From: Syntrophaceae bacterium
GTDB lineage: Bacteria > Desulfobacterota > BSN033 > UBA1163
DNA: 64,000 bases
Reading direction: 5' to 3'
Assembly: GCA_013388635.1 (NCBI GenBank)
Contig: JACAEX010000043.1
Span: 1 to 64,000, forward strand
The position numbers and the translations under genes are program-made. Numbering within the stretch: the stretch's first letter is position 1; the number at the start of each line of letters is the position of its first letter. Shown here one piece after another: positions 1-64,000 of the stretch. The notes beneath the pieces are model-generated. The model was given only the letters and a program-made list of their open reading frames with translations. It did no database searches and was not told where the DNA came from.

Positions 1-248
1 ATTAATGGTTTGCCTCGTAGTTCATACGCTGTGATTACAAAAGCACTATTTGGCTCTGGATCAGGAATATAAATTACCCTAAGATAACGTCCGTCTGATG
101 TCTTTCCAATTGCAACTCGTGATCCCTCTCGACCCGGACGATCTTCTCCTGGGCTGGAAAGAACCTCCTCCACCTCTGTCTCCTCGACATCGTGTCCGTA
201 GATATGAGGTAGTCCTGTCTCCGGATCGATGTAATAACGAATATTCAA
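1..248 (-). CDS. small DUF4258/BrnT-like toxin-type protein, cut by the window edge
   Basis: A minus-strand reading frame stays open from a TTG at 248 to the left edge (82 codons). The predicted start follows an AAAGGTGG ribosome site about 10 bases upstream. The product begins MNIRYYIDPETGLPHIYGHD and later contains GRYLRVIYIPDPEPNSAFVI and TAYELRGK. From memory this pattern is typical of small single-domain proteins annotated as DUF4258 or relatives of RelE/BrnT-type toxins. The C-terminus lies outside the window and no antitoxin partner is visible. A good promoter lies upstream at 325-353. Function is inferred from family resemblance only. The gene is too short and too close to the edge to be certain. 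Confidence 0.6.
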   Translation of the reverse strand, partial: MNIRYYIDPETGLPHIYGHDVEETEVEEVLSSPGEDRPGREGSRVAIGKTSDGRYLRVIYIPDPEPNSAFVITAYELRGKPL

Positions 249-324
249 TTAAATTATACCACCTTTTCTCTTATCATTTTTTATGGGCTAACAATAATTA
301 CACTTCAATTTGTTATTTGTAAAA

Positions 325-353
325 ATCCTACACGTTCACGTGCTTTTTGTCAA
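325..353 (-). promoter_or_regulatory. sigma70-type promoter with palindrome in the spacer
   Basis: On the minus strand TTGACA (353-348) is followed after 17 bases by TAGGAT (330-325). The spacer contains the inverted repeat CACGT-GA-ACGTG (331-342), a plausible operator. It points toward the toxin-like gene starting at 248, leaving a leader of about 70 bases. Autoregulation by a toxin-antitoxin complex would fit but is inference. Confidence 0.5.
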
Positions 354-611
354 TGAGAATTCGAGAATGTTTAAGGCTTCTCGCATGATGTCTCCGCATT
401 GAAACCGTTTAGTTATCATAACTGTGGGATTTCCTGAACTCGAATAATTTCTTAAAAGTGAAGTGTTATATTGCGTCTGGATAAATCCAAAAGACTATTA
501 TTTTTTGTGATTCATAAGTGACCCTTTCCACCTGAAACATTACGTTAACGAGGTCCATACGGATACTGAAGATTTCAGGAAGAAGTCATCACGGGACTTG
601 ACAACGTGGGT
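354..611. other. AT-rich intergenic stretch without recognisable genes
   Basis: Between the toxin-like gene promoter and the DUF3795 gene I find no open frame with convincing codon structure, no tRNA and no repeat. It is noticeably more AT-rich than the rest of the window, as expected for spacer DNA at an island edge. Confidence 0.5.
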
Positions 612-647
612 AAAGTCAAATCCTAACTTCCAAAATTTTTTGACTTT
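612..647 (-). terminator. hairpin just after the DUF3795 stop codon
   Basis: AAAGTCAAA (612-620) and TTTGACTTT (639-647) form a perfect 9-bp stem directly downstream of the minus-strand stop at 651. There is no clear U-tract after it on the minus strand, so it may be a weak terminator or a 3'-end stabiliser. Confidence 0.35.
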
Positions 648-650
648 CCT

Positions 651-1130
651 TCATAAGGACCCATCCAGGTCGTCGGCGACTGGATTTTTGCAGGCTCGGC
701 AGGTTTGGGCCCCTCTGAAAAGGGGGTTACCGCATGAAGGGCAGTGATAGCGCTCACATTCTGCCCGCGCCCATTCGATGCTGCCCCTCTCATCACCATG
801 CTCCGCTACTTTTGTCCGCCAGAGTGGAATCGCTCTTTTCATTACTCTTATCCCAGTAGCAAACCTGAAATTGTCTATCATGCCACGTGGCCACTCTTGA
901 CATTGGTGACAGGAGTAGAACTCTCTCGATTTTACGCAATTTCTTATTTTACACGTCTCACAGAAACCATAGAGCTTCTTGGGCGGATCAGGCTGCATGC
1001 AGCCAAGGCATTCCGTCTCCTCTGGTTTTGTTCCGTAGAGCTTGCCCATGACCGCCTTGAATTTTTCATTGCCGTCCCTTGAGGCGATGTAAACGCCACA
1101 GGCCCCGCAATATAACCCGCAGGGGGCCAT
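651..1130 (-). CDS. DUF3795 family cysteine-rich protein
   Basis: The 159-residue product starts MAPCGLYCGACGVYI, the CGxYCGAC opening characteristic of the DUF3795 family. Many more cysteines follow in CxxC pairs (ECLGC, CETC, CHQC). The C-terminal part has CPSCGNPL and CRACKNP, a zinc-ribbon pattern. Cysteine spacing suggests bound zinc or an iron-sulfur cluster. The family has no established biochemical role that I know of. An ATG at 1130 is preferred over the TTG one codon upstream. It is transcribed in the same direction as the dehydrogenase upstream, with a gap of about 80 bases, so the two may be co-transcribed. Confidence 0.8.
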   Translation of the reverse strand: MAPCGLYCGACGVYIASRDGNEKFKAVMGKLYGTKPEETECLGCMQPDPPKKLYGFCETCKIRNCVKSREFYSCHQCQEWPRGMIDNFRFATGIRVMKRAIPLWRTKVAEHGDERGSIEWARAECERYHCPSCGNPLFRGAQTCRACKNPVADDLDGSL

Positions 1131-1209
1131 CAAACTCTTGTTTCTGATTTCCTCCTCAGGTCCACCCTTCCGTGCTCATATCTCCTCCTCATAGGACAAA
1201 GCAGTAGTT

Positions 1210-2238
1210 TTATCCTTTCACTCTCCGAAGATATTCAGAAGAAGCAAAGACCTCCGGGTTGACGATATTCGGTGGTCTCTTTCCCCTGAGCATCGCGATC
1301 GCATTCTTCACCGCAACCACTGCCATCTGGCCACGCGTATCCTCTGTGGCGCTTCCGATATGGGGGAGAAGAACCACATTCTCTAATTTCGACAGGCCGG
1401 GACTGAGTCTGGGCTCCCTCTCGTAGACGTCAAGTCCGGCCCCGGCAATCCTCCCTTTTTTGAGAGCCAGGACCAATGCCTTCTCATCCACCACAGGGCC
1501 GCGGGAGGTGTTGATGAGAATGGCAGTCGGTTTCATCAGACCCAGTTCCTTTGGCCCGATCAGGTGATGGGTCTGCTCGGTTAAAGGCGCATGAAGGCTG
1601 ATAAAATCGCTCTCTCTTAAGAGATCCTCGAGCTGCCTATATTCCACTCCTCTGGTCTTCTCGATCACCTCCTTTGCATAAGGGTCATAGGCGATCACCT
1701 TCATCCTGAAGCCGCGACTTCTTCGCATCACAGCTCGGCCGATTCTGCCAAAGCCGACAATCCCAAGAACCTTTGGCTGGTTCGAGCCTCCAGGGCCGAC
1801 GTCCAATCCCATAAAGGACTTTCCACCTGGCCCCTTCCATCGACCCGAAATCGTATAGAGGTGAGCCTGGGGAATCTTTCTCGCTGTGGCCATGAGCAGG
1901 GCCCAGGCTAAATCGGCTGTGGTCTCCGTGAGCACGCCCGGGGTGTTGGTCACCGGTATCCCAAGCTCGGTGGCCAGTGCCACATCGATATTGTCATATC
2001 CCACCCCGTAGTTCGCAATTCCCCGGAGATATGGATTGGCGATCATCGCCCTTCTCGGAACTGGCTGAGACCCTCTCGGAAGCAGCACATCAGCCTTCGC
2101 TGCAGCTCTGATCATCTCCTTGGGATCAGGAAGTTCACCCTTTGGCCCATGAAGAAAGGTGACTTCTGCCTTTGACCTGCTCAGCGCTTCCCTTCCGATT
2201 TTAGGCATCGCCCACGGAACAAGAATCCTCTGTAACAT
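1210..2238 (-). CDS. D-isomer-specific 2-hydroxyacid dehydrogenase
   Basis: A 342-residue cytoplasmic NAD(P)-dependent oxidoreductase that would interconvert a 2-hydroxyacid and a 2-ketoacid, in the phosphoglycerate/glyoxylate reductase family. The dinucleotide motif GFGRIG is at 162-167 with an acidic residue at D186 (AYDPY), which favours NAD. The catalytic triad is visible as R246 (NTSRGP), E275 (EREP) and H293 (LPHIGSA). A glycine-rich insertion lies at about 136-155, just before the Rossmann motif. An ATG with AAAGGAG upstream fixes the start. It is divergent from the kinase/IclR block, so its role may be tied to that sugar-acid pathway. The substrate is unknown. Confidence 0.88.
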   Translation of the reverse strand: MLQRILVPWAMPKIGREALSRSKAEVTFLHGPKGELPDPKEMIRAAAKADVLLPRGSQPVPRRAMIANPYLRGIANYGVGYDNIDVALATELGIPVTNTPGVLTETTADLAWALLMATARKIPQAHLYTISGRWKGPGGKSFMGLDVGPGGSNQPKVLGIVGFGRIGRAVMRRSRGFRMKVIAYDPYAKEVIEKTRGVEYRQLEDLLRESDFISLHAPLTEQTHHLIGPKELGLMKPTAILINTSRGPVVDEKALVLALKKGRIAGAGLDVYEREPRLSPGLSKLENVVLLPHIGSATEDTRGQMAVVAVKNAIAMLRGKRPPNIVNPEVFASSEYLRRVKG

Positions 2239-2343
2239 AATGGCTCCTTTCGATCAGTAATCGATCAAATTCTATCAGACCCGCCTCAGAAATTTCAATT
2301 TGAATTTAATAACACATCATTTAAAATGGAGAAACTTAAGAGA

Positions 2344-2468
2344 ACCTCTAATAATTCGCAGTTCGTCACTCCCGCCCCGTATTAAGTACGGGGTAAACTC
2401 CGGCGGGAGTCCAGTTATGTCAAGAACTTATGGATTCCTGCTTTCGCAGGAATGACATTTTTAGAGGT
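2344..2468. repeat. 125-bp MITE-like repeat, copy A
   Basis: Bounded by ACCTCTAA (2344-2351) and its exact reverse complement TTAGAGGT (2461-2468). It holds two hairpins: ACTCCCGCC...GGCGGGAGT, with a nested CCCCGTA/TACGGGG, and ATTCCTGC-tttc-GCAGGAAT. A second copy of exactly the same length and orientation lies at 38733-38857. It carries no coding capacity and occupies the divergent region between the hydroxyacid dehydrogenase and the FGGY kinase. Confidence 0.85.
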
Positions 2469-2508
2469 AGCCTTAAGATTTGAGTCAATCAAATCTCGGG
2501 GGACGCAA

Positions 2509-3837
2509 ATGTTAAATCGAATCCTGGCCATCGATGTTGGAACGCAATCGCTTCGGGCCTGCCTCCTCGATCGTAATCTGGTCACGCTCGAAAGAGAACA
2601 GGTCTCCTATACCCCGCAGGCAAGAGGAAAAAATTTTGTTGAGATCGAGGCCGGAGTTCTTTGGAACGCCTTTGTCGAGGCCTGTCGACAATTGAGGATG
2701 GCAAAGGAGGCTCAAGCCATCTCCTTCTCAACCCTCTGCCCCTCCCTTCTGCCAATGGACGGGGATGGAAATCCTCTCTGGCCGATCATTCTCCATCTGG
2801 ACAGGAGGAGCCATCGACAGGCCCTCTGGGCATTGGAACAGGTCGGTGAAGAGAGATTCCTCAGGATCTCGGGAAATCTCCCTATCCCAGGAGGAATCTC
2901 CCTGACGAGCCTCCTCTGGATCAGGGAAAATCAGCCCTCCATCTATAATCGAAAGGATACGATCTTTGGACATGCAGTCACATTCTTTATGAGGCGTCTG
3001 ACCGGACGGTTTCTCATTGACCCTTCCAATGCCTCGTTTACAGGGATCTATGACACGGTCGGATACACCGATTGGGATGATGGCCTGCTCAGAGACCTTA
3101 AGATCCCGAGAGAGAAACTTCCGCAGGTGGTGAGGTCCCTGACCGTGGTCGGCGATCTCGATAAGACAGTGGCCACCTCGATCGGCGTCCCTGCTGGAAT
3201 CCCGGTTGTCATCGGCGCGAATGATACGACGTGTGCGGCTGTGGGAGCTGGCGTGACAGAGCCTGGAAGGCTGATGAATACAACCGGAACCACCGAGATC
3301 ATGGTCTTATGCCTCGACCAACCCCTTGCAGGAAAAAATCATCTCTTGAGGACGCATGCCTATCCGAATCGCTGGTTGGCGATGAGAATTGTGGGTGCTG
3401 GCGGTGGTTCTGTGGAATGGTTCAGAAGGAATTTCTGCCAGGAGATGACCAGGGAATTTTTTTATAACGAATATCTGTCCAGTGTCTTATCTGGCTCTGC
3501 TCGGCCTGAAGTCCGCTTCCATCCCTATCTGACCGGAGATCGCCACCGAATCAGACAGAAAAGGGCATCCTTCACCCAGATCTCTTTAAGTGCCACGAGG
3601 GAAGATTTTTTGCTGGCGTTGCTCTACGGAATCGTCTCTTTTCAATCGGGGATACTAAGAGAGTGGCAGAAGAAGGTTCCTTTGGATCACCATATCTACC
3701 ATGTGGGCGGCGGAGCCAGCGAGGCTTATACAAAGTACAAGCAGAAACTCTTGAAGAATTTTCAATTCATCCCGTTGGGTGAAACAGCTATCAAGGGCGC
3801 AGCCCAGCTCGGATTCGAGGCCCTGGCTGGACGGTGA
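2509..3837 (+). CDS. FGGY-family carbohydrate kinase
   Basis: Predicted 442-residue sugar kinase related to xylulokinase and gluconokinase. It would phosphorylate a pentulose, gluconate-type acid or polyol with ATP in the cytoplasm. The N-terminal ATP-binding motif AIDVGTQSLRACLLD is at residues 6-20. The substrate domain carries GHAVTFFMRRLTG. The C-terminal domain has the phosphate-loop-like HVGGGASEAYTKYKQ near residue 405. An upstream in-frame ATG would add 19 residues lying partly in the repeat, so the ATG at 2509 (after TCGGGGGA) is preferred. At about 440 residues it is shorter than the usual 480-520. The IclR regulator starts 79 bases after it. Exact sugar unknown. Confidence 0.82.
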   Translation: MLNRILAIDVGTQSLRACLLDRNLVTLEREQVSYTPQARGKNFVEIEAGVLWNAFVEACRQLRMAKEAQAISFSTLCPSLLPMDGDGNPLWPIILHLDRRSHRQALWALEQVGEERFLRISGNLPIPGGISLTSLLWIRENQPSIYNRKDTIFGHAVTFFMRRLTGRFLIDPSNASFTGIYDTVGYTDWDDGLLRDLKIPREKLPQVVRSLTVVGDLDKTVATSIGVPAGIPVVIGANDTTCAAVGAGVTEPGRLMNTTGTTEIMVLCLDQPLAGKNHLLRTHAYPNRWLAMRIVGAGGGSVEWFRRNFCQEMTREFFYNEYLSSVLSGSARPEVRFHPYLTGDRHRIRQKRASFTQISLSATREDFLLALLYGIVSFQSGILREWQKKVPLDHHIYHVGGGASEAYTKYKQKLLKNFQFIPLGETAIKGAAQLGFEALAGR

Positions 3838-3846
3838 AATTAGTAC

Positions 3847-3874
3847 TTGACAGGTTTTTTAAATCTATTATAAT
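3847..3874 (+). promoter_or_regulatory. sigma70 promoter of the IclR gene
   Basis: TTGACA (3847-3852), a 16-base spacer and a perfect TATAAT (3869-3874) lie 43 bases before the IclR start codon. One of the two best consensus promoters in the window. It implies that the IclR gene and possibly the SDR/TTT genes after it are transcribed separately from the kinase. Confidence 0.75.
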
Positions 3875-3876
3875 AA

Positions 3877-3889
3877 GAAACGCTGTTCC
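3877..3889 (+). promoter_or_regulatory. candidate IclR operator
   Basis: GAAACGCTGTTCC is a 13-bp imperfect palindrome (GAAAC / GTTCC around GCT) immediately downstream of the -10 box. IclR-family regulators such as KdgR bind short GAAA...TTTC-type palindromes. Its position over the transcription start would suit autorepression. This is a motif-level inference. Confidence 0.4.
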
Positions 3890-3916
3890 GGAGTGTGAAA
3901 TAATCCGAGGCTTGGG

Positions 3917-4711
3917 ATGGCCGAAACCAGACCGAATAACCTTGTCCAGACGATCGAAAGGGCCTCTCTGATTCTTGACTCCCTGGGCCAGAATCCCCAA
4001 GGGATTAGCGTCCGGGATCTATCAAAAAAGATTAATCTTCCAAAGGGAACGACCCACCGTCTCCTCTCCTCCCTCGCCTATCTCGGATATGTCCGCCAGG
4101 ATTTGAAGACACGGAACTACTTCTTGGGTCTCAAACTGGTGGAGCTGGGCAACCTCCTCCTCAGCCAGCTCGACCTCCGAAAAGAGGCTGAACCCTTCTT
4201 AAAAGAGCTTGCAGAAAAGACGAAAGAGACCGTCCATATGGTCGTCCTCGATCGAAATGAGATCGTTTACATTGAGAAGGTGGAAACCGATCAGAACCCA
4301 AGCGGTCTGAAGATGGCATCCAGGGTGGGCTCGCGAAACCCTGCCCATAGTTGTGCGGTGGGAAAGGTTTTGTTGGCCCATCTCTCAGAAGAGGAATTAA
4401 ATCACCTCATAGAAGAAAAGGGCCTTCCAAAAAGGACTGAGAATACGATCACTGATCTCGCCCAGTTAAAAAGTCATTTAAAGATCGTTCGCTCCCAGGG
4501 ATACGGGGTCGACGACGAGGAGAATGAGAAGGGGATTCGGTGCATTGCCGCCCCCATTTATAATCAGGCAGGCAAAGCGGTGGCAGCCCTCAGCATCTCC
4601 GGTCCTGCTTTTCGTCTCACAAAAAAACTGATCCAGGAAACTTTGAAGAAGGATGTGATGGAGACCGCACTGAAGATCTCTAAGAGATTGGGCTTTCGAG
4701 AGGTAAAATAA
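3917..4711 (+). CDS. IclR-family transcriptional regulator
   Basis: A 264-residue regulator of standard length. A winged helix-turn-helix spans about residues 12-62, with recognition-helix region LPKGTTHRLLSSL at 41-53. A C-terminal IclR effector domain follows, ending in typical ALSISGPAFRLT and ETALKISKRLGF segments. Family members sense small acids or sugar-acid intermediates and often repress the adjacent catabolic operon. It has its own consensus promoter and a candidate operator. Placed between a sugar kinase and an SDR-TTT operon, it probably controls these genes. The ligand is unknown. Confidence 0.9.
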   Translation: MAETRPNNLVQTIERASLILDSLGQNPQGISVRDLSKKINLPKGTTHRLLSSLAYLGYVRQDLKTRNYFLGLKLVELGNLLLSQLDLRKEAEPFLKELAEKTKETVHMVVLDRNEIVYIEKVETDQNPSGLKMASRVGSRNPAHSCAVGKVLLAHLSEEELNHLIEEKGLPKRTENTITDLAQLKSHLKIVRSQGYGVDDEENEKGIRCIAAPIYNQAGKAVAALSISGPAFRLTKKLIQETLKKDVMETALKISKRLGFREVK

Positions 4712-4732
4712 TACCCTCGGCATAAGAAGTTA

Positions 4733-4773
4733 TAAGTTCATCGTTCATTGTCCATAGTTCATCGTTCATGGTT
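4733..4773. repeat. low-complexity GTTCAT-type intergenic repeat
   Basis: Degenerate tandem units of the type gTTCATcGTTCATtGTcCATaGTTCAT fill the spacer between the IclR and SDR genes. Similar sequence recurs at 5562-5661 and 7705-7826, always between genes. Confidence 0.6.
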
Positions 4774-4804
4774 TAGATAGAGTTTTGAATCAGGAGCAGG
4801 TTTG

Positions 4805-5551
4805 ATGAGGCTCAAGAACAGAGTGGCGATCGTCACAGGTGCGGCAAGGGGGATCGGAAAGGCGATTGCCCTGGCCTTTGTCAGAGAGGGAGCAAAGGTT
4901 GCCCTGGTCGATGTGGACCAGGGAAGACTGGACATTCTCAAAGATGAGATCAAGAAGAGGAGTGGCGAGGCGATCGCGATCTCCTGTGACATCACCAAAA
5001 GCGCTGATGTCAGGGACATGGTCAAACAAACCTATGGGACATTCGGTCGGGTCGACATTCTGGTCAATAATGCAGGGATTATTAGAAGGGGGACGATTGA
5101 GACCGTTACAGAGGAGGATTGGGACCAGGTGATCGCGGTCAATCTCAAAGGGACCTTCAACTGCTGCAAGGCAGTGGTGGAGTTCATGAAACCGCAGGGC
5201 TACGGAAAGATTGTGAATATCTCATCGATTGCAGGAAAGATGGGAGACATCACCTCTGCTCCAGGATATGGCCCCTCAAAGGCCGGAGTGGATGCCCTGA
5301 CCAAAACCCTGGCCAGACAACTGGCTCCGTACGGGATCAATGTCAATGCGGTATCCCCTCACGCCATTGAAACGGAGATGAGTGCCCAGTGGTCAGAAGA
5401 GAGAAGGAGAGAAATCATTGCATCGATCCCTCTGGGCCGGCTTGGAAGGCCGGAGGATGTAGCAGAGGCTGTCCTCTTTCTGGCCTCGGATGAGGCGTCC
5501 TTCATCACCGGTGAGATACTCGATGTCAATGGCGGAGCGTTGATGGACTGA
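4805..5551 (+). CDS. SDR-family dehydrogenase (FabG-like)
   Basis: A 248-residue short-chain dehydrogenase of classical length. The cofactor motif TGAARGIG is at 11-18, NNAG at 88-91, and the catalytic Ser/Tyr/Lys are S140-141, Y155 and K159 (YGPSK). The C-terminal FITGEILDVNGG is the usual closing signature. In this context it probably oxidises a sugar, sugar acid or hydroxyacid rather than acting in fatty-acid synthesis. ATG 4805 lies after AGGAGCAGG; the TTG just upstream is less likely. It follows the IclR regulator and precedes TTT set 1 across a structured 126-base spacer. Confidence 0.85.
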   Translation: MRLKNRVAIVTGAARGIGKAIALAFVREGAKVALVDVDQGRLDILKDEIKKRSGEAIAISCDITKSADVRDMVKQTYGTFGRVDILVNNAGIIRRGTIETVTEEDWDQVIAVNLKGTFNCCKAVVEFMKPQGYGKIVNISSIAGKMGDITSAPGYGPSKAGVDALTKTLARQLAPYGINVNAVSPHAIETEMSAQWSEERRREIIASIPLGRLGRPEDVAEAVLFLASDEASFITGEILDVNGGALMD

Positions 5552-5561
5552 TTGTAAGGAG

Positions 5562-5661
5562 AATGAACCATGGACCATGAACGATGAGCCAAAAAATAAG
5601 AAAACAAAAATTGCTGAGACTTTTGGTCTTTGTTCATGGTTCATTGTTTATGGTTCATTGT
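5562..5661. repeat. long inverted repeat in the SDR-tctB spacer
   Basis: AATGAACCAT (from 5562) pairs with ATGGTTCATT (ending 5661), and an inner ATGAAC pairs with GTTCAT. The spacer between the SDR and TctB can therefore fold into one large hairpin. The arms belong to the GTTCAT-type low-complexity repeat family. No U-tract follows. Confidence 0.55.
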
Positions 5662-5677
5662 TACTTAGGAGAAAACA

Positions 5678-6142
5678 GTGAAACGGGATGAAATCATAGT
5701 GGGGATTGTGATCTTCATTTTCGGAGGGATCACTGCCGCAGTTTCTCTCAGGATGCCCATCGGAACATTCCGGATGCCAGGAACCGGTATGTTTCCTCTA
5801 CTGTTAGGAATACTCCTCATGATCCTGTCAGGCATCCTGGTCCTAAGACTTTTTTTTCAGGGCAGGCAAATTCGGGTGAAATCGGAACCCTCTGGTGAAT
5901 CCCTCGGTTCTCCGGTACAACTGATCCTTTTTCTTGGGACCATGGTCTTTATCACTCTTTTCTTCAACCAGTTAGGATATCCACTCTCGTCATTTCTCCT
6001 GATGGTGGCGCTTTTGAGAATTCTCGGGGTCAAAAGGTGGACATTGAACCTGCCCCTATCTTTTGTTACAGCAGTGGTTTCCTACTTCGTATTTGTCCAG
6101 TGGCTCCAAATCCCTCTTCCCAAGGGGTGGATTGGATTATAA
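5678..6142 (+). CDS. tctB: TTT transporter small membrane subunit TctB (set 1)
   Basis: A 154-residue inner-membrane protein with four hydrophobic segments, as expected for the TctB family. It begins with a conserved GIVIFIFGGITAAVSLRMP-type first helix and a loop with GTGMFPLLLG. The C-terminal segment FVQWLQIPLPKG is a typical TctB ending. It works with TctA and the periplasmic TctC to import carboxylates using an ion gradient. The start is a GTG preceded by TTAGGAGAA. TctA begins 54 bases later. Confidence 0.85.
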   Translation: MKRDEIIVGIVIFIFGGITAAVSLRMPIGTFRMPGTGMFPLLLGILLMILSGILVLRLFFQGRQIRVKSEPSGESLGSPVQLILFLGTMVFITLFFNQLGYPLSSFLLMVALLRILGVKRWTLNLPLSFVTAVVSYFVFVQWLQIPLPKGWIGL

Positions 6143-6195
6143 AAAAACAAGGTTAAGATTACACGAATCACCATTCACCCTGGAAGGATAGACGA

Positions 6196-7704
6196 ATGTT
6201 TGAATCGCTTCAGCATCTGGCTAACGGCTTTGGAATCGCAGGAACGATCCACAACCTTTTTTATTGCCTGATCGGTTGCATCGTCGGAACGCTGATCGGT
6301 GTTCTCCCCGGGATCGGACCGATCGCGGGGATCGCCCTTCTCATCCCTGCCACCTTTAGCCTCAATGCCACCTCTGCGATCATCATGCTCGCTGGGATCT
6401 ACTATGGAGCGATGTACGGAGGCTCAACGACCTCCATCCTCCTCAATGTCCCTGGAGAGACCGCCTCGGTCATCACCTGCATCGATGGTTACCAGATGGC
6501 CCAGAAGGGAAGAGCTGGCCCTGCCCTGGCCATCGTTTCCATTGGATCCTTCATCGCAGGAACGATCGGAATATTCGGGCTCGTCTTTCTGGCCCCGCCT
6601 CTGGCCGAGGCCGCACTGGCCTTCGGCCCTCCTGAATACTTCTCCTTGATGGTCTTCGGGTTCATCGTCCTGAGCAATGTAACAGGGAAATCCCTTATTA
6701 AATCGCTGATGATGGCGATCGTGGGGTTGATCATCGGGACGATCGGACTCGATCCGGTCACCGGAAATGAACGATTCACGTTCGGCTCCATCTCTCTTCT
6801 GAGCGGGATCGAATTTGTTGCCGTGGCCATTGGACTCTTCGGCATCGGAGAAGTCTTGACCAATGTCAATCAACCCTCCGAGCTACTGGATCAAGGAGTG
6901 ATCATGCCCCGTCTGAGGGAACTCTATCCCTCTCTTCAGGATTTAAAGAAATCGATTGGTGCGATCTTGAGGGGTACAGGACTTGGGTTTGGCGTGGGTC
7001 TGGTCCCTGGACCAGCGCCGGTCATTGCAACCTATTCTTCCTATATGATCGAGAGAAAAATCTCCAAACACCCGGAAGAGTTTGGAAAGGGAGCCATTGA
7101 GGGAGTGGCCGGACCGGAATCTGCGAACAACTCTGCCTGCCAGTCAGCCTTCATCCCTCTTTTCGTTCTCGGAATTCCGTTCGGCCCGGTAACAGCCATC
7201 ATTCTTGGCGCCCTTCTCATTCATGGGGTCAACCCAGGTCCCATGATGATCGGACAGCATCCAGAACTCTTCTGGGGTGTGATCGCCAGCATGTATATTG
7301 GAAACTTCATTCTCCTCATCCTCAATCTCCCTTTGGTCCCTCTCTTCGCCAACATTTTAAGAATCCCCAAGAGGATCCTTTTACCCCTGGTCATCCTCTT
7401 TTGCATCACAGGGCAGTACACCGTGAATAATTCCGTTTTCGACATCTGGATGATGCTTATCTTCGGTGTGATGGGATTTTTGATGAGGAAATGGGCTTAC
7501 GAGGGTGCACCGCTTCTATTGGCTTTGGTCCTCGGGCCGAAACTTGAGGTCGCCTTCCGGCAGTCGTTGATGATCTCCCATGGCAATTTTGGAATTTTCG
7601 TCGATCGACCTGTATCCATGGCCTTTCTGCTTGCAACCGTCATCTTTCTTCTGCTTCCAGTATTTAAAATCATCGTCAAATCATTAAAGAAAGGGGGGAC
7701 TTAG
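6196..7704 (+). CDS. tctA: TTT transporter large membrane subunit TctA (set 1)
   Basis: A 502-residue polytopic membrane protein of normal TctA length with about 11-12 hydrophobic helices. The family-defining glycine/proline loop GVLPGIGPIAGIALLIPATF is at about 36-55, followed by YYGAMYGGSTTSILLNVPGE. The second half repeats the fold with GVGLVPGPAPV and GPESANNSACQSAFIPLFVLG. Together these form the transport path. It is closely similar in layout to the TctA at 48916, so sets 1 and 3 may be recent paralogues. The substrate is probably a carboxylate or sugar acid. Confidence 0.92.
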   Translation: MFESLQHLANGFGIAGTIHNLFYCLIGCIVGTLIGVLPGIGPIAGIALLIPATFSLNATSAIIMLAGIYYGAMYGGSTTSILLNVPGETASVITCIDGYQMAQKGRAGPALAIVSIGSFIAGTIGIFGLVFLAPPLAEAALAFGPPEYFSLMVFGFIVLSNVTGKSLIKSLMMAIVGLIIGTIGLDPVTGNERFTFGSISLLSGIEFVAVAIGLFGIGEVLTNVNQPSELLDQGVIMPRLRELYPSLQDLKKSIGAILRGTGLGFGVGLVPGPAPVIATYSSYMIERKISKHPEEFGKGAIEGVAGPESANNSACQSAFIPLFVLGIPFGPVTAIILGALLIHGVNPGPMMIGQHPELFWGVIASMYIGNFILLILNLPLVPLFANILRIPKRILLPLVILFCITGQYTVNNSVFDIWMMLIFGVMGFLMRKWAYEGAPLLLALVLGPKLEVAFRQSLMISHGNFGIFVDRPVSMAFLLATVIFLLLPVFKIIVKSLKKGGT

Positions 7705-7826
7705 AAGTTCAAAGTTCAGTGTTCAATGTTCATGGTTCATAGTCCATCGTTAAACGTTTTAAGTTAGAAAGGAGGGATTTAGAAGGTCAAAGGTCAGAGG
7801 TTAAACGTTAAAGGTCAAAGTTCATA
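7705..7826. repeat. GTTCA-type low-complexity spacer with duplicated segment
   Basis: The tctA-tctC spacer is made of degenerate GTTCAAAGTTCA-type units. In addition the end of tctA (from 7689, AGAAAGGGGGGACTTAGAAG) is repeated with few changes from 7768 (AGAAAGGAGGGATTTAGAAG), including a spare ribosome-binding-like AGGAGG. Probably local duplication rather than a gene. Confidence 0.55.
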
Positions 7827-7846
7827 GTTCGAAAGGAGGTAGGGTC

Positions 7847-8797
7847 ATGTTGAGGAAAGTCATTGTTGGGCTATTAGTCAGTTTGGTTTTCTTAATTGGC
7901 GTGCCACTTCAGGCAGCGGAATTTCCGACGAAGGAGGTACAGGTGATCATCCCCTGGGCACCAGGAGGGGCAACAGATCTGATCTTCCGAGCGCTGGCTG
8001 CAACCACAGGAAAATACTTAGGGAAGGCTGTCGTCATTATCAACCGGCCAGGTGCAGGAGGTGCAGTGGGATATACCGAAGGCATGAGAGCAGCACCCGA
8101 TGGATATACCCTCACCTCAGCGGTCACCCCCCTGACCATCCTGCCCCATCAGGTGACCACTGCCTTCACCTACAAAAACTTCGATGCGGTGATCAATGTC
8201 GTAAGCGATCCATCGATGTTTCTGGTGAGGTCTGACTCACAATGGAAGACCCTGAAAGAATTTGTCGACTATGCCAAGAAGAATCCGGGCATGATCACAG
8301 TGGGGAATTCAGGCGCAGGAGGAGGAGTTCATCTCGTGGCCCTCGCCTTTGAGAAAGCAGCCGGTGTGAAGTTCAACCATATCCCATTCTCTGGCGGAGG
8401 TCCATCGGTCACCGCCCTTCTCGGAGGCCATATCCATGCTGTCTCAGTGTCACCGCCCGAAGGGATCGAGCATGTCAAGTCAGGGAGGTTGAAGATCATG
8501 GCCCTCTTTGCAGAAAAGAGGTTTGAACTCTTTCCTGACGTTCCGACCGTAAGGGAACAGGGCATCAATTTTGTCATGGGCATGTGGCGCGGATTGATTG
8601 CGCCCAAGGGCACTCCGCCCGATGTGATCAAAAAACTTCACGATGCCTTCAAACAGGGAATGGATGATCCGGTCTTCAGAAAGAATGCAAGAGATATGTC
8701 GGTCAATCTCCATTACCTCGGCCCGGAGGCCTTTGAAAAACTGATGGCCCATGATCACGAATTCTTTGGTCAGTTGGTCAAGGAGATCAAAAAGTAG
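7847..8797 (+). CDS. tctC: TTT periplasmic solute-binding protein TctC (set 1)
   Basis: A 316-residue binding protein of the Bug/TctC family. A signal peptide of about 23 residues (hydrophobic LLVSLVFLIGVPLQA) precedes the mature start AAEFPTKEVQ. Diagnostic motifs are IPWAPGGATD near residue 36 and NRPGAGGAVGYTEG near 65; these loops form the carboxylate site in the family. It would capture an organic acid in the periplasm and deliver it to TctAB. Start fixed by AAAGGAGGT. The orphan DctP starts 21 bases downstream. Confidence 0.9.
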   Translation: MLRKVIVGLLVSLVFLIGVPLQAAEFPTKEVQVIIPWAPGGATDLIFRALAATTGKYLGKAVVIINRPGAGGAVGYTEGMRAAPDGYTLTSAVTPLTILPHQVTTAFTYKNFDAVINVVSDPSMFLVRSDSQWKTLKEFVDYAKKNPGMITVGNSGAGGGVHLVALAFEKAAGVKFNHIPFSGGGPSVTALLGGHIHAVSVSPPEGIEHVKSGRLKIMALFAEKRFELFPDVPTVREQGINFVMGMWRGLIAPKGTPPDVIKKLHDAFKQGMDDPVFRKNARDMSVNLHYLGPEAFEKLMAHDHEFFGQLVKEIKK

Positions 8798-8818
8798 TAA
8801 AAAGAAAGGAGGGTAATA

Positions 8819-9820
8819 ATGATGAAGGCTATTCGATTCGGTTTTATTCTCTCAATGATTGCGTTGGTCTGCTTTCTCTTCGGTTGTGCACAAATCACAC
8901 CCACGGCCAAACCCGCTGCGCCCGAGAAGAAGACGACCATCCGTATCGCCAGCCCATTTAAAGGAGGGATTGTCGTTGAGGCAGCGGAAAAGTTCAAGGA
9001 GCTGGTTGAGAAGGGAAGTGGCGGCCGGTTCGAGGTGAAGATCGACGCTGGCACCAAGGCGGAAATTGATATCAACAAGATGAACCGAAACGGCGAGATC
9101 GAAATGCAGTCGAACGGAACGGCTTTTCTCGAATACTACGCACCGCCGTACTATTTCTTCACCGGTCCCTACGTGATGAAGGACTTTGATCACTACATGC
9201 GCGCCTGGAACGGTAAGCTCGGCCAGCAGGCCCGGGCCCAGCTGGAGAAGAACGACCTGAAGTACCTGGCGACCATCTACCGGGGACTGCGGCAGACGAC
9301 CGCGAAGAAACCCCTCTACACGCCCGCTGATGTGTATAACCTGAAGCTCCGGCTGCCGCCCATTCCAAGCTGGATGGCCGTCTGGAAGGCGATCGGTGCT
9401 GACCCGGTTGGCGTGCCCTTGCCCGAACTCTATAATTTACTTAAGACGGGAAAGGCCGAGGCCTCCGAGGGCGACCTGCCACAGATCCAATCCTTCAAGC
9501 TTTACGAGGTCCAGAACTATTTGATCATTACCAATCACCTGGTCCAGACCGCAGGGATCCTGATCCACAAGCCCTTCTTCGACAAACTGTCCAAGGCGGA
9601 CCAGGATCTCTTTGTCAAGGCCGGCAAGGAGACAGAGGAGTGGGCCAATAACAAGATCAAGACCGGTGAGGCGGCCATCTTGGTGGATCTCCAGCGAAAG
9701 GGCATGCAGGTGATAATCCCTGACGCCGCATCCTTCCGGGAGAAGGCCAAGGACGCTGTCAACGAGCTATTCAAGACCCAGTGGACGGTCACCACGTGGG
9801 CAGAGGTGCTGGCTCAGTAG
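8819..9820 (+). CDS. orphan TRAP-type solute-binding lipoprotein DctP
   Basis: A 333-residue DctP-family protein. The N-terminus has a lipoprotein signal with lipobox LFGC, so it is likely lipid-anchored through the cysteine near residue 23. The DctP core is recognisable by LKLRLPPIPSWMAVWKAIGA, with the substrate-carboxylate arginine, and by PLPELYNLLKTGKAEASEGD. No DctQ/DctM genes adjoin it: it follows a TctC and is followed by a strong terminator. From about 9000 the codons turn distinctly richer in G and C at third positions (e.g. CAGGCCCGGGCCCAGCTG) than in neighbouring genes, suggesting separate acquisition. It may share the permease of the TRAP set at 12262-14042. Confidence 0.85.
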   Translation: MMKAIRFGFILSMIALVCFLFGCAQITPTAKPAAPEKKTTIRIASPFKGGIVVEAAEKFKELVEKGSGGRFEVKIDAGTKAEIDINKMNRNGEIEMQSNGTAFLEYYAPPYYFFTGPYVMKDFDHYMRAWNGKLGQQARAQLEKNDLKYLATIYRGLRQTTAKKPLYTPADVYNLKLRLPPIPSWMAVWKAIGADPVGVPLPELYNLLKTGKAEASEGDLPQIQSFKLYEVQNYLIITNHLVQTAGILIHKPFFDKLSKADQDLFVKAGKETEEWANNKIKTGEAAILVDLQRKGMQVIIPDAASFREKAKDAVNELFKTQWTVTTWAEVLAQ

Positions 9821-9852
9821 GTTATGTTAAGAATAGATGGCTAAAGTGAATC

Positions 9853-9908
9853 TCCCTCCTTCCCACATCCCCCCTGCGACAGGGAGGGGGGAAGGGGGGA
9901 TTTTTTTT
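9853..9908 (+). terminator. rho-independent terminator after the orphan DctP
   Basis: TCCCTCCTTCCC (9853-9864) pairs with GGGAAGGGGGGA (9889-9900) with one G-U wobble, and an inner C-rich/G-rich arm extends the stem. Eight Ts (9901-9908) follow immediately. This is the clearest intrinsic terminator in the window. Confidence 0.85.
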
Positions 9909-9978
9909 GGATAGAAGGTTTATCATTTCGTTTAAGATTCTATCTCTAAATTTTCGCTATTCAGAACAAGGAGAGAAA

Positions 9979-11097
9979 ATGGGAACCGCGGATGAGATCA
10001 AAGAGAAGGAGAGACGTGTGAGGGAATTGCTTAGAGAGAAGGGGCTCAGGGCTCTCCTTCTTAAACGGCACGCAAACTTCTCCTGGATGACGGGTGGTGG
10101 CCTCAACATCGTGGGGATTGCTACGGAGATGGGATCCACCTCTCTTCTCATCACAGAGGACTCAAAATTTCTCATCTCGAACAATATCGAGGTCTCGAGG
10201 ATGGTCGATGAGGAAGGGCTGGGAAAGCAGGGATACGGGGTGAAGACCTTTCCCTGGTACGAAGACCAGGAGGCTTCCATGGTGGGGGAGCTGGTCGGGA
10301 AGGATCCCTTTGGAAGCGATGTTCCGTTCCCGAATGCGACCGTGGTCGCAGAGGATGTGGCCAGGCTCCGTTACTCTTTAACCCCGGAGGAGCAGGAGCG
10401 GTATCGCTGGCTGGGGGAAAGGGTCTCCCTGGCTCTTGAAAGGACAATGATCGCAGCCAGGCCAGGAGAGAAGGAGTCTGAAGTGATCGGAAGGCTCTGT
10501 CATGAGCTTTGGAGGGATCGGATTGACACCGTCACGTTAATGGGGGCTGCAGACGATCGGATCTCCAATTTTCGCCATCCCATTCCTTCAGAAAAGAGGG
10601 TCGAAAAATATCTGATGGTCTCTGTCTGCGCTCGAAAGTGGGGGCTGATCGTCTCGCTCACCCGATTCGTCCACTTTGGGAAGGTGTTAGAAGAGTTGAG
10701 AGAGAAGTACGAGGCCAATGTCTTCATCGACTGCACCTTCATGGCCCACACCCGGCCAGGAGTTTTGGCGAGGGAGGTGCTTCAGAAGGGGATCGATGCC
10801 TATCACCAAAAGGGATACCCGGAGGAGTGGAAACTTCACCACCAGGGAGGTGCGATCGGCTACACGGGAAGAGATTATCGGGTCAATCTCAAGACACCCG
10901 ATCTCATCCAAGAGAATCAGGCCTTCACCTGGAACCCCTCCCTTACCGGAACGAAATCAGAGGATACCATCCTCGCCACCTCAAAGGGTCCTGAAATGAT
11001 CACCAGACCCATCCTCTATCCAACCTTTTCCTTGAGAGTGGAAGGGATCTCCTTCATTCGACCCGCGATCTTAGAGAAGAAAGGAGACGGTTCATAA
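9979..11097 (+). CDS. M24 (pita-bread fold) protein lacking most metal ligands
   Basis: A 372-residue member of the Xaa-Pro peptidase/creatinase superfamily: N-terminal creatinase-like domain (1-135), then the C-terminal pita-bread domain. The canonical metal-binding stretch with two aspartates appears as MVSVCARKWGLIVSLTRF (213-230), with serines at 215 and 226. The glutamate of the FTIEP motif is N319 (FTWNP). Only E328 (SEDTIL) of the clear ligands remains, and the histidine position reads HQGGAIG. It therefore resembles metal-free members such as creatinase rather than a peptidase. ATG 9979 follows AAGGAGAGAA; a 24-residue upstream extension is unlikely. It sits upstream of the DctPQM system. 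Its reaction is unknown. Confidence 0.8.
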   Translation: MGTADEIKEKERRVRELLREKGLRALLLKRHANFSWMTGGGLNIVGIATEMGSTSLLITEDSKFLISNNIEVSRMVDEEGLGKQGYGVKTFPWYEDQEASMVGELVGKDPFGSDVPFPNATVVAEDVARLRYSLTPEEQERYRWLGERVSLALERTMIAARPGEKESEVIGRLCHELWRDRIDTVTLMGAADDRISNFRHPIPSEKRVEKYLMVSVCARKWGLIVSLTRFVHFGKVLEELREKYEANVFIDCTFMAHTRPGVLAREVLQKGIDAYHQKGYPEEWKLHHQGGAIGYTGRDYRVNLKTPDLIQENQAFTWNPSLTGTKSEDTILATSKGPEMITRPILYPTFSLRVEGISFIRPAILEKKGDGS

Positions 11098-11175
11098 TTC
11101 GCAGTTCGGAGTGATGAGTTGGAAGTTAATAAATTTAGAGCCCAAAATCAAAAACGAATAAAGGAGGGATGAATA

Positions 11176-12174
11176 ATGAAAAAAGTTAGCTCAATTCTTA
11201 CTTTAATATTTTTATTTACTATTTTTGCTTCGTCTGCCTTTGCGGCAAAGGTGACGCTGCGCTATGGTCATGCCAATGCGGTAACCTACCCCTATCATAT
11301 CGCAGGGGTTGCCTTTGCTAAGGCAGTGGAGGAAAAGTCGAAGGGGACATTGGAAGTTAAAATCTTTCCTTTGGGACAACTTGGAGGAGAGAGAGACATT
11401 ACAGAGGGGCTTCAACTAGGGACCATCGATCTTCAGGGAACCTCTCTCGGAGTAACCGGAACGTTCATCAAAGTTCTCAATATTTATAATCTCCCATTCA
11501 TCTTCAAAGGCCCGGAGCACTTCATGAAGGTTACCCATGGACCACTGGGAGAATGGGTTCTGAAAGAGGTGATCAAAGAAGGCGAAAGAGTCAATCTGAA
11601 ACCCCTCTCCATCGCTGGACCCGCATTTAGAGTGCCAATGAACAATATCAGACCAATCACCAAGCTCGAGGACTTCAAAGGGCTTAAGATTCGGACGATG
11701 GAAGTCCCTCTTCACAAAGACGCCTATAAGGCCCTGGGAGCAAGTCCTGTTCCGCTGCCTTTTGGTGAACTCTATACAGCCCTAAAGACAGGCGTGGTGG
11801 ATGGAAATGAAAATGGACCAGCCACGCTGGAAGCCATGAAGTTTTACGAAGTCCAGAAATATGTCACCTATCTGCCCATCCTTTCGAACGGTGGTGCCTT
11901 CCTGATGAGCCTCAAGACCTTCAATAAGCTCTCTCCGGAACACCAGAAAGTGATTGTGGAAAGCATCCCCGCATGGACCAAAGCAATGGATGAGGAATGC
12001 TTGAGGCAGGACAAAGAGGCTCTGGCCAAGATGGAGGCTAAGGGAACAAGAATCAATTATATTAAGGATCTCAAACCTTACATTGATGCCACCGCCTCTG
12101 TTCGGGCCGAGGCAACAAAGGCCTGGCCGAAGGAATGGGTGGATGTGGTTGAGAGGATATTGAAGTTGGATTGA
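11176..12174 (+). CDS. dctP: TRAP periplasmic solute-binding protein DctP
   Basis: A 332-residue DctP-family binding protein with a clear cleavable signal peptide (MKKVSSILTL..., cleavage near AFA-AK at 23). Conserved elements are GQLGGERDITEGLQLG near 64 and GLKIRTMEVPLHKDAYKALG near 170, whose arginine normally clamps the substrate carboxylate, followed by PLPFGELYTALKTGVVDGNE. It delivers an organic or sugar acid to DctQM in the inner membrane. Start ATG follows AAAGGAGGGATGAAT. It is the first gene of a complete P-Q-M set. Confidence 0.92.
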   Translation: MKKVSSILTLIFLFTIFASSAFAAKVTLRYGHANAVTYPYHIAGVAFAKAVEEKSKGTLEVKIFPLGQLGGERDITEGLQLGTIDLQGTSLGVTGTFIKVLNIYNLPFIFKGPEHFMKVTHGPLGEWVLKEVIKEGERVNLKPLSIAGPAFRVPMNNIRPITKLEDFKGLKIRTMEVPLHKDAYKALGASPVPLPFGELYTALKTGVVDGNENGPATLEAMKFYEVQKYVTYLPILSNGGAFLMSLKTFNKLSPEHQKVIVESIPAWTKAMDEECLRQDKEALAKMEAKGTRINYIKDLKPYIDATASVRAEATKAWPKEWVDVVERILKLD

Positions 12175-12261
12175 TTTGCCGTGCAACGGCACAAGAATCT
12201 GGAGGGAGGCGGAACGGTGTCTGTCAGCCGCCTCCTGATTTTCATTTTTCAGGAGAAGAGG

Positions 12262-12768
12262 ATGTCCTACTTGGTTCATCGACTCAACCGTGTCGGAAAT
12301 CTTTTGGAAAGGATTCTTTCAGTATTGGTTGGGGTTGCTCTTGCAGGATTTGCTGCCACTGTGATTTTGGAAGTCTTCTGTCGCTATTTCCTGGGGTTTT
12401 CCCTCTACTGGTCCAATGAGTTGGCCACTTACCTCTTTATCTACCTCGTCTTCTTCGGTGGAAGCGTGGCCCTCAAGAGGGGAGAGCTCATGAATGTGGC
12501 CTTCGTCAAAGACCGCCTTTCCCCAAAATGGCAGAACGGAGCAACTCTTTTAATGTTCCTGATCATGATGACCTTTTCCTTGATGGCCTCGGCTTTCTCC
12601 ACCGTCCTGATTCAGACGAGCATCAAGACAAAGACAGTGAGTCCGGCCATGCTCATCCCCATGGCTATCGTCTATCTCCCAATCTTTTTCGGCTTCGGAT
12701 TCTTGGCCTTCTTCTCATTGGTCGGATTCGTCAATACATTTGTCCACGGATCCCTTAAGGAGAGATAG
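12262..12768 (+). CDS. dctQ: TRAP small membrane subunit DctQ
   Basis: A 168-residue protein with four predicted transmembrane helices. It includes the family pattern EVFCRYFLGFSLYWSNELATYLF at about 38-60 (a tryptophan-x-x-glutamate helix) and VFFGGSVALKRGELMNV. It joins the large subunit DctM in the membrane. The ATG at 12262 preceded by AGGAGAAGAG is preferred over an upstream GTG that would add a 27-residue non-hydrophobic leader. DctM begins two bases after its stop, so translation is probably coupled. Confidence 0.9.
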   Translation: MSYLVHRLNRVGNLLERILSVLVGVALAGFAATVILEVFCRYFLGFSLYWSNELATYLFIYLVFFGGSVALKRGELMNVAFVKDRLSPKWQNGATLLMFLIMMTFSLMASAFSTVLIQTSIKTKTVSPAMLIPMAIVYLPIFFGFGFLAFFSLVGFVNTFVHGSLKER

Positions 12769-12770
12769 AG

Positions 12771-14042
12771 ATGCTCATCGTTCTCATCTTCATCCTCTTG
12801 TTAATGATCGGGGTCCCTATCGTATTCGTTCTGGGTGTCAGCGGGGCGGCATCGATTCTTCAAGCGGGCCTCCCGCTGGTTCTACTTCCCCAGAGGATGT
12901 TTGTGGGTCTCAACTCCTTCCTTCTGATCTCGGTTCCGCTCTTTATCTTGGCAGGAAATCTGATGAACACCTGTGGGATCACTCCGCGAATCGTCAATTT
13001 CTCCAACATGCTTGTTGGAAGGATCAGAGGTGGCCTGAGCTATGTGACATTGGTCGCTATGGATTTTTCTTCAGGCATAACAGGAGCTGGATCGGCGGAT
13101 ACCTCAGCGATCGGGTCTGTGATGATCCCCGCAATGGTAAAGGAGGGATATACGCCCGAGTATGCAGCAGGGCTGACGGCTGTTGGGGCCACCGTGGGAC
13201 CGATCATCCCTCCCAGCATTGCGTTCATCATTTACGGAGCCATGACAGAGGTCTCCATTGCCGACCTTTTCCTCGCGGGCTTCGTTCCAGGATTTATGTT
13301 CACACTGGCTCTGATGGCGGTTGCTCGATATTATGCAATCAAACAGAACCATCCCGTCCGAATTGTCAGAGTCACCTGGAAAGAATTCTTTAGGGCGATG
13401 GTGGACGCCTTCCCTGCTCTTTCAATGCCTCTTTTAGTTCTTGGAGGTATTCTCACCGGGGTCTTCACTCCCACAGAGGCGGCTGCGGCTGGGGTTTTTT
13501 ATTCCTTGGTCATCGGGATATTCGTCTACAGGGAATTGAAACTCAAACAGCTATGGCCCATCCTAAAGGAAACAGGGATTATGTCAGGAGGGATCATGCT
13601 GATCGTGGCCAACGCCTCCCTCTTCTCATGGATCATAGCTGCTGAAGGGATTCCTCAGAAGGTGGCTGACGGAATCGGCTACCTCACCCAGAATCCCTAT
13701 ATGGTTCTTTTCTGGATCAATCTCTTTCTTCTCTTTTTAGGATGTATTATGGAAACCCTCGCCGCCATCATCATCACGGTACCCGTTCTGCTCCCCCTCG
13801 TTAAATCGCTTGGGATTGACCCTCTCCACTTCGGGGTAGTGATGGTGGTCAATCTCAGCATAGGCTTGGCTACCCCTCCTGTAGGGGTAAATCTCTTCGT
13901 TGCTTCAGCCATTGCCAAGATCCCTTTGGAGAAGATCAGCAGGGCCATCTGGTTTTTCCTTCTTGCTCTATTGATCCCGTTAGCATTAATTACTTATATA
14001 CCCCAGATTAGCCTCTGGGTGCCCAAGCTCTTTCTGAAATAG
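12771..14042 (+). CDS. dctM: TRAP large membrane subunit DctM
   Basis: A 423-residue, about 12-helix ion-coupled permease of normal DctM length. Recognisable signatures are LFILAGNLMNTCGIT near residue 60, SGITGAGSADTSAIGSVMIPAM near 102, GATVGPIIPPSIAFIIYG near 141 and GIFTPTEAAAA-type GVFTPTEAAAAGVFY near 227. These glycine-rich hairpins form the substrate and sodium sites in the family. It completes the P-Q-M operon begun at 11176. A hairpin follows at 14057. Confidence 0.93.
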   Translation: MLIVLIFILLLMIGVPIVFVLGVSGAASILQAGLPLVLLPQRMFVGLNSFLLISVPLFILAGNLMNTCGITPRIVNFSNMLVGRIRGGLSYVTLVAMDFSSGITGAGSADTSAIGSVMIPAMVKEGYTPEYAAGLTAVGATVGPIIPPSIAFIIYGAMTEVSIADLFLAGFVPGFMFTLALMAVARYYAIKQNHPVRIVRVTWKEFFRAMVDAFPALSMPLLVLGGILTGVFTPTEAAAAGVFYSLVIGIFVYRELKLKQLWPILKETGIMSGGIMLIVANASLFSWIIAAEGIPQKVADGIGYLTQNPYMVLFWINLFLLFLGCIMETLAAIIITVPVLLPLVKSLGIDPLHFGVVMVVNLSIGLATPPVGVNLFVASAIAKIPLEKISRAIWFFLLALLIPLALITYIPQISLWVPKLFLK

Positions 14043-14056
14043 GATAGTTTTCCACG

Positions 14057-14086
14057 CCATCCACCTCCCGTTGAGGGAGGGGATGG
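14057..14086 (+). terminator. hairpin after the TRAP P-Q-M operon
   Basis: CCATCC-a-CCTCCC (from 14057) and GGGAGG-GGATGG (to 14086) pair around a short loop. No U-tract follows, so it may act as a 3'-end stabiliser or a weak terminator before the next dehydrogenase gene. Confidence 0.45.
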
Positions 14087-14128
14087 GGTAAGAGGTTCAA
14101 AAAAGACTTATCGGAGTAGAAAAAGGTC

Positions 14129-15142
14129 ATGAATCGAAGGATTCGGCTTGGAGTGATTGGCTGTGGAAGAATAGCTCAGGCCCATCTTTCGGCCATTGAG
14201 AATTTAAAAGCTGAAGCGGAACTCATCGCTGTTGCGGACTCCGATGAGAAAAGGGCAAAGGAGGCCAAGGAGCGCTTCGGGGCAAAAACGTTCACCCCTC
14301 GTTTCGAAGAGGTTCTTCATCTCCCTGAGATCGAGGCAGTCGTCATCGCCCTGCCCAACCATCTTCACCATTCCGTAACACTGGAGGCCGCTCAGGCGAA
14401 GAAACATATCCTGGTCGAGAAACCAATGGCCCTCAATTTAAGCCAGGCAAAGGAGATGGTGGAGGCAGCCAAAGGAAATGGAGTCACCCTGATGGTAGGC
14501 CAGAGCAGAAGATTTTCTGATGCGGTCTTTGAGCTTCAGAGGCGTCTTCCTGAAATTGGGAATCTCTTCCGAGTCCAGATCTCCTTCCTGGTCTCTTTTC
14601 CCTCTCCACCTGCCACGTGGTGGAAAAGATCAGAGGAGGCGGGAGGGCTTGTCATTCTGCTCCAAGGAAGCCATTCCATCGATTCCATTTTGACCTGGAT
14701 CGGAAAGGTCCCCAGTCATGTCTGCGCATTCTCTTCGAAACAGAACCGGCAATGGGAAGGAGAGGACGAAGCAGATATCCTTCTCGCATTTGATCAGGGT
14801 GAGCTGGCATCGGTTCACCTTTCGCTTAGCACCTCTCCGGAGATCCATGAGGCCATTCTGGTTGGAACGAGGGGAGTGATGAAATTAACCGAGTATTCGA
14901 CCGGAAGACCATTTGGATTTGGTCATCATCTCGATCTAAATGGAAAGAGAATCTACTCAGGTGATCAGGTTCCACCCCATTACAGCCTTCAGCTCAGGGA
15001 GTTTATCAAAGCGCTCCGAAGCGGTCAGCCCCCTATCGCCTCTGGAGAAGAGGTGTTAAAGACCATGTTGGTCCTGGACGCTGCGAGATTGTCTGATCAG
15101 GAAAGAAGGATCGTCCATATCAAAGGAGGTGTTTTAAGATGA
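14129..15142 (+). CDS. Gfo/Idh/MocA-family oxidoreductase
   Basis: A 337-residue NAD(P)-dependent dehydrogenase of usual length. The Rossmann motif GVIGCGRIAQAH is at 8-19 and the family signature EKP at 97-99 (VEKPMAL). Family members oxidise sugars, inositols or sugar derivatives. The C-terminal domain (about 125-330) forms the open beta sheet of the substrate site. Its stop overlaps the start of the next small gene in an ATGA arrangement, indicating translational coupling. It lies between TRAP and TTT uptake genes, so it probably acts on the imported compound. Confidence 0.87.
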   Translation: MNRRIRLGVIGCGRIAQAHLSAIENLKAEAELIAVADSDEKRAKEAKERFGAKTFTPRFEEVLHLPEIEAVVIALPNHLHHSVTLEAAQAKKHILVEKPMALNLSQAKEMVEAAKGNGVTLMVGQSRRFSDAVFELQRRLPEIGNLFRVQISFLVSFPSPPATWWKRSEEAGGLVILLQGSHSIDSILTWIGKVPSHVCAFSSKQNRQWEGEDEADILLAFDQGELASVHLSLSTSPEIHEAILVGTRGVMKLTEYSTGRPFGFGHHLDLNGKRIYSGDQVPPHYSLQLREFIKALRSGQPPIASGEEVLKTMLVLDAARLSDQERRIVHIKGGVLR

Positions 15143-15432
15143 TCGAAAGGCATGTGACGTTTAATGTCATCCCTGGTAAGGAGAAGGATTTTGAGAAACT
15201 CTTTAAAGAGGAGTACAGTGTGGCGATGTCGAAACAGCCTGGTTTCGTCTCGGTGACCCTCCTCAAGGAGCATGAAAAGGAGGCGGTCTATCAGATGGTC
15301 ATCCGATTTCAGTCCCTTGAGACCGCAGCAGCCTGGAGGGACTCGGCCGACCATAAGGCCCTCTCTCCCAAGATCAAGGCCCTCTATAAAGAGAGCACGG
15401 TTCAGGTCTATGAGGTGATCGGCCAGAGGTAG
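15139..15432 (+). CDS. small antibiotic-biosynthesis-monooxygenase (ABM/dimeric alpha-beta barrel) protein
   Basis: A 97-residue product with the ferredoxin-like alpha/beta pattern of ABM proteins: HVTFNVIPGKEKDFEKLF, GFVSVTLLKEHE, and YQMVIRFQSLETAAAWRDSA. Proteins of this fold form dimers and act as small monooxygenases, isomerases or heme-degrading enzymes; many have no known role. It overlaps the preceding dehydrogenase by four bases (ATGA), so the two are made together. In an apparent anaerobe a monooxygenase role is doubtful; an isomerase or lactone-handling role is possible. This is inference. Confidence 0.75.
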   Translation: MIERHVTFNVIPGKEKDFEKLFKEEYSVAMSKQPGFVSVTLLKEHEKEAVYQMVIRFQSLETAAAWRDSADHKALSPKIKALYKESTVQVYEVIGQR

Positions 15433-15536
15433 AGCGTTCGCCATCGTGCAGAGGTCTGCTTTGACAGGATCGATCCGAGTATGATAAGGATCGATCGGTA
15501 GATCTACCAAACCCAATGAAAGGAGGAGGGAGGATT

Positions 15537-16544
15537 ATGGGAAGAAAAATTTTTGTGACGGCATTGGTGATGGCGATCGTTTCTCTCTGCTGGGGTCTCA
15601 CCCAGGCCCAGGAATGGAAACCGACGAAACCGATCCGAATCATTGTCCCCTGGGGCGCAGGCGGTTCTACGGATCAGGCGGTCCGCTCGATCGTGGCCGA
15701 CCTTGAGGAAGCCCTGGGACAGAAGGTGGTCGTGGTCAACCAACCCGGAGGAGGTGGAGCGATTGGAACGAAGAGTGTCCTGGACGCACCCTGCGACGGG
15801 TACACCTGGGCCTCTGGTGCGGTGAAAGACCTCGGCATCTACATCATCACTGGAACCTTGAACACAAAGGTTCAAGACTGGCACATCTATCTCAACAGTG
15901 CAAATGCCACCCTTGTCTCTGTGAACCCAAATGCTCCGATCAAGGACTTCGCTGAATTTCTCGATCTCATGAAGAAGGACCCAAAAAAGATATCGGTCGG
16001 AATCGCCGGCATCCCCTCAGCCGGACACTCGGCCATCGAGGCGATCAAGCGTGCCAATGGCGGTGACTACAAACTCGTCAGCTATGACGGAGGTGCTCCT
16101 GCTGTGATTGCCACGGTGGCAGGTGAAACCATGGCTACGACCCAGCTTCTCAGCGAGCAGATTGAGATGATTCGAGGCAAGAAACTGCGGCCTCTGGCCG
16201 CGCTGGCCCCGGACGACCTGATCATCGAGGGCTTTGGCACCGTGCCCTCTGCGACCAGGTGGCTTCCCAAGGTCGCAGCCGATCCCATCTATTTTGGAAT
16301 CTGGATACCCAAATGCGCTCCAAAGGAGGTCGTCGAGACGATGAACAGGGTGTGGCGGGAGAAAGTGGCCAACTCAAAATCTCTAAAAGAGTTCGCCAGA
16401 CTTCGTGGCCAGATCGTGGCGCCCTATTACGGGGAGGAGGCCTTTAAAAAGGCATGGCCAACCATTGTGAACGCAGCATGGGGACTCTATGACGGAGGCA
16501 AGGCCAAGGTGAAACCTGACGAAGTCGGGATGCCCCGACCGTAA
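15537..16544 (+). CDS. tctC: TTT periplasmic solute-binding protein TctC (set 2)
   Basis: A 335-residue TctC/Bug-family protein with a signal peptide of about 24 residues (ALVMAIVSLCWGLTQAQ). Diagnostic loops are IVPWGAGGSTDQAVR near 37 and NQPGGGGAIGTKSV near 68. The ATG at 15537 lies 6 bases after AGGAGGAGGGAGG; an upstream ATG would place the ribosome site inside the coding region. Set 2 has the order C-B-A, unlike sets 1 and 3 (B-A-C), and its sequence is clearly different, so it likely takes a different acid. A hairpin separates it from tctB. Confidence 0.9.
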   Translation: MGRKIFVTALVMAIVSLCWGLTQAQEWKPTKPIRIIVPWGAGGSTDQAVRSIVADLEEALGQKVVVVNQPGGGGAIGTKSVLDAPCDGYTWASGAVKDLGIYIITGTLNTKVQDWHIYLNSANATLVSVNPNAPIKDFAEFLDLMKKDPKKISVGIAGIPSAGHSAIEAIKRANGGDYKLVSYDGGAPAVIATVAGETMATTQLLSEQIEMIRGKKLRPLAALAPDDLIIEGFGTVPSATRWLPKVAADPIYFGIWIPKCAPKEVVETMNRVWREKVANSKSLKEFARLRGQIVAPYYGEEAFKKAWPTIVNAAWGLYDGGKAKVKPDEVGMPRP

Positions 16545-16557
16545 GGAGAAGAGATCC

Positions 16558-16596
16558 GAGAGGGGCGAGCTTCGGAGGAAGCTTGCCCTCTCTTTT
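16558..16596 (+). terminator. hairpin with T-run between tctC and tctB
   Basis: GAGAGGGGCGAGCTT (16558-16572) pairs with AAGCTTGCCCTCTC (16579-16592) with one bulge and one mismatch; TTTT follows. Because the permease genes continue on the same strand it probably works as a partial terminator or RNA stabiliser that keeps the binding protein more abundant than the membrane subunits. Confidence 0.65.
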
Positions 16597-16613
16597 CCAA
16601 GATCGACAGGTCA

Positions 16614-17117
16614 ATGATGGCAAGAGCAGACTTCATCACAGGATTGGCTCTGATATTTCTCAGCCTCTATGTGATCATCGAGTCATGGCAGATGCCACGA
16701 CTCGAGCATCTCAAGGTCCATCCCTTGAGCGTGCCAGGGGTCGTCCCTGCCTTCATCGGGATGGTCCTTCTTCTATTCGGGACGGTTCTCACCATCCGAT
16801 CCATCAGACGGGGAGGTCACCGTTTGAGGTTGACTGAAGAAGGCCTCCGTCGGCTGTATCAGGATCCCGGCAATCAGCGCCTTCTCCTAACAGCAATTCT
16901 AAGTATTGGCTATGCTGGCTTTCTTATCGGAAACCTCCCCTACGGGTTGGCCACAGGCCTCTTCATATTTGTTTTCGTTCTTCTCTTCGAATGGGAACCG
17001 GGAATGAGCTCAGCCAAGCGGAGGAGAGGTGTTATGACAGCTGCTCTGATCGCTACTCTGTCGTCCGCAGCCATCACCTTGGTCTTCGAACGTCTCTTCC
17101 TCGTATCGCTTCCATGA
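16614..17117 (+). CDS. tctB: TTT small membrane subunit TctB (set 2)
   Basis: A 167-residue membrane protein with four hydrophobic helices. Helix 1 is FITGLALIFLSLYVIIES, then a loop with VPGVVPAFIGMVLL, and paired helices at about 90-110 and 140-165. The C-terminus FERLFLVSLP matches the usual TctB ending. It starts at ATG 16614 or the next ATG at 16617. The ribosome site is weak (GACAGG). TctA starts 19 bases after its stop. Confidence 0.8.
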   Translation: MMARADFITGLALIFLSLYVIIESWQMPRLEHLKVHPLSVPGVVPAFIGMVLLLFGTVLTIRSIRRGGHRLRLTEEGLRRLYQDPGNQRLLLTAILSIGYAGFLIGNLPYGLATGLFIFVFVLLFEWEPGMSSAKRRRGVMTAALIATLSSAAITLVFERLFLVSLP

Positions 17118-17136
17118 CGTGGGTTTAAGGAAAAAG

Positions 17137-18687
17137 ATGACTGGGCTGATCGATAACTTAGCAAGGTTTCTCAGTGCCATTGGTGGATTCACCACACCGC
17201 TCGCCCTCTTCCATATGGCCTGGTCTACGCTTCTCGGAATCATGATTGGGGCCCTGCCCGGCCTTACCGCCACCATGGGGATCGCGCTCATCACCACATT
17301 GACTTACAAGCTTTCCGCAGACCTCGCCATCCTGGTCCTGATCTGCGTTTACGTGGGTGCCATCTATGGAGGCAGCCGAACAGCGATTCTGATCAATATT
17401 CCTGGAACACCTGCCAATGCCGCCACCACACTGGACGGCTTTCCCTTGGCTATGCAGGGGCTTGCCGGACGGGCTATGGGTGTGGCCACCTCAGGCTCGG
17501 TTCTCGGTAGCTTTATCGGGATGTTCTTTCTGGCGACCATTGCCCCTCTTTTGGGAAACTATGCATTAAAATTTCAGTCTTTCGAGTTCTTCTGGTTGGC
17601 CATCTTCGGGATTGTGATCTCAGGTCATCTCACTGCTCTCGAAGACCCGATCAAAGGCTGGATCGCAGGCTTCTTGGGTCTTCTGGTCGCCATGGTGGGC
17701 CAGGAAGGCATCCACGCCTATGAGCGATTTACATACGGAAAAACAGAGCTCTTAGGAGGCTTTGCTCTCATACCGGCCATGGTGGGGGCATTCGGCTTTG
17801 CCGAGGTTTTGAGCGTGATGCAAAATCCTCCGGCAGAGAAAGCAGAAAGCCCTCGGGACAGCATCATCCCGAAACTGGCTGATGTGCTTCGCTACTGGCG
17901 GACCATCATCCGGAGCGGCCTGATCGGGACTCTGATCGGCATCATCCCCGGCGTCGGAGAGGACATCGGGGCATGGGTCTCTTATGCGGCAGCTCGAAGG
18001 AAGAGCAAGGAACGAGAGAAGTTCGGAAAGGGTTCAATTGAGGGCCTTATGGCAGCGGAGACCGGTAATAACGCCGTCGTGCCTGGCGCGATCATCCCTG
18101 CGCTCACCCTTGCCATACCGGGTTCAGCACCTGCCGCAGTTCTTTTAGCGGCCATGTTCATTCACGGCCTTCGGCCAGGTCCCCTCATTATGGTGGAATC
18201 GCCCCAGTTTGTCTACCAGGTGGTGGCCATGGTCTTCTTCGCCACGCTGGCGATCCTCATCTACGGTGTGGGCCTCTCAAAGCTGCTCCTCAAGGTATTA
18301 GCGATCCCTCGGACGCGTCTGATGCCTGTCGTTTTCGTGCTCTGTGCTATCGGTTCATATGCGATTACCAACCGTACCTTTGACATCTGGGTGATGATCG
18401 GTTTCGGGATCATCGGCTACATCCTCCGGAAGATGAAATATCCGATGGCTCCCCTGGTCCTCGGGATCATCCTCGGCGATCTCATGGATAAGAACCTGAG
18501 ACGGGGTCTCGTGCTGACCGATGGAGATTTAACCCCGTTCTTCACCCGGCCGATCTGTGTGGTCCTGTGGTTGATCACCTTCTCATCGATCATCCTCAGC
18601 ATCGACCCGCTGAGACATCTTTTGAGGGAGGTTCTTCGTCTGGTCTGGTCAAAAAGCCGTGGGCCCTTCTATCGCCGGACAGCGTGA
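17137..18687 (+). CDS. tctA: TTT large membrane subunit TctA (set 2)
   Basis: A 516-residue polytopic permease. The signature loop GALPGLTATMGIALITTLTY is at about 35-54 and IYGGSRTAILINIPGTPANA at about 77-96, typical of the TctA subtype that also includes the copy at 62144. The second-half motif reads GIIPGVGEDIGAWVSY and ETGNNAVVPGAIIPALTLAIPG. A GTG six codons upstream is in frame, but TAAGGA precedes ATG 17137, which is preferred. It ends the TTT operon; the next dehydrogenase starts 51 bases on. Confidence 0.92.
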   Translation: MTGLIDNLARFLSAIGGFTTPLALFHMAWSTLLGIMIGALPGLTATMGIALITTLTYKLSADLAILVLICVYVGAIYGGSRTAILINIPGTPANAATTLDGFPLAMQGLAGRAMGVATSGSVLGSFIGMFFLATIAPLLGNYALKFQSFEFFWLAIFGIVISGHLTALEDPIKGWIAGFLGLLVAMVGQEGIHAYERFTYGKTELLGGFALIPAMVGAFGFAEVLSVMQNPPAEKAESPRDSIIPKLADVLRYWRTIIRSGLIGTLIGIIPGVGEDIGAWVSYAAARRKSKEREKFGKGSIEGLMAAETGNNAVVPGAIIPALTLAIPGSAPAAVLLAAMFIHGLRPGPLIMVESPQFVYQVVAMVFFATLAILIYGVGLSKLLLKVLAIPRTRLMPVVFVLCAIGSYAITNRTFDIWVMIGFGIIGYILRKMKYPMAPLVLGIILGDLMDKNLRRGLVLTDGDLTPFFTRPICVVLWLITFSSIILSIDPLRHLLREVLRLVWSKSRGPFYRRTA

Positions 18688-18738
18688 AGGAGGAGATGCA
18701 AGATTTAATGAAACCAAAAGACTAAAGGAGGTCACTTC

Positions 18739-19908
18739 ATGGAAAAAGTTCGGATTGGGATGGTGGGTTCCCGTTTTGCTGCGGATCTTCATCTTCGGGC
18801 TTTCGAAAAACTGAGGGCGACGAAACTCGACATTCTGGCCGTCTGCTCAAAAAATCGGGAAAACGCAGAGGCCTTCTCAAAGAGATTCCATATCCCCCAT
18901 GTTTATACCGATTACCGCCAGATGCTGGAACGGAAAGAGATCCAGGTGGTGGACCTCTGTGTCTCAACCGACCTCCATCACACCATCGCGATCGATGCGG
19001 CCGAGGCAGGGAAGCATATCATCTGCGAGAAACCTCTGACCGGTTACTTTGGGGATGGGAAGATCTCCCGTCAGACGATGATGGAAGAGGCGCTGAAAAA
19101 TGCCTCCTCCGTCCTCAAGGCGGTCCAGAAGAACAAGGTGAAATTCTGTTATGCCGAAAACTTTGTCTATGCACCTCCTGTAACAAAATTGAAGAGCCTG
19201 ATCAAGGCCTCCCAAGGGACGGTCCTCGACATCCGTGCAGAAGAGAGCCATTCCGGTTCCCATGCCGCCTACTCCCGGGAGTGGAAGACCTCTGGAGGGG
19301 GCTCGCTGATGCGGCTGGGCTCCCACCCCGTAGGAGCCGTGCTTCATCTGAAACATTACGAAGGCTTGATGAAGTTCGGCCGTCCCATCCGTGCCAGATC
19401 GGTGATCGGAGATATCGGCCATTTGACAAAGATGGAGGGGTTTCGGAAAGAACCCAAGAAGTGGATGGTCGACTCCTGGGTGGATGTGGAGGACTGGTCT
19501 GCAGCCCTGATCACCTTTGAGGATGGTTCAAAAGGGACGGTTCTGGCAACCGATGTGAGTTTAGGAGGGGTTAAGAATCTGGTCAGTGTCCATATGTCCA
19601 ATGCCGTGGCTCAGATCAATATCAACCCGAACAACAGCCTGGTCGTCTATTCTCCAGAAAAGAATATCTTCGGTTCAGAATATATCACCGAAAAGGTAGA
19701 GACCACTGCAGGATGGCAGTTTCCAAGCCCGGATGAGGACTGGATGAGGGGTTATCCCCAGGAGATGGAGGATTTTGTGGATGCGATCTTGGAGGATCGC
19801 GATCCCATCTCAGGTCCTGATCTGGCCTTTGACACGGTCGAAGTGATTTATGGAGCATACCTTTCAGCAGAGACCGGCAAGAGAATCGAATTTGAGAGAA
19901 AGAGATGA
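18739..19908 (+). CDS. Gfo/Idh/MocA-family oxidoreductase
   Basis: A 389-residue NAD(P)-dependent sugar-type dehydrogenase. The N-terminal Rossmann motif GMVGSRFAADLH is at 7-18 and the EKP signature is at 97-99 (CEKPLTG). An insertion of about 20 residues (GDGKISRQTMMEEALKNASS) follows the EKP motif, making it longer than the usual 330-360. The C-terminal part has HPVGAVLHL and WMRGYPQEMEDFVDAI. Start ATG after AAAGGAGGTCACTTC. The next gene's ATG follows its stop directly with no gap, indicating a tight operon with the flavoprotein and ene-reductase. Confidence 0.88.
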   Translation: MEKVRIGMVGSRFAADLHLRAFEKLRATKLDILAVCSKNRENAEAFSKRFHIPHVYTDYRQMLERKEIQVVDLCVSTDLHHTIAIDAAEAGKHIICEKPLTGYFGDGKISRQTMMEEALKNASSVLKAVQKNKVKFCYAENFVYAPPVTKLKSLIKASQGTVLDIRAEESHSGSHAAYSREWKTSGGGSLMRLGSHPVGAVLHLKHYEGLMKFGRPIRARSVIGDIGHLTKMEGFRKEPKKWMVDSWVDVEDWSAALITFEDGSKGTVLATDVSLGGVKNLVSVHMSNAVAQININPNNSLVVYSPEKNIFGSEYITEKVETTAGWQFPSPDEDWMRGYPQEMEDFVDAILEDRDPISGPDLAFDTVEVIYGAYLSAETGKRIEFERKR

Positions 19909-21750
19909 ATGGAACGGATTGAGTGCGATGTCCTGATCATCGGGAGTGGTGGCGCGGGCCTGAGGGCTGCTGTCGAAGCAAAGGAGACCTTTAAGAGGGG
20001 TAAGATCGTTCTGGTCTCAAAAGGTGTGATCGGAGAATCGGGCGTCACAGCCACGGCTTGCTCTGACCGAATGGCCTTTCATGTCACGCTCCCCTATACA
20101 GAGCCCGGAGGACCGGATAACTGGAAGTACCATGCGGAGGACATCTATCGAATCGGCGGGTATGTGTCAGACGGTGATCTCGCATTGATCCTGGCTAAGG
20201 AGGCCCAAGCCGCCTTTGAATACCTGGATCGTTTAGGGGTCCCTTTCGTGAAAAGGGAGGACGGCCGGGCAGAACAGTTCATCACCGATGGCTCTGAGTA
20301 TGCGAGAGCCTGTTACACAGGGCCGAGGACAGCCAATCATATCGAGGAGGCGTTGCTCAAGAAGGCCTCGTCTATGGACATCACCATGGTCCATCACTGC
20401 ATGGTGTCAGAACTTCTCAAATCCCGGGGGAGGGTGATCGGTGCCTTTGGATTGGATGAAAGGGAGGAAGAGCTTGAGAAAAGGCTCAGGGTCTTTTCAA
20501 GCAAGGCGACGATCCTGACCACGGGGGGAGCAGGAGAGGCCTTTGGGCTTCACGTATTTCCAGTCTGTATGACAGGCGATGGATATGCCATGGCCTACCG
20601 GGCGGGAGCAGAACTGGTCAATATGGAATTCATCCAGATCGGCCTCTGTTCGGTCAGGACCAAACTGGCTTGTTCTGGAAGCATGATGCGTGCGGTTCCA
20701 AGATTTGTGAATGAAGAAGGAGAGGAGTTTTTGAAAAATTATTTTCATCACGACACTCCCCTTTCGGAGATTTATAATCTAATTTTTGAGAAAGGGGCGA
20801 GCTGGCCTGTTTCGAGAGAGAAGAAGACACACCTTCTCGATGTGGCGGTTTTCAAGGAAATGGTCAGAGGACATCGGGTCTTTCTCGATTACAGGACCAA
20901 CCCCGAAGGTTTCCGATTCCAGGATCTCGATCCGGGGTGGCGGAGGAGATACGAGAACGAGATCAAGAGACCCGTACCTGACCAGTGGAGGGAGAGATCG
21001 CCTCTTGACCGCCTCTCAGAGATCAATCCGGAATTGATCGACTGGCTTAAGGAACACGGGGTCGATCTGAAATCAGGAGAACGAATGGAGATCGCTCCTG
21101 CGGTCCAGCACTTTCAGGGCGGTGTTAAAATCGGAGAGAGGGGAGACACCTCGCTCAGGGGCTTATATGCGGCTGGAGAATGCGCGGGCGGCCAGCACGG
21201 CGCAAACCGTCCTGGAGGAAATGCCCTCTTAGACAGTCAAGTCTTTGGAAGGATTGCCGGTCACGAGGCTGCCTTGGAGGCAAAAAGGATTGACCGTCAG
21301 GAGGTAAGCCAAAGAGAGATCGATCTCTATTTGAAAAGACTGAAAGGCCTGAACAGGGGGAAACGGGCATCTGAGGTCAGAAAGGAAATCCAATCGATCA
21401 CCTCCCGATTCGCTGCCGTCGTCAGAACAGAGCAGGGATTAAGAGAGGGGCTGAAAGGCCTTCAAGCTTTGAGAAGAGACGGGATTGCCCTGGACGAAAA
21501 TGGCCTGGTCTTTGCGTTAGAGACCGAAAACCTGATCGATGTGTCAGAGATGGTCCTGAGGGCATGCCTGGCTCGAAAGGAATCGAGAGGGCCCCACCTC
21601 TTCTTCAACCGTTTTGAAGATCCCTCTCCCCTTCCCTCTCGAGATCCGAAATGGAGAAAATATATCGTCATCCAGAACCGATCGGGGGAGATGATCTTGA
21701 AAAAAGAGAACCCTGTAACTTTAACGCTTGATCAGGGAAGGCCAGGATGA
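19909..21750 (+). CDS. SdhA/FrdA-like FAD-dependent oxidoreductase
   Basis: A 613-residue flavoprotein of the succinate dehydrogenase/fumarate reductase and L-aspartate oxidase family. The FAD motif IIGSGGAGLRAAVEA is at 10-24. Characteristic later segments are TTGGAGEAFG, TGDGYAMAYRAGAELVNMEF, AVQHFQGGVKI and RPGGNALLDSQVFGRIAG. The C-terminal helical domain (about 460-560) is shortened. Family members reduce or oxidise C=C bonds next to carboxylates. No iron-sulfur or membrane-anchor subunit is adjacent. It starts directly after the upstream stop and overlaps the ene-reductase by four bases, so the three genes probably act in one pathway on an unsaturated or 2-hydroxy acid. Confidence 0.85.
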   Translation: MERIECDVLIIGSGGAGLRAAVEAKETFKRGKIVLVSKGVIGESGVTATACSDRMAFHVTLPYTEPGGPDNWKYHAEDIYRIGGYVSDGDLALILAKEAQAAFEYLDRLGVPFVKREDGRAEQFITDGSEYARACYTGPRTANHIEEALLKKASSMDITMVHHCMVSELLKSRGRVIGAFGLDEREEELEKRLRVFSSKATILTTGGAGEAFGLHVFPVCMTGDGYAMAYRAGAELVNMEFIQIGLCSVRTKLACSGSMMRAVPRFVNEEGEEFLKNYFHHDTPLSEIYNLIFEKGASWPVSREKKTHLLDVAVFKEMVRGHRVFLDYRTNPEGFRFQDLDPGWRRRYENEIKRPVPDQWRERSPLDRLSEINPELIDWLKEHGVDLKSGERMEIAPAVQHFQGGVKIGERGDTSLRGLYAAGECAGGQHGANRPGGNALLDSQVFGRIAGHEAALEAKRIDRQEVSQREIDLYLKRLKGLNRGKRASEVRKEIQSITSRFAAVVRTEQGLREGLKGLQALRRDGIALDENGLVFALETENLIDVSEMVLRACLARKESRGPHLFFNRFEDPSPLPSRDPKWRKYIVIQNRSGEMILKKENPVTLTLDQGRPG

Positions 21751-22955
21751 TGAATCTCGAAATGCTCTCTTCGTCCATTCGGATCGGAAAAAAGATTGCG
21801 TCCAATCGGATCGTGATCCAGCCGATGGAATGCAATGACGGAGATCCCTCAGGAAATCCGACCGAGCTGACGGTCAGGCGTTATCGAAGACTGGCAGAGG
21901 GAGGGGCAGGGATCATCATCGTTGAATCGCTCACCTTATCCTACGAGAGCCGGGCAAGAAAGAATCAGTTAAAGATCGCCGAAGAAAATGCAGAGGCCCT
22001 TGAGAAGCTGGTGAAAGAGATGAGGGAGGTCAATCCAAATCCGCTCATCCTCTTTCAGATCAACCATTCAGGCAGGCTCAGCAATCCAGCCTTTTCCAGG
22101 ATGGTCTCCCTCTATCCGGCAGGAGATCTGAATGGTCACCTTCTAACGGAGGAGGAGATCGAAGAGATAGGGGAGAGGTTTGTCAAGGCCTCGATCATTG
22201 CCAAGCAGGTGGGAGCCGATGGGATCGACTTCAAACATTGTCATGGCTATCTCTGCGGTGAGATGTTGAGGCCTGCCAACCGGAGGGAGGACCGTTTCGG
22301 AGGGAGCTTCGAGAACCGGACCCGTTTCTTCAAGGAGACTGCAGAGAAGATCAGAAGGGCGGTGAGAAGAGACCCCTTCCTGATCGGGGTGAGGTTTTCA
22401 ATTTACGAGGGGATCCCCGGAGGTTTTGGCACATCAGGTCCTGAAGAGGTAATGGAGGATCTCTCCGAACCCCTTCGCTTCGCTAAGATGATCGAAGAGC
22501 TCGGAATGGACTACGTCAATGTCTCTGCTGGGATCCCGGCCATCACGCCAGAGTTCGTGAGGCCGACCAAAAACTATCCGGAAGGAGTCTACCGACATTT
22601 CGGATGGGCAAAGGCAGTGAAGCAATCGGTCGAGATACCGGTGATCGGATCAGGATATAGCTACCTGAGGGATGGGAAAAATGATTTAAAGGGGGCGGAT
22701 CCTTCGAAAAAGAGTTTCCTCTACTGGGCGGAAAAGAACCTGAGAGACGGAAATGTCGATCTGGTAGGGATCGGAAGGCAATCCCTTGCAGATCCGCTCT
22801 TCGCGAAGAAGGTCCTGTCCGGGGATACGGATCGAATCACCTTTTGCATTGCGTGTGGCGGATGTAGCATCCTTCTCAAGTCTCAAAGGGAGGTCGGATG
22901 CACGGTCTATGATCCCTATTATAAAGAGGTTTTGCAGAAGGTCAGGAGAGGTTGA
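21747..22955 (+). CDS. short NADH:flavin oxidoreductase (old yellow enzyme family) with [4Fe-4S] site
   Basis: A 402-residue TIM-barrel flavoenzyme. FMN-barrel motifs include NRIVIQPMECNDGD near 18, QINHSGRLS near 102, GADGIDFKHCHGYLCGEMLRP near 157 and GRQSLADPLFAKK near 345. A cysteine set CxxCxxC...C (CIACGGC and VGC, about 367-385) would hold a [4Fe-4S] cluster as in 2,4-dienoyl-CoA reductase. The FAD/NAD half of that enzyme is absent: the protein ends soon after the cluster. The SdhA-like flavoprotein, whose gene overlaps it (ATGA), or a ferredoxin may supply electrons. That is inference. Confidence 0.85.
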   Translation: MMNLEMLSSSIRIGKKIASNRIVIQPMECNDGDPSGNPTELTVRRYRRLAEGGAGIIIVESLTLSYESRARKNQLKIAEENAEALEKLVKEMREVNPNPLILFQINHSGRLSNPAFSRMVSLYPAGDLNGHLLTEEEIEEIGERFVKASIIAKQVGADGIDFKHCHGYLCGEMLRPANRREDRFGGSFENRTRFFKETAEKIRRAVRRDPFLIGVRFSIYEGIPGGFGTSGPEEVMEDLSEPLRFAKMIEELGMDYVNVSAGIPAITPEFVRPTKNYPEGVYRHFGWAKAVKQSVEIPVIGSGYSYLRDGKNDLKGADPSKKSFLYWAEKNLRDGNVDLVGIGRQSLADPLFAKKVLSGDTDRITFCIACGGCSILLKSQREVGCTVYDPYYKEVLQKVRRG

Positions 22956-23013
22956 AAACTCACAATTCTTATTTGGAAAATTTTGAAAAATTCTTTCAGA
23001 AGGAGGGTTATTT

Positions 23014-24000
23014 ATGTACGACGTCGTCACTTTTGGGGAGGCAATGGTCAGGCTCTCGCCACCTCACTTTCAGAGACTGGAGCAGACCCAGAGCCTCGAT
23101 GTGAATGTCGGAGGGGCTGAACTCAATGTGGCGGTCGGGGTCACCCGTTTCGGGTTGAAGAGCGCATGGGTCTCAAAACTTCCGAACAATGGCCTTGGCT
23201 ACCTGATCCGAAACCGGGCTCAGCAGTTCGGAGTGGACTGCTCCCACATCGTCTGGTCCGATAAGGGGAGGGCAGGGATCTATTTCGTAGAATTTGGGTC
23301 ATCGCCCCGTGCCTCGAGCGTTCTATACGATCGGGCGAACTCTGCGATCAGCATGGTCCAACCGGGTGAGATCGACTGGTCGAAGGTTCTCCAGGGAGCA
23401 AAGCATTTCCACACCAGTGGCATCACCCCTGCCCTGAGCGCCTCAGCCGCACAGGTGGTGGCTGAGGCCATGAAGGCGGCTAAGAAAGCCAACTGCACGG
23501 TCTCCTACGACCTCAACTATCGAAAGAAACTCTGGTCGCCTGCCGATGCAAAGAAGATCCAGGAACCCATGATGGCCGATGTCGATATCCTGATCACAAC
23601 CGAGGAGGATACGAATGTGGTCTTCGGCATTAAGGAAAAGGATTACGAGACCGTAGCCGAGAGGCTGGCCAAGACCTTCAACTTTAAGATCGTCGCTATC
23701 ACGCTGAGGGAAGACCTCTCTGTCTGGAGAAACAACTGGACAGCCATCGCCTATCAGGATGGAAAGATCTTCAGGGATAGAAAGTACGAGGTGGAGATCG
23801 TGGACCGGGTGGGCGCTGGAGACTCCTTCACCGCGGGATTCCTCTACGGCTGGCTCAAGGAGAAGGATGTTGAAAAAGGGGTCCGATACGGAAATGCCTT
23901 CGCCGCCCTCAAACACACCTTGCCCGGAGATTTCAACTGGAGCACTCTGGAGGAGGTGGAAAACCAGCTCAAAGGTGCAGGGTTGAGGATTTCAAGGTAG
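23014..24000 (+). CDS. kdgK: PfkB-family sugar kinase, probably 2-keto-3-deoxygluconate kinase
   Basis: A 328-residue ribokinase-fold enzyme. It starts VVTFGEAMVRLSPP with the expected GG-type substrate loop VNVGGAELNVAVG near 30-42. The ATP/anion-hole motif VGAGDSFTAGFLYG is at about 265-278, with D in GAGD as catalytic base. Immediate pairing with a KDPG aldolase gene supports phosphorylation of 2-keto-3-deoxygluconate to KDPG rather than 2-dehydro-3-deoxygalactonate or fructose. ATG follows GAAGGAGGGTTATTT. The aldolase lies 237 bases on, across a spacer with no gene. Confidence 0.82.
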   Translation: MYDVVTFGEAMVRLSPPHFQRLEQTQSLDVNVGGAELNVAVGVTRFGLKSAWVSKLPNNGLGYLIRNRAQQFGVDCSHIVWSDKGRAGIYFVEFGSSPRASSVLYDRANSAISMVQPGEIDWSKVLQGAKHFHTSGITPALSASAAQVVAEAMKAAKKANCTVSYDLNYRKKLWSPADAKKIQEPMMADVDILITTEEDTNVVFGIKEKDYETVAERLAKTFNFKIVAITLREDLSVWRNNWTAIAYQDGKIFRDRKYEVEIVDRVGAGDSFTAGFLYGWLKEKDVEKGVRYGNAFAALKHTLPGDFNWSTLEEVENQLKGAGLRISR

Positions 24001-24237
24001 GGCATCATAAGGGAGCATCGCCGACGAACAATAAAAATTACCCCAACAGGTTACGGGTATGAGGCCGCTTTCGTAAGTTCTGATGAGGAGCATCGGAGAT
24101 GAGGTGATGAGGAGGAAAATCTTTTTCTCGTTATCTCCCGAACCCCTTATCTCCTTATCGATTTTTGGGCGATAGAGGCATCCTCACCCTAACCTTCAAA
24201 CTGAAGACTTTTATTTCTGAGATAGGAGGGAATTCAT

Positions 24238-24888
24238 ATGGAGAAGAGAGATGTTCTCAATCGAATGCTTTCAGAGGGATTGGTTCCGGTGATTCGGGTG
24301 ACCTCTGCCCAGGAGGCCATTGATGTGGCCGATGCGATTAAGGAGGGCGGGGTCAGTTTCATTGAGATCACGATGAGCGTCCAGGGCGCCATCGATGTGA
24401 TCAAAGAGCTGGCCCAAAAATATAAGGATGAGATCGTGATGGGTGCGGGAACGGTCCTCGATCCTGAGACAGGAAGGGCGGCGCTCCTTGCAGGAGCACA
24501 ATTCATCGTGAGCCCGATCCTCAATCTCGATCTGATCTCTCTCGCACACCGCTACAGCGCGGTGGTCATTCCAGGCACGGCGACCCCCACAGAGATGCTG
24601 ACCGCCTGGAATGCAGGAGCCGACATGGTAAAGGTCTTTCCCGCTGCCCAGCTCGGAGGACCGGAATATATCAAAGCGGTCAAGGCTCCTCTGCCGCAGA
24701 TTCTCCTGGTTCCCACTGGCGGGGTGAATCTCCAGAACGCAGGCGCCTTTATCAAGGCGGGAGCCGCTGCCCTCGGGGTCGGAGGCGAACTGGTCGACAA
24801 GAAGGCGATCAAGGAGAAGAAGTTCCATGTGATCACAGAGAATACCCGCGCCTTCCTTAAGGCCATCCGCGAAGCGCGAGCAAGTTAA
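24238..24888 (+). CDS. eda: KDPG/KHG aldolase (Entner-Doudoroff aldolase)
   Basis: A 216-residue class I aldolase that splits 2-keto-3-deoxy-6-phosphogluconate into pyruvate and glyceraldehyde 3-phosphate. The active-site glutamate is E43 (FIEITM), the Schiff-base lysine K132 (MVKVFPA) and the phosphate loop includes GTVLD and PTGGVNLQNA. Length and motif order are standard. Downstream of the kinase it completes the route from ketodeoxy sugar acids to central metabolism, which the KduI/KduD-like genes near 60 kb could also feed. ATG follows GATAGGAGGGAATTCAT. Confidence 0.9.
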   Translation: MEKRDVLNRMLSEGLVPVIRVTSAQEAIDVADAIKEGGVSFIEITMSVQGAIDVIKELAQKYKDEIVMGAGTVLDPETGRAALLAGAQFIVSPILNLDLISLAHRYSAVVIPGTATPTEMLTAWNAGADMVKVFPAAQLGGPEYIKAVKAPLPQILLVPTGGVNLQNAGAFIKAGAAALGVGGELVDKKAIKEKKFHVITENTRAFLKAIREARAS

Positions 24889-24889
24889 A

Positions 24890-24922
24890 AAGTTTTGAGT
24901 TTTGAATTTTGAATTTTGAATG
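24890..24922. repeat. TTGAATTTTGAA-type low-complexity repeat
   Basis: Short tandem units GTTTTGAATTTTGAATTTTGAA separate the aldolase and the LarA-like gene. The same class of AT-rich repeat occurs at 32560-32700, 58952-58988 and 60240-60304. Confidence 0.5.
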
Positions 24923-24937
24923 ATAAGTGAGGTGCCT

Positions 24938-26206
24938 ATGCATATCTCATTTCCGTATCATGGCATCAATCCCCTGGAGATTCCGGAAAAGAATCTGCTC
25001 GGGACCTTTTCTCCCTCCAGGGTCAAGACTGAGAAAACCGAAGACGAGATCATCGGAGAGGCCCTCTCACATCCCGTCGATTCTGATCCCCTGCCCAAAA
25101 TGCTCAAGGGTTCCAGGAATGTCCTGATCCTGGTCGATGACTATACCCGCACCACACCCGCCCAGAAGATCCTTCCCCGATTGATGAAGGAACTGGAGCG
25201 AGCCGGGATCAAACCGGATGGAATCAAAATCCTGATCGCTCTCGGGACCCACAGGCCAATGACCCAGGAGGAGATGGTCAAGAAGCTCGGCAAGGAGATC
25301 GTCGAGAAATATACCATTCTCAATCACAACTGGTGGGACTCTTCTCAGCTCTCCTATCTGGGAGAGACCGAAGGCAAAACGCCAATCTTCGTCAACCGAT
25401 TGGCTGGAGAGGCCGATTTCATCATCGGGATCGGTCAGATCGTCCCCCATCGGGTCTCCGGGTTCAGCGGAGGTGGCAATATCGTCCAACCCGGAATCTG
25501 CGGCGAAGAAACCACGGGAAAGACCCACTGGCTCGCCGCTCAATTTACGGGTCGGGAGATCCTTGGAAAGATTGAGAATCCGGTCAAGAGGGAGATCGAA
25601 AGGGTCGCTCAAAAGGCAGGGTTGAAATGGATCATCAATACCATCCAGGACGGTGCCGACAGGGTGGTGGAGGCGGTGGCAGGAGACCCGATCCAGGCCT
25701 ATCGAAAGGGTGCGCTTCGATCTCAACAGGTTTATCAATCCCTTCTTCCCGAGGAGGCTGACATTGTGATCGCGGATTCCCATCCCTACGATTCGGAACT
25801 CTGGCTGGCATCCAAAGGGATCTATGCATCCGAACTCGCAGTCAGACAGGGAGGGGTGGTGATCCTGGTCTCCCCTTGCCCGGAGGGAGTCTCTCCAAGC
25901 CATCCTGAGATTCTTGAGTTCGGGTATCAGAGATTTGAAGACGCTGACCGGTTGGTGCAGAAAGGAGTCCTTAAGAAGCTTACCGCCGCAGCCCATCTTG
26001 TCCACGTGGGAAGGGTGATCAAGGAGAGGGCGAAGGGGATCATGGTTTCTCAGGGGATATCGAAAGATGAAACAGAAAGGCTGGGCTTTATCCATGCCCG
26101 TGATCCCCAGGAGGCATTGGAAATCGCCTTTTCCCTGCTGGGCCGTAATGCGAAAGTTGCCGTTCTTCAAAGGGGTGGGGAGATCCTGCCGGTGATCAAA
26201 GAATAG
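24938..26206 (+). CDS. LarA-type nickel-pincer racemase/epimerase homologue (DUF2088)
   Basis: A 422-residue cytoplasmic protein of the lactate racemase family, whose members racemise or epimerise 2-hydroxyacids with a nickel-pincer nucleotide. Residues equivalent to Lactobacillus plantarum LarA align at almost constant offset: D68 and R71 (DDYTR), H105 (GTHRPMT), H171 (PHRVSGFSGG) and H197 (GKTHW). The position of the cofactor-tethering lysine K184 is N181 (GGGNIVQPG). The maturation genes larB, larC and larE are not in the window. ATG 24938 follows a GAGGTG site; an ATG six codons upstream is also possible. It sits with a zinc dehydrogenase and a hydroxyacid dehydrogenase, which suits sugar-acid epimerisation. 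Confidence 0.85.
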   Translation: MHISFPYHGINPLEIPEKNLLGTFSPSRVKTEKTEDEIIGEALSHPVDSDPLPKMLKGSRNVLILVDDYTRTTPAQKILPRLMKELERAGIKPDGIKILIALGTHRPMTQEEMVKKLGKEIVEKYTILNHNWWDSSQLSYLGETEGKTPIFVNRLAGEADFIIGIGQIVPHRVSGFSGGGNIVQPGICGEETTGKTHWLAAQFTGREILGKIENPVKREIERVAQKAGLKWIINTIQDGADRVVEAVAGDPIQAYRKGALRSQQVYQSLLPEEADIVIADSHPYDSELWLASKGIYASELAVRQGGVVILVSPCPEGVSPSHPEILEFGYQRFEDADRLVQKGVLKKLTAAAHLVHVGRVIKERAKGIMVSQGISKDETERLGFIHARDPQEALEIAFSLLGRNAKVAVLQRGGEILPVIKE

Positions 26207-26233
26207 GATGATCTTCATTGAAAGGAGACACAC

Positions 26234-27268
26234 ATGAAAGCAGTGGTGAAGTACGGAAAAGGAAAAGGTCTGATGGAGATTCGAGATGTCCCTGAACCCA
26301 AGATCAAGGAGGACGAGGTCCTGATCGAAGTGAAGGCCGTTTCGGTCTGCGGAAGCGACCTCCATATCTATCATGACAGCCATCCCTACTGGCCTCCGGT
26401 CGTTCTGGGCCATGAATTCTCAGGAGTGATCAGAGAGGTGGGAAGGGAAGTCAAGGGCTGGAAGGTCGGTGACCGGGTCGTCAGCGAGACACGGACAGGC
26501 TCCTGTGGCGTCTGCTATATCTGTCAGAGCGGATATCCACAGGTCTGCGAACAGAAGAGACCCTATGGGATCGGGATCAACGGTGCCTACGCCAAGTATG
26601 TGGCTGGCCCTGCGCGTCTTCTCCATCGCCTGCCGGACAATGTCCCCTTTGAAGTCGGCGCCGTGATCGAACCCACAGCCATCTGTGTCACATCGATCCT
26701 CGAAAGAAGCAGGCTTCAGGCAGGAGAGTCGGTCCTGATCACTGGCCCGGGCCCGATCGGTTTGATCTCCCTTGCCGTTGCAAAGGCAGCGGGGGTAAGA
26801 TTTGTGGGGATCACCGGAACCAGCGCGGATGAAGGGATCAGATTCCAAAAGGCCAGAGAGCTGGGTGTGGATCTGATGATCATCGTCGATAAAGAGGACC
26901 CGGTTCAAAAGATCATGGAGATCACGAACGGCCTGGGCGTGGATATCCTGATCGAGACATCCGGAAGCGGGAGGGCGATCGCTCAGGCCTTTGAGATGGT
27001 CAGAAGACTGGGAAGGGTCTGCGCCATAGGAATCTCTGGCAAAGAGACAGTCCCCATCCCTTACGATCGCGGCATCTTCAAAGCCATCCGTTACGATTTC
27101 TGTTTCTCCAGCAGCTGGACCGCATGGGAGACGACGATCGGTCTCATCGCAAAAGGTCTGTTGCCGGTTGAAAAAATCATCACCCATAAGTTCCCAATCG
27201 AAAAATGGGAGGAGGCTTTTCATCTTCTGGAGAACCTTCAGGCGGCCAAGGTGATTTTGATTCCGTAG
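26234..27268 (+). CDS. zinc-dependent medium-chain alcohol/polyol dehydrogenase
   Basis: A 344-residue MDR enzyme. Catalytic zinc ligands C39 (VCGSDLH), H60 and E61 (GHEFSG) and four structural-zinc cysteines C91, C94, C97 and C105 are all present. The NAD motif is GPGPIGLISLAVA near 175. The sequence is most like sorbitol, threonine or galactitol dehydrogenases; it probably oxidises a secondary hydroxyl of a polyol or sugar acid. Start ATG after AAAGGAGACACAC. It is in one transcriptional direction with the LarA homologue (27-base gap) and the next hydroxyacid dehydrogenase (17-base gap). Confidence 0.87.
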   Translation: MKAVVKYGKGKGLMEIRDVPEPKIKEDEVLIEVKAVSVCGSDLHIYHDSHPYWPPVVLGHEFSGVIREVGREVKGWKVGDRVVSETRTGSCGVCYICQSGYPQVCEQKRPYGIGINGAYAKYVAGPARLLHRLPDNVPFEVGAVIEPTAICVTSILERSRLQAGESVLITGPGPIGLISLAVAKAAGVRFVGITGTSADEGIRFQKARELGVDLMIIVDKEDPVQKIMEITNGLGVDILIETSGSGRAIAQAFEMVRRLGRVCAIGISGKETVPIPYDRGIFKAIRYDFCFSSSWTAWETTIGLIAKGLLPVEKIITHKFPIEKWEEAFHLLENLQAAKVILIP

Positions 27269-27285
27269 ACAAAAAGGAGGATAAA

Positions 27286-28278
27286 ATGGGCCAATCCCGT
27301 TATCAGGTGGTCATCACCGATTGTGACCATGGTTATATCGAGGAGGAGAAGAAGGAGTTCGGTCGAATTGGTGCTGAATTGATTCTGGCACAGGTTCAGA
27401 AAGAGGACGATCTGATCCGGGCCTGTAAGGAGGCCGACGGTCTGATTAACCAGTATGCGCTTCTGACTCGAAGGGTCCTTGAAAATCTTCCGAAATGTAA
27501 AGTCATCTCTCGATACGGAGTGGGATTGGACCCTGTCGATCTCAAGGCGGCCACGGATCTAGGGATCATCGTTGCCAATGTGCCGGACTATTGCATGGAT
27601 GAGGTATCCAACCAGACCATTGCCATGCTGCTGGCCTTGATCAGGAAGGTGGCCTTCTTCGATCGGAAGGTGAAGTCTGGCCAGTGGGACTTCCGTCAGG
27701 GGAGACCCATGTATCGCCTCAAAGGAAGGACAATGGGCCTGGTCGGATCAGGCAGGATCGGACTGGAGGTGGCGAAAAAGATCGCTGCCTTTGGGGTTAA
27801 GGTCATTGCTTTTGACCCTTATCTTGCGAAGGCTCCAGAGGGCATTGAACTTACGGATCTCGATACGCTTTTAAAGGAATCGGACTTCATCTCCATCCAC
27901 TGCCCGCTGAACGATTCCACCCGGCATCTGATCGGAGAGAAGGCATTCCAAAAGATGGAGAAGAAACCTCTTATCCTCAATACCTCAAGGGGCCCGATCA
28001 TCGATGAAAAGGCTTTGATCCAGGCCTTAAATAAAGGCCTGGTCTCCGGTGCGGGCCTGGACGTGATGGAGAAAGAGCCTCCCGATCCCCGGAATCCTCT
28101 GCTCAAAATGGAAAACGTCATCCTCTCCCCTCATATCGGTTTCTATTCGGAGGAGTCGATCAGCGAGTTGAAGCGCAGAACCGCTGAAAATGTGTCAGCC
28201 GTTCTGCTGGGGAAAATGCCAAGGTCCGTGGCCAACCGTGAGGTCATCGGAAAAACCCGTGCCTCTATCTCCGGTTAA
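27286..28278 (+). CDS. D-isomer-specific 2-hydroxyacid dehydrogenase
   Basis: A 330-residue NAD-dependent enzyme. The GxGxxG motif lies at 154-159 (GSGRIG) with D177 (AFDPY) selecting NAD. Catalytic residues are R235 (NTSRGP), E264 (EKEPPD) and H283 (SPHIGFY). It resembles phosphoglycerate and hydroxypyruvate reductases that act without the C-terminal ACT domain. ATG 27286 follows AAAAAGGAGGATAAA; a longer upstream frame overlaps the preceding gene and is rejected. It closes the kinase-aldolase-LarA-dehydrogenase run. Confidence 0.88.
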   Translation: MGQSRYQVVITDCDHGYIEEEKKEFGRIGAELILAQVQKEDDLIRACKEADGLINQYALLTRRVLENLPKCKVISRYGVGLDPVDLKAATDLGIIVANVPDYCMDEVSNQTIAMLLALIRKVAFFDRKVKSGQWDFRQGRPMYRLKGRTMGLVGSGRIGLEVAKKIAAFGVKVIAFDPYLAKAPEGIELTDLDTLLKESDFISIHCPLNDSTRHLIGEKAFQKMEKKPLILNTSRGPIIDEKALIQALNKGLVSGAGLDVMEKEPPDPRNPLLKMENVILSPHIGFYSEESISELKRRTAENVSAVLLGKMPRSVANREVIGKTRASISG

Positions 28279-28442
28279 GCGTCTACATAGGAATCACGTC
28301 ATCGCCAAACCATAAAAATCAGAGGCCAGCAACTCCCCCTGTCCAAAATCTTTCCTCCAGGGTCTGCGATCATTAGATATTGATTTTATTTGAGAATGGT
28401 CTATATTTATTAATAGAAACTCCTTCATACCCGGGGGACGTT

Positions 28443-29726
28443 GTGAGCGGTGATCACGTAGATATATGGTCTGAGAAAGAGGTCATCGGTTACCTCAATC
28501 ACCTGATTCAAAAAGGGAGTGTGAAGAAATGCTCTCACCTTAAGCTCGAACTGGGGCACCTCAATGCCTATTACCCGCGATGTGTCGGCGGTCATGCAAG
28601 TCGTGAGGAGGCCCATAATGTTAAGACCTCTCCCGATGGGGATTCTGCCCCGAAATATTATGTCTGGCCAGTCTGTCCGCAGATCTGCCTCTTTTTTAAA
28701 GAGGCTACAGATTTCCCTTCGAGTTTATCAGCGAAAAAGGTAAAAGAACGAGTCGTTGAAGAACCTTTGATACCTCCTCCCAAGGAACCCCCGCCAACCC
28801 ACGAAAAGAAAACTTCGGTCATTCCTCAAAAGGAGGCTCCAGCCATCCCTGAAAAGGAACCCTTGGTCATTCCTGAGATCGTAGAGATCCCTATTGTCCA
28901 GCCGTCTGATGAAAAGGCAGTTCCGAAACCCGATACAGCCCTCAAGAAACTCGAGGAAACAATCCAGAGGATTGATCAGGCCATACCGAGGATAGAGACG
29001 AAGAAAGCAAAGAGGTCACCCAAGAAAAAAGGACCTCCGGTCTCAGCACCTGCGATAGAGTTTGTGAATGGTCAGTATGTGGACATATGGTCTGAGAAAG
29101 AGGTCATCGGTTACCTCAATCACCTGATTCAAAAAGGGAGTGTGAAGAAATGCTCTCACCTCAAGCTTGAACTGGGGCATCTGAATGCCTATTACCCCAG
29201 GTGCGCAGGCGGTCATGCAAGTCGGGAGGAGGCCCATAATGTTAAAACCTCTCCCGATGGGGATTCTGCCCCAAAGTATTATGTGTGGCCAGTCTGTCCG
29301 GAGATCTGCCTCTTCTTTAAAGAAACCAAAGACTTTCCATCGAGTCTGTTAACTGAGGAACCGGAAGAGCGAACCGTTGAGCAGGCATTCCCGATTCCTG
29401 AAAAGCCAACCACCGGCATTCCCAAAAAAAAGCCCTTGCCGATTCCTGAAAAGGAGCCTTTAGTCATTCCCGAATTGGTTGAGATTCCTGTTATCCAGAA
29501 GCGCGAGAAAGAGAAGATATTGGAACCGGAAAAGACCCTCAGGAAGGATAAGGAAATAACCGAGAAGGTTGATCTGTATGTAAAGATCGATCTTTATCTA
29601 CCAGAGATGCAGATGAATAAGCTGAAGAAGTTATCGGCGAAGACAGGACTTTCGGTCTTAGAGCATATTCAGCAAGCGGTTGACGACTACCTATCTAAAC
29701 GTGAGGGGTCAGGTCTTGAAATATAA
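28443..29726 (+). CDS. unrecognised protein with duplicated Cys/His-rich domain and ribbon-helix-helix-like tail
   Basis: About 427 residues; I do not recognise the family. Two copies of a domain of about 90 residues begin VDIWSEKEVIGYLNHLIQKG and share SHLKLELGHLNAYYPRC, GGHASREEAHN and YYVWPVCP..CLFF. Each has four conserved cysteines and several histidines, a plausible metal site. Each copy is followed by a proline-rich linker containing IPEKEPLVIPE. The last 50 residues (KIDLYLPEMQMNKLKKLSAK, then an amphipathic helix to DDYL) look like a ribbon-helix-helix DNA-binding domain. The two domains are nearly identical in DNA, offset by 621 bases. The start is uncertain: GTG 28443 after GGGGGA, or a TTG at 28380. 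Confidence 0.6.
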   Translation: MSGDHVDIWSEKEVIGYLNHLIQKGSVKKCSHLKLELGHLNAYYPRCVGGHASREEAHNVKTSPDGDSAPKYYVWPVCPQICLFFKEATDFPSSLSAKKVKERVVEEPLIPPPKEPPPTHEKKTSVIPQKEAPAIPEKEPLVIPEIVEIPIVQPSDEKAVPKPDTALKKLEETIQRIDQAIPRIETKKAKRSPKKKGPPVSAPAIEFVNGQYVDIWSEKEVIGYLNHLIQKGSVKKCSHLKLELGHLNAYYPRCAGGHASREEAHNVKTSPDGDSAPKYYVWPVCPEICLFFKETKDFPSSLLTEEPEERTVEQAFPIPEKPTTGIPKKKPLPIPEKEPLVIPELVEIPVIQKREKEKILEPEKTLRKDKEITEKVDLYVKIDLYLPEMQMNKLKKLSAKTGLSVLEHIQQAVDDYLSKREGSGLEI

Positions 29727-29766
29727 ATTATCACCCGTTTATCCCTCTTCAATCTCTCTTTGGCAA

Positions 29767-31032
29767 TCACGGCTGGACTTGACCGAGAAGATCGATCAGG
29801 TGGATCACCTTTGTCTTGGTCCTCCTATGATGGATGCCATCCTGGAGTTGAATCATACAGCCCATGCAGCTCGTCGCCACATAATCGGCATCCGTGGCCT
29901 CAATGTCGTCGAGCTTGTGCCTCAGGATCTTCTTAGAAAGGTCATAGTAGATAAAATTGAAGCTTCCCGCCATACCGCAGCAGCGATCGGGTCGCTTCAT
30001 CTCGAAAAATTCGATCCCCGGCAGGGATCTTAGGATCTGCCGCGGTTCCTGATAGATCTTCATCTCCCTTCTGAGATGACAGGGGTCGTGATAGGTGACG
30101 CGTAGCTTCTTCTCCTGATCGAACGCAGGACTGCTTTGACGGGAAAAGTTACCCAGTTCCAGGAAGAAGCTCGAAGGCTCTACGATTTTTTGACTGAAGG
30201 TCTTGACCTCCTCATCCTCCGGAAAAAGTTTCGGATAACCCTCCTTCAGAAAATAGAAGCAGGAACCACAGGGAACGATGATCTGATCGACACCCGTGTG
30301 GCTGAAGGCCTTGATATTCTTCTCTTTTAGGAAGCGCACGGTCTCGAGGTCTCCTGACCCATAAGCAGGAAGTCCGCAACAGGTCTGGTTCTTTGGGAGA
30401 ATAACAACAAAGCGATTTTGAGTGAGCAACCTCAGGGTCGTTTCACCTATCGAAGGAAAGAGGTAGTTCATACTGCATCCAGAAAAGAGCCCGATCCTTC
30501 TCCCCTCTTCTTTCCCTTCAACCTCTTCTGAGAAACGGTCGAGAAAGAACGGAGTGGCGATCGAAGGGATCAGCCTTTCTTTATTCAGATAGGGAAGGGA
30601 GAAACGGAGATGGAGGCCGCTCTCCTCTGGAACCTTTTTGAATAGGAGCCCCTGTAAGAGAGAGCCCGTTTTCAATAACATCGGAAGGAGACGGACAGAG
30701 TTGAGGATCTGCCGAAAGATCAACCGCTTCGGAAACGAAAGCCCCCTTTTCGCTACCATCAGGCCTCGAACCGCTAAGATCAACTCGTGGGCCCTGACAC
30801 CATTGGGACAGTTTTCCGTGCACGCCCCGCATCCCAGGCACTGCAGGAAATAGGTGGAGAGCCTGTCAGAATATCCGACCTCCTCTGAAAGCAGGCCCCT
30901 GATCAGACTGACCTTGCCTCTCGCAACTGCAGCCTCTTTCTGGATCTCAGCGAAGACCGGACAGACGCTTTGACAGATTCCACACCGGACACATTTCTCG
31001 GCTATCTCTTTCAGGGGAGCGAGAGCGATCAT
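29767..31032 (-). CDS. glcF: GlcF-like iron-sulfur subunit of a glycolate/lactate-type oxidase
   Basis: A 421-residue electron-transfer subunit. Two ferredoxin-type motifs are present: C14-C17-C20-C24 (CVRCGICQSVCP) and C65-C68-C71-C75 (CLGCGACTENCP). Two cysteine-rich CCG domains follow, with QTCCGLPAYG near 215 and DPCHLRRE...RCCGMAG near 320-360. Such proteins take electrons from the FAD subunit GlcD and pass them to quinone or other acceptors. Its ATG overlaps the stop of the GlcD-like gene (ATGA), so they are translationally coupled. It is convergent with the duplicated-domain gene. Confidence 0.9.
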   Translation of the reverse strand: MIALAPLKEIAEKCVRCGICQSVCPVFAEIQKEAAVARGKVSLIRGLLSEEVGYSDRLSTYFLQCLGCGACTENCPNGVRAHELILAVRGLMVAKRGLSFPKRLIFRQILNSVRLLPMLLKTGSLLQGLLFKKVPEESGLHLRFSLPYLNKERLIPSIATPFFLDRFSEEVEGKEEGRRIGLFSGCSMNYLFPSIGETTLRLLTQNRFVVILPKNQTCCGLPAYGSGDLETVRFLKEKNIKAFSHTGVDQIIVPCGSCFYFLKEGYPKLFPEDEEVKTFSQKIVEPSSFFLELGNFSRQSSPAFDQEKKLRVTYHDPCHLRREMKIYQEPRQILRSLPGIEFFEMKRPDRCCGMAGSFNFIYYDLSKKILRHKLDDIEATDADYVATSCMGCMIQLQDGIHHRRTKTKVIHLIDLLGQVQP

Positions 31033-32444
31033 TTCCCAAAGATCTTTCCTGGATTGAGGATATTGTTCGGGTCTAAGGCCATCTTGATCTTCTTCATCAC
31101 CTCAATCGTCATCTGACTGAGTTCCAGATCGATATACGGCGCCTTGGTCAGTCCGACCCCGTGCTCTCCGGAGAGGGTCCCTCCCAATCGAAGGGTGAGT
31201 CTGAAAATCTCCTCGATCGCCTGCTCCGCCCTCCTCTTCTCGCCCTCATCCCTATCGTTGATCATGAGGCTCATATGAATGTTTCCATCGCCCGCATGGC
31301 CAAAATTGATGATCTTCAGCTTTCTTTCATCCGCAATCCTCTTCGCCTCCTGGATAAAATTGGCAATCTGATTCCTCGGAACGGTGATATCCTCTGCCAT
31401 CTTCGTTGGATTGAGACGGTAGCTGGCTGGAGAAATCGCCTTTCTCGCTCTCCAGAGGGCATCGGTCTGCTTCTCATCCTCAGCGATCTCAAAACGATAC
31501 CGATTCAGCTCTGAGGTGATCCGATCGATCCGCTCGACATACTTCGGCAGAACCTCACGGTCGCCATCCACCTCGATGAGCAGAAGGGCCCCTGCATCCC
31601 TGGGGAGGCCAATATGGAGATAATCCTCAACGCACTGGATGGAGGCATTGTCCATAAATTCAAGGGTCGATGGGACGATCTTTGAACTGATGATCTTTGA
31701 AACTGCGGTCGCTGCATCCTCGACCTGACGAAAGAGAGCCATCATCGTCCTTCGGGCCTCGGGCAGCGGGATGAGCCTCAGGATGATCTTGGTGATCACG
31801 CCCAGGGTTCCTTCAGAACCGACAAAGAGCTTGGTCAGATCGTAGCCGACCACCCCCTTCGCCGTCTTAACTCCGGTCTGGATCACCTCTCCTGTGGGTA
31901 GAACCACCTCAAGGCCAAGCACATAATCTTTGGTCACGCCGTATTTCACAGCACGCGGGCCTCCAGCGCATTCGGCCACATTTCCGCCCAGGGTGCAGTA
32001 AAGCGTGCTCGCCGGATCCGGCGGATAGAAAAGGCCCAGCTTCTCAACCTCTTTTTGAAAATCTCCGGTGACGACCCCCGGCTCAACCGTGGCGACCAGG
32101 TTCTCTCGGTCGATCTCCAAGATCCGGTTGAACCGGGTCATCACCAGCACGACCCCTCCCCGGACAGGAATCGAGCCGCCTGAAAATCCTGTGCCCATTC
32201 CTCTTGGAACAACAGGAAATCGACGTTCGTTGGCCAGCCTGAGGATTTCTGAAATCTCGCTGACCGCTTTTGGAAAGACGACTAAATCGGGAAGGGATTC
32301 CAGGTTCGTGGCATCATAGCCATAACAGATCAGGTCCTCTTTTGCGGAGAGGATACTCTCTTTCCCGACGATATTCTCGATCTGCCTGATGAGGGTCCTG
32401 CTGGGCGTCCCATATCTTTTTCCATCAAGCCTTTCTTCAGTCAC
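31029..32444 (-). CDS. glcD: GlcD-like FAD-binding 2-hydroxyacid oxidase/dehydrogenase
   Basis: A 471-residue flavoprotein of the PCMH/VAO family. The FAD-binding half contains PRGMGTGFSGGSIPVRGGVVL near 80-100 and LYCTLGGNVAECAGGPRAVKYG near 145. The C-terminal FAD-oxidase domain ends with GTLSGEHGVGLTKAPYI and LDPNNILNPGKIFG, both diagnostic. It oxidises a 2-hydroxyacid such as glycolate or D-lactate. No GlcE gene is present, which is usual for two-subunit bacterial versions. The start is a GTG preceded by GGAGGGAA. It would feed electrons into the neighbouring GlcF-like subunit. Confidence 0.9.
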   Translation of the reverse strand: MTEERLDGKRYGTPSRTLIRQIENIVGKESILSAKEDLICYGYDATNLESLPDLVVFPKAVSEISEILRLANERRFPVVPRGMGTGFSGGSIPVRGGVVLVMTRFNRILEIDRENLVATVEPGVVTGDFQKEVEKLGLFYPPDPASTLYCTLGGNVAECAGGPRAVKYGVTKDYVLGLEVVLPTGEVIQTGVKTAKGVVGYDLTKLFVGSEGTLGVITKIILRLIPLPEARRTMMALFRQVEDAATAVSKIISSKIVPSTLEFMDNASIQCVEDYLHIGLPRDAGALLLIEVDGDREVLPKYVERIDRITSELNRYRFEIAEDEKQTDALWRARKAISPASYRLNPTKMAEDITVPRNQIANFIQEAKRIADERKLKIINFGHAGDGNIHMSLMINDRDEGEKRRAEQAIEEIFRLTLRLGGTLSGEHGVGLTKAPYIDLELSQMTIEVMKKIKMALDPNNILNPGKIFGK

Positions 32445-32555
32445 AGCAATCTTCCCTCCGTCACTCCCGCCTTATAAAGCTAATTCTAACCCATACCCCA
32501 GGCTGCTCGATAGCTCGATAGAAGGATGTAACATGGGTGAGCCGGTGAGCATTGG

Positions 32556-32700
32556 ATTGAAAATCCGAAATTCGAAATCCGAAACAATGTTCAAAATTCA
32601 AATCCCAAATGGCCAAAACCTGTTCTTTCGGGTGGGATGTTTCGAATTTGGAACCTTTGAAATTCGAATGTGTTTCGAATTCGTTGCTTCGTTATTCGAG
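32556..32700. repeat. AAATTCGAAATCCGAAA-type intergenic repeat
   Basis: The 257-base spacer between the GlcD-like and M29-like genes is dominated by degenerate units such as AAATCCGAAATTCGAAATCC and TTCGAATTTGGAACC in both orientations. No coding frame is convincing. Comparable low-complexity spacers recur in the window. Confidence 0.55.
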
Positions 32701-32701
32701 T

Positions 32702-33718
32702 CTAAATCTTTAGCACACCGTTATCCAGGACCACCTTCCCGTCAAAATAGACAGTCGCATCCTTGTACATCGCATCGATATGGTTCGGCGCCAGAATCTT
32801 CCCTCCGATGGCGAAGTTGCTTCCAATCCCTGCATGGCAGTTTCCCAGGCGGCCCAGATCCTCTAAGTTGGTCGCTGCGAGGCGGGCCTTGGGGTTGAGA
32901 CCGATCCCGAATTCAGCATAATTATAAGCCTTCTCGTCATTCAGGACCTCGAGAATCTGCCGGAGCTTGTTAGCGGCCATGCCTCCCTGTATATCGACCA
33001 CCTTGCCCTGTTTAACGATGAGCGTTACAGGATCGTAGAGCGTCACACCGACACTCATAATGCTCACATCGCTGATAATCTTTCCCTCCGCACTCCCTTC
33101 GACCGGAGAGATGTTGATCTCGCTGTCCGGGAATGCCGCAAACTGCCCCGGTTTCTTAAACAGACCGGTCTCATACTGAACCGGCCTGCCCTTCACATAT
33201 CCCCGGATGTCTGTACCGAGCGGCGTTGTGATCCGGACCTCGCTCGACTGGGCGAGGGCTGCACCTAAGAGACGCCCCATCCTGTCGCACGCTTCGTAGT
33301 CGGCCTCGATCGCTCCAACGCAGAGGGCGTCCTCTGTCACCTCACACATCGTGCTTCCCCGTTTTCCTGCCTTGATCGCCTCCACCCTTGCCTTCGTATG
33401 GGTCTGGGACCAGGTGCTCGGCTGGAGAAAGACATCCGCCTCCCTGAACGCCGCCACCACTGGCTCTGGAAGCTGTGCTCCGTGAACCCCAACCGGCGGG
33501 ATCATCATGATGATGGGTGTGGCGCCGACCGCATAGGCTGCCGCTGCCAGTGCCTCTGCAATCCTGAGCTTGTTGGTGTCGGTGGAGATCAAGACGGTCT
33601 CACCCTCCTTCACATCTCCGCATTTCATGCATTTCATCGCCCCTTTCATCATCTGAATAGGGCTCGAAGCCCCGGGCGTATAATGCCAGTATGAAATTGG
33701 CCATTCTCTCGTGCTCAT
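32702..33718 (-). CDS. M29-like metalloprotein (aminopeptidase T / NicX-type)
   Basis: A 338-residue protein resembling thermophilic M29 aminopeptidases and the homologous 2,5-dihydroxypyridine dioxygenase NicX. The N-terminal part has a cysteine pair CMKCGDVKEGETVLI near 30. Putative metal ligands are glutamates in SPVEGSAEG and YAEFGIGLNP, and histidine/aspartate in NCHAGIG and NHIDAM; the HxD pair matches both families. Whether it cleaves peptides or ring amides cannot be decided. The start ATG follows GAAAGGAGGTCGCT. It is flanked on both sides by spacers of 170-260 bases, so it may be a single-gene unit. Confidence 0.75.
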   Translation of the reverse strand: MSTREWPISYWHYTPGASSPIQMMKGAMKCMKCGDVKEGETVLISTDTNKLRIAEALAAAAYAVGATPIIMMIPPVGVHGAQLPEPVVAAFREADVFLQPSTWSQTHTKARVEAIKAGKRGSTMCEVTEDALCVGAIEADYEACDRMGRLLGAALAQSSEVRITTPLGTDIRGYVKGRPVQYETGLFKKPGQFAAFPDSEINISPVEGSAEGKIISDVSIMSVGVTLYDPVTLIVKQGKVVDIQGGMAANKLRQILEVLNDEKAYNYAEFGIGLNPKARLAATNLEDLGRLGNCHAGIGSNFAIGGKILAPNHIDAMYKDATVYFDGKVVLDNGVLKI

Positions 33719-33889
33719 GGAGCGACCTCCTTTCTATTTCGTAAGGTTAGGGCCAAGGTTAGGAAGCCGGTTTGGTCAAAGGGCAAAGGTGATGGCTAAT
33801 AACTTAGGACCCATTGCCGTAACCCATAGACGAAACTGGCATCATTACCCTGACCTTAGCCCAGAGACTTTATTTTCTAAGCGATTGAA

Positions 33890-35848
33890 CTATACATTCC
33901 TTCCTGCCTCAAATCCTTCTCTTACCGCCTCTAAGATGCCTCTTGGCTTCACACAGTCCCCGACCTTCACAACCTTTATTCCCGCCCGGACCAGTTCATC
34001 ATAAAGCCCGTCGTTCGGTTCAGCGCCGACCGCAAAGACAAGCGTCCCGATCTGAACCCTGATCTTCTCACTTCCCTGTTTCAGTACTGCGAGCTCTCTC
34101 TCCATCCCAAGGAGCTCGGTTCCAGTATAAACCTCGACGCCCTTCTCTTTAAACCTCATATTGAAATAGGTCTTTGTATCCGCGTCTGCTCCTGCTGCAA
34201 TCTCCGGAAGGACTTCCACAAGGATCACCCTCATCCCTCTCTCACCAAGGTGATCAGCGGTCTCACAGCCGACAAGACCTGCTCCGAGCACCAGGCAAAC
34301 CCCTTCTGGCTCTTTCTCACCAGAGAGGATTTCCCACGCTGTCATCGTACGGATCTTCTCCACACCGGGGATATGTTGAGATCGGGGCTGAGCCCCTGTC
34401 GCCAATATCACACCATCAGGCCGACCTCTCTTAATAAAGGACCCCACAGCCTTTCTTCCCATCACCACCTTCACCTCTGTCCGCTTGAGCCGGTTGAGGA
34501 GAAATGTCTTGAACGCCTCGATCTCTTTCCTCCCCGGAGGAATCGAAGCCAAATTCAGTTGGCCTCCCAAATCTTTGCTCCTCTCTATAACCGAGACCCT
34601 GTGCCCTCTCTCCCAGGCCGCATGAGCAGCCTCCAAACCTGCTGGACCTGCTCCGACCACGAAGATCTTTTTCCCCCTAACCTCTGGCTCAGGAAAGGCC
34701 TCCTTTTCCCGGCCAAGCAGAGGATTGACCGAACACTGGATGTCCAGCTGTTCAAAGATCCGTTTGTAGCATCCTTCATTACAGGCAATGCAGGGTCTGA
34801 TCCAGTCCTCCTTACCCTCTGAGGCCTTCTGGGGAAGATAAGGATCGGCAAGAAGCGGTCGGCCCATGGCGACCAGGTCGGCTTTGCCTTGAACAATAAT
34901 CTCTTCTGCTAATGCAGGATGATTGATCCTCCCCACGGTGATGACCGGGATCCGAAGGGCCTGCTTCATATGAGCCGCCAGCGGGACGAGACATCCGTGT
35001 CCGGTCATCATCGGCAGTGTCCGCAATATCTTGTGGGGCTCGTTCAAGTCGCCCAACTTCTTTGCTCCAACCGAGCCAGCCGAAACCATGATCGCATCGA
35101 TTCCTGCCTCCTGGCTAAGAAGGGCAACCTGGGTCATCTCCTCCAAGCCCAATCCTCCCTCAATGAACTCGTCTCCGCTGACCTTGATGGTGAGCGGAAA
35201 ATCCTTTCCCAGCCGCTTCTTTATTCCATGAACGACCTCCAGAAGGAAACGACTTCGCCCTGAAAGATCTCCTCCGTATTCGTCACTTCTTCGATTGGAA
35301 AGGGGGGAGAGAAAAGAGGGAATGAGATATCCGTGTGCGCTGTGGATATCCACGCCGTCAAACCCGGCCTCCCTGGCTCGGATCGCTGCTTCAATGTGTG
35401 CTTCGATCAGATCTCTGACCTCTTCTCTTGTGAGAGACCGTGGGACCTCTGCCCCGGGGTAGGCTGGCAGATCGGAAGGAGCCACAGGCCGAAGTCCGGT
35501 CACCTTCGAATTCGCCCTTCCTCCGGCATGATGAATCTGGATGAAGATCTTAACATCGTTATTCAATCGATGAACCATGTCAGTCAACTGACGCAGCCTT
35601 TTGACATGTTCTTCAGAGACAAGGCCGAGCTGATTCCTGTAGCCCCTGCCCTCGGCCGTGAAGAATGTCCCTTCGACGACGATCAGGCCAACCCCTCCTT
35701 TTGCCCTCTCCACGTAGTAATGAATGAGTTTGTCCGTGGCGAGGCCCTCCTCCGTGGCGTAGTTCATCGTCATGGGAGACATGACCAGCCGGTTCTTGAG
35801 CATGAGACTTCCTAACTGACAGGGTTGAAACAGATTGGGATATTTCAT
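33890..35848 (-). CDS. 2,4-dienoyl-CoA reductase-like NADH:flavin oxidoreductase (FMN/[4Fe-4S]/FAD)
   Basis: A 652-residue complete ene-reductase. The FMN-binding TIM barrel covers 1-330 (NRLVMSPMTMNYATEEG, FIQIHHAGGRA, GVDIHSAHGYLIPSFLSP, GRPLLADPYLP). A [4Fe-4S] cysteine set CxxCxxxC...C (CIACNEGC and QCSVNP) lies near 335-355. The FAD domain begins VVGAGPAGLEAAHAA near 380 and the NAD domain VLGAGLVGCETADHL near 515. It would reduce a C=C bond conjugated to a carbonyl or thioester with NAD(P)H. ATG 35848 has GGAGGAG upstream and overlaps the stop of the upstream oxidoreductase gene (ATGA), linking it to the CooS-like cluster. Confidence 0.9.
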   Translation of the reverse strand: MKYPNLFQPCQLGSLMLKNRLVMSPMTMNYATEEGLATDKLIHYYVERAKGGVGLIVVEGTFFTAEGRGYRNQLGLVSEEHVKRLRQLTDMVHRLNNDVKIFIQIHHAGGRANSKVTGLRPVAPSDLPAYPGAEVPRSLTREEVRDLIEAHIEAAIRAREAGFDGVDIHSAHGYLIPSFLSPLSNRRSDEYGGDLSGRSRFLLEVVHGIKKRLGKDFPLTIKVSGDEFIEGGLGLEEMTQVALLSQEAGIDAIMVSAGSVGAKKLGDLNEPHKILRTLPMMTGHGCLVPLAAHMKQALRIPVITVGRINHPALAEEIIVQGKADLVAMGRPLLADPYLPQKASEGKEDWIRPCIACNEGCYKRIFEQLDIQCSVNPLLGREKEAFPEPEVRGKKIFVVGAGPAGLEAAHAAWERGHRVSVIERSKDLGGQLNLASIPPGRKEIEAFKTFLLNRLKRTEVKVVMGRKAVGSFIKRGRPDGVILATGAQPRSQHIPGVEKIRTMTAWEILSGEKEPEGVCLVLGAGLVGCETADHLGERGMRVILVEVLPEIAAGADADTKTYFNMRFKEKGVEVYTGTELLGMERELAVLKQGSEKIRVQIGTLVFAVGAEPNDGLYDELVRAGIKVVKVGDCVKPRGILEAVREGFEAGRNV

Positions 35849-37143
35849 AGGCTCCTCCAATTTCCTCCGGCCCTCTCAAAAAGAAATCCGTGATCGAAAC
35901 CGAGATGCGGGGGGAGATCATGTCGGAATGTCCGAGAAGAGAGAAGACGACCCCATTCATTCGGGGATAACTCAACCCCCCTCTTCATCAGACTCAGGAG
36001 AAAGCCAGCTCCAGAAACATCTCCGACCAAAATGAATCCGATCAAACTCCCTTCTCTGATCACCATCTTCCGGTAGGATTCACGGGTTTCATCAACTAAC
36101 CCATCGATGTCAGCCTGACCTTCGACATACGGATGGCCGGCAGCCATCACCTGGAGGCCAAAAAGAGAGATGGCGTTGAGATTGAAATTCTGAAGACACC
36201 TCTGATCTCCTCCGGCCATATTCGAACCAGCTACCCTTCCCTGCCTGGCCGCGGCAGACCAGGTGGCATGATTCACCCGTTCGGACGTGATCGGGTCAAT
36301 GGTCAGGGCCACGTCTCCGGCTGCATAGACGCCGGAAACGTTTGTCTCCATCCGCTCATCTACTAAGACCCCCTCTCGAAAATCAACTCCTGAGTTGGCG
36401 AGAAACTGGATGTTCGGCCTCACCCCCACAGCCTCGATCACCCTCTGGCAGGGAAATATACGTCCATCTCTCAACCGCACTCCTGAGACCCAGCCCTTCT
36501 GATTCAGAATCTCAACGACCTCCACATCTGTTTCGATCCCCACGCCTTCCTGTCGCAGCCTTTCCTCAACGAGCCGGGATGCCCTCAGATCGAAGATCCG
36601 GGCTGCTAATTTGCGTTCCTTCTCAAGCACCGTCACGCGAAGACCTCGCTCTTTGAGGTGGCATGCCAATTTCAGACCGATGAAACCTCCTCCAATGATC
36701 ACGACCTCCCTCAGATCCCGCTCTCCCTGGAAAATCATCTCCGCATCACGCCGATTTCGAAGCGAGGCCACTCCTCTCGACTCCTTCCCGGGAATGGGGA
36801 GAGAGATAGGAGAAGCGCCTGTGGCGATCAAGAGCCGTTCATACGAAATCTCATCCCCATCCGAGAGCTTCACTTTTCTCGCGACGCCATCGAGCGAAAC
36901 GACCTTTCTGCCCAACCAGAGGTCAATCCTTCTCATCTCAGCCCAGGAGGGGTCACGAAAGAGAAGCCCCTCTTCGGAGAGGTGGCCTGCTATCCAGTAG
37001 GTCAGCATCACAGGAGAAAGAGCTGGGTTTTCATCTTCCGAAACCATAGTAATGGTCCCTTCCGAATCCCGCGGCCGGATCGCCTCCGCAGCAAAGATGC
37101 CTGCAGGTCCGCTGCCGATAATCAGATATTCCAATCTTTTCAC
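35845..37143 (-). CDS. NAD(P)/FAD-dependent oxidoreductase (CODH-cluster FNOR type)
   Basis: A 432-residue flavoprotein of the pyridine-nucleotide disulfide oxidoreductase class II fold. The first FAD motif LIIGSGPAGIFAAEAI is at 7-22, the NAD motif VVIIGGGFIGLKLACHL at about 146-162, and GVYAAGDVAL closes the FAD site near 272. There is no CxxC redox pair. Similar enzymes sit beside cooF and cooS in many genomes and are thought to pass electrons between the CooF ferredoxin and NAD(P). The GTG start follows GGAGGAGATC. It overlaps the downstream ene-reductase by ATGA, and an out-of-frame continuation of the CooS-like gene ends exactly at its GTG. Confidence 0.87.
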   Translation of the reverse strand: MKRLEYLIIGSGPAGIFAAEAIRPRDSEGTITMVSEDENPALSPVMLTYWIAGHLSEEGLLFRDPSWAEMRRIDLWLGRKVVSLDGVARKVKLSDGDEISYERLLIATGASPISLPIPGKESRGVASLRNRRDAEMIFQGERDLREVVIIGGGFIGLKLACHLKERGLRVTVLEKERKLAARIFDLRASRLVEERLRQEGVGIETDVEVVEILNQKGWVSGVRLRDGRIFPCQRVIEAVGVRPNIQFLANSGVDFREGVLVDERMETNVSGVYAAGDVALTIDPITSERVNHATWSAAARQGRVAGSNMAGGDQRCLQNFNLNAISLFGLQVMAAGHPYVEGQADIDGLVDETRESYRKMVIREGSLIGFILVGDVSGAGFLLSLMKRGVELSPNEWGRLLSSRTFRHDLPPHLGFDHGFLFERAGGNWRSL

Positions 37144-37200
37144 TCGGAGATCTCCTCCAGGATCTGAAAGATGGCCCCGGCTGGGATCAGTTCCCTCCCT

Positions 37201-38235
37201 TCACGAAAGAAGATAGACGTTACCGAACCTCTTCCTTAAGGTCTCTGTGAAGAACTTCTCCACCCGCTCACTCCCGTGAATGGGAAGGCCTGGAGAGGAT
37301 AAGACATTGAATCCCAGTGCCAGCGCACCCAGGGTCCAGGTCGCCCGTGGAGATGAAATCAATGTTGTCGTCTTCATCCCGGCTACAGGAATGGACCATT
37401 TCTCGTATAGCCTTCGGCCAATCTCCAAAAGAAACCCAGCGCTCTTAATAGAAAGGGTTGGGACCTCGCCTTTGACCGATTCCTTTAACTTCTGCACCAC
37501 CCCGTCGATCCATTCTTTCGAACCATACCTCTCGTCCTGAACAGTGATGATCACCGGAGAAAGATCGGATGAAACTCCAGCTAAGGTATCAAGCGCTTCT
37601 ATTTGATCCGGGCCTTCTAAATCGGTCAAACCCTTCATATCCCTCTCGATCTCCTCGCAGACAATCCGGATGGTCGATATCTGAAGACATCTCCAGAGAA
37701 TCTCCTCAACATCTGAAGATTCCCTCGAACCCGAGTGGATCGAATCAATAAGGTATCCCATTAAGGGATCAGGAGGAAAAGCCTGTTGGTATAGAGAGGG
37801 AAAAATCCTTTCCGGGCAAAGATTCTTAAGAATGGATCGTTTCCGAGATACCGGCGAAAGGAGGTTTTCTGCCTCTATGGAGAAGTAACGACCCAGGGCC
37901 TTTCCCGTGGTCTTTGGGGAAAGAGCATACTTTTCAATGATCCTGCTCCGGAATCCAGAGGAGGCACGTCTTCTGGCATGGGTCTCTGGCCCGAGAGAGG
38001 AAAATCTTTCTATCGCCCTCCTCAGGGAGCCCAACCCCTCCAGGATCTCTCCCCCGACCAGCCTGAGAAGGTTTTTAGCGACGATCCGATCAGGACCCTC
38101 TCCGCACTGCCCTTTCTCCGAATCCTTCTCAAAAGGGCTGATGCGACATGGACCAAGGAGGCAGGAAGAGCAGCAGAGGCCGAGAAGGCCATATCCACAG
38201 GGTGGAACTCCCTCCCCCCTTTCACGTCGCCTCAT
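37201..38235 (-). CDS. CooS-like protein with D- and B-cluster cysteines but no C-cluster
   Basis: A 344-residue protein related to the nickel carbon-monoxide dehydrogenase CooS (normally about 630). The N-terminus CGYGLLGLCCSSCLLGPCRI has C13, C21, C22, C25, C30 and C44. The spacing 8-1-3-5-14 is identical to C39, C47, C48, C51, C56 and C70 of Carboxydothermus CooS-II, the D-cluster and B-cluster ligands. The following GPDRIVAKNLLRLV matches the next CooS helix. The C-terminus (GFNVLSSPGLPIHGSERVEKF) resembles the CooS C-terminal domain. Only three other cysteines (140, 183, 193) exist, so the six-ligand nickel-iron C-cluster cannot form. CO oxidation is therefore unlikely; electron wiring or scaffolding is an inference. 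The start overlaps the CooF-like stop by 14 bases. Confidence 0.78.
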   Translation of the reverse strand: MRRRERGEGVPPCGYGLLGLCCSSCLLGPCRISPFEKDSEKGQCGEGPDRIVAKNLLRLVGGEILEGLGSLRRAIERFSSLGPETHARRRASSGFRSRIIEKYALSPKTTGKALGRYFSIEAENLLSPVSRKRSILKNLCPERIFPSLYQQAFPPDPLMGYLIDSIHSGSRESSDVEEILWRCLQISTIRIVCEEIERDMKGLTDLEGPDQIEALDTLAGVSSDLSPVIITVQDERYGSKEWIDGVVQKLKESVKGEVPTLSIKSAGFLLEIGRRLYEKWSIPVAGMKTTTLISSPRATWTLGALALGFNVLSSPGLPIHGSERVEKFFTETLRKRFGNVYLLS

Positions 38236-38722
38236 GTGACTCCCCCATCATCGAGATCATCCTCTTTCTTTTCGCCTGGACAAAAGAAGTGATCTCCTGA
38301 AAGACAAGGGCCTCGGTCTGACAGGCCTCGACACAGGGAGGGATTTCTCTCTCAGGACAGAGATTACATTTACTGACACGCTCTTCCTTCTCATCATATC
38401 TCAGGGCATCATAAGGACAGACCAGGATACAGGATCCACATCCTACACAGCTTTCTCGCTGATGAAAGACTCCTGCCCCTCCTTCTGTTTGAACCAGACT
38501 GCCGGTGACACATGCCTCCACGCAGGGCGCAGAGACGCATTGCTCGCATTTCCAAACCCAGGGGGTCCCCTGGAAGAACGTTAGCCTCATCCTCTGGAGC
38601 GGTGCCTTGTCGTGAGGGATCTCTCGAGGATTCGAAACCCTGAGAGACTCCATCTCACAGGCCAGGACACAGGATTGGCATAACATGCATCGTTCAGGAC
38701 GAAAAAAAATCTTCCGCCTCAT
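38222..38722 (-). CDS. CooF-like four-cluster ferredoxin
   Basis: A 166-residue polyferredoxin with 16 cysteines in four groups: C12-C15-C18-C22, C59-C62-C67-C71, C92-C95-C98-C102, and C119-C122-C130-C134. That gives four [4Fe-4S] clusters as in CooF/HycB/DmsB-type subunits. It would carry electrons between the CooS-like partner and the NAD/FAD oxidoreductase. The opening KIFFRPERCMLCQSC is typical of CooF. ATG 38722 (with AGGA 10 bases upstream) is chosen over a GTG at 38758 that lies at the edge of repeat copy B. It overlaps the CooS-like gene by 14 bases. Confidence 0.85.
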   Translation of the reverse strand: MRRKIFFRPERCMLCQSCVLACEMESLRVSNPREIPHDKAPLQRMRLTFFQGTPWVWKCEQCVSAPCVEACVTGSLVQTEGGAGVFHQRESCVGCGSCILVCPYDALRYDEKEERVSKCNLCPEREIPPCVEACQTEALVFQEITSFVQAKRKRMISMMGESHEAT

Positions 38723-38732
38723 AGTAAAGGGA

Positions 38733-38857
38733 TCCTCGAATAATTCCAAATTCGTCACTCCTGCCCCGTATTAAGTACGGGGTAAACTCCGGCAGGAGTC
38801 CAGTGGTTTCAACAGGTTCTGGATTCCGGCCTTCGCCGGAATGACATTTTTAGAGGT
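38733..38857. repeat. 125-bp MITE-like repeat, copy B
   Basis: Same length, orientation and layout as copy A at 2344-2468. The outer hairpin is ACTCCTGCC...GGCAGGAGT and the second hairpin ATTCCGGC-cttc-GCCGGAAT. Both differ from copy A by paired changes that keep the stems intact. The right terminus TTAGAGGT is conserved; the left terminus has drifted (TCCTCGAA). It lies between the CooF-like gene and the end of the aldehyde ferredoxin oxidoreductase gene. Confidence 0.85.
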
Positions 38858-38900
38858 TGTCTAAAGTTTTTTGGTCATTGCTAATTGATCATTGATCTCT

Positions 38901-40787
38901 TTACGGTAGCCCCAGAGAGGCAAGCTTCTCAGGAGTTGGGACCCCTGTCCTCTTATCCCAGCCCCTTGCCTCGTAATACTCATCCAGCAACCGATCATAA
39001 TCATCCCGATTCAGTTTGGACCCCTTGCCAGGACCGTCGGGCATCGGCTCCTCAAAGAAACGCGAAGGGGGATAGTCCGCTTCCCTGCCAAACCCTTCCC
39101 GGACATTGAAGAGCTTCTCCACATTGTAGACACGCTCTCCGCAGCGGAGAAGTTCTTCGCCCCTCATCGGAAGGCCGGTCGCAGCGACGAAGACCTCGTT
39201 CGCCAGGTCCAAACCCCGTTTGATCAGCATGGGGAAACTCCGCGATCGGTACCAGGCAAAAACACAGAGGCCCATCAGGTTCGCTATGGTGATCCAGTTT
39301 TCACTCCATGCGACCATCCTCCCCTTACCCTCCAGACCATGAAGTTCGCTGACAGCAGGAGTCCCGAAGAAGGCCGCCGATTCTTCTGGTTTAATGAACT
39401 CGTCGATGTAGGGAAAGCCACGGAGATGGCAGGAACCCCGGGTGGCCACAGCATAGGTGAGGGCTCGGGTGGGTAGGCTTCGCGGATCGCTCGCATCCAC
39501 CTCCAGCCCTTTGACGTGGATCGCATAATAATCGGCGTCCAATCGCTGACCCATGATCCTCGTCCCCTCAGCTAAGAGATCTCCGAAGCCCTTCCGAAAA
39601 GGGATCTTCTCGATGAAGTGAAGGAGGGCCTCTCCGTTTCCGAAGACAAGCTCCGCGCCATCCACCTGATCCTTTGTGAGCCTCCCACGCTCATAGAGCT
39701 CCATGGCCATGGCAATGGTGGAACCAGCTGTCTGTTCGTCGATGCCAAATTCATCGCAGAGAAAGTGCGCGCGGAGGATCACGGCTGGATCAGTGACGTA
39801 GGTCTTTGCTCCCAGGGCATTGATCGTGTCGTACTCCGGGCCTTTCGTATAAGTCGGCCCAAGAGGGCCTTCCTGGATAACCGAATACCTCCGGCACCGA
39901 ACCATGCAGCCCATACATCCCATCACCTTCAATAAGAACTTTTCTCTGAAGGCCTCGCCGCTGATCTTCTCCCACTGATCGATCGTAGCCCTCTGAAAGT
40001 TCTTCGCACCCCAGATGCCCAGTTTCTGGCGATGGGCCACTAAGTTCGGGGTCCCCAATCGGCGCAATCCTTCGGTCCAGACCTCTCCTGCAAGGGTCTC
40101 CCGATAGGCATCGATCGCCTCTTTGAATCGCCTGGGATCGGCGATCTTAACATCTTGGGTTCCACGGACCACCACGGCCTTCAGCAGTTTCGAACCCAGT
40201 ACCGCCCCGACTCCCGTCCTTCCTCCGACGCTCTCTTCATCCGTGACGACGCAGGCGTATCGAACCAGATTCTCTCCTCCGGGACCGATGGCCAGAATAT
40301 GGATGTCGTCATCTCCGATCTCCTCCTTCAGCCTATCGTTCGTCTCGTGGATCCTCAGCCCCCAGAGATGCTTGGCCGGCCGGAGCTCGGCCTTTCCGTC
40401 CTCGACCCAGAGATAGACGGGCATGGCCGATCTTCCCCGAAGAACGATCGCATCGAAGCCGGCATACTTAAGCTCCGGTGCCCAGTAACCTCCAGAGCTG
40501 GCGTCTCCGATCGCTCCGGTGAGCGGAGATTTCGAGGCCACGATCAGACGACTGGCCGAAGGTGCGGGTGTGCCATTTAAGGGCCCTGCCGCCAGGATGA
40601 CCAGATTATCAGGAGAGAGCGGATCTATCCCTGACTTCAATCCGTCAAATAAGATTCTCGAGCTGAACCCTCTTCCGCCGATATAGTTCAGGGCGAAGTC
40701 TCGATCCAGTGGCCCCTTTTGAACCGAGCCATCGGTCAGGTCCACATATAGAATTTGTCCGGCATACCCTCCAGCAAAGACGCCCAT
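38901..40787 (-). CDS. aor: tungsten-type aldehyde ferredoxin oxidoreductase
   Basis: A 628-residue AOR-family enzyme that oxidises aldehydes to acids (or runs in reverse) using a bis-pterin tungsten or molybdenum cofactor and ferredoxin. The N-terminal pterin domain has GQILYVDLTDGS, YIGGRGFSSRILF and APSASRLIVASKSPLTG. The [4Fe-4S] ligands are CxxCxxxC in MGCMGCMVRCRR near 295 and a distal cysteine in NLMGLCVF near 510. GLEVDASDPRSLPTRALTYA is the second pterin-site signature. ATG 40787 with GAGGGG upstream is preferred over a GTG six codons earlier. It is the third gene of an operon with a MoaD-like protein and a ferredoxin. Confidence 0.93.
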   Translation of the reverse strand: MGVFAGGYAGQILYVDLTDGSVQKGPLDRDFALNYIGGRGFSSRILFDGLKSGIDPLSPDNLVILAAGPLNGTPAPSASRLIVASKSPLTGAIGDASSGGYWAPELKYAGFDAIVLRGRSAMPVYLWVEDGKAELRPAKHLWGLRIHETNDRLKEEIGDDDIHILAIGPGGENLVRYACVVTDEESVGGRTGVGAVLGSKLLKAVVVRGTQDVKIADPRRFKEAIDAYRETLAGEVWTEGLRRLGTPNLVAHRQKLGIWGAKNFQRATIDQWEKISGEAFREKFLLKVMGCMGCMVRCRRYSVIQEGPLGPTYTKGPEYDTINALGAKTYVTDPAVILRAHFLCDEFGIDEQTAGSTIAMAMELYERGRLTKDQVDGAELVFGNGEALLHFIEKIPFRKGFGDLLAEGTRIMGQRLDADYYAIHVKGLEVDASDPRSLPTRALTYAVATRGSCHLRGFPYIDEFIKPEESAAFFGTPAVSELHGLEGKGRMVAWSENWITIANLMGLCVFAWYRSRSFPMLIKRGLDLANEVFVAATGLPMRGEELLRCGERVYNVEKLFNVREGFGREADYPPSRFFEEPMPDGPGKGSKLNRDDYDRLLDEYYEARGWDKRTGVPTPEKLASLGLP

Positions 40788-40808
40788 CTCAGCCCCTCTT
40801 ATCACAGA

Positions 40809-41300
40809 TCACTCATTGCCAGCTGTCCCGAGGAATTTTGCAAACTGTTTCATCCGGTGCGAGGCCAGTTGACCGCCATCGGTCAGCTTCAAGACCTTGG
40901 CCGGACAGTAGGCAACACATTGCGGATCCCCGCCACAGAGATCACACTTGGATGCCACCCCATCCACCGGGTCCAGGATCACCGCTCCTGCCGGGCAGGC
41001 ATTGACGCACATCGCACAACCGATACAGAGGTCTTTGTTGACCAGAACCATGCCGTCCGTCTCTTTCCGGTAAAGGGCCCCGGTAGGACAGATCTTCATA
41101 CATGGCGCATCCTGACAATTGAGGCAGGTCACAGGAATATCCTCTCCCTTGCCCATCACCATCACCCTGATCCGGCTTCGCCTCGGGTTGCCAACCTGAT
41201 GGTGGTGAAACGCACAGATCAGCTCGCACAGCCGACAACGGCTGCAGATCTTTTCTGGATCCCTTCGATCTTCGAAATAGCCAATCCTTTCTTTGGCCAT
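40809..41300 (-). CDS. four-cluster ferredoxin partner of the aldehyde oxidoreductase
   Basis: A 163-residue polyferredoxin with 16 cysteines: CSRCRLCELIC near 19, CLNCQDAPCMKICP near 59, CIGCAMCVNACP near 92 and CDLCGGDPQCVAYCP near 118. These would hold four [4Fe-4S] clusters. Polyferredoxins of this DmsB/HycB type accompany AOR in many anaerobes and are its likely electron acceptor. ATG 41300 after GGGGGGATGAG is preferred over a GTG at 41318. The gene overlaps or abuts the MoaD-like gene upstream and precedes aor by about 20 bases. Confidence 0.88.
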   Translation of the reverse strand: MAKERIGYFEDRRDPEKICSRCRLCELICAFHHHQVGNPRRSRIRVMVMGKGEDIPVTCLNCQDAPCMKICPTGALYRKETDGMVLVNKDLCIGCAMCVNACPAGAVILDPVDGVASKCDLCGGDPQCVAYCPAKVLKLTDGGQLASHRMKQFAKFLGTAGNE

Positions 41301-41301
41301 C

Positions 41302-41604
41302 TCATCCCCCCGACACAAAATATAACAGACTGACCCGATCGCCCTCCATCAGTCGAACCTCCTTCTGGCTGAGGGCGACTCCTGTGTAGATCTGATCATT
41401 GACCATGACCATCAATCCCGGCATCACGGACCCCTCTCCTTTCTCAAAAAGAAGATCCTTCATCCTCTCTCCATATTCGAGAGAAAGGCGCATACAGAGC
41501 CCTTGGACTGTCGCCTCCTCCTCTTTCAACTGGATCGTGAAAAGGGGAGAGGGACATAGGGATTGGAAGACAGGGGACAGCTCAACACGGACCGTGATAG
41601 ACAT
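41302..41604 (-). CDS. MoaD/ThiS-like ubiquitin-fold sulfur carrier of the AOR operon
   Basis: A 100-residue beta-grasp protein ending in the diglycine FVSGG that is adenylated and thiocarboxylated in MoaD/ThiS proteins. The body has ITVRVELSPVFQSL and VMVNDQIYTGVALSQKEV, followed by GDRVSLLYFVSGG, all typical of the fold. Such genes are often found with AOR-type enzymes and are thought to serve their pterin cofactor. ATG 41604, after GGAGAAG, removes a 15-residue upstream extension. It is the first gene of the AOR operon and is divergent from gntR. Confidence 0.85.
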   Translation of the reverse strand: MSITVRVELSPVFQSLCPSPLFTIQLKEEEATVQGLCMRLSLEYGERMKDLLFEKGEGSVMPGLMVMVNDQIYTGVALSQKEVRLMEGDRVSLLYFVSGG

Positions 41605-41689
41605 CAGACGAACTTCTCCGTCCGGAACCCCTTCGTTCCCCTTTCTCAATCCGATCCGGAGTCTGAGGCTTCGAGAAAAGTCTAACAGA

Positions 41690-41699
41690 TTGCATACAA
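41690..41699. promoter_or_regulatory. candidate GntR operator, AOR side
   Basis: TTGCATACAA lies downstream of the putative minus-strand -10 box. It differs at two positions from TTGTATACAC, which sits in the gntR promoter. FadR-subfamily GntR regulators bind short GTATAC-cored palindromes. Confidence 0.4.
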
Positions 41700-41723
41700 T
41701 TTGGTCTGAATCCAGAATCTATC

Positions 41724-41750
41724 TTTATAATCCCTTTCGAGACTTGTCAA
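41724..41750 (-). promoter_or_regulatory. putative promoter of the AOR operon
   Basis: On the minus strand TTGACA (41750-41745) and TATAAA (41729-41724) are separated by 15 bases, slightly short of optimum. It would give a leader of about 110 bases before the MoaD-like gene. Confidence 0.4.
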
Positions 41751-41810
41751 GTGAAATCTCTCTGGGAGGGCCTCTTTATGCTGTGCTCTCATCTCTTGAT
41801 CAAAAAAAGC

Positions 41811-41839
41811 TTGACAAACTAAGGACGAATTTGTATACA
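41811..41839 (+). promoter_or_regulatory. sigma70 promoter of gntR
   Basis: TTGACA (41811-41816), a 17-base spacer and TATACA (41834-41839) lie about 40 bases before the GntR start codon. The -10 box overlaps the operator-like TTGTATACAC (41831-41840), consistent with autorepression. Confidence 0.7.
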
Positions 41840-41840
41840 C
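41831..41840. promoter_or_regulatory. candidate GntR operator, gntR side
   Basis: TTGTATACAC contains the palindromic core GTATAC and overlaps the -10 element of the gntR promoter. A near copy is at 41690-41699 in the divergent promoter region. Confidence 0.45.
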
Positions 41841-41879
41841 TTGCCTTGAAATATTTTTCAACTTCGTGCACCCTAGCCT

Positions 41880-42521
41880 ATGATCGATCGCATCTACTCA
41901 GAACTTCGGCAGCAGATCGTGAACCGTTCGATCCCTCCGGGAGCGAAGCTCTCCGAGACCCAACTGTCCAAAAAATGGGGGGTCAGCCGGACCCCTATCC
42001 GAGAGGTGTTGAGAAGGCTCGAATCCGAGGGCCTGGTCAATTCTTCCCCCCACCGGGGGTTCATCGTTAACTCGATCTCCATCGAGGATGTGGATCACAT
42101 CTATACCATCAAGATCTCTCTGGAGGGGCTTGCCGGGAGGCTGGCGACTCCGATCATCTCAAAGGATCCTCAGAAGATGAAGGCCATCCAGAATTTGATT
42201 CGGGAGATGGAGACGCATTCAAAACGGATGGATGTGAAGGCGTACAGCAAAAAGAATCTGCAATTTCATATCTCCATCTGGAACTGGTGTGGGAATCCCT
42301 GGCTGACAAAGATTCTCAACCATCTCAGTTCCCAGTTAAACCGCTTCATCGTCAGCGCCCTGCACGTTCCAAATCGCATGGAGAGGTCGGTGAAAGAACA
42401 CCGGAAGATCGTGGAGGCCTTCAGAATGGGAGACGCCAGGGCCGTTGAAAAGGCATTGGGCGCTCACTTCAAGAGGGCTTCCGAGGACTTGAAGAATGAA
42501 CTCATAAAAAAATCTGAATAG
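41880..42521 (+). CDS. GntR-family (FadR/FCD subfamily) transcriptional regulator
   Basis: A 213-residue regulator. The N-terminal winged helix (1-66) includes LSETQLSKKWGVSRTPIREV and the wing SSPHRGFIV. The C-terminal all-helical FCD domain (about 75-205) would bind a small carboxylate, often with a metal held by histidines such as H131 (FHISIW) and those near 180-195. It is divergent from the AOR operon and precedes the MmgE/PrpD and TAXI genes by 14 bases, so it probably controls both directions. The start ATG has a poor ribosome site (CCCTAGCCT), which suggests low expression. Confidence 0.9.
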   Translation: MIDRIYSELRQQIVNRSIPPGAKLSETQLSKKWGVSRTPIREVLRRLESEGLVNSSPHRGFIVNSISIEDVDHIYTIKISLEGLAGRLATPIISKDPQKMKAIQNLIREMETHSKRMDVKAYSKKNLQFHISIWNWCGNPWLTKILNHLSSQLNRFIVSALHVPNRMERSVKEHRKIVEAFRMGDARAVEKALGAHFKRASEDLKNELIKKSE

Positions 42522-42535
42522 GGAGGACTCGATCG

Positions 42536-43894
42536 ATGAAGATTGCAGAGACATTTGCCAGGTTTGTGACCCACACAGAGTTCCATGAGATGGATCCGAG
42601 CGTCATCGAATACGTGAAGATGTTGACCCTGAAACAGGTGATGGGCATGCTGGTCGGTTCAGCCGCGCCGACCAGTAAGAAGGTGATCCGATACGTCATG
42701 GAGAACCCCGGAAGGCCGGAGTGTGGGGTCTATGGCTGTGGCTTCAGGGCCGACGCCGCGCAGGCAGCCCTGGCCAATGGCTTCTTCGGACACGCCTCCG
42801 AGATGGAGGACGACCAGTTTCCCGGAGGAGGGATCAGTGATGTGACCACCTGGCCTGCCCTCCTGACGGCTGCCGAGAAGTGCAAGCTCTCGGGTAAGGA
42901 GGTGATCGTCGCCCTCTACGTGGGACAGGAGATGCAGAACCGGATTGCGATGTACGCATCGGTTGGAACCGATGGGATCGGGATCTGCAATCTTCCATTC
43001 ATCGGAATTTACGGAGCCACCGCAAGTTGTGCCAAGGCCTTTGAGTTGACGGAGGAGCAGACCAAGATGGCCTTCGGTCTGGCCATGGTCCAGGGCCTGG
43101 GCTATATCCACACCTGGGGAACGGATGCCCATTTCTGGGAATCGGCCACGGTCTGTCGGAACGCCGTGGTCAATGCCATTCTCGCAAAGAACGGGGCCAC
43201 GAGCAACCCGGTGATCGAAAAATGCCTCGACATGCTGACAGGCGGAGACAAAAACATCCAATTTGATAAGATGATTGAGGGGTTGGGAAAACCACCTTTC
43301 TATACAAATAACACGTGGATTAAAAAATGGGGATTCTGCTTCTTCACCCACAATTTTGTCGACGTCCTAACGGATCTCATGAAGAAGAATAAGGTCAAAT
43401 ACGAAGAGATTGAAGAGGTCGTCCTCCATTTTGACGAATTGAGAACGGTCGTGGATCGGCCCGAACCGAAGAATGCAGAGGACAGCCGCTTCAGCACTCA
43501 GCACATCCTGGCCTATCAGATGATCCACGGCGAGTGCGGCCTCGACACCTGTACAGAGGCCTCTGTGAAAGACCCTCGTTTGGCCGAGGCGAGAAAAAAG
43601 GTGAGGGTTGTGTATCACCCGGAGTACCCGAAGCGCTACTTTGCTGGAGAGGGACGGGTCGATCTGAAGCTGAAGAATGGAAGGACCCTGACCCATGCGA
43701 TGGATCAACCCTACGGAGGACCAAAATATCCATTGACCATGGATCAGGTCAGTGATATCTATCGGAAGTATTGCAAAGGCATCCTCTCCGATGCCCAGAT
43801 CGAACGGACAAAGGAGATCATCCTCAACCTTGAGAACGAACCAGATATCAAAGAGCTGGCCGACATCTGTACCTTCAGGCATCGGGTGAGGTAG
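42536..43894 (+). CDS. MmgE/PrpD-family protein
   Basis: A 452-residue cytoplasmic protein of the 2-methylcitrate/cis-aconitate family, which includes PrpD dehydratase, cis-aconitate decarboxylase and several isomerases. Typical segments are AALANGFFGHASEMEDDQFPGG (the substrate aspartate loop) near 76, YVGQEMQNRI near 130 and GTDAHFWESATVCRNAVVNAIL near 200. The reaction would be dehydration, decarboxylation or isomerisation of a tricarboxylic or similar acid. Directly after gntR and before a TRAP-TAXI transporter, it probably processes the imported acid. ATG preceded by GGGAGGACTC. Confidence 0.87.
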   Translation: MKIAETFARFVTHTEFHEMDPSVIEYVKMLTLKQVMGMLVGSAAPTSKKVIRYVMENPGRPECGVYGCGFRADAAQAALANGFFGHASEMEDDQFPGGGISDVTTWPALLTAAEKCKLSGKEVIVALYVGQEMQNRIAMYASVGTDGIGICNLPFIGIYGATASCAKAFELTEEQTKMAFGLAMVQGLGYIHTWGTDAHFWESATVCRNAVVNAILAKNGATSNPVIEKCLDMLTGGDKNIQFDKMIEGLGKPPFYTNNTWIKKWGFCFFTHNFVDVLTDLMKKNKVKYEEIEEVVLHFDELRTVVDRPEPKNAEDSRFSTQHILAYQMIHGECGLDTCTEASVKDPRLAEARKKVRVVYHPEYPKRYFAGEGRVDLKLKNGRTLTHAMDQPYGGPKYPLTMDQVSDIYRKYCKGILSDAQIERTKEIILNLENEPDIKELADICTFRHRVR

Positions 43895-43956
43895 GGCTCC
43901 GCAGGAGATTGACGGGATCTTATCCCCTGTGCTGAGCTCCTATTGAGAGACGAACA

Positions 43957-45924
43957 GTGGTCGAACAGAAGCAACCAACCGATCTTGTATCGAGAGTGTT
44001 CCGTCGGATGCGGGACGAGGCCCTCTCGAGTGAGAGGGCCGGTACTCGAAAACTCCAGGGTTGGTACGATATTGTCTTCAAAATCGTTGCCATCTCCTTC
44101 AGCCTCTTCTTTCTCTATACCACCTTCTTCGGCCTGATCTCCCAAGAATCCCATGTCGGCCTCTACTTCCTCGGCACGTTTGTCCTCAGCTTCATGCTCT
44201 ACAAGGCAAGAAAGAACTCTCCGGAAAAGCGGATGAGCCTCCTTGACACGCTCTTCGTCCTGGGCATCACGGGTGTGATCGTCTATTACATTGTCGAATT
44301 TCCAACGCTGGCCGACCGGATCGGGGGGGGGACAGCGCTTCGGGATGCCCTCTTCGGTTGGTTCCTGATCATCATGTCGCTCGAATTGGCGAGGAGGACA
44401 GTGGGCAATGTCATTCCCACCATCGGCATCCTCCTTCTCATCTATGCCTATTTCGGTCCCTACTTTCCCCTGGGGTTAGGCCATTCAGGTTTTTCGCTCT
44501 CCCGGATTGCCGAATACCTCTTTTTGACGAGCGATGGCATTCTGGGTATGATCTGTAACATCTTCGCCTCTTACATCCTCATCTTCGTAATCTTTGGCTC
44601 TTTTATGGAGGTCTCCGGCGCTGGAAAAGTCTTTGTGGACCTGGCCTATGCGATTACGGGAAGGCGCACAGGAGGGCCAGGTCTGGCCTCTGTCATTACC
44701 AGCAGCCTGTTTGGAACGATCTCTGGAAGTTCCGTTGCCAACGTCGTGGTGGACGGGGTGTTCACCATTCCCTTAATGAAGCGGCTGGGCTACCCTCCCC
44801 ATTTTGCTGGAGCGGTGGAGGCAGCGACATCCACCGGAGGCCAGTACATGCCTCCGGTGATGGGAGCGGCGGCCTTTCTTCTCGCCGAGATCTCCGGAAC
44901 TCCCTATATCGAAGTGATCAAGGTGGCGGCCATCCCTGCCTGTCTCTATTTTGCCTCGGTGGCGGTCATGATCTACCTCGAGGCGGTCAAGCGCGGGCTG
45001 CGAGGGATGCCCGCCTCCGAATTGCCCAAATTCAAGGAACTGAGGAAAGAGATCCATCTCCTGCTCCCCATCCCTTTTCTGATCGTTCTTCTGGCTTTTG
45101 AATTCACTCCCTTCATTGCTGCCTTCTACTCCATCTGCTCGGCTGTCGTGGTGAGCTGGTTCAGGAAAGAGACACGGATGGGGCCCAAAAAGATCTTCGA
45201 TGCCCTAATAGGAGGAGCTCGTGCCTCCCTCTCTGTGGGCGCCACCGTAGGGGTGATAGGGATTGTCATCGGTACGACCAGCCTCACCGGATTGGCAAAC
45301 TACTTTCAGCAGTTTGTCATCTTCCTTTCGGGCGGCCACCTGGCCTTGCTCGTCCTTCTGATCATCATCGCCGGTGTCTTCGTGGGTATGGGGATGCCGA
45401 CCACACCGTCTTATGTCGTCCTCGTCATCTTAGGGGTTCCAGCTCTGATCAGGATAGGGGTATCGACGCTCACCGCTCACCTCCTGGTCTTCTGGGTCGC
45501 TGTGGCCTCCAATGTCACTCCTCCTGTGGCTCTGTCAGCATGGGCGGCTGCTGCCATCGCCAAATCCGATCCCTGGAAAACGGGCTGGGCAGCGACCAAG
45601 TTGGCTTCGTGGATCTATCTGATGCCGTTCCTCTTCGTCTATACCTCCATCCTGAAGGTGGGATGGAATTTCAGCTTCTTCCTCACGGTCTTCGATTGCA
45701 TCATCGCCCTGATGGCCTGGGGAGCAGCGGTGGAGGGATACCTCTTCAAAGAGACCACCCTGGTTGAAAGAATATGCCTTTTCGTCGCTGCATTAAGCCT
45801 TCTTCATGAAGGACTTCTCACCGATATGATCGGCGTATTACTCTTTGCCATCATCATCATTATCCAGCAGGTTTCCTTGGTGAGGGCCAAAAAATTGGCC
45901 TCGCATACAGATCCAAAATCTTAG
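43957..45924 (+). CDS. TRAP-TAXI fused permease (DctQM fusion)
   Basis: A 655-residue polytopic membrane protein with about 16-18 hydrophobic helices. An N-terminal DctQ-like four-helix region (45-190) is fused to a DctM-like domain (200-600), as is usual for TAXI systems. The DctM part shows GSFMEVSGAGKVFVDLA, SSLFGTISGSSVANVVVDG, STGGQYMPPVMGAAAFLLAE and VFVGMGMPTTPSYVVL. The start is a GTG with a weak ribosome site. It imports a carboxylate captured by the TAXI protein encoded 41 bases downstream. Confidence 0.92.
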   Translation: MVEQKQPTDLVSRVFRRMRDEALSSERAGTRKLQGWYDIVFKIVAISFSLFFLYTTFFGLISQESHVGLYFLGTFVLSFMLYKARKNSPEKRMSLLDTLFVLGITGVIVYYIVEFPTLADRIGGGTALRDALFGWFLIIMSLELARRTVGNVIPTIGILLLIYAYFGPYFPLGLGHSGFSLSRIAEYLFLTSDGILGMICNIFASYILIFVIFGSFMEVSGAGKVFVDLAYAITGRRTGGPGLASVITSSLFGTISGSSVANVVVDGVFTIPLMKRLGYPPHFAGAVEAATSTGGQYMPPVMGAAAFLLAEISGTPYIEVIKVAAIPACLYFASVAVMIYLEAVKRGLRGMPASELPKFKELRKEIHLLLPIPFLIVLLAFEFTPFIAAFYSICSAVVVSWFRKETRMGPKKIFDALIGGARASLSVGATVGVIGIVIGTTSLTGLANYFQQFVIFLSGGHLALLVLLIIIAGVFVGMGMPTTPSYVVLVILGVPALIRIGVSTLTAHLLVFWVAVASNVTPPVALSAWAAAAIAKSDPWKTGWAATKLASWIYLMPFLFVYTSILKVGWNFSFFLTVFDCIIALMAWGAAVEGYLFKETTLVERICLFVAALSLLHEGLLTDMIGVLLFAIIIIIQQVSLVRAKKLASHTDPKS

Positions 45925-45965
45925 CCTTGGATCGATGGAAACGATAATAAAGAAAGGAGGAGGTT

Positions 45966-46970
45966 ATGAAAGCAAGGATTTTTCTTCTGACTCTCGTCGG
46001 GCTCTTTCTGGTGAGTTTCATCATGGGAGAAACTGCTTCCGCTCAGGTCAAGAACTATGTCTTTGGAAGTGGCCCTATGGGAGGTCCCTGGCGGATCGGG
46101 GTCGGTGCAGGTGTACAGATCTTGAATGAACAGCTGAAGGATAAGTACTCTTTCACCGCTGCTGCCTCAGGAGGTTCCGTTGAGAATGTCAGGCGAATGA
46201 TCAATGGTGAATACCATACCATCTGGGCTCACATCAACAACATGGACGATGCCTGGAACGGCGCGGGCCTGTTCGAGGGACAGAAGCCCTTTAAAGAGAT
46301 GAGGGTGTTGGAGTACCTGACTGATCAGGCGATCAATGTGACCACCTTGGCGAAGTCACCGATCAGGAACTTTTCGGATTTAGCAGGAAAGAAGGTGAAC
46401 ATCGGCCCTGCTGGAAGCGGAGGTGTTCCGATCGCGAAGGCGATCTTTAAGGCCCTCGGCATAACCGACAAGGTCAAGATCGTCAACATAGGCTTTCAGG
46501 CCGGTGCCCAGGCCCTTAAAGACGGGCAGATCGATGTCTCCATGATTCCGGGTGGTCCCTATATCTCTCCGGCGATTGCGGAGATCTCCCACTCCGTAAC
46601 GCTTCGAATCGTTGAACCGACCTTAGAAGAGGCAAAAAAGGTTGAGTCAGAGATCTCGTACCTCTATCTGGGAACCATCCCGGCGAACAAATCGGTGGGC
46701 GAGAATGCGGATAAGGAGAAAAGGGCCCTCTTCTGGAGTATGTATTGGGTGGCTCTGGCGAGCATGCCGGGTGACGTCGTTTATGATATGTTAAAGGTTA
46801 CACAGGATCCCAAGAACAAGGAGGTGCTCGGCAAGGTTCTCAATTATTGGCTGACAGCCGGACCTAAATTTGATACTCTTGTTAAAATGGGCATCCCTCT
46901 TCATCCAGGTGCAATAAGGTTCTGGAAGGAGCAGGGAGTGAAGATCCCTCCTGAGGTGGTGCCGAAATAG
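45966..46970 (+). CDS. TAXI-family TRAP solute-binding protein
   Basis: A 334-residue periplasmic protein with a cleavable signal of about 26 residues (LVGLFLVSFIMGETASAQ). The mature part opens FGSGPMGGPWRIGVGAGVQI, a TAXI motif, then ASGGSVENVRRMINGE and DLAGKKVNIGPAGSGG. TAXI proteins bind glutamate or other organic acids and lack the arginine clamp of DctP. The start lies 6 bases after AAAGGAGGAGG. Three cupin genes follow on the same strand. Confidence 0.9.
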   Translation: MKARIFLLTLVGLFLVSFIMGETASAQVKNYVFGSGPMGGPWRIGVGAGVQILNEQLKDKYSFTAAASGGSVENVRRMINGEYHTIWAHINNMDDAWNGAGLFEGQKPFKEMRVLEYLTDQAINVTTLAKSPIRNFSDLAGKKVNIGPAGSGGVPIAKAIFKALGITDKVKIVNIGFQAGAQALKDGQIDVSMIPGGPYISPAIAEISHSVTLRIVEPTLEEAKKVESEISYLYLGTIPANKSVGENADKEKRALFWSMYWVALASMPGDVVYDMLKVTQDPKNKEVLGKVLNYWLTAGPKFDTLVKMGIPLHPGAIRFWKEQGVKIPPEVVPK

Positions 46971-47022
46971 CTTTTCGGGCAATCTTTCATGATGGAGCGT
47001 TCACGCACAAAGGAGAGTTTCC

Positions 47023-47373
47023 ATGGGCAGTTTCGTGGTCAGAGAGGAGGAGAGGGATTATCTTCCGGTGGAGTGGGGGAGGACGAAGAACCTCTTCGGT
47101 TCGGAAAATGTCGGCGCCAGATACCTGAAAATCAATATCACAGAGTATGCGCCTGGAACAGAACATAAGCTCCACAGGCATCCGGGCCAGGAAGAGGTGA
47201 TCTATGTCCTTGAGGGAGAGGGGATCACCCGGACCGATGCAGGCGATCAACCGATCCGCGCGGGGTCGTTCGTCTTCGTCCCTGCGGATACGGATCACGC
47301 CACGCTCAATGTCCTGAAGAATAGGCCGATGAAGGCGATCATCATCAAGGCTCCTCCCTCTGAGGCCAGATAA
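47023..47373 (+). CDS. small cupin protein 1
   Basis: A 116-residue single-domain cupin. Motif 1 supplies H51, H53 and E57/E58 (LHRHPGQEEVIYVLEGEG) and motif 2 H92 (PADTDHATLN), a complete 3-His/1-Glu-type metal site. Mid-domain glycine turn GSFVFVP is normal. Likely a metal-dependent isomerase, lyase or dioxygenase, or a sugar-acid binder; substrate unknown. It follows the TAXI gene by 52 bases with AAAGGAGAGTTTCC upstream. Confidence 0.82.
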   Translation: MGSFVVREEERDYLPVEWGRTKNLFGSENVGARYLKINITEYAPGTEHKLHRHPGQEEVIYVLEGEGITRTDAGDQPIRAGSFVFVPADTDHATLNVLKNRPMKAIIIKAPPSEAR

Positions 47374-47544
47374 GGTGAACGAGGATTGCGGGAAACTGTG
47401 TTGGAATGATCATAAGGGGTGGATCTCGCTGGGAGAGACAGTCAGGCTCCTCAGCTTTAGGACGCGGTCGTTTAGAGCTATGGGTCATCATCCTTCTTAG
47501 AAATGTGATTCCTGTCATGGGCTTGGGACCCGGAGGTGGAAAAG
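47374..47544. other. intergenic spacer between cupins 1 and 2
   Basis: This 171-base spacer has no convincing open frame, hairpin or promoter. It is unusually long for neighbouring genes in one apparent operon. Confidence 0.4.
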
Positions 47545-47934
47545 ATGAAACGCTATGTGGTTAATGAGTCAGAAGGTGTCAGAGGCAAACTTCCCGTACC
47601 GGGAGGAGGGGGAACGTTCAACATCCTGATCGACGAGGAGATTTCAGGGGCCAAACACTTCTCCCTTCTCGTCAACGAGATGGCTCCCGGGTATAAGGGA
47701 AAAGAACATTCCCATGAGGTGGAACACTGCTGGTATATCTTGAAGGGTACAGGGGTTATCCGGATGGCGGGCAAGACGTATCCCATCAAACCAGGCGATG
47801 CGGTCTTCGCTCCGATCGGGATGCTCCATTCGGTTGAATGCACAGGGGATGAACCCCTCCGGTATGTGGTCGTCTATGCACCTCCAGGTCCGGAGAAGGA
47901 GTTGAGGGGACAGACCGGTTTCGCAAAGACCTGA
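47545..47934 (+). CDS. small cupin protein 2
   Basis: A 129-residue cupin with histidines H55, H57 and H61 (EHSHEVEHCWYILKGTG) and H95 (GMLHSVEC). The glutamate of motif 1 is present at E58 or E60. Start ATG 47545 follows CGGAGGTGG; a GTG three codons earlier is within the ribosome site. It resembles the third cupin more than the first (both have HxHxxxH), so these two may be paralogues. Confidence 0.82.
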   Translation: MKRYVVNESEGVRGKLPVPGGGGTFNILIDEEISGAKHFSLLVNEMAPGYKGKEHSHEVEHCWYILKGTGVIRMAGKTYPIKPGDAVFAPIGMLHSVECTGDEPLRYVVVYAPPGPEKELRGQTGFAKT

Positions 47935-48050
47935 GCCGATCTCCCCTCCTGACCGTGCATAATGGTTCAGAAGCAGATTGGACAGATAATCTATAAAGTT
48001 TTACAATTGCCAATCGTTACGAGAGGAGACCCGAAGATCGAGCGACGAAG

Positions 48051-48428
48051 ATGAAATATTTCTACGACAGATTCGAAACGCATTCCTGGCAATATATCAA
48101 AGAGACTCACAGCGATTCCGTCAAAACGGAGATCATTGTGGACATCCCTCCAGCCACAGAGTTTCGGGTCCACATCACGCGTTTCCAGCCCGGCGCAGGA
48201 GCCGATCCCCATACCCATGAATGGGAGCATGCCATGTACATCATGCAGGGGATCGGCAAAGTCACCATTGAAGGGGAGGAGGCGATCGTCAAACCCGGAA
48301 TGCTGGCCTTCGTTCCAAAGGACGGCGTCCATTCTATTTACAACATTGGAGAGGAGGAACTGGTCGTCTGGGGGGTGAGCGGTCCTCCGAAGACAGAGGC
48401 TGGCTATGCTCAATTGAAAAGGAGGTGA
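48051..48428 (+). CDS. small cupin protein 3
   Basis: A 125-residue cupin. Metal-binding histidines are H54, H56 and H60 (PHTHEWEHAMYIMQGIG) and H94 (DGVHSIYN). The first 35 residues form an N-terminal strand/helix that may swap in a dimer. It has a poor ribosome site. It ends 16 bases before TTT set 3, whose substrate it might help process; that link is by position only. Confidence 0.82.
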   Translation: MKYFYDRFETHSWQYIKETHSDSVKTEIIVDIPPATEFRVHITRFQPGAGADPHTHEWEHAMYIMQGIGKVTIEGEEAIVKPGMLAFVPKDGVHSIYNIGEEELVVWGVSGPPKTEAGYAQLKRR

Positions 48429-48444
48429 TCGGTCTCAGGGCTCG

Positions 48445-48894
48445 ATGAACAAACAAGGTGCTTCAAGTCTCATCTTCTTATTCGCAGGGATCTACGGAGT
48501 CGTCTTCAGCCTTCAGCTTCCCTTTGGTTACCTGAGAGAGCCTGGCCCTGGGATGCTTCCTCTCTTCCTCTCGATCCTGCTGCTTCTCTCAGGGGCTCTG
48601 GGGTTGATCCATTCAATGAGTAAGGGAGGGAAGGGGATTGACTGGCATGGGATGGTCAAAAAGGTGATCACCCCTTTGGAGATCGTAGGGGTTACCGCCG
48701 GATTCATTCTCGCCCTGGAAAGTCTGGGATACCTGATCACCTCATCCCTTTACACTTTTCTCCTCTTCTTCTGGATATGCCGCTACCGGCTGGTTGTGTC
48801 GATCGGCCTCTCCACCTCCTTTGGGGTTGGGAGCTGGCTCTTTTTCGACAAACTTCTTTCTGTCCCGTTACCCAGTGGAATCGTCCCTCTGTGA
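48445..48894 (+). CDS. tctB: TTT small membrane subunit TctB (set 3)
   Basis: A 149-residue protein with four hydrophobic helices: first helix SSLIFLFAGIYGVVFSLQL, loop EPGPGMLPLFLSILLLLSG, two central helices near 75-110, and a C-terminal FFDKLLSVPLPSGIVPL ending typical of TctB. The AGGAGGTGATC at the end of cupin 3 may serve as its ribosome site although it is distant; CAGGG is nearer. TctA follows by 21 bases. Confidence 0.82.
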   Translation: MNKQGASSLIFLFAGIYGVVFSLQLPFGYLREPGPGMLPLFLSILLLLSGALGLIHSMSKGGKGIDWHGMVKKVITPLEIVGVTAGFILALESLGYLITSSLYTFLLFFWICRYRLVVSIGLSTSFGVGSWLFFDKLLSVPLPSGIVPL

Positions 48895-48915
48895 GATGTA
48901 ACTGAAGGAATTCAA

Positions 48916-50427
48916 ATGGACGTTTTGAACAATTTGCTCAATGGATTTCATACCGCCCTGAGCCTGAAGAATATCTACCTCTGTTTTATCGGGTGCGTGT
49001 GGGGGACCATGGTCGGCGTCCTTCCCGGCATTGGGCCTCTGGCTGGCATCACGCTCCTCATCCCGGCTACGTTTGGCCTCGATCCAACTGGTGCCATCAT
49101 CATGCTTGCCGGGATCTACTACGGTGCCATGTACGGCGGCTCCACCACCTCCATCCTGATGAACATCCCTGGAGAATCGGCCTCTGTGGTCACCTGTATC
49201 GATGGATATCAGATGACCCTCAAAGGCCGGGGAGGAGCTGCCCTCTTCATCAGTGCATGGGGCTCCTGGGTCGGAGGGACGTTGAGCATCATGGGGCTCA
49301 TGCTATTGGCTCCCTCCCTGGCAAATTTCGCAACGAAATTCGGTCCTCCGGAGATGTTCTCGATTCTCCTGATCGCCTTTATTCTTCTTGGCTCGCTGGG
49401 AACCGGCTCCTTTTTCAAGACCATGCCCATGGTTCTGCTTGGACTGCTCGTCAGCACGGTCGGTATGGACCCCTTGACCGGCGCATTCCGGTTTACACAC
49501 GGTGTGATCAAACTCTTCGACGGCATTGGCTTGATTCCCGTGGCCATGGGAGCCTTAGGCATTGGAGAGATCCTGAAGACCACAGAGGAAAGTCTCGTCC
49601 GCGTGATACACAAGATAAGACTTCGCGAGTTACTGCCGACCCGTGAGGAACTCCGTGCCTCCTGGGGCCCGATCTTCCGGGGATCGGGCATCGGTTTTGT
49701 CATCGGCCTTCTGCCGGGTTCTGCCCACGTCCTCTCAAGCTTCATCAGTTACATCGTAGAGAAGAAAGCCGCGAAAAGGCCGGAGCAATTCGGAACAGGC
49801 CGCATCGAAGGCGTGGCTGGCCCGGAGACGGCCAACAATGCCGCCTCCGGAAGTGCGATGATCCCCTTCTTGGGTTTAGGAATTCCGACAGGCCCTGCTC
49901 CGGCCGTGATGATGGTCGCCCTGATGATCCACGGCATTCGACCGGGCCCCCTCTTCATCTCCGAGCAACCAAAGATCTTCTGGGGCTTGGTCGCAAGCAT
50001 GTATGTCGGAAATATCATCCTGATCATCTTGAACCTGCCCCTGGTCAGCCTCTTCGTCAGCCTACTCAGGGTCCCTTTCCGAATCCTTTTCCCCCTGATC
50101 CTGTTGATCTGTCTGGTCGGCACCTACTCGATCAATTCGAGCACGTTTGAACTCATCATCCTTCTCATCTTCGGAGTCTTCGGCTACGTTTTCCGAAAGC
50201 TGGACTATGATATCGCCCCTTTCCTCCTCGCCCTGATCATAGGGCCGATGATCGAGATGGCCTTCCGGCAGTCGCTGATGCGCAGTGGAGGATCTTTCTC
50301 CATCTTCTGGGAAAGCCCTATCTCCATGATCCTCCTTGTTCTGTCTGGCCTCCTATTCTTCTGGAACATCTACAGGGCGTTAAGACCGAGAAAGGCATCG
50401 TGCGAGAGGGCACTGAAAGGAAGTTAA
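48916..50427 (+). CDS. tctA: TTT large membrane subunit TctA (set 3)
   Basis: A 503-residue permease closely similar throughout to the set 1 TctA: GVLPGIGPLAGITLLIPATF near 36, YYGAMYGGSTTSILMNIPGE near 72 and GPETANNAASGSAMIPFLGLG near 300. Shared length and order B-A-C with set 1 suggest duplication of a whole system followed by substrate divergence. It completes the membrane part with the preceding TctB. TctC starts 109 bases downstream after a short frame of no clear coding value. Confidence 0.92.
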   Translation: MDVLNNLLNGFHTALSLKNIYLCFIGCVWGTMVGVLPGIGPLAGITLLIPATFGLDPTGAIIMLAGIYYGAMYGGSTTSILMNIPGESASVVTCIDGYQMTLKGRGGAALFISAWGSWVGGTLSIMGLMLLAPSLANFATKFGPPEMFSILLIAFILLGSLGTGSFFKTMPMVLLGLLVSTVGMDPLTGAFRFTHGVIKLFDGIGLIPVAMGALGIGEILKTTEESLVRVIHKIRLRELLPTREELRASWGPIFRGSGIGFVIGLLPGSAHVLSSFISYIVEKKAAKRPEQFGTGRIEGVAGPETANNAASGSAMIPFLGLGIPTGPAPAVMMVALMIHGIRPGPLFISEQPKIFWGLVASMYVGNIILIILNLPLVSLFVSLLRVPFRILFPLILLICLVGTYSINSSTFELIILLIFGVFGYVFRKLDYDIAPFLLALIIGPMIEMAFRQSLMRSGGSFSIFWESPISMILLVLSGLLFFWNIYRALRPRKASCERALKGS

Positions 50428-50536
50428 CAAAGGGAGGTGATGCCCTGATGCAATGACCCAATTCCAGACAGATTCCAATGGCTCAATCACCACTTTTGGA
50501 GATCGACGTATCATTATGACCGAGGAGGTACATCTT

Positions 50537-51523
50537 ATGAAAAAAATGATTCGTTTAATTGGTATGATTGGAGTGGCGGCCTTGATCATGACACACGTCT
50601 CTGTCGGAGCGGTTGACTACCCGACCAAACCGATCACGCTCATCAACCCCATGCCCCCTGGAGGAACGCTCGACGTTCAGGCACGCGCCTATGCCTCTGT
50701 AGCTGAAAAGTACCTTGGACAGCCTGTTATCGTTGTCAATAAACCAGGCGCCACTGGAATGGTGGGAGGTTTGGCAGGTGCTCAGGCCCCTCCGGACGGA
50801 TACACCCTGACCGTGGGATCGGTCAATTTCACGAACGCGATTGAATGGGAGATCGCCAATGGCCGTAAGCCTCCATTCACCCGGCATGATTTCATTGCGA
50901 TCGGATCTTTCACCATGAGCCCCACGCTCCTCATCGTCCCCTTTGACAGCCTCTACAAGACATTGGCCGACTTTGTAAAAGATGCCAAATCGAAGCCGGG
51001 TCAGCTGGTCTTCTGCTCGGGCGGGCTCTACGGCATGAGCCATCTGCCCATCGAGATCTTTGCAAAAGCGGCTGGATTGAAGTTTCGTCATGTCCCCTAT
51101 CAGGGAGGAGGTCCCTGCCTTACTGCGGTTGTGGGAAAGCATGTCGATTTCGCCATGCAGTACCCACCCACCTCCCTTCCCCTCGCTCGAGGAAACAAAC
51201 TGAGGGTCCTGGCAGTCGTCGGGGCTAAGAGGCTCAAATCGATCCCCGACATCCCGACGGTGAAGGAACTGGGCATCGACGCTGAATACTACGGATGGGT
51301 GGGGATCATGGCGCCCAAAAATACTCCCATGCCGATCGTCCAGAAGCTGAGAGACATAACCAAGAAAGTGGCTGAGGATAAATCCTTCATCGATATGATC
51401 GAGAAGCCAGGCGATGAGGTCTACTTCTTAAACGGCGATGAGCTGGCCAAGTGGATGGAGAAGGAATCTCGGATCATCGCCGCGATCGATGCAGAGCTTG
51501 CAAAGGAGGCACCAAAAAAGTAG
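50537..51523 (+). CDS. tctC: TTT periplasmic solute-binding protein TctC (set 3)
   Basis: A 328-residue TctC-family protein with a signal peptide of about 25 residues (LIGMIGVAALIMTHVSVGA). The binding loops are INPMPPGGTLDVQAR near 37 and NKPGATGMVGGLAGAQ near 68. The usual W in the first loop is replaced by M (NPMPPGG), which may alter specificity. ATG 50537 follows CGAGGAGGT at ideal spacing; an upstream ATG adds 28 non-signal residues and is rejected. The hydrolase gene follows 12 bases later. Confidence 0.9.
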   Translation: MKKMIRLIGMIGVAALIMTHVSVGAVDYPTKPITLINPMPPGGTLDVQARAYASVAEKYLGQPVIVVNKPGATGMVGGLAGAQAPPDGYTLTVGSVNFTNAIEWEIANGRKPPFTRHDFIAIGSFTMSPTLLIVPFDSLYKTLADFVKDAKSKPGQLVFCSGGLYGMSHLPIEIFAKAAGLKFRHVPYQGGGPCLTAVVGKHVDFAMQYPPTSLPLARGNKLRVLAVVGAKRLKSIPDIPTVKELGIDAEYYGWVGIMAPKNTPMPIVQKLRDITKKVAEDKSFIDMIEKPGDEVYFLNGDELAKWMEKESRIIAAIDAELAKEAPKK

Positions 51524-51535
51524 CAGGAGGATGAA

Positions 51536-52417
51536 ATGCTGAGATTTGAGAAACGGGTTCGAAACCTGCTGGAGGGCGCAATCGATGCCCATATCCACTC
51601 TTCTCCTGACATCTTTCCCCGGATCATGAACGACATCGACCTGGCCCTCATGGCAAAGCAGGAGGGCATGCGCGCCATTCTGATCAAGAGCCATGTGGTG
51701 AGCACAGCAGACCGGGCGGAGATCGCAAGCCAACAGACAGGCTTTCCGGTATTCGGCGGCATTGCCTTAAATCTACCTGTTGGCGGTTTGAATCTCGAAG
51801 CCGTGGAGGTCGCTCTCAAGATGGGAGCGAAAGAGGTCTGGATGCCGACGATTCACGCAAGCCATTACATAGCCCAGAAGGACCATGTCCCCACCCTTGC
51901 CAAAGAGGTCAAACCCGACATCAAAGGGATCTACCTCCTGAACGAGGATGGGAGTCTGAAAGACGAGCTCTATCCCATCTTTAAAAAGATTGCAGAATAT
52001 GACGTGGCCCTTGGCACAGGCCATGTCACTCCTAAGGAGACGAAGGTCGTGGTCAGAGAGGCCGCCAGGGTTGGCGTGAAGAAGATCATCGTCACCCATC
52101 CCCTGGCGACCTTCGTCAATTTTTCGAATGAGGAGATGAAAGAGGTGCTCGATCATGGAGCCATGTTCCTGGAACATGTCTTCAACGATGTGACCCGCCA
52201 GGTGGCCCATCCGATCACCCAGAGGATGATTGCCGATGCCATCCGGGCGATCGGCGCAAGGCACATCATCATGTCGACCGACTCAGGACAGTGGCTCAAC
52301 CCGATCCCTGTCCAGTCGATGGGAATCTACATCAAGGATATGTTGGATCTGGGAATTCCAGAAAATGACATCCGGACGATGGTCTCCACCAACCCAGCCC
52401 GGATGTTAGGTTTGTAG
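51536..52417 (+). CDS. DUF6282-type amidohydrolase-like protein
   Basis: A 293-residue TIM-barrel-type protein. DAHIHSSPDIFPR at 17-29 supplies an HxH metal motif, and further histidines occur in SHVVS, HASHYI and VTHPLATFVNF, with STDSGQWLNP near 240. This order matches amidohydrolase-superfamily folds; I believe it belongs to the DUF6282 group. It may hydrolyse a lactone, amide or cyclic acid. ATG follows CAGGAGGATGA. It is in a tight run with TTT set 3 and the dehydrogenase downstream (17-base gap). Confidence 0.75.
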   Translation: MLRFEKRVRNLLEGAIDAHIHSSPDIFPRIMNDIDLALMAKQEGMRAILIKSHVVSTADRAEIASQQTGFPVFGGIALNLPVGGLNLEAVEVALKMGAKEVWMPTIHASHYIAQKDHVPTLAKEVKPDIKGIYLLNEDGSLKDELYPIFKKIAEYDVALGTGHVTPKETKVVVREAARVGVKKIIVTHPLATFVNFSNEEMKEVLDHGAMFLEHVFNDVTRQVAHPITQRMIADAIRAIGARHIIMSTDSGQWLNPIPVQSMGIYIKDMLDLGIPENDIRTMVSTNPARMLGL

Positions 52418-52434
52418 AGCATGGAGGTCACGGC

Positions 52435-53334
52435 ATGAAGCCGAAGCTTGGATTTATCGGCCTTGGAACGATGGGAAAATGGATGGCGATCAACCTGTGC
52501 AGGGCAGGATTCCCTCTGACCGTCTATGACATCAGGCCCGAACCTATCAGAGAGCTCGCTGAGAACGGAGCCTCACCGGCTGAAAACCCGGCTGAGGTGG
52601 CCAGGAGATCAGAAATCGTGATGATGAGCCTGCCTGACACCCGGGTTGTCGAAACAGTCCTCTTCGCTGAGAAGGGACTGATCCATGGTCTATCCTCCGG
52701 CGCGATCGTCGTGGACCTCAGCACCATTCACTATCTGGCCACTCTGAGGATCGAAGAGAGGCTGAGGCAGATCAGGGTGATCTTCATCGATGCGCCTGTC
52801 TCCGGAATGGAGGCCCGGGCGAAGGATGGGACGCTCACCGTGATGGTCGGAGGCGACCCTGAAGCTGCGGAGAAGATCCGTCCCATCCTCGATGCCATTG
52901 GAAACAACATCGTCTACATGGGCAAAACCGGGAACGGCCAGCTGACGAAACTGATCAACCAGCTTCTCTTCAATATCAGCGCTGCGGCCATGGCAGAGAT
53001 CCTGCCCATGGCGGTCAAATTGGGATTGGATCCGGAAAGTGTCTGCCGCGTGGTGACGACCGGAACTGGTCGGACCTTCGCACTCGAATTCTTCACCCCC
53101 CATATTCTCGAAAACAACTTCAAACCTGGATATACCCTCTCAGGAGCCTACAAAGATATGGAGAGCGCGGCCGAGATCAGCAGCCAGATGAAGATCCCGC
53201 TCCCTGTCTTTGCCGCAGCGATGCAGACCTATCAGATGGCCCTGGTCCAGGGCCTTGGGAATGAGAACAAGGGGGCCATGATCAAGGTGTGGGAAAAGCT
53301 CCTCGGCGTTGAGGTGAGAAAGAAGAGGTCCTGA
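52435..53334 (+). CDS. 3-hydroxyisobutyrate/tartronate-semialdehyde-type dehydrogenase
   Basis: A 299-residue beta-hydroxyacid dehydrogenase. The NAD(P) motif GLGTMG is at 9-14, the substrate motif DAPVSG at 119-124, and the catalytic lysine K172 in [11 protein letters not shown]. Members reversibly oxidise the 3-hydroxyl of acids such as 3-hydroxyisobutyrate, glycerate or 4-hydroxybutyrate. It lies directly before an IlvD/EDD dehydratase whose GTG start is one base beyond its stop, so the two are probably one pathway. Confidence 0.9.
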
Positions 53335-53335
53335 G

Positions 53336-54988
53336 GTGGAAAAACTTCGCGGAAGGCCAGAGGAGATCACAGAGGCCTACTATCGGGGCTTGATGCACTC
53401 GGTCGGGTACCGGAGCAAGGATCTGGATCGGCCCCTGATCGCGGTGGTCAACTCCTGGACCGATGTCAATCCCGGCCACCTTCCCTTTAAGTTCCTCGCC
53501 GAAAAGGTCAAGGAAGGGATCTGGGCTGCGGGCGGAGCACCCGGCGAATTCAATGTCCCTGCCCCATGCGATGGGATAGCTCAAGGCCTCGGCATGTTCT
53601 ACATCCTTCCCCAGCGCGACCTCATCGCAAGCAGCATCGAAGCCATGGTCAAGGCCCATGGTTTTCAGGGGATGGTGATGCTCGCTTCATGCGACAAGAT
53701 CATCCCTGGCATGGTGATGGCAGCCATCCGGTGTGACCTGCCTACCCTCTTTCTTACAGCAGGAGCCATGCTGCCCTACCGCCTCGGGGAGAAGGAGGTG
53801 GTGACGTCCGATTTAAAAGAGGCCATTGGAAGGCGCCGCTCCGGAGAGATCGATGATACGACCTTCATGACGTGGCAGGAAAATGTCTGTTTCTCTCCAG
53901 GGACCTGCTCCATGATGGGGACGGCAAACACCATGGGCTCCTTTCTGGAAGCCCTTGGAGTGGCTCCCTTCGGCAGCACGACCATGCTCGCTTTCGAATC
54001 GGCAAAGATGAGGCAGGCAAGGGATGTGGGCGAAAGGATCGTCGACCTGGTCAGGCAAGGAGATAGGTTCTCAAAATTCTTTACCCTTTCAAGCCTCCAG
54101 AACGGCATCCGTCTGATCTCAGCCACAGGAGGCTCTACCAATGCCACCCTCCATATCCCAGCCTTTGCAAAGATTGCAGGGATCCCCTTCGACCTGAGGA
54201 AATTCGGGAAGATCGCAGAGAGCGTTCCCCTGATCGCCAAATTCAAGCCCGCATCGGCCTACCACCTCTCCGATTATCATCGCGTCGGTGGAGTGGCAGC
54301 TGCGATGAAGGCCATCCAGAAATATCTTGACGTCTCTGTGCCAGTGGCCTTCGGAGGGACCCTGGAGGATATTCTGAAAGGCGTCGATGGCCCGGATGGT
54401 ACCATCCTTCGTATGCCTGAGGACCCTCTGGAGGAAGAGGGCTGTTTCGCCATCCTTTATGGAAACTTAGCACCGAGGGGCGCAGTGGTGAAGAAGAGCG
54501 GTGTGGAACCCTCCATGCGAAAACATACCGGGCCAGCAGTGGTCTTCGACTCCGAGGAGGATGTCCGGAACTTCCTCCTCGAAAGAAGGATTGAACCCGG
54601 ATCTGTATTGGTCGTCCGATATGAAGGTCCCAAGGGAGGGCCTGGAATGCGCGAGATGTCAATACCCGCGGGCATGCTGGTCGGAATGGGGCTCCACCAT
54701 TCCGTAGCCATGGTCACCGACGGCCGATACTCTGGAGCGACGCGAGGCCCCTGCGTTGGACACGTCTGTCCGGAGGCATGGGAGGATGGTCCGATCTCTC
54801 TGCTTGAGGATGGAGACCTGATTGAGATCGATATCCCCGGCCGTCGCCTGGACGTCAAGCTCCCTCAGGAGGAGATTGAAAGACGCTCGGCCCGGAAACG
54901 GGAGAAGCCGAATCACCCGGCGCCTGGAATGCTCCAGGCTTATAGAGAGAGGGTGGGAGGAGCAGACGAGGGAGCAATCTGGCTGTAG
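53336..54988 (+). CDS. ilvD: IlvD/EDD-family dehydratase
   Basis: A 550-residue iron-sulfur dehydratase. Cluster cysteines are C78 (APCDGIAQG), C119 ([10 protein letters not shown]) and C191 ([12 protein letters not shown]). The magnesium-binding K is in CDKIIPG. The C-terminal barrel carries [15 protein letters not shown] and [16 protein letters not shown] with the conserved serine. Family members dehydrate 2,3-dihydroxyacids: dihydroxyisovalerate in biosynthesis, or aldonic acids. No other branched-chain biosynthesis genes are near, so a catabolic sugar-acid role is more likely. The symbol denotes family only. Start GTG with TGAGG upstream. Confidence 0.87.
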
Positions 54989-55075
54989 TGAAGGGTCAGG
55001 CTCAGGTTGAGGTTAAGGTGGAGGGTTTTATCAGAATGACAACTTGAGAGTAATTCGGACAAAAGCGGAGACTTT

Positions 55076-55912
55076 ATGGAGGAGAAGATCATCGTCACGG
55101 CTGCTCTGACAGGTTCCCGACCGACAAAGGAGATGAACCCTGCTGTCCCCTACTCCCCCAAGGAGATCGTCGAGGCCGCTGTGGAATGTCATCAGGCAGG
55201 AGCAGCCATTGTCCACATCCATGTCAGGGATCCAAAGACCGGACGGCCTGACTTCAAGATTGAACTCTTCAAGGAGGTCCTGGAAGGCATCCGTGAGCGG
55301 TGCGATCTTCTAGTCAACCTGACCACAAGCGGCCTCTTTCTCAGTGGGTCGGAGCTGATCTCGCAACGCCTTCAACCCGTGCACCTCAGGCCTGATCTCT
55401 GCTCCTTTGACCTAGGTTCCATAAACTTTCGGGACAGGGTCTTTGTCAATTCACCCGAGTGGGCTGAGGCTGCAGCCAAGTGCATGAAGGAGGAAGGAGT
55501 CAAGCCGGAGATAGAGGTCTTTGATGTGGGCCATATCTATCAAGCGATTGATCTCATCCAAAGGGGGCTGATCGATGATCCTCCCTACTTCCAGCTCTGC
55601 ATGGGAGTGAAGTGGGGCATGGAGGCCTCTCCTGAAAACCTCCTCTTCATGAAGAGCAAGCTTCCTGCGAAGGCTAAATGGTCTGTCCTCGGCGTGGCAA
55701 AGGACCAGCTCCCGATGATCACCATGGGCATCCTCTTAGGAGGAAATATTCGGGTCGGCTTTGAGGACAATCTATACCTGAAAAAAGGGGTACTGGCCTC
55801 GAGCAATGCCGAGATGGTGGAGATGGCCGTCGATCTGGCCGGACGTCTCGGCCGAGAGGTGGCCACCCCGGAGGAAGCCCGAAAGATCCTCGGCATCAAG
55901 AGGAGTCCTTAG
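55076..55912 (+). CDS. beta-keto acid cleavage enzyme (BKACE, DUF849)
   Basis: A 278-residue zinc enzyme of the BKACE family, which exchanges acetyl-CoA with a beta-keto acid to give acetoacetate and a new CoA ester. The zinc-binding HIHVRD is at about 46-51, with the substrate loop [10 protein letters not shown] near 14 and [11 protein letters not shown] near 222 supplying the glutamate ligand. The usual GGHVRVG is GGNIRVG here, so one histidine is replaced by asparagine. It closes the TTT set 3 block and is convergent with the TRAP operon. The natural keto acid is unknown. Confidence 0.88.
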
Positions 55913-55998
55913 GTGACGAAGAATATCAAGAATCAGTAAGTCTTCCAGAGATGGGGGACCCCTACCACCTTTGAAACAGAAAAGGCATCCTTCCGGAA

Positions 55999-56487
55999 TC
56001 ATCTTCGGAATTTTCCGAGGAAGAGGAGACAGAGGTCTCGGATCGTATAGCCGATCATAATGGCCCCGGAGATGGGGATGGACATGTACCAGAGCGTCCT
56101 TGGGAACTCTAAGATCGGGGATCGATCGGTTGCCTGAAGCGCAACCAGTCCTCCTTGATAGGTAAATACCAGCAAGAAGACGAGCGATAAGAAACCGAGG
56201 AAGATTTCGAGTCCCTTTCCCCATTTCTTGCCGGCCAGTCGTTCAGGAACCACGTCCACACGGAAATGACTTCTTGCCCTCCAGAGGACCGCCGCTCCAA
56301 GAAAGACCATCCAAGCAAAGCCAAACTCTATGATCTCATCCGCCCATCCCATGGAGGAGATGGGGACAAACCTCACGAATACGCCGGCAGAAACGAAAAA
56401 GAGCAAACCCACCAGACAAATGACACTTCCCCACCTCATCAGAAGGGCAAGCATCTGCTCTGCCTTCTTCAAGGTCTCCCTTCCCAT
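55999..56487 (-). CDS. dctQ: TRAP small membrane subunit DctQ
   Basis: A 162-residue membrane protein with four helices. It includes GVFVRFVPISSMGWADEIIEFGFAW-type helix 2 near 30-55 and VFLGAAVLWRARSHFRVDVV, the family sequence after helix 2. It is last in the operon order P-M-Q, unlike the normal P-Q-M. Start ATG after GAGGAAGTGAAAG; 14 bases separate it from the DctM stop. Confidence 0.87.
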   Translation of the reverse strand: MGRETLKKAEQMLALLMRWGSVICLVGLLFFVSAGVFVRFVPISSMGWADEIIEFGFAWMVFLGAAVLWRARSHFRVDVVPERLAGKKWGKGLEIFLGFLSLVFLLVFTYQGGLVALQATDRSPILEFPRTLWYMSIPISGAIMIGYTIRDLCLLFLGKFRR

Positions 56488-56501
56488 CTTTCACTTCCTC
56501 A

Positions 56502-57791
56502 CTATTCAGCTCCCATCAATAGATTCGGAAGCCAGGTGACCAGTCCGGGGATATAGGTGATCAGTCCCAGGGATGTCATGATGGCAACGATATACCACTT
56601 CAGCTCAGAGGCCAGCTCCCAGAGGGGAACTCTGCCCACACTTGAAACCGCATAGAGGACCATTCCCACCGGAGGTGTTAAGAGACCGACCATCAAATTG
56701 AGTGTCATGATCACACCGAAATGAACCGGATCGATCCCGATTTTGGTGATGAGCGGCATAAAAACGGGAATCGTCAAAAGCATCACCGAGATCCCTTCCA
56801 TGAAGCAACCGAGGACGAGAAGGATGATATTGATGATCAGAAGGATGACCCACGGGTTTCTACTCAATGTCATCAGACTCTTAACCACCGCCTCAGGAAC
56901 CCTCTGATGGATGAGAAGCCATCCGAAGATGCCTGCGGCGGATATGATGAACATCACCCGAATGGTATGTTCTAACGTCTCCCAGAAGATTCTGGGAAGG
57001 TCGTTTATCCTGATCTCCCTGTATATCAAAACGCTCAGGATGAGGGCATAGATGACAGCCGCCACCGAAGCCTCGGTCGGTGTGAAGATCCCGGCCAGTA
57101 TGCCACCGATGATAATGAGCGGGGTGATCATGGCAGACGAGGCCTTCAGCGCGGAATCCATCAGTTCCCGAAAGGTAGCCCTCCTCTCTCTCGGATAGTT
57201 TCTCCGGCCCGAGATGATATAGACCGTGATCATCATCCCTATGCCCATGATGAAGCCAGGGATGAAACCTCCCAAGAAGAGCCTGCCCACCGAGGTGCCT
57301 GTAATGCTTCCGAAGATGACAAAGGGAATGCTCGGAGGGATGACAGGGCCGATGGTGGAAGAGGCGGCCGTAACCGCTGCACTAAATCTCCGATCGAACC
57401 CCGCCTTGGTCATGGCTTCCATCTCCACCATCCCGATGCCTGCTGCATCCGCTACAGCAGCGCCCGACATCCCGGCAAAGATCATGCTATTGACCACGTT
57501 GACATGGCCAAGGCCTCCCTGGATATGCCCGACCAGACATTGAGCAAATCGGAAGATTCGAGTGGTCATCCCACCCGTATTCATCAGGTTGCCGACGAGA
57601 ATAAAAAATGGAATGGCCAGGAGAGGAAAACCTGTGGTGCTGGAGTACATTCTTGCGGGAACCATACATAAGACATCGATCTCGCCCAACACCACGAAAA
57701 AGATCACTGCCGTCAAACCCATGGACACAGCGATGGGGAGTCCGATCATGATAAAAAAAAGCAGTACCCCAAAGATGGCAGCGGTCATCAT
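56502..57791 (-). CDS. dctM: TRAP large membrane subunit DctM
   Basis: A 429-residue, about 12-helix permease. Diagnostic segments are LFILVGNLMNTGGMTTRIF-like text near 60, GMSGAAVADAAGIGMVEMEAM near 108, SSTIGPVIPPSIPFVIFG near 144 and GIFTPTEASVAAVIYAL near 232. Start at ATG 57791 or the next ATG 57788. It is separated from the DctP gene by 106 bases with a stem-loop at 57834-57868. It pairs with the DctQ encoded after it. Confidence 0.92.
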   Translation of the reverse strand: MMTAAIFGVLLFFIMIGLPIAVSMGLTAVIFFVVLGEIDVLCMVPARMYSSTTGFPLLAIPFFILVGNLMNTGGMTTRIFRFAQCLVGHIQGGLGHVNVVNSMIFAGMSGAAVADAAGIGMVEMEAMTKAGFDRRFSAAVTAASSTIGPVIPPSIPFVIFGSITGTSVGRLFLGGFIPGFIMGIGMMITVYIISGRRNYPRERRATFRELMDSALKASSAMITPLIIIGGILAGIFTPTEASVAAVIYALILSVLIYREIRINDLPRIFWETLEHTIRVMFIISAAGIFGWLLIHQRVPEAVVKSLMTLSRNPWVILLIINIILLVLGCFMEGISVMLLTIPVFMPLITKIGIDPVHFGVIMTLNLMVGLLTPPVGMVLYAVSSVGRVPLWELASELKWYIVAIMTSLGLITYIPGLVTWLPNLLMGAE

Positions 57792-57833
57792 GGCAGTTTT
57801 CTCTACTTCGTCATTTGCCTTTTATTGATGAAT

Positions 57834-57868
57834 CCCCCAACCCACCTTTCGCAAGGGCGGATTGGGGG
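57834..57868 (-). terminator. stem-loop between dctP and dctM
   Basis: CCCCCAACCCACCTT (57834-57848) and AAGGGCGGATTGGGGG (to 57868) form a strong imperfect hairpin around TCGC. No U-tract follows on the minus strand, so it more likely protects the dctP message or attenuates the permease genes than terminates fully. Confidence 0.5.
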
Positions 57869-57897
57869 TCTAAATTCTTCTCTGTGAAAGATTGTTC

Positions 57898-58899
57898 TTA
57901 CTTCTTTCTCGCGGCCTCCACATAGGTCATGAATTTCTTCACATTCTCCTCCCCTGCATATTTCCCGATCCTCTCATAGGCCGGCCCCATGGCAGCGCGG
58001 AAGAGTGAAAGATCGGGTCGGGTCACTTTCATCCCGGCCTTCTCCATCTTGGCGATCTGATCGGCCTCCTCGGCTACGATAGATTTCCGCATATAGGCCC
58101 CTGCTGCTTTGCTCTCCTCTCTGAAGATCTTCTTCTGTTCCGGCGTCAGTTTGGCCCAGGCCTTCGCACTGACCACATGGACCATACAATTGTAGACATG
58201 GCGGGTGAGGGCGAGGTGCTTCTGAACTTCGTAAAACTTGTTGTGATAGATGACAGCGATTGGATTCTCCTGCGCATCGACCACATTCTGTGCAAGGGCC
58301 ATGTATACCTCAGGGAATGCGATCTTGGTCACAATTCCTCCCAAGGCCTCCATGGCTGCCTGAAGCTGAATCTCCGGAGGGGTGCGAATCTTTAGACCTT
58401 TGACATCATCGGGTTTTAAAATGGGCCTTTTGTTGTTCGTGAGATTCCGAAATCCCCATTCCCAGTTGGAGAGCACGATAAAGCCCGCCTTCTCGGCAAG
58501 CGGAGCAAACCAATCCATCGATGGCCCATCCAGGGTCCGGTAGACATGGTCGTAATCGTCATACACGAAAGGGAGCATCACGACAGAAAAGGCTTTCACA
58601 TACTTATCCAGAGCTCCCTGTGTAGGAAGGCCCATATCGATGGCACCGAGCCTCACCTGCTCGCATTGCTCCGGAGGAGATCCCAGGATATTAGCGGGGT
58701 AGATGGTGATCTTCACCTGCCCCTTGGTCCGCTCTTCCACCTTTGCAGCAAATTGCTTGGCTGCCAAATGACTGGGATGGGTCTCCTCACCATAATGGGC
58801 AAACCTCATGGAGATGACCTGGGCCTCTGCCCCCGGCCACCCCAAAAGAAGTAGAGCCAGCACCATCAATCCAATCAAGACAAACCGACGTGACTTCAT
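57898..58899 (-). CDS. dctP: TRAP periplasmic solute-binding protein DctP
   Basis: A 333-residue DctP-family protein with a signal peptide of about 26 residues (RFVLIGLMVLALLLLGWPGAEAQ). Family features are HPSHLAAKQFAAKVEERTKG near 40, GLKIRTPPEIQLQAAMEALGG near 172 with the substrate arginine, and AFPEVYMALAQNVVDAQENP near 200. ATG 58899 follows AAAGGAGGTTGTAGGT; an upstream ATG adds 14 residues and overlaps the ribosome site. It would serve DctMQ downstream. Confidence 0.92.
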   Translation of the reverse strand: MKSRRFVLIGLMVLALLLLGWPGAEAQVISMRFAHYGEETHPSHLAAKQFAAKVEERTKGQVKITIYPANILGSPPEQCEQVRLGAIDMGLPTQGALDKYVKAFSVVMLPFVYDDYDHVYRTLDGPSMDWFAPLAEKAGFIVLSNWEWGFRNLTNNKRPILKPDDVKGLKIRTPPEIQLQAAMEALGGIVTKIAFPEVYMALAQNVVDAQENPIAVIYHNKFYEVQKHLALTRHVYNCMVHVVSAKAWAKLTPEQKKIFREESKAAGAYMRKSIVAEEADQIAKMEKAGMKVTRPDLSLFRAAMGPAYERIGKYAGEENVKKFMTYVEAARKK

Positions 58900-58951
58900 A
58901 CCTACAACCTCCTTTCTTTTTTGTGTGATCCTTCTGATCACAAGATTGTGT

Positions 58952-58988
58952 CATAAATTTGAAATTTGAAATTTGCAATTTGCAATTC
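58952..58988. repeat. AAATTTGAAATTTG-type low-complexity repeat
   Basis: Units AAATTTGAAATTTGAAATTT and GCAATTTGCAATTC fill the short spacer between the cupin and dctP. Same class as at 24890, 32556 and 60240. Confidence 0.5.
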
Positions 58989-58989
58989 T

Positions 58990-59367
58990 TTACGCCTCCC
59001 CCCTTTCTTTCAGAGCAGCCTTCAGTTTTTGGAGCCAATCCTCCCTGGGAGGGCAGAAGATGTCGATCCCTTTGAACCCGGTCTTCGTCTCGCCTCCGTG
59101 CATCACATTGGGTGGATGGATGCAGATGTCACCCGCCTTCATCAGAAACTTCTCCTCTCCGCAGATATGATCTTCCTCACCTTCGAGAAGGATGAGGATC
59201 TGCTCAGAGGGATGGCTGTGAAGCGGAAAGACACATCCAGGAGGGTTCTCGATAAAACTGAGCAGGGCTCTGTCTGTGCTCACCATATGGCTTTTCGATT
59301 TCTCCGTTAACCAAACCACTGGCAAGTTCTCGATGCGATAGAAATATCTCGGTTTTTTTGCAGCCAT
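58990..59367 (-). CDS. small cupin protein 4
   Basis: A 125-residue cupin. Metal ligands are H50, H52 and E55 (FPLHSHPSEQILILLEGE) and H90 (NVMHGGET), a full site. It is distinct from the trio near 47-48 kb. It stands between the IolB/KduI-like isomerase (24-base gap) and dctP (90-base gap) in one transcription direction. It may be an isomerase or sugar-acid mutarotase for the same pathway; that is inference. ATG after GAAGGAGGAGATT. Confidence 0.82.
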   Translation of the reverse strand: MAAKKPRYFYRIENLPVVWLTEKSKSHMVSTDRALLSFIENPPGCVFPLHSHPSEQILILLEGEEDHICGEEKFLMKAGDICIHPPNVMHGGETKTGFKGIDIFCPPREDWLQKLKAALKERGEA

Positions 59368-59391
59368 AATCTCCTCCTTCCTCTGCTGAGA

Positions 59392-60183
59392 CTAAAAGAG
59401 CTTGAAGCGGCCATCGAACTCCGGTTGCACGGTCACCTGGGTAAAGACCCGGTCCTTCTCCTCTCTGATCGCTGCCATCATCCATAGAAACCCGGTGCTC
59501 GTTCCAGGGCTGGCCACATTGTAATGGTAGCCTTTCTTAATGGCCACGGCGTCCCCTTCCCAGACCGGCACCACCATCTCCATATCTCTGTAATCGGTAT
59601 AATTGAGGTGAATGGAAAAGTTTGGAGAGGGCATATCGATGTAGAGATAGATCTCCTCTTTCTCCTTTGAGTGGTCGTGAGGTGGCCAGCTCGTCCAGTT
59701 TCCGTCCTTGCTGAAAGTGACCCCTGCCAAGAGTCGAGAGGCCTGGACATTCTTCTCGCCGATCAGAGTGTGCAACTTCCGGGCATAGGGTTGAAACCCA
59801 GCCTCTTTCGCCAGATCTGGGTCTTTCAGGATCTCCTCAAATCTGACGAATTGGACAGGGAACCTCTTGCTCGAAGGCGCAGCGACCTCAGCCAGATCAA
59901 ACGTTCCATTTGAAGAGATCGCGCATCGACTTTCCCTCGGCAGATAGAGGGCGTCATACTTGCCAAGGGAATACCTTTTCCCGCCGGCCTCGATCGTCCC
60001 GCTCCCTCTTAAACAGACGAACCCGATCTCCTCATCAAGGGAATCGACTTCTATCTGGCCGCCCTTCTCTCCAAAGACGATGCGGCCATACCTCAGAAAC
60101 TCAAGACCCGTGTTATATTGATGGATGATCCGCTTCCTTCCCTGAACCCGGTGGGTCCCTCTGAATAACCAGGCATGACTCAT
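59392..60183 (-). CDS. IolB/KduI-like uronate isomerase (bicupin)
   Basis: A 263-residue member of the 5-deoxy-glucuronate isomerase (IolB)/KduI family, which converts deoxy-uronates or 5-keto-4-deoxyuronate to diketo acids. The zinc site appears as H169, H171 and E176 in WPPHDHSKEKEEIYLY and a later histidine in GYHYNVASPG near 230. The N-terminal cupin half (1-110) has lost its metal histidines, as is normal. Length fits IolB. With a KduD-like SDR upstream and KdgK/Eda at 23-25 kb it suggests uronate or polygalacturonate-type degradation. ATG after AAGGAGGCATAAAATC. Confidence 0.82.
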   Translation of the reverse strand: MSHAWLFRGTHRVQGRKRIIHQYNTGLEFLRYGRIVFGEKGGQIEVDSLDEEIGFVCLRGSGTIEAGGKRYSLGKYDALYLPRESRCAISSNGTFDLAEVAAPSSKRFPVQFVRFEEILKDPDLAKEAGFQPYARKLHTLIGEKNVQASRLLAGVTFSKDGNWTSWPPHDHSKEKEEIYLYIDMPSPNFSIHLNYTDYRDMEMVVPVWEGDAVAIKKGYHYNVASPGTSTGFLWMMAAIREEKDRVFTQVTVQPEFDGRFKLF

Positions 60184-60239
60184 GATTTTATGCCTCCTTC
60201 TCCTCTCAATCTAACTTGATCTAATGTGAATCAAATGAG

Positions 60240-60304
60240 AGTTTGGAACATTTGAATTTAGAATTTCTGTATTGTTTCGGATTTCGAATTTCGTGCTTCG
60301 AATT
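60240..60304. repeat. TTGAATTTAGAATTTC-type low-complexity repeat
   Basis: AT-rich units such as TTTGAATTTAGAATTTCTG and GGATTTCGAATTTCGTGC occupy the 126-base spacer between the isomerase and the SDR gene. No promoter is obvious. Confidence 0.45.
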
Positions 60305-60309
60305 TGACG

Positions 60310-61077
60310 TTACATACTCAACCAGCCTCCATCCACATAGATGGTCTGGCCGGTCACATAGTCCGATGCATCCGAGGCCAAGAAGATGGCCGCTCCCACC
60401 AGATCCTCTGGATCCGCCCAGCGGCCCAAGGGGATTCGGCCTGTGATTTCGGCATAACGTTCCTTGTCCTGTTGAAGCGGTACGGTCAGGTCGGTTCTCA
60501 CCCAGCCCGGCCCGATCGCATTGACCAGGATATTATATTTTGCCCAGTCGTTCGCCATGGACTTGGTCACTTGTGCCAATCCACCCTTGCTGGCTGCGTA
60601 GGCGGGTACCCTCTTTCCTCCCTGAACAGCGGCGAGGGAGGAGATATTAATGATCTTTCCTTTCCTCCTCTGGGAGATCATCACCCTGGCCACCGCCTGT
60701 GCAAGAAAAAACGGTCCTTTGAGATTGGTCGCGATCGTCTCATCCCAGTCTTTCTCTGTATATTCTTCACAAGGGTTGCGCCGGATCACTCCTGCGTTGT
60801 TGAAAAGAAAATCGATCTTCCCAAATTCCTTCACCGTTCGATCCACGAGGTTCTTGATCTCTCCCATGTTCGAGACATCCGCCTGAAGGGGAATGACAGG
60901 TCCACCGAATTTCCGGATCTCATCCGCTGCTTTTTCCAGTCTCTCTTTATTTCGACCGACCATCACAATCTCACCACCGGCTTGGACAAGACCTTTGGCC
61001 ATCGCCTTTCCGATCCCTGATCCGGCCCCTGTCACGATCCCGCTCCTCCCTTTTAAACTGAACATCTCAAGAATCAT
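60310..61077 (-). CDS. KduD-like SDR dehydrogenase
   Basis: A 255-residue classical SDR. TGAGSGIG is at 16-23, NNAG at 93-96, S147, Y160 and K164 (YAASKGG), and the ending YVTGQTIYVDGGWLSM is typical of 2-dehydro-3-deoxy-gluconate 5-dehydrogenase and gluconate 5-dehydrogenase. Next to an IolB/KduI-like isomerase, reduction of 2,5-diketo-3-deoxygluconate to 2-keto-3-deoxygluconate is the best guess, which KdgK and Eda could then use. ATG 61077 follows GGAGAGGGAG. It follows the zinc dehydrogenase by 11 bases. Confidence 0.82.
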   Translation of the reverse strand: MILEMFSLKGRSGIVTGAGSGIGKAMAKGLVQAGGEIVMVGRNKERLEKAADEIRKFGGPVIPLQADVSNMGEIKNLVDRTVKEFGKIDFLFNNAGVIRRNPCEEYTEKDWDETIATNLKGPFFLAQAVARVMISQRRKGKIINISSLAAVQGGKRVPAYAASKGGLAQVTKSMANDWAKYNILVNAIGPGWVRTDLTVPLQQDKERYAEITGRIPLGRWADPEDLVGAAIFLASDASDYVTGQTIYVDGGWLSM

Positions 61078-61088
61078 CTCCCTCTCCT

Positions 61089-62132
61089 TTAGGACACTCT
61101 GATCAAGAATTTGAGATAGCGATCGGGCTGCTCTTCCAGGAGGCGAAAGGCCTCGCCGGTCTTCTCCAGACCGAACTCCTTTGATATGAGAAGATCCGGA
61201 TGAAATCTCCCCCGGGACATCAAACTCAGGGCTCGCGGAAAGTCGCCCAATGTCACTCTGGACCCGACCAGTTGAATCTCCTTCTCCACGAATCCCTTCC
61301 AGAAAACAGGGCTGGATTGTGAACCCATCCCCATCACCACGATACGGCCTCCGTGGCGAGCCATGCGAACCGCCTGTTCAACAGGCATCTCCCTTCCTTT
61401 GATCTCCACTGCCGTCCCTACAGTCTCTATCACGCGATCGACCCCAAACCCGCTGGTAATGGAAAGGATCCTTTCGCAGGGGTCTTCTTTCAGAGCATTG
61501 ATCGTCAGGTCAGCCCCCAATCTCTTGGCGATCTCAAGACGATTTTCTAAGATATCGACGGAACAGACCCAGGAAGCCCCGGTCTGCCGGATCACCTCCA
61601 GAACCGAGAGCCCCAATCGCCCTGCACCTAAAATGACCACACGATCCCCGGGTTCAATCATGGCCCGGCGAGTGGAATGAACACCGATGCTATACAGTTC
61701 GACCAGCACAGCCTCTCTTAAAGACATTTCTTCAGGGATCTTAAAGACCTTATCCGCATCGGCAACCACATATTCTGAAAAGGCCCCATCGACATCCACT
61801 CCGATCAGTTTCAGAAAATGGCAGGCATTATTATTTCCGTTGAGGCAGGCAGGGCATCGATTGCACCAGATGATCGGATCCACCACTACCCGATCCCCCT
61901 CCCTAAGATGGGAGACACCCTCTCCCACGGATTCCACCACCCCTGAACACTCATGGCCGAGGATTCGGGGATAGGTCACCCGTGGTTTGAACTCCCCGAG
62001 GTAGATATGGAGATCTGTGCCGCAGATGCTCGCCCAGTGAACCCGGACGAGGACCTGACCTCTCCCGGGGTGAGGTTCGGGAACTTCCTCGAATCGAATC
62101 TCCTTATCATCTATGAGAACAGAGGCCTTCAT
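61089..62132 (-). CDS. zinc-dependent medium-chain dehydrogenase
   Basis: A 347-residue MDR enzyme. Catalytic zinc ligands are C37 (ICGTDLH), H60 and E61 (GHECSG); structural-zinc cysteines are C90, C93, C96 and C104. The NAD motif ILGAGRLGLSVLEV lies near 172. It resembles L-idonate, sorbitol and threonine dehydrogenases. Start ATG 62132 after GAGGGAGATTCAA; the in-frame TTG five codons upstream overlaps the TctA stop and is rejected. It shares the operon with TctBA and the KduD-like SDR, so a sugar acid or polyol substrate is likely. Confidence 0.87.
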   Translation of the reverse strand: MKASVLIDDKEIRFEEVPEPHPGRGQVLVRVHWASICGTDLHIYLGEFKPRVTYPRILGHECSGVVESVGEGVSHLREGDRVVVDPIIWCNRCPACLNGNNNACHFLKLIGVDVDGAFSEYVVADADKVFKIPEEMSLREAVLVELYSIGVHSTRRAMIEPGDRVVILGAGRLGLSVLEVIRQTGASWVCSVDILENRLEIAKRLGADLTINALKEDPCERILSITSGFGVDRVIETVGTAVEIKGREMPVEQAVRMARHGGRIVVMGMGSQSSPVFWKGFVEKEIQLVGSRVTLGDFPRALSLMSRGRFHPDLLISKEFGLEKTGEAFRLLEEQPDRYLKFLIRVS

Positions 62133-62143
62133 TTGAATCTCCC

Positions 62144-63670
62144 TCAATCGATCCTTTCCTTTTCGGCGACCGAGGCCATCTTCTCCTCCTTCTCCATCGC
62201 CCTTTTGATCCGATAGTAAGAGGTGATGATGATAAATATCCCGATGAAGATGAAGGCCGCACTGATCGGCCGCGTGATGAATATCAATGGATCACCATGG
62301 GAGATGATCAGAGACCTTCGTAGGTTCTGCTCGACCATGGGCCCGAGGATCAACGCAAGCAGGATGGGCGACCCCGGGAATCCATAGTAATTCATGAAGT
62401 AAGCAATGATCCCGATGATCAGAGAGACCCCCACATCGAAGAAGCTGAACCGCATGGCATAAGACCCGACCACACAGAGAAGGAAGATGATCGGGGTCAT
62501 CACTCGTCGATCAATATTGATCAGGCTAGCGAAGAATCTTGCCCCGCCCAATCCCACTCCTAACATCACAAACTGGGCCAGGATCATCCCTGCAAAGATC
62601 GGGTAGACCACCTCAGGGTGATCCCTGAATAAGAGCGGGCCCGGCTGAAAATTATGGATCGTCAGAGCACCCATCAATACGGCTGTCACCGCATCTCCAG
62701 GGACCCCTAAGGTCAACATGGGGATCATCGCACCGCCTGTCGCCCCGTTGTTCCCGCTCTCCGGTGCGGCCACACCTTCGAGAATCCCTGTCCCGAACTT
62801 CTCAGGGTTTTTAGATGATCTTCGAGCCTCTCCATAAGAGACAAAGGCTGCGATATCACACCCTGTCCCGGGCACTGCACCGATGAAGGTACCCATCAGC
62901 GCTGATTTGACCATGGTCTTAAAGACACTCCCGATCTCTTTAAATTTTGGGATGATATTCTTTAACTCAGACTTGACAGGGGGAAGGATGAGGATCTTCT
63001 CAATCCCTTGAAAGACCTGGGAATAACCAAAAAGCCCGATCAGCGCAGGGATGAAGGTAACCCCTCCAAGAAGTTCTGTTGAGTTAAAGGTCAACCGGGG
63101 GCAACCTGAGAGGGGATCGAAGCCGATCGTGGTGATCATCAATCCAAAGACTCCGGAGATCAGACCCTTTAGAATCGATTTCCCGGAGACCGTGATGATG
63201 ATTCCAAGGCCGAAGAAGGCCAAGGCAAAAAACTCAGGAGGCCCAAACTTCAGCGCGATCTTTGCAATTTGCGGAGAGAGGAAACTCATGATCAAAGCTC
63301 CCACTGTCCCTCCAAAAAATGAGGCAATGGTGGCCATGCCAATCGCTTTGCCCGCCAATCCCTTCTTACAGAGTGGATGTCCGTCCAACACGGTCGCGGC
63401 AGCAGAAGGGGTGCCTGGAATACCGATGAGGATGGCTGAGATCGACCCGCCATAAATCCCGCCGGAGAAGAGCCCTAAGAGCATGAGCAGACCCTTCACC
63501 GGATCTAAACCAAAGGTGAAGGGGATCAAAAGGGCAACCCCCATGGTGGCTGTAAGACCGGGCAAGGCTCCAACGATGATCCCTGATGTCACTCCGATAA
63601 AGACGAAAAGGAAATTGATCGGATCGAACATCACCTTTCCAAAGGCTTCAAAGAGAAGTTCAAGTTGCAA
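62144..63670 (-). CDS. tctA: TTT large membrane subunit TctA (set 4)
   Basis: A 508-residue permease of the same subtype as set 2. GALPGLTATMGVALLIPFTF lies near 34, IYGGSISAILIGIPGTPSAA near 74, and AVPGTGCDIAAFVSYGEARR with PESGNNGATGGAMIPMLTLGVPG in the second half. The start appears to be TTG 63670 preceded by AAGGGGGCTGAAC. No other in-frame start lies before the first hydrophobic segment. It abuts the zinc dehydrogenase and follows TctB by 15 bases. The matching TctC is not in the window and may lie beyond 64000. Confidence 0.92.
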   Translation of the reverse strand: MQLELLFEAFGKVMFDPINFLFVFIGVTSGIIVGALPGLTATMGVALLIPFTFGLDPVKGLLMLLGLFSGGIYGGSISAILIGIPGTPSAAATVLDGHPLCKKGLAGKAIGMATIASFFGGTVGALIMSFLSPQIAKIALKFGPPEFFALAFFGLGIIITVSGKSILKGLISGVFGLMITTIGFDPLSGCPRLTFNSTELLGGVTFIPALIGLFGYSQVFQGIEKILILPPVKSELKNIIPKFKEIGSVFKTMVKSALMGTFIGAVPGTGCDIAAFVSYGEARRSSKNPEKFGTGILEGVAAPESGNNGATGGAMIPMLTLGVPGDAVTAVLMGALTIHNFQPGPLLFRDHPEVVYPIFAGMILAQFVMLGVGLGGARFFASLINIDRRVMTPIIFLLCVVGSYAMRFSFFDVGVSLIIGIIAYFMNYYGFPGSPILLALILGPMVEQNLRRSLIISHGDPLIFITRPISAAFIFIGIFIIITSYYRIKRAMEKEEKMASVAEKERID

Positions 63671-63685
63671 GTTCAGCCCCCTTAA

Positions 63686-64000
63686 TCAGAATAACAATCC
63701 CTCAGGCAAGGGAATGACCAGAAAATACCTGAATATTGACCAGACCAATATGGCAGTGGCCACCGAACTGAATAGCCTGACTAAAATCCCCTTCTGTCTT
63801 AAAAAGGTCATCAGACCGAAAAGGAAGAGAAAGGTAGCCGTTGCAAAACCCAGGATATTCGTAAGAATGAGGTAACCGATACAGATAGCAATGGAGATGA
63901 GCATCCTCACAAACCCTTTCGGGTCGATCCTGTCGCCCATCTTGAGCGAATTTCCGAGCAATGCATTGACGATGAGACTCAGGCCAAGGATGGCCATCAT
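63686..64000 (-). CDS. tctB: TTT small membrane subunit TctB (set 4), cut by window edge
   Basis: The visible 104 residues include three hydrophobic segments and the family ending IFRYFLVIPLPEGLLF. TctB proteins are usually about 150 residues, so roughly 45 N-terminal residues are probably outside the window, although an ATG sits at the edge. It precedes TctA by 15 bases on the same strand. This is the first visible gene of the long minus-strand run that ends with DctQ at 55999. Confidence 0.8.
   Translation of the reverse strand: MMAILGLSLIVNALLGNSLKMGDRIDPKGFVRMLISIAICIGYLILTNILGFATATFLFLFGLMTFLRQKGILVRLFSSVATAILVWSIFRYFLVIPLPEGLLF

Follow-up and report, generated by a model that had tools for sequence, protein, structure and literature searches.

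A conserved gene unit combining an AOR-family oxidoreductase, a CooS-like protein without a C-cluster site and an ene-reductase homolog

INTRODUCTION

Among the described systems closest to the locus examined here is the AorABC complex of Aromatoleum aromaticum (8c0z), for which the available part of the report (PMC10413684) likewise describes AOR, AorA-like and AorC-like subunits. AorABC performs aldehyde-dependent NAD reduction and has an AorA filament capped by AorC. Compared to AorABC, the unit has CooF-B and CooS added between the AOR and the FAD-NAD oxidoreductase (FNOR) and an OYE/FadH-type ene-reductase added after FNOR; Tyr443 of AorB is replaced, and the C-terminal docking region of AorC is unmatched. 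The CODH/FNOR clusters, as presented in the accessible text of PMC6344411, share with the unit the adjacency of CooF, CooS and FNOR, the CODH fold and the D- and B-cluster Cys residues. The CooS of the unit differs from theirs in having no C-cluster site and a chain shorter by ∼270 residues, and the unit has an AOR and an OYE in addition.

Departures from a true CODH have been described on the same scaffold. In the available part of PMC9311411, CooS-V of Carboxydothermus hydrogenoformans is such a case, although its cluster site still holds a hybrid Fe/S/O cluster; in the CooS of the unit, this site is missing. The mini-CooS of Thermosinus carboxydivorans is likewise shortened but has complete cluster motifs according to the portion of PMC8776680 at hand. 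Class IV bifurcating WORs and the Bam benzoyl-CoA reductase resemble the unit in combining an AOR-family protein, small Fe-S proteins and further redox subunits (PMC13328260, available part), whereas no WorABC-like or HdrA-like subunits were found among the matches listed for the unit. The terms CooS, carbon monoxide, yellow enzyme, ene-reductase, enoate and AorC were all absent from the main text of PMC13328260. The ene-reductase of the unit shares its domain layout and [4Fe-4S] motif with 2-naphthoyl-CoA reductase (6qkg) and 2,4-dienoyl-CoA reductase (DCR; 1ps9), but has a Lys aligned with His252 of the latter. Among the titles and abstract openings listed in searches of the open-licence PubMed Central literature, none described a CooS-AOR unit.

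RESULTS

The window, a stretch of 64,000 nucleotides from a Syntrophaceae bacterium (contig JACAEX010000043.1, positions 1 to 64,000), contained a minus-strand unit made up of the four genes that had been spotted originally, namely, those for CooF-B, a CooS-like protein, FNOR and the ene-reductase, and of AOR, AorA-like Fe-S protein (FeS-A) and ThiS-family genes lying upstream (Table 1). All four genes of the original prediction were present in the tight order described, and the three junctions were likewise as predicted. The CooF-B and CooS genes overlapped by 14 bases (38222-38235), and the ATG of the ene-reductase gene (35848-35846) lay over the TGA of FNOR (35847-35845) in a 4-base ATGA overlap. 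At the GTGA junction, the TGA of another frame overlapped the GTG start of FNOR; the CooS frame itself stopped at 37201, and the other frame, from 37205, encoded REGRELIPAGAIFQILEEISE up to this TGA. The CooF-B gene starts with the ATG at 38722, with a GTG at 38758 as a possible alternative, and stops at 38222. The 14-base CooF/CooS overlap recurred in six of the seven genomes with the unit and was a 4-base overlap in the seventh, a recurrence that is more than chance. The ThiS/MoaD-like protein is presumably cofactor related, as judged from AOR neighbours in the literature.

Table 1. Features of the unit in the window
Feature	Position	Strand	Basis
ThiS/MoaD-like protein, 115 aa	41302..41649	-	PF02597 ThiS 9.9e-07
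FeS-A, AorA-like Fe-S protein, 17 Cys	40809..41318	-	Best solved match AorA 8c0z_C
AOR-family (tungsten-type) oxidoreductase, 634 aa	38901..40805	-	AFOR_N and AFOR_C profiles
CooF-B, CooF-like polyferredoxin	38222..38722	-	Fer4_11 4e-15
CooS-like protein, D-/B-cluster Cys, no C-cluster site	37201..38235	-	Prismane, CODH match, Cys pattern
Other-frame continuation of CooS, ending in GTGA junction	37140..37205	-	Translation; length of relatives
FNOR, FAD-NAD oxidoreductase of AorC/CODH-FNOR/PadH type	35845..37143	-	AorC 8c0z_E match
OYE/FadH-type ene-reductase	33890..35848	-	Oxidored_FMN and Pyr_redox_2

Homologs were surveyed in a 395-genome sample of the phylum of the window and in a scan of contigs from named genomes. 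The conserved unit consisted of six genes, encoding the AorA-like Fe-S protein, AOR, CooF-like protein, CooS-like protein, FNOR and ene-reductase, and was detected in seven genomes of four families, with part of the unit hidden by contig ends in three. Gene order was identical in all seven as far as the contigs reach, and the predicted CooF-CooS-FNOR-OYE set was thus not unique to the genome of the window. As a unit, this four-gene set was real and recurrent but too short, with the AOR and its AorA-like subunit heading a larger one. In the 395-genome sample, close orthologs of the AOR (at least 74% identity) occurred in exactly the five genomes that have this CooS, the next AOR being only 46% identical, and FNOR orthologs were confined to four of these five, the contig of the fifth ending inside CooS. 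The CooF, CooS and FNOR genes were adjacent across the genomes with the unit (the contig of G019 ends inside CooS). All six genes had a dN/dS of <1, and CooS and CooF-B were the fastest evolving. The AOR of G019, present as two fragments, was excluded from the identity counts, and genes cut by contig ends in G017 and G022 were counted over the remaining part. In the contig scan, where records near the genome of the window may be absent, 58 stretches fitted a pattern and one encoded a relative.

Removal of the CO-oxidising site from the CooS-like protein had been predicted and was borne out by the alignments, in which ligands for the electron-transfer clusters were kept. Six Cys residues (C13, C21, C22, C25, C30 and C44) were invariant in seven of seven genomes; other Cys residues varied. 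With a numbering offset of 26, these six fall on positions 39, 47, 48, 51, 56 and 70 of CODH-II, which we take to be the B- and D-cluster ligands. The alignment columns that hold the C-cluster Cys residues in canonical CooS were occupied by gaps or other residues in all seven genomes, and the missing catalytic-site ligands would exclude CO oxidation by this protein. Identity with a Thermosinus-type mini-CooS was rejected: the protein is small, but the C-cluster motif is missing. The Prismane profile match was confined to residues 20 to 109, and the CODH sequence match covered only the first 60 to 70 residues. The predicted model of the G014 ortholog could be superimposed on CODH (Z, 28.1; rmsd, 3.5; 346 of 364 residues), pointing to a CODH fold in a chain ∼270 residues shorter; the Cys segment of the model was poor (pLDDT, ∼31 to 48). 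The dN/dS of CooS was lower still in the cluster segment. Since full-length relatives have 360 to 367 aa compared to 344 aa in the window, the window copy has probably undergone a late frameshift, or contains a sequence error, with the loss of ∼20 C-terminal residues.

The AOR matched the AFOR_N (8.3e-76) and AFOR_C (5.6e-121) profiles, and its best solved matches were 9mqx_D, 1aor, 9g7j and 8c0z_A. At the counterparts of the AorB active-site residues Glu331, His464 and Tyr443, the acid (Asp or Glu) and the His were kept and the Tyr was replaced by Ser, Thr or Ala. Aldehyde activity of this AOR is uncertain because Tyr443 is not conserved. FeS-A gave its best solved match with AorA (8c0z_C; 2.1e-29) and grouped in a tree with AorA and AOR-linked Fe-S proteins (support, 91/78).

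CooF-B and its six orthologs formed a clade of their own (support, 100/100). FNOR matched the Pyr_redox_2 profile (1.2e-59), and its best solved match was AorC (8c0z_E; 1.5e-48), in an alignment outside which the C-terminal docking residues of AorC lie. The match of FNOR to the PadH model (6.5e-82) was below the cut-off of that model, and the backbone of an FNOR tree bearing on AorC versus CODH origin was without resolution.

The ene-reductase matched the Oxidored_FMN (7e-84) and Pyr_redox_2 (2.6e-30) profiles and had the layout of the OYE/FadH family, with an FMN barrel, a [4Fe-4S] motif and an FAD/NAD domain. The CX2CX3CX11C form of this motif was present in the proteins of the window, G014, G022 and G140 and absent from the copy in G236, where the gene is broken. 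Comparisons with solved structures and with DCR residues were made using a query of 651 residues without the first Met. The best solved match was 2-naphthoyl-CoA reductase (6qkg; 6.1e-94). In a pairwise alignment, Tyr166 of DCR was matched and His252 was aligned with Lys, two positions that we assume to have roles in DCR.

DISCUSSION

The gene set, its order, its co-inheritance, the pattern of kept and lost Cys residues and the predicted overall fold of the CooS-like protein are established. The explanation that we favour, with confidence just short of even, is that the unit encodes an aldehyde:NAD+ oxidoreductase of the AorABC kind, with a CooF-CooS pair of CODH descent serving as a wire between the W enzyme and the flavoprotein and with the ene-reductase as an NADH consumer inherited alongside or as a partner. 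At its W-pterin site, the AOR subunit would interconvert an aldehyde and the corresponding acid, and electrons may pass from its [4Fe-4S] cluster to FeS-A, then to CooF-B and on to the CooS-derived protein. With the Ni-Fe C-cluster lost and the D and B [4Fe-4S] clusters kept, the latter could be a wire or a dimeric junction through which electrons reach the FAD of FNOR and then NAD. Drawing on the NADH, the OYE/FadH-type enzyme might reduce a C=C bond that arises in this pathway; alternatively, it might dock on the hub. In this scheme, we infer the cluster occupancy, the metal, the order and direction of electron transfer, the association of the proteins, the substrate and the place of the ene-reductase. 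The conserved gene order, the joint occurrence of AOR and FNOR orthologs with this CooS, the AorABC subunits as best solved matches of FeS-A and FNOR, the Cys pattern, the CODH fold and the dN/dS values speak for the scheme. Weighing against it are the poor model of the Cys segment, the AorC docking residues lying beyond the FNOR alignment, the replaced Tyr443, the rapid evolution of CooS and CooF-B, the broken ene-reductase gene of G236 and the lack of resolution in the FNOR tree. Transfer between ferredoxin and NADH had been suggested originally. Because the AOR and its AorA-like Fe-S subunit head the unit, a W-type aldehyde/acid site is a likelier source or sink than ferredoxin alone. More tentatively, the CooS-like protein may be a CODH stripped of catalysis that forms a dimeric Fe-S junction between the wire of a W enzyme, an NAD flavoprotein and an ene-reductase, with the CO centre swapped for an aldehyde one, and may belong, as a single branch, to a broader set of electron-transferring CooS proteins that lack the C-cluster and that no catalogue covers.

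We consider it unlikely that CooF-B, CooS and FNOR are a separate ferredoxin:NAD oxidoreductase of CODH/FNOR descent, with the AOR plus FeS-A and the OYE belonging to the same pathway and linked to it only by diffusible ferredoxin and NADH. CooF, CooS and FNOR alone are a known gene set, according to the available part of PMC6344411. Similar clusters that have a damaged CooS and no AOR beside them occurred in G001, G004 and G011, and the best FNOR paralog in the genome of the window (39%) belongs to its CODH-type cluster. Against such independence, the AOR and FNOR of the unit were inherited with this CooS and never apart among the 395 genomes, and the AOR and CooF-B genes were 1 to 9 bases apart or overlapping in G017, G236 and G140.

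It is distinctly improbable that the CooS-like protein is what remains of a CODH in decay, or that it helps in assembly, and has no redox role of its own, leaving AOR, FeS-A, FNOR and perhaps CooF-B as the working enzyme. The rapid evolution of CooS and CooF-B and the apparent frameshift in the window copy are consistent with decay, but the D- and B-cluster Cys residues are invariant across four families, dN/dS is <1 and lower in the cluster segment, and the predicted fold is intact. On the grounds of the invariant Cys residues and dN/dS, a CODH remnant was rejected as the main reading.

Flavin-based bifurcation or confurcation coupling aldehyde (or acid), NAD, ferredoxin and an ene-substrate, originally thought conceivable, is highly improbable: the unit does contain two flavoproteins, for which three flavin sites are predicted, as well as long chains of Fe-S clusters, and class IV WORs bifurcate using other subunits (PMC13328260, available part), but known bifurcating modules were unmatched, with no NuoEF-like (WorABC), HdrA, Etf or Nfn-type subunit in the Pfam or listed NCBIfam matches of the unit's proteins, and the accessible text of PMC10413684 presents the AorC type simply as a subunit linked to NAD.

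If the AorABC-like reading is correct, the CODH scaffold would be reusable for wiring alone, the metal site that defines it having been deleted, and alternative caps would be possible on AOR complexes. The related FNOR-CooF-CooS clusters in which C-cluster ligands are lost suggest that the phenomenon is more widespread than CODH surveys show, because such proteins are filtered out. The main survey, in the available part of PMC6344411, dropped proteins of <550 aa or with cluster-site deletions, and proteins of this kind are therefore absent from its catalogue. A CooS match beside CooF and FNOR does not imply CO metabolism.

Extent of the gene unit in the window

The four minus-strand genes of the original prediction, encoding a CooF-like polyferredoxin (CooF-B), a CooS-like protein, an AorC/CODH-type NAD-FAD oxidoreductase (FNOR), and an OYE/FadH-type ene-reductase (OYE), were found in the window sequence with their overlaps. 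A GTGA junction in another frame was also present, with the CooS frame stopping at 37201 and the neighboring frame running from 37205 to a TGA overlapping the FNOR start. The window CooS has 344 residues versus 360 to 367 in full-length orthologs, and hence a late frameshift or sequence error has probably removed ∼20 residues. The genes were real, but the unit was larger than four genes. An AOR-family gene (AFOR_N, 8.3e-76; AFOR_C, 5.6e-121) lies directly upstream on the same strand, preceded by genes for an AorA-like Fe-S protein (FeS-A) and then a ThiS-family protein. The AOR/CooF-B gap is 142 bases in the window and 148 in G014; in G017, G236, and G140, the two genes are 9 bases or 1 base apart or overlap. 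The window gap contains an inverted-repeat sequence, GTCATTCCGGCGAAGGCCGGAATCCAG, present once in the window, which looks like a dispersed intergenic repeat.

Positions of the unit and associated features
Feature	Genome or locus	Position
Six-gene unit (minus strand)	Window	41318-33890
AOR	Window	40805-38901
Inverted repeat	Window	38819-38845
CooF-B	Window	38722-38222
CooS-like	Window	38235-37201
FNOR	Window	37143-35845
OYE	Window	35848-33890
DUF6282 gene	Window (G000)	51536-52417
DUF6282 gene	G019, L030	1160-1996
DUF6282 gene	G140, L039	13854-14762
M29-peptidase-like gene	Window	32702-33718
M29-peptidase-like gene	G236, L038	12348-13364
Second OYE/FadH-like gene	G017, L029	5685-7712
FNOR-CooF-CooS cluster	G004, L071	
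FNOR-CooF-CooS cluster	G001, L072	
FNOR-CooF-CooS cluster	G011, L073	
FNOR-CooF-CooS cluster	G047, L074	
FNOR-CooF-CooS cluster	Own genome, L075	

Recurrence and co-inheritance of the unit

The search covered four overlapping sets: 59 related genomes, 23 genomes of the class, a draw of 395 from the phylum, and 8 genomes belonging to the G236 class. Window-type CooS was detected in seven genomes of four families (G000, the window's own genome, and G014, G017, G019, G022, G140, and G236). The full order FeS-A, AOR, CooF-B, CooS, FNOR, OYE was observed in G000 (CooS frameshift aside), G014, and G140. All six genes were present in G236, with frame changes and a gap disrupting OYE. Contig ends cut the unit in G017, G019, and G022; the G019 AOR is in two frames, split around unknown bases. 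The CooF/CooS overlap was 14 bases in six of the seven genomes and 4 bases in G140.

Among the 395 phylum genomes, CooS at E ≤ 1e-25 was detected in G000, G017, G019, G140, and G236, and exactly these genomes had an AOR of ≥74% identity. The next AORs were 45 to 46% identical; one is an additional copy in G140, and the other is from G167, which has no window-type CooS. FNOR at E ≤ 1e-85 was present in four of the five CooS-bearing genomes, the G019 contig ending inside CooS. OYE-type genes were widespread (36/395 at E ≤ 1e-130), and the unit ortholog was distinct by identity (64% in G140, then ≤44%); the gaps in OYE co-occurrence corresponded to a contig end in G017 and the broken gene in G236. 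In trees, the six FNORs and the seven CooF-Bs each formed a single clade (100/100), and FeS-A fell into a group (91/78) with AorA and further Fe-S proteins linked to AORs. The FNOR tree gave the unit clade no firm position among CODH-linked FNORs and AorC.

The CooS-like protein

Sequence matches to CODHs were limited to the N-terminal ∼60 to 70 residues. Six cysteines were invariant in all seven orthologs, while every other cysteine varied. With a constant offset of 26, they fall at CODH-II positions 39, 47, 48, 51, 56, and 70, which bind the D and B clusters. At the columns where canonical CooS proteins have their C-cluster cysteines, 7/7 orthologs had gaps or other residues, in line with the original prediction that the CO-oxidizing site has been removed.

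AlphaFold models of the G014 ortholog had a pLDDT of 76.3 and pTM of 0.80 (7-row alignment) or 77.6 and 0.81 (19-row alignment). Comparison of the 7-row model with solved structures identified CODH (Z 28.1, rmsd 3.5, 346/364 residues, CODH chain of 633); Foldseek alone gave low TM-scores, mostly 0.37 to 0.44, with 0.68 for two. The cysteine segment was modeled poorly in both (pLDDT about 31 to 48). Values of dN/dS between the window and G014, rough because synonymous distances are large (0.64 to 1.15), were 0.063 for AOR, 0.085 for FeS-A, 0.13 for OYE, 0.18 for FNOR, 0.30 for CooF-B, and 0.33 for CooS (0.19 for its first 60 codons). Values for the near pair G022/G017 were higher (CooS, 0.50; CooF-B, 0.67), from few changes.

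Losses of C-cluster cysteines were also observed in FNOR-CooF-CooS clusters. CooS proteins of three genomes of the window's family (G001, G004, and G011) lacked 4/5 C-cluster cysteine columns and retained the five D/B columns counted. In G047, with the window's order CooF-CooS-FNOR, a 533-aa CooS had lost all of the C-cluster cysteine columns; the own-genome cluster on C60 retained them. These clusters have a ferredoxin-like gene and a gene for a 214- to 219-aa protein starting MTHSLHRRG or similar, two of which were tested and had no Pfam or NCBIfam match. The main CODH survey removed proteins of <550 aa or with cluster-site deletions (PMC6344411).

Subunit matches and proposed mechanism

The best solved matches of FeS-A and FNOR were AorA (8c0z_C, 2.1e-29) and AorC (8c0z_E, 1.5e-48; an NADH oxidase followed at 2.5e-42) of Aromatoleum aromaticum AorABC. 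AOR matched aldehyde enzymes best (9mqx_D, 1aor, 9g7j, and 8c0z_A), followed by formaldehyde oxidoreductase, WOR83, BamB, and WOR5, and OYE matched 2-naphthoyl-CoA reductase and 2,4-dienoyl-CoA reductase. The unit AORs were aligned to AorB, with residue roles taken from PMC10413684. Glu331 was Asp or Glu and His464 was retained. As the five AORs compared have Ser or Thr in place of the active-site Tyr443 and the G019 fragment has Ala, the substrate may be unlike that of AorABC.

AorA is described as a filament-forming Fe-S protein wiring AorB to the AorC FAD (PMC10413684), and CODH/FNOR clusters with CooF are regarded as a CO-oxidizing unit (PMC6344411). The unit has both sets together, and its CooS has no CO site. 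The original prediction of a C-cluster-less CODH/FNOR-like unit plus an ene-reductase held in part but omitted an AorABC-like unit; the whole is a variant in which the two are joined with the ene-reductase. Most parsimoniously, CooF-B and CooS would carry electrons between AOR/FeS-A and FNOR, with direction, substrate, and contacts conjectural. As the CODH D cluster sits at the dimer interface (PMC6344411), the CooS-like protein could be a two-fold junction. OYE, with its own FAD/NAD domain, could simply consume NADH; the broken G236 copy fits a peripheral role, unless it is an assembly fault.

Genomic surroundings

Genes for the transport and catabolism of organic acids are abundant in the flanks (TctA, TctC, DctM, GlcD/GlcF, IlvD, BKACE, MmgE/PrpD, and DUF6282) and hence point to a pathway on an organic acid, although this context names no substrate. 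In three genomes, the unit has a DUF6282 gene nearby, which might offer a clue to the pathway. In the window, a GntR-type gene in divergent orientation sits upstream of the unit, and similar upstream open reading frames were seen by eye in G014 and G236. In the window and in G236, the unit is followed by an M29-peptidase-like gene, which does not adjoin it in G014 or G140. Upstream of the unit, G017 has a second OYE/FadH-like gene that is divergent in sequence (33% identity to the window OYE). In the 3.4-Mb genome G000, AFOR_C matched 16 stretches above the family cutoff, on many contigs, and its AOR repertoire is, on these matches, unusually large.

Follow-up and report, generated by a model that had tools for sequence, protein, structure and literature searches.

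What does a homologue of the Ni-CODH subunit CooS do in the operon of a tungsten aldehyde oxidoreductase (AOR), having kept the cysteines of the D and B clusters and lost every ligand of the catalytic C-cluster? The question is raised by the open reading frame 37201-38235, minus strand, in the stretch of 64,000 nucleotides from a Syntrophaceae bacterium (contig JACAEX010000043.1) that we call the window. The encoded protein, here named short CooS, has 344 amino acids as called, and its gene shows the following features:

37201..38235, minus strand: short CooS-like protein, consisting of a D/B-cluster module, a helical region and one small alpha/beta C-terminal domain, without C-cluster.
38104..38199, minus strand: codons C13 to C44, with the D-cluster cysteines (13, 21) and the B-cluster cysteines (22, 25, 30, 44), the clusters being assigned by homology to CooS-II.
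37204..37344, minus strand: CooS-like C-terminal segment, approximately residues 298-344, LGALALGF..SP.LPIHGS..V..FF.E (hhalign).
37141..37203, minus strand: probable frameshifted 3' end of short CooS; the other frame reads a tail like the extra residues of the homologues, and its stop overlaps the start of the next gene, FNOR.

In a phmmer search against PDB chains, residues 9-78 match CODHs and essentially nothing else convincing (best E 3.3e-15), and residues 10-61 align over equal lengths with residues 36-87 of the Carboxydothermus hydrogenoformans CooS-II (1su6). Since this offset of 26 is constant, cysteines 13, 21, 22, 25, 30 and 44 fall on C39, C47, C48, C51, C56 and C70 of CooS-II, which bears out the spacing that the original prediction had described; the four B-cluster cysteines and the type II D-cluster cysteines (C-X7-CC type) are all present, and the other cysteines are exactly the three that it had counted, at 140, 183 and 193. 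The Pfam Prismane match is confined to the N-terminal part, as is that of TIGR01702, whose 50.2 bits vs a cut-off of 478 set the protein apart from full-length CooS. At the opposite end, residues 205-344 taken as a profile match nine shorter CooS-like proteins by hhalign (P=88%, E=3e-6), and the C-terminus scores 33.6 vs 13 canonical CODHs, with 40 column shuffles reaching at most 20.2; this comparison consists of piecewise local alignments, which replaced a forced global hhalign that had set the C-terminus contiguously. Judging from these profiles, the CooS-like C-terminus, also claimed beforehand, is real. The middle part alone (60-206) gave no significant match in local hhalign. Two AlphaFold2 runs with two-sequence alignments reached pLDDT 46 and 40, and only the helical N-terminal part and the small alpha/beta C-terminal domain of these models are usable; Foldseek with the first model (pLDDT 46) returned no significant match, with CooS-V at rank 16.

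The catalytic core is missing, as had been predicted. For the C-cluster ligands H261, C295, C333, C446, C476 and C526, no member of the short CooS family has a counterpart segment or shares in a conserved spare set of Cys or His, and the stretch in which canonical CODHs carry HGHNP, GxCCTG, xxQC, VGCNN, TGC and GSCVD has no equivalent. Likewise, there is no His near the site equivalent to the acid-base His 93 and no conserved Lys near that of Lys 563 (CooS-II numbering). With the C-cluster absent, short CooS is not the CO-oxidising catalytic subunit of a CooF-CooS-FNOR module. On contig C60, the host genome carries a separate, complete CODH of CdhA type together with CODH/ACS genes, so that any CODH activity that is needed can come from there. 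The length of 344 residues stands only for the gene as called: the homologues have about 20 more C-terminal residues, an in-frame TGA lies at 37201-37203 in the window copy, and the same frame then stays open into the FNOR gene, so that the window's gene is probably frameshifted by one base near 37201, at its 3' end, and its true product probably has about 365 amino acids.

Homologues with the same deletion and the same neighbours, proposed earlier as a check, do exist, all in one type of operon: the short form occurs in seven genomes, spread over four families of the phylum, and the gene is complete in six. A search of 198 related genomes brought up five more copies, four of them complete and the fifth truncated at a contig end; G236 came from a sample of 395 genomes across the phylum, and a scan of genome contigs gave one more record, from the same genome as G014. 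Lengths as called range from 344 to 394 amino acids, the longer calls having uncertain N-terminal starts, and the typical form has about 345-370. The six D/B cysteines are invariant in 6/6 complete members, and so is C183 and no other cysteine; the G236 protein contains exactly these seven. This C183 (window 37687-37689) has no counterpart among the CODH cluster ligands. Invariant residues concentrate in 13-63 and 302-333, and the middle region diverges freely. The other genomes have the frame intact, with 32-41% identity from one family to another, and dN/dS amounts to 0.30-0.41 between the copies of the window and G014 and to 0.48-0.64 between those of G017 and G022, which are close to each other. 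Selection on short CooS is purifying but mild: dN/dS is around 0.3-0.4 in short CooS and the adjoining ferredoxin Fd2 vs 0.06-0.07 in AOR and its ferredoxin Fd1, and the short CooS value is also above that of FNOR.

Two other sets of CooS relatives came to light. A second CooS-like family of about 490-500 amino acids (L039 5327-6832, L040 6516-8003, L041 5984-7465, L042 5866-7353, L043 4611-6080) keeps the B-cluster cysteines (SCP.GCLQGPCR) and has lost the D-cluster cysteines and all C-cluster ligands; it lies mostly in a conserved group made of a ferredoxin, the CooS-like protein, an FNOR, an Fe-S protein of about 245 amino acids and a protein of about 215 amino acids that begins MTHSLHREG and has no Pfam match. 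In addition, relatives of 562-571 amino acids, perhaps of clade G, are found in L038 (5414-7102, window genome, contig C60), L044 (1023-2735) and L045 (5292-7007), adjoining ferredoxin, FNOR or transporter genes; the first two keep C-cluster-type cysteines and lack the acid-base His, and the third has lost most ligands.

On the minus strand, in an order in which most genes abut or overlap, short CooS stands between Fd2 and FNOR among these neighbours:

41302..41649, minus strand: MoaD/ThiS-like protein with a probable role in the synthesis of the pterin cofactor.
40809..41318, minus strand: Fd1, the AorA/WorS-like four-cluster subunit of AOR.
38901..40805, minus strand: AOR, the large subunit of a tungsten aldehyde oxidoreductase (AorB/WorL).
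38222..38758, minus strand: Fd2, a CooF-like four-cluster ferredoxin, with a 14-base overlap with the start of short CooS.
35845..37143, minus strand: FNOR, an AorC/PadH-like FAD-dependent NAD(P) oxidoreductase (best PDB match AorC, 8c0z_E).
33890..35860, minus strand: OYE/FadH-type flavo-Fe-S oxidoreductase (enoate reductase-like), the last gene of the conserved operon.

The same order is found in G014, G140 and G236, and G017, G019 and G022 agree as far as their contigs reach. Beyond the OYE gene, 32702-33718 has a weak Peptidase_M29 match and is operon-linked also in L033 (16089-17114) and L079 (12348-13364). The wider neighbourhood holds MmgE/PrpD, a TRAP transporter, GlcD-like and CCG-domain proteins and BKACE, a set that suggests the catabolism of an organic acid. 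The AORs of the short-CooS loci are 74-87% identical, no other AOR of the searched genomes exceeds 46%, and every AOR at 74-87% identity to that of the window adjoins a short CooS; in the 395 phylum genomes we found no AOR of this clade without short CooS and, except on cut contigs, no short CooS away from AOR. AOR paralogues are unusually many in some of these genomes, with 10 at E<=1e-60 in the window genome (G000) and 17 each in G017 and G018.

Fd1, AOR and FNOR match, in this order, the subunits AorA, AorB and AorC from Aromatoleum (PDB 8c0z), and an AOR large subunit, a small subunit with four [4Fe-4S] clusters and a FAD subunit in one operon are what characterises a Class III WOR (WorL, WorS, WorN); the relatives L113, L114 and L117 show Fd1-AOR-FNOR operons from which Fd2 and short CooS are absent. 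The five Fd2 proteins in the 395 phylum genomes are 52-100% identical to one another, the next ferredoxins reaching at most 41%, and an intact CooS lies beside seven of the 12 close outside relatives of Fd2 that were inspected (L139, L140, L141, L143, L144, L145, L146), molybdopterin oxidoreductase-like genes lying beside four of the 12. In four of those seven the genes run ferredoxin-CooS-FNOR, the FNOR being full-length in L141, L143 and L145 and reaching the contig end in L144, and gene coordinates reveal further cases of CooF beside CooS among the Fd2 relatives. The window locus, with its CooF-like ferredoxin, has the gene order of a CooF-CooS-FNOR (CO:NAD(P)) module. A 48-row tree separates Fd2 from every AOR ferredoxin and places it among those of CooF and formate dehydrogenase (93/85). 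What is supported is this wider CooF/M/FDH group; a narrower clade, in which Fd2 joins the CODH-linked ferredoxins and no others, was rejected (p 0.019). The FNOR tree leans in the same direction as that of Fd2, though not decisively: when a chimeric origin of FNOR was examined by the AU test, p against S+AorC was 0.024 with 23 rows and 0.123 with a wider sampling of 26 rows. The support from these trees is moderate. Given that Fd2-short CooS-FNOR repeats the CooF-CooS-FNOR order and that the relatives of Fd2 are mostly CooF beside an intact CooS, AOR appears to have been joined to a CO:NAD module, and the simplest reading of the origin is that a CooF-CooS-FNOR set joined an AorAB set, after which the CODH would have lost its catalytic core.

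The original prediction, an Fe-S protein that does not oxidise CO and may conduct electrons, is supported by the absent C-cluster ligands, the invariant D/B cysteines and the conserved redox-partner neighbours; it did not take in the make-up of the operon, a tungsten AOR plus a module like CooF-CooS-FNOR. CODH hands its electrons to CooF through the D cluster (PMC6344411), and in the AorABC structure a chain of [4Fe-4S] clusters links the tungsten site with FAD and NAD (PMC10413684). Since short CooS keeps only the electron exit of CODH, adjoins a CooF-like ferredoxin and FNOR, and is tied to one AOR clade, we are inclined, with reserve, to regard it as a subunit without catalysis of its own, serving as relay or adaptor within a tungsten aldehyde oxidoreductase:NAD(P) complex. 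The direct basis of this proposal is the sequence anatomy, the conserved operon, the co-inheritance with one AOR clade, the purifying selection and the kinship of Fd2 with CooF; the cluster occupancy, the dimer, the physical complex and the direction and substrate of the electron flow are inferred. The electrons of aldehyde oxidation would pass from the tungsten cofactor to the AOR cluster and Fd1, then to the B and D clusters of short CooS, possibly a dimer sharing its D cluster, and from there through the CooF-like Fd2 and the FAD of FNOR to NAD(P)+; as an alternative, the path might run in reverse for acid reduction. A more tentative extension takes the tungsten aldehyde:NAD(P) oxidoreductase to consist of five subunits, with an active-site-less CODH dimer that might act as the electron hub and connect two AOR/Fd1 arms, by way of its shared D cluster, to the CooF-like ferredoxin and FAD; the CODH scaffold would then have been reused for wiring and nothing else. 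Counting against a relay, AorABC needs no partners besides Fd1 and FNOR, so that in principle such an enzyme can do without a further relay, and the rate of evolution is higher in short CooS and Fd2 than in AOR and Fd1; the low pLDDT of the models, the Foldseek matches below significance and the differing AU results on the FNOR phylogeny weigh on the same side.

The freely diverging middle region next to preserved Fe-S and C-terminal motifs, with D/B and C-terminal elements the only survivors, would also suit a structural scaffold, that is, a CooS remnant that dimerises and holds Fd2 and FNOR to AOR with its clusters structural and off the electron path; we consider this rather unlikely, given that all six ligands, both D-cluster cysteines included, are strictly kept beside a CooF-like partner, which suggests electron transfer. 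That Fd2, short CooS and FNOR form an independent module merely sharing the operon, with electrons that come not from AOR but, for example, from the OYE protein or from some unknown reaction, is improbable: the three do resemble a self-contained CooF-CooS-FNOR set, the OYE gene is conserved downstream and the two rates of evolution differ, but the reciprocal association of short CooS with this AOR clade across the phylum sample speaks against it. We see little chance of a redox or ligand sensor or regulator derived from CooS; a non-catalytic protein with Fe-S binding by homology would fit, and a redox-sensing role of low-activity CODHs has been discussed (PMC13056359), but there is no DNA-binding or output domain, and the position is fixed between enzyme subunit genes and not adjoining the GntR-type regulator. 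A decaying, functionless CODH relic, as the raised dN/dS (0.30-0.64, above AOR, Fd1 and FNOR) and the 3' frameshift of the window copy might indicate, is hardly to be believed with the frame intact across divergent families and the six ligands and C-terminal motif invariant. That a full-length or split CooS has been made to look short by errors of assembly or annotation, for which only the small frameshift of the window copy speaks, can be practically dismissed, as independent assemblies of seven genomes have the same short form, the genes on both sides overlap or abut it, and no homologue with an intact catalytic domain was found in this locus, close relatives included.

If the relay/adaptor proposal is true, the ferredoxin-like electron exit of Ni-CODH is separable from the active site and reusable as wiring for another metalloenzyme, which bears on the evolution of CODH and its CooF/FNOR partners and offers a small natural D/B-cluster protein for studies of CODH electron transfer without the C-cluster. 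CODH surveys exclude proteins below 400 amino acids or without C-cluster residues (PMC8776680; PMC13240472; PMC13056359), filters that hide non-catalytic CODH paralogues and would have removed the short CooS family, and in the open-licence literature we found no description of short CooS or of any CODH-like protein in an AOR operon.

Compared with known systems, short CooS resembles the mini-CooS of Thermosinus carboxydivorans (clade G) in being a divergent, undersized CooS relative; the identity of the two, once raised as possible, is rejected on the published motif, mini-CooS being described with a complete metal-cluster motif (PMC8776680) and short CooS having no C-cluster residue at all. 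CODH-V/clade D and hybrid-cluster proteins likewise have the CODH fold without CO/CO2 activity, but they keep the catalytic-site cluster, an iron-oxo hybrid cluster in CODH-V (PMC13240472), in a part of the protein that is gone from short CooS. With CooS-type Ni-CODH (type II D cluster, C-X7-CC), short CooS shares the register of the six D/B cysteines, the C-terminal GS motif region and the neighbours, a CooF-like ferredoxin and FNOR in CooF-CooS-FNOR order; in contrast to the approximately 630 residues of that enzyme, it has about 345-370, lacks the C-cluster ligands and the acid-base His/Lys, and belongs to a tungsten AOR operon. Finally, with respect to AorABC, the Class III WOR of Aromatoleum aromaticum (8c0z), in a group whose 2026 classification makes no mention of CODH (PMC13328260), the window locus adds the Fd2 and short CooS genes between AOR and FNOR.
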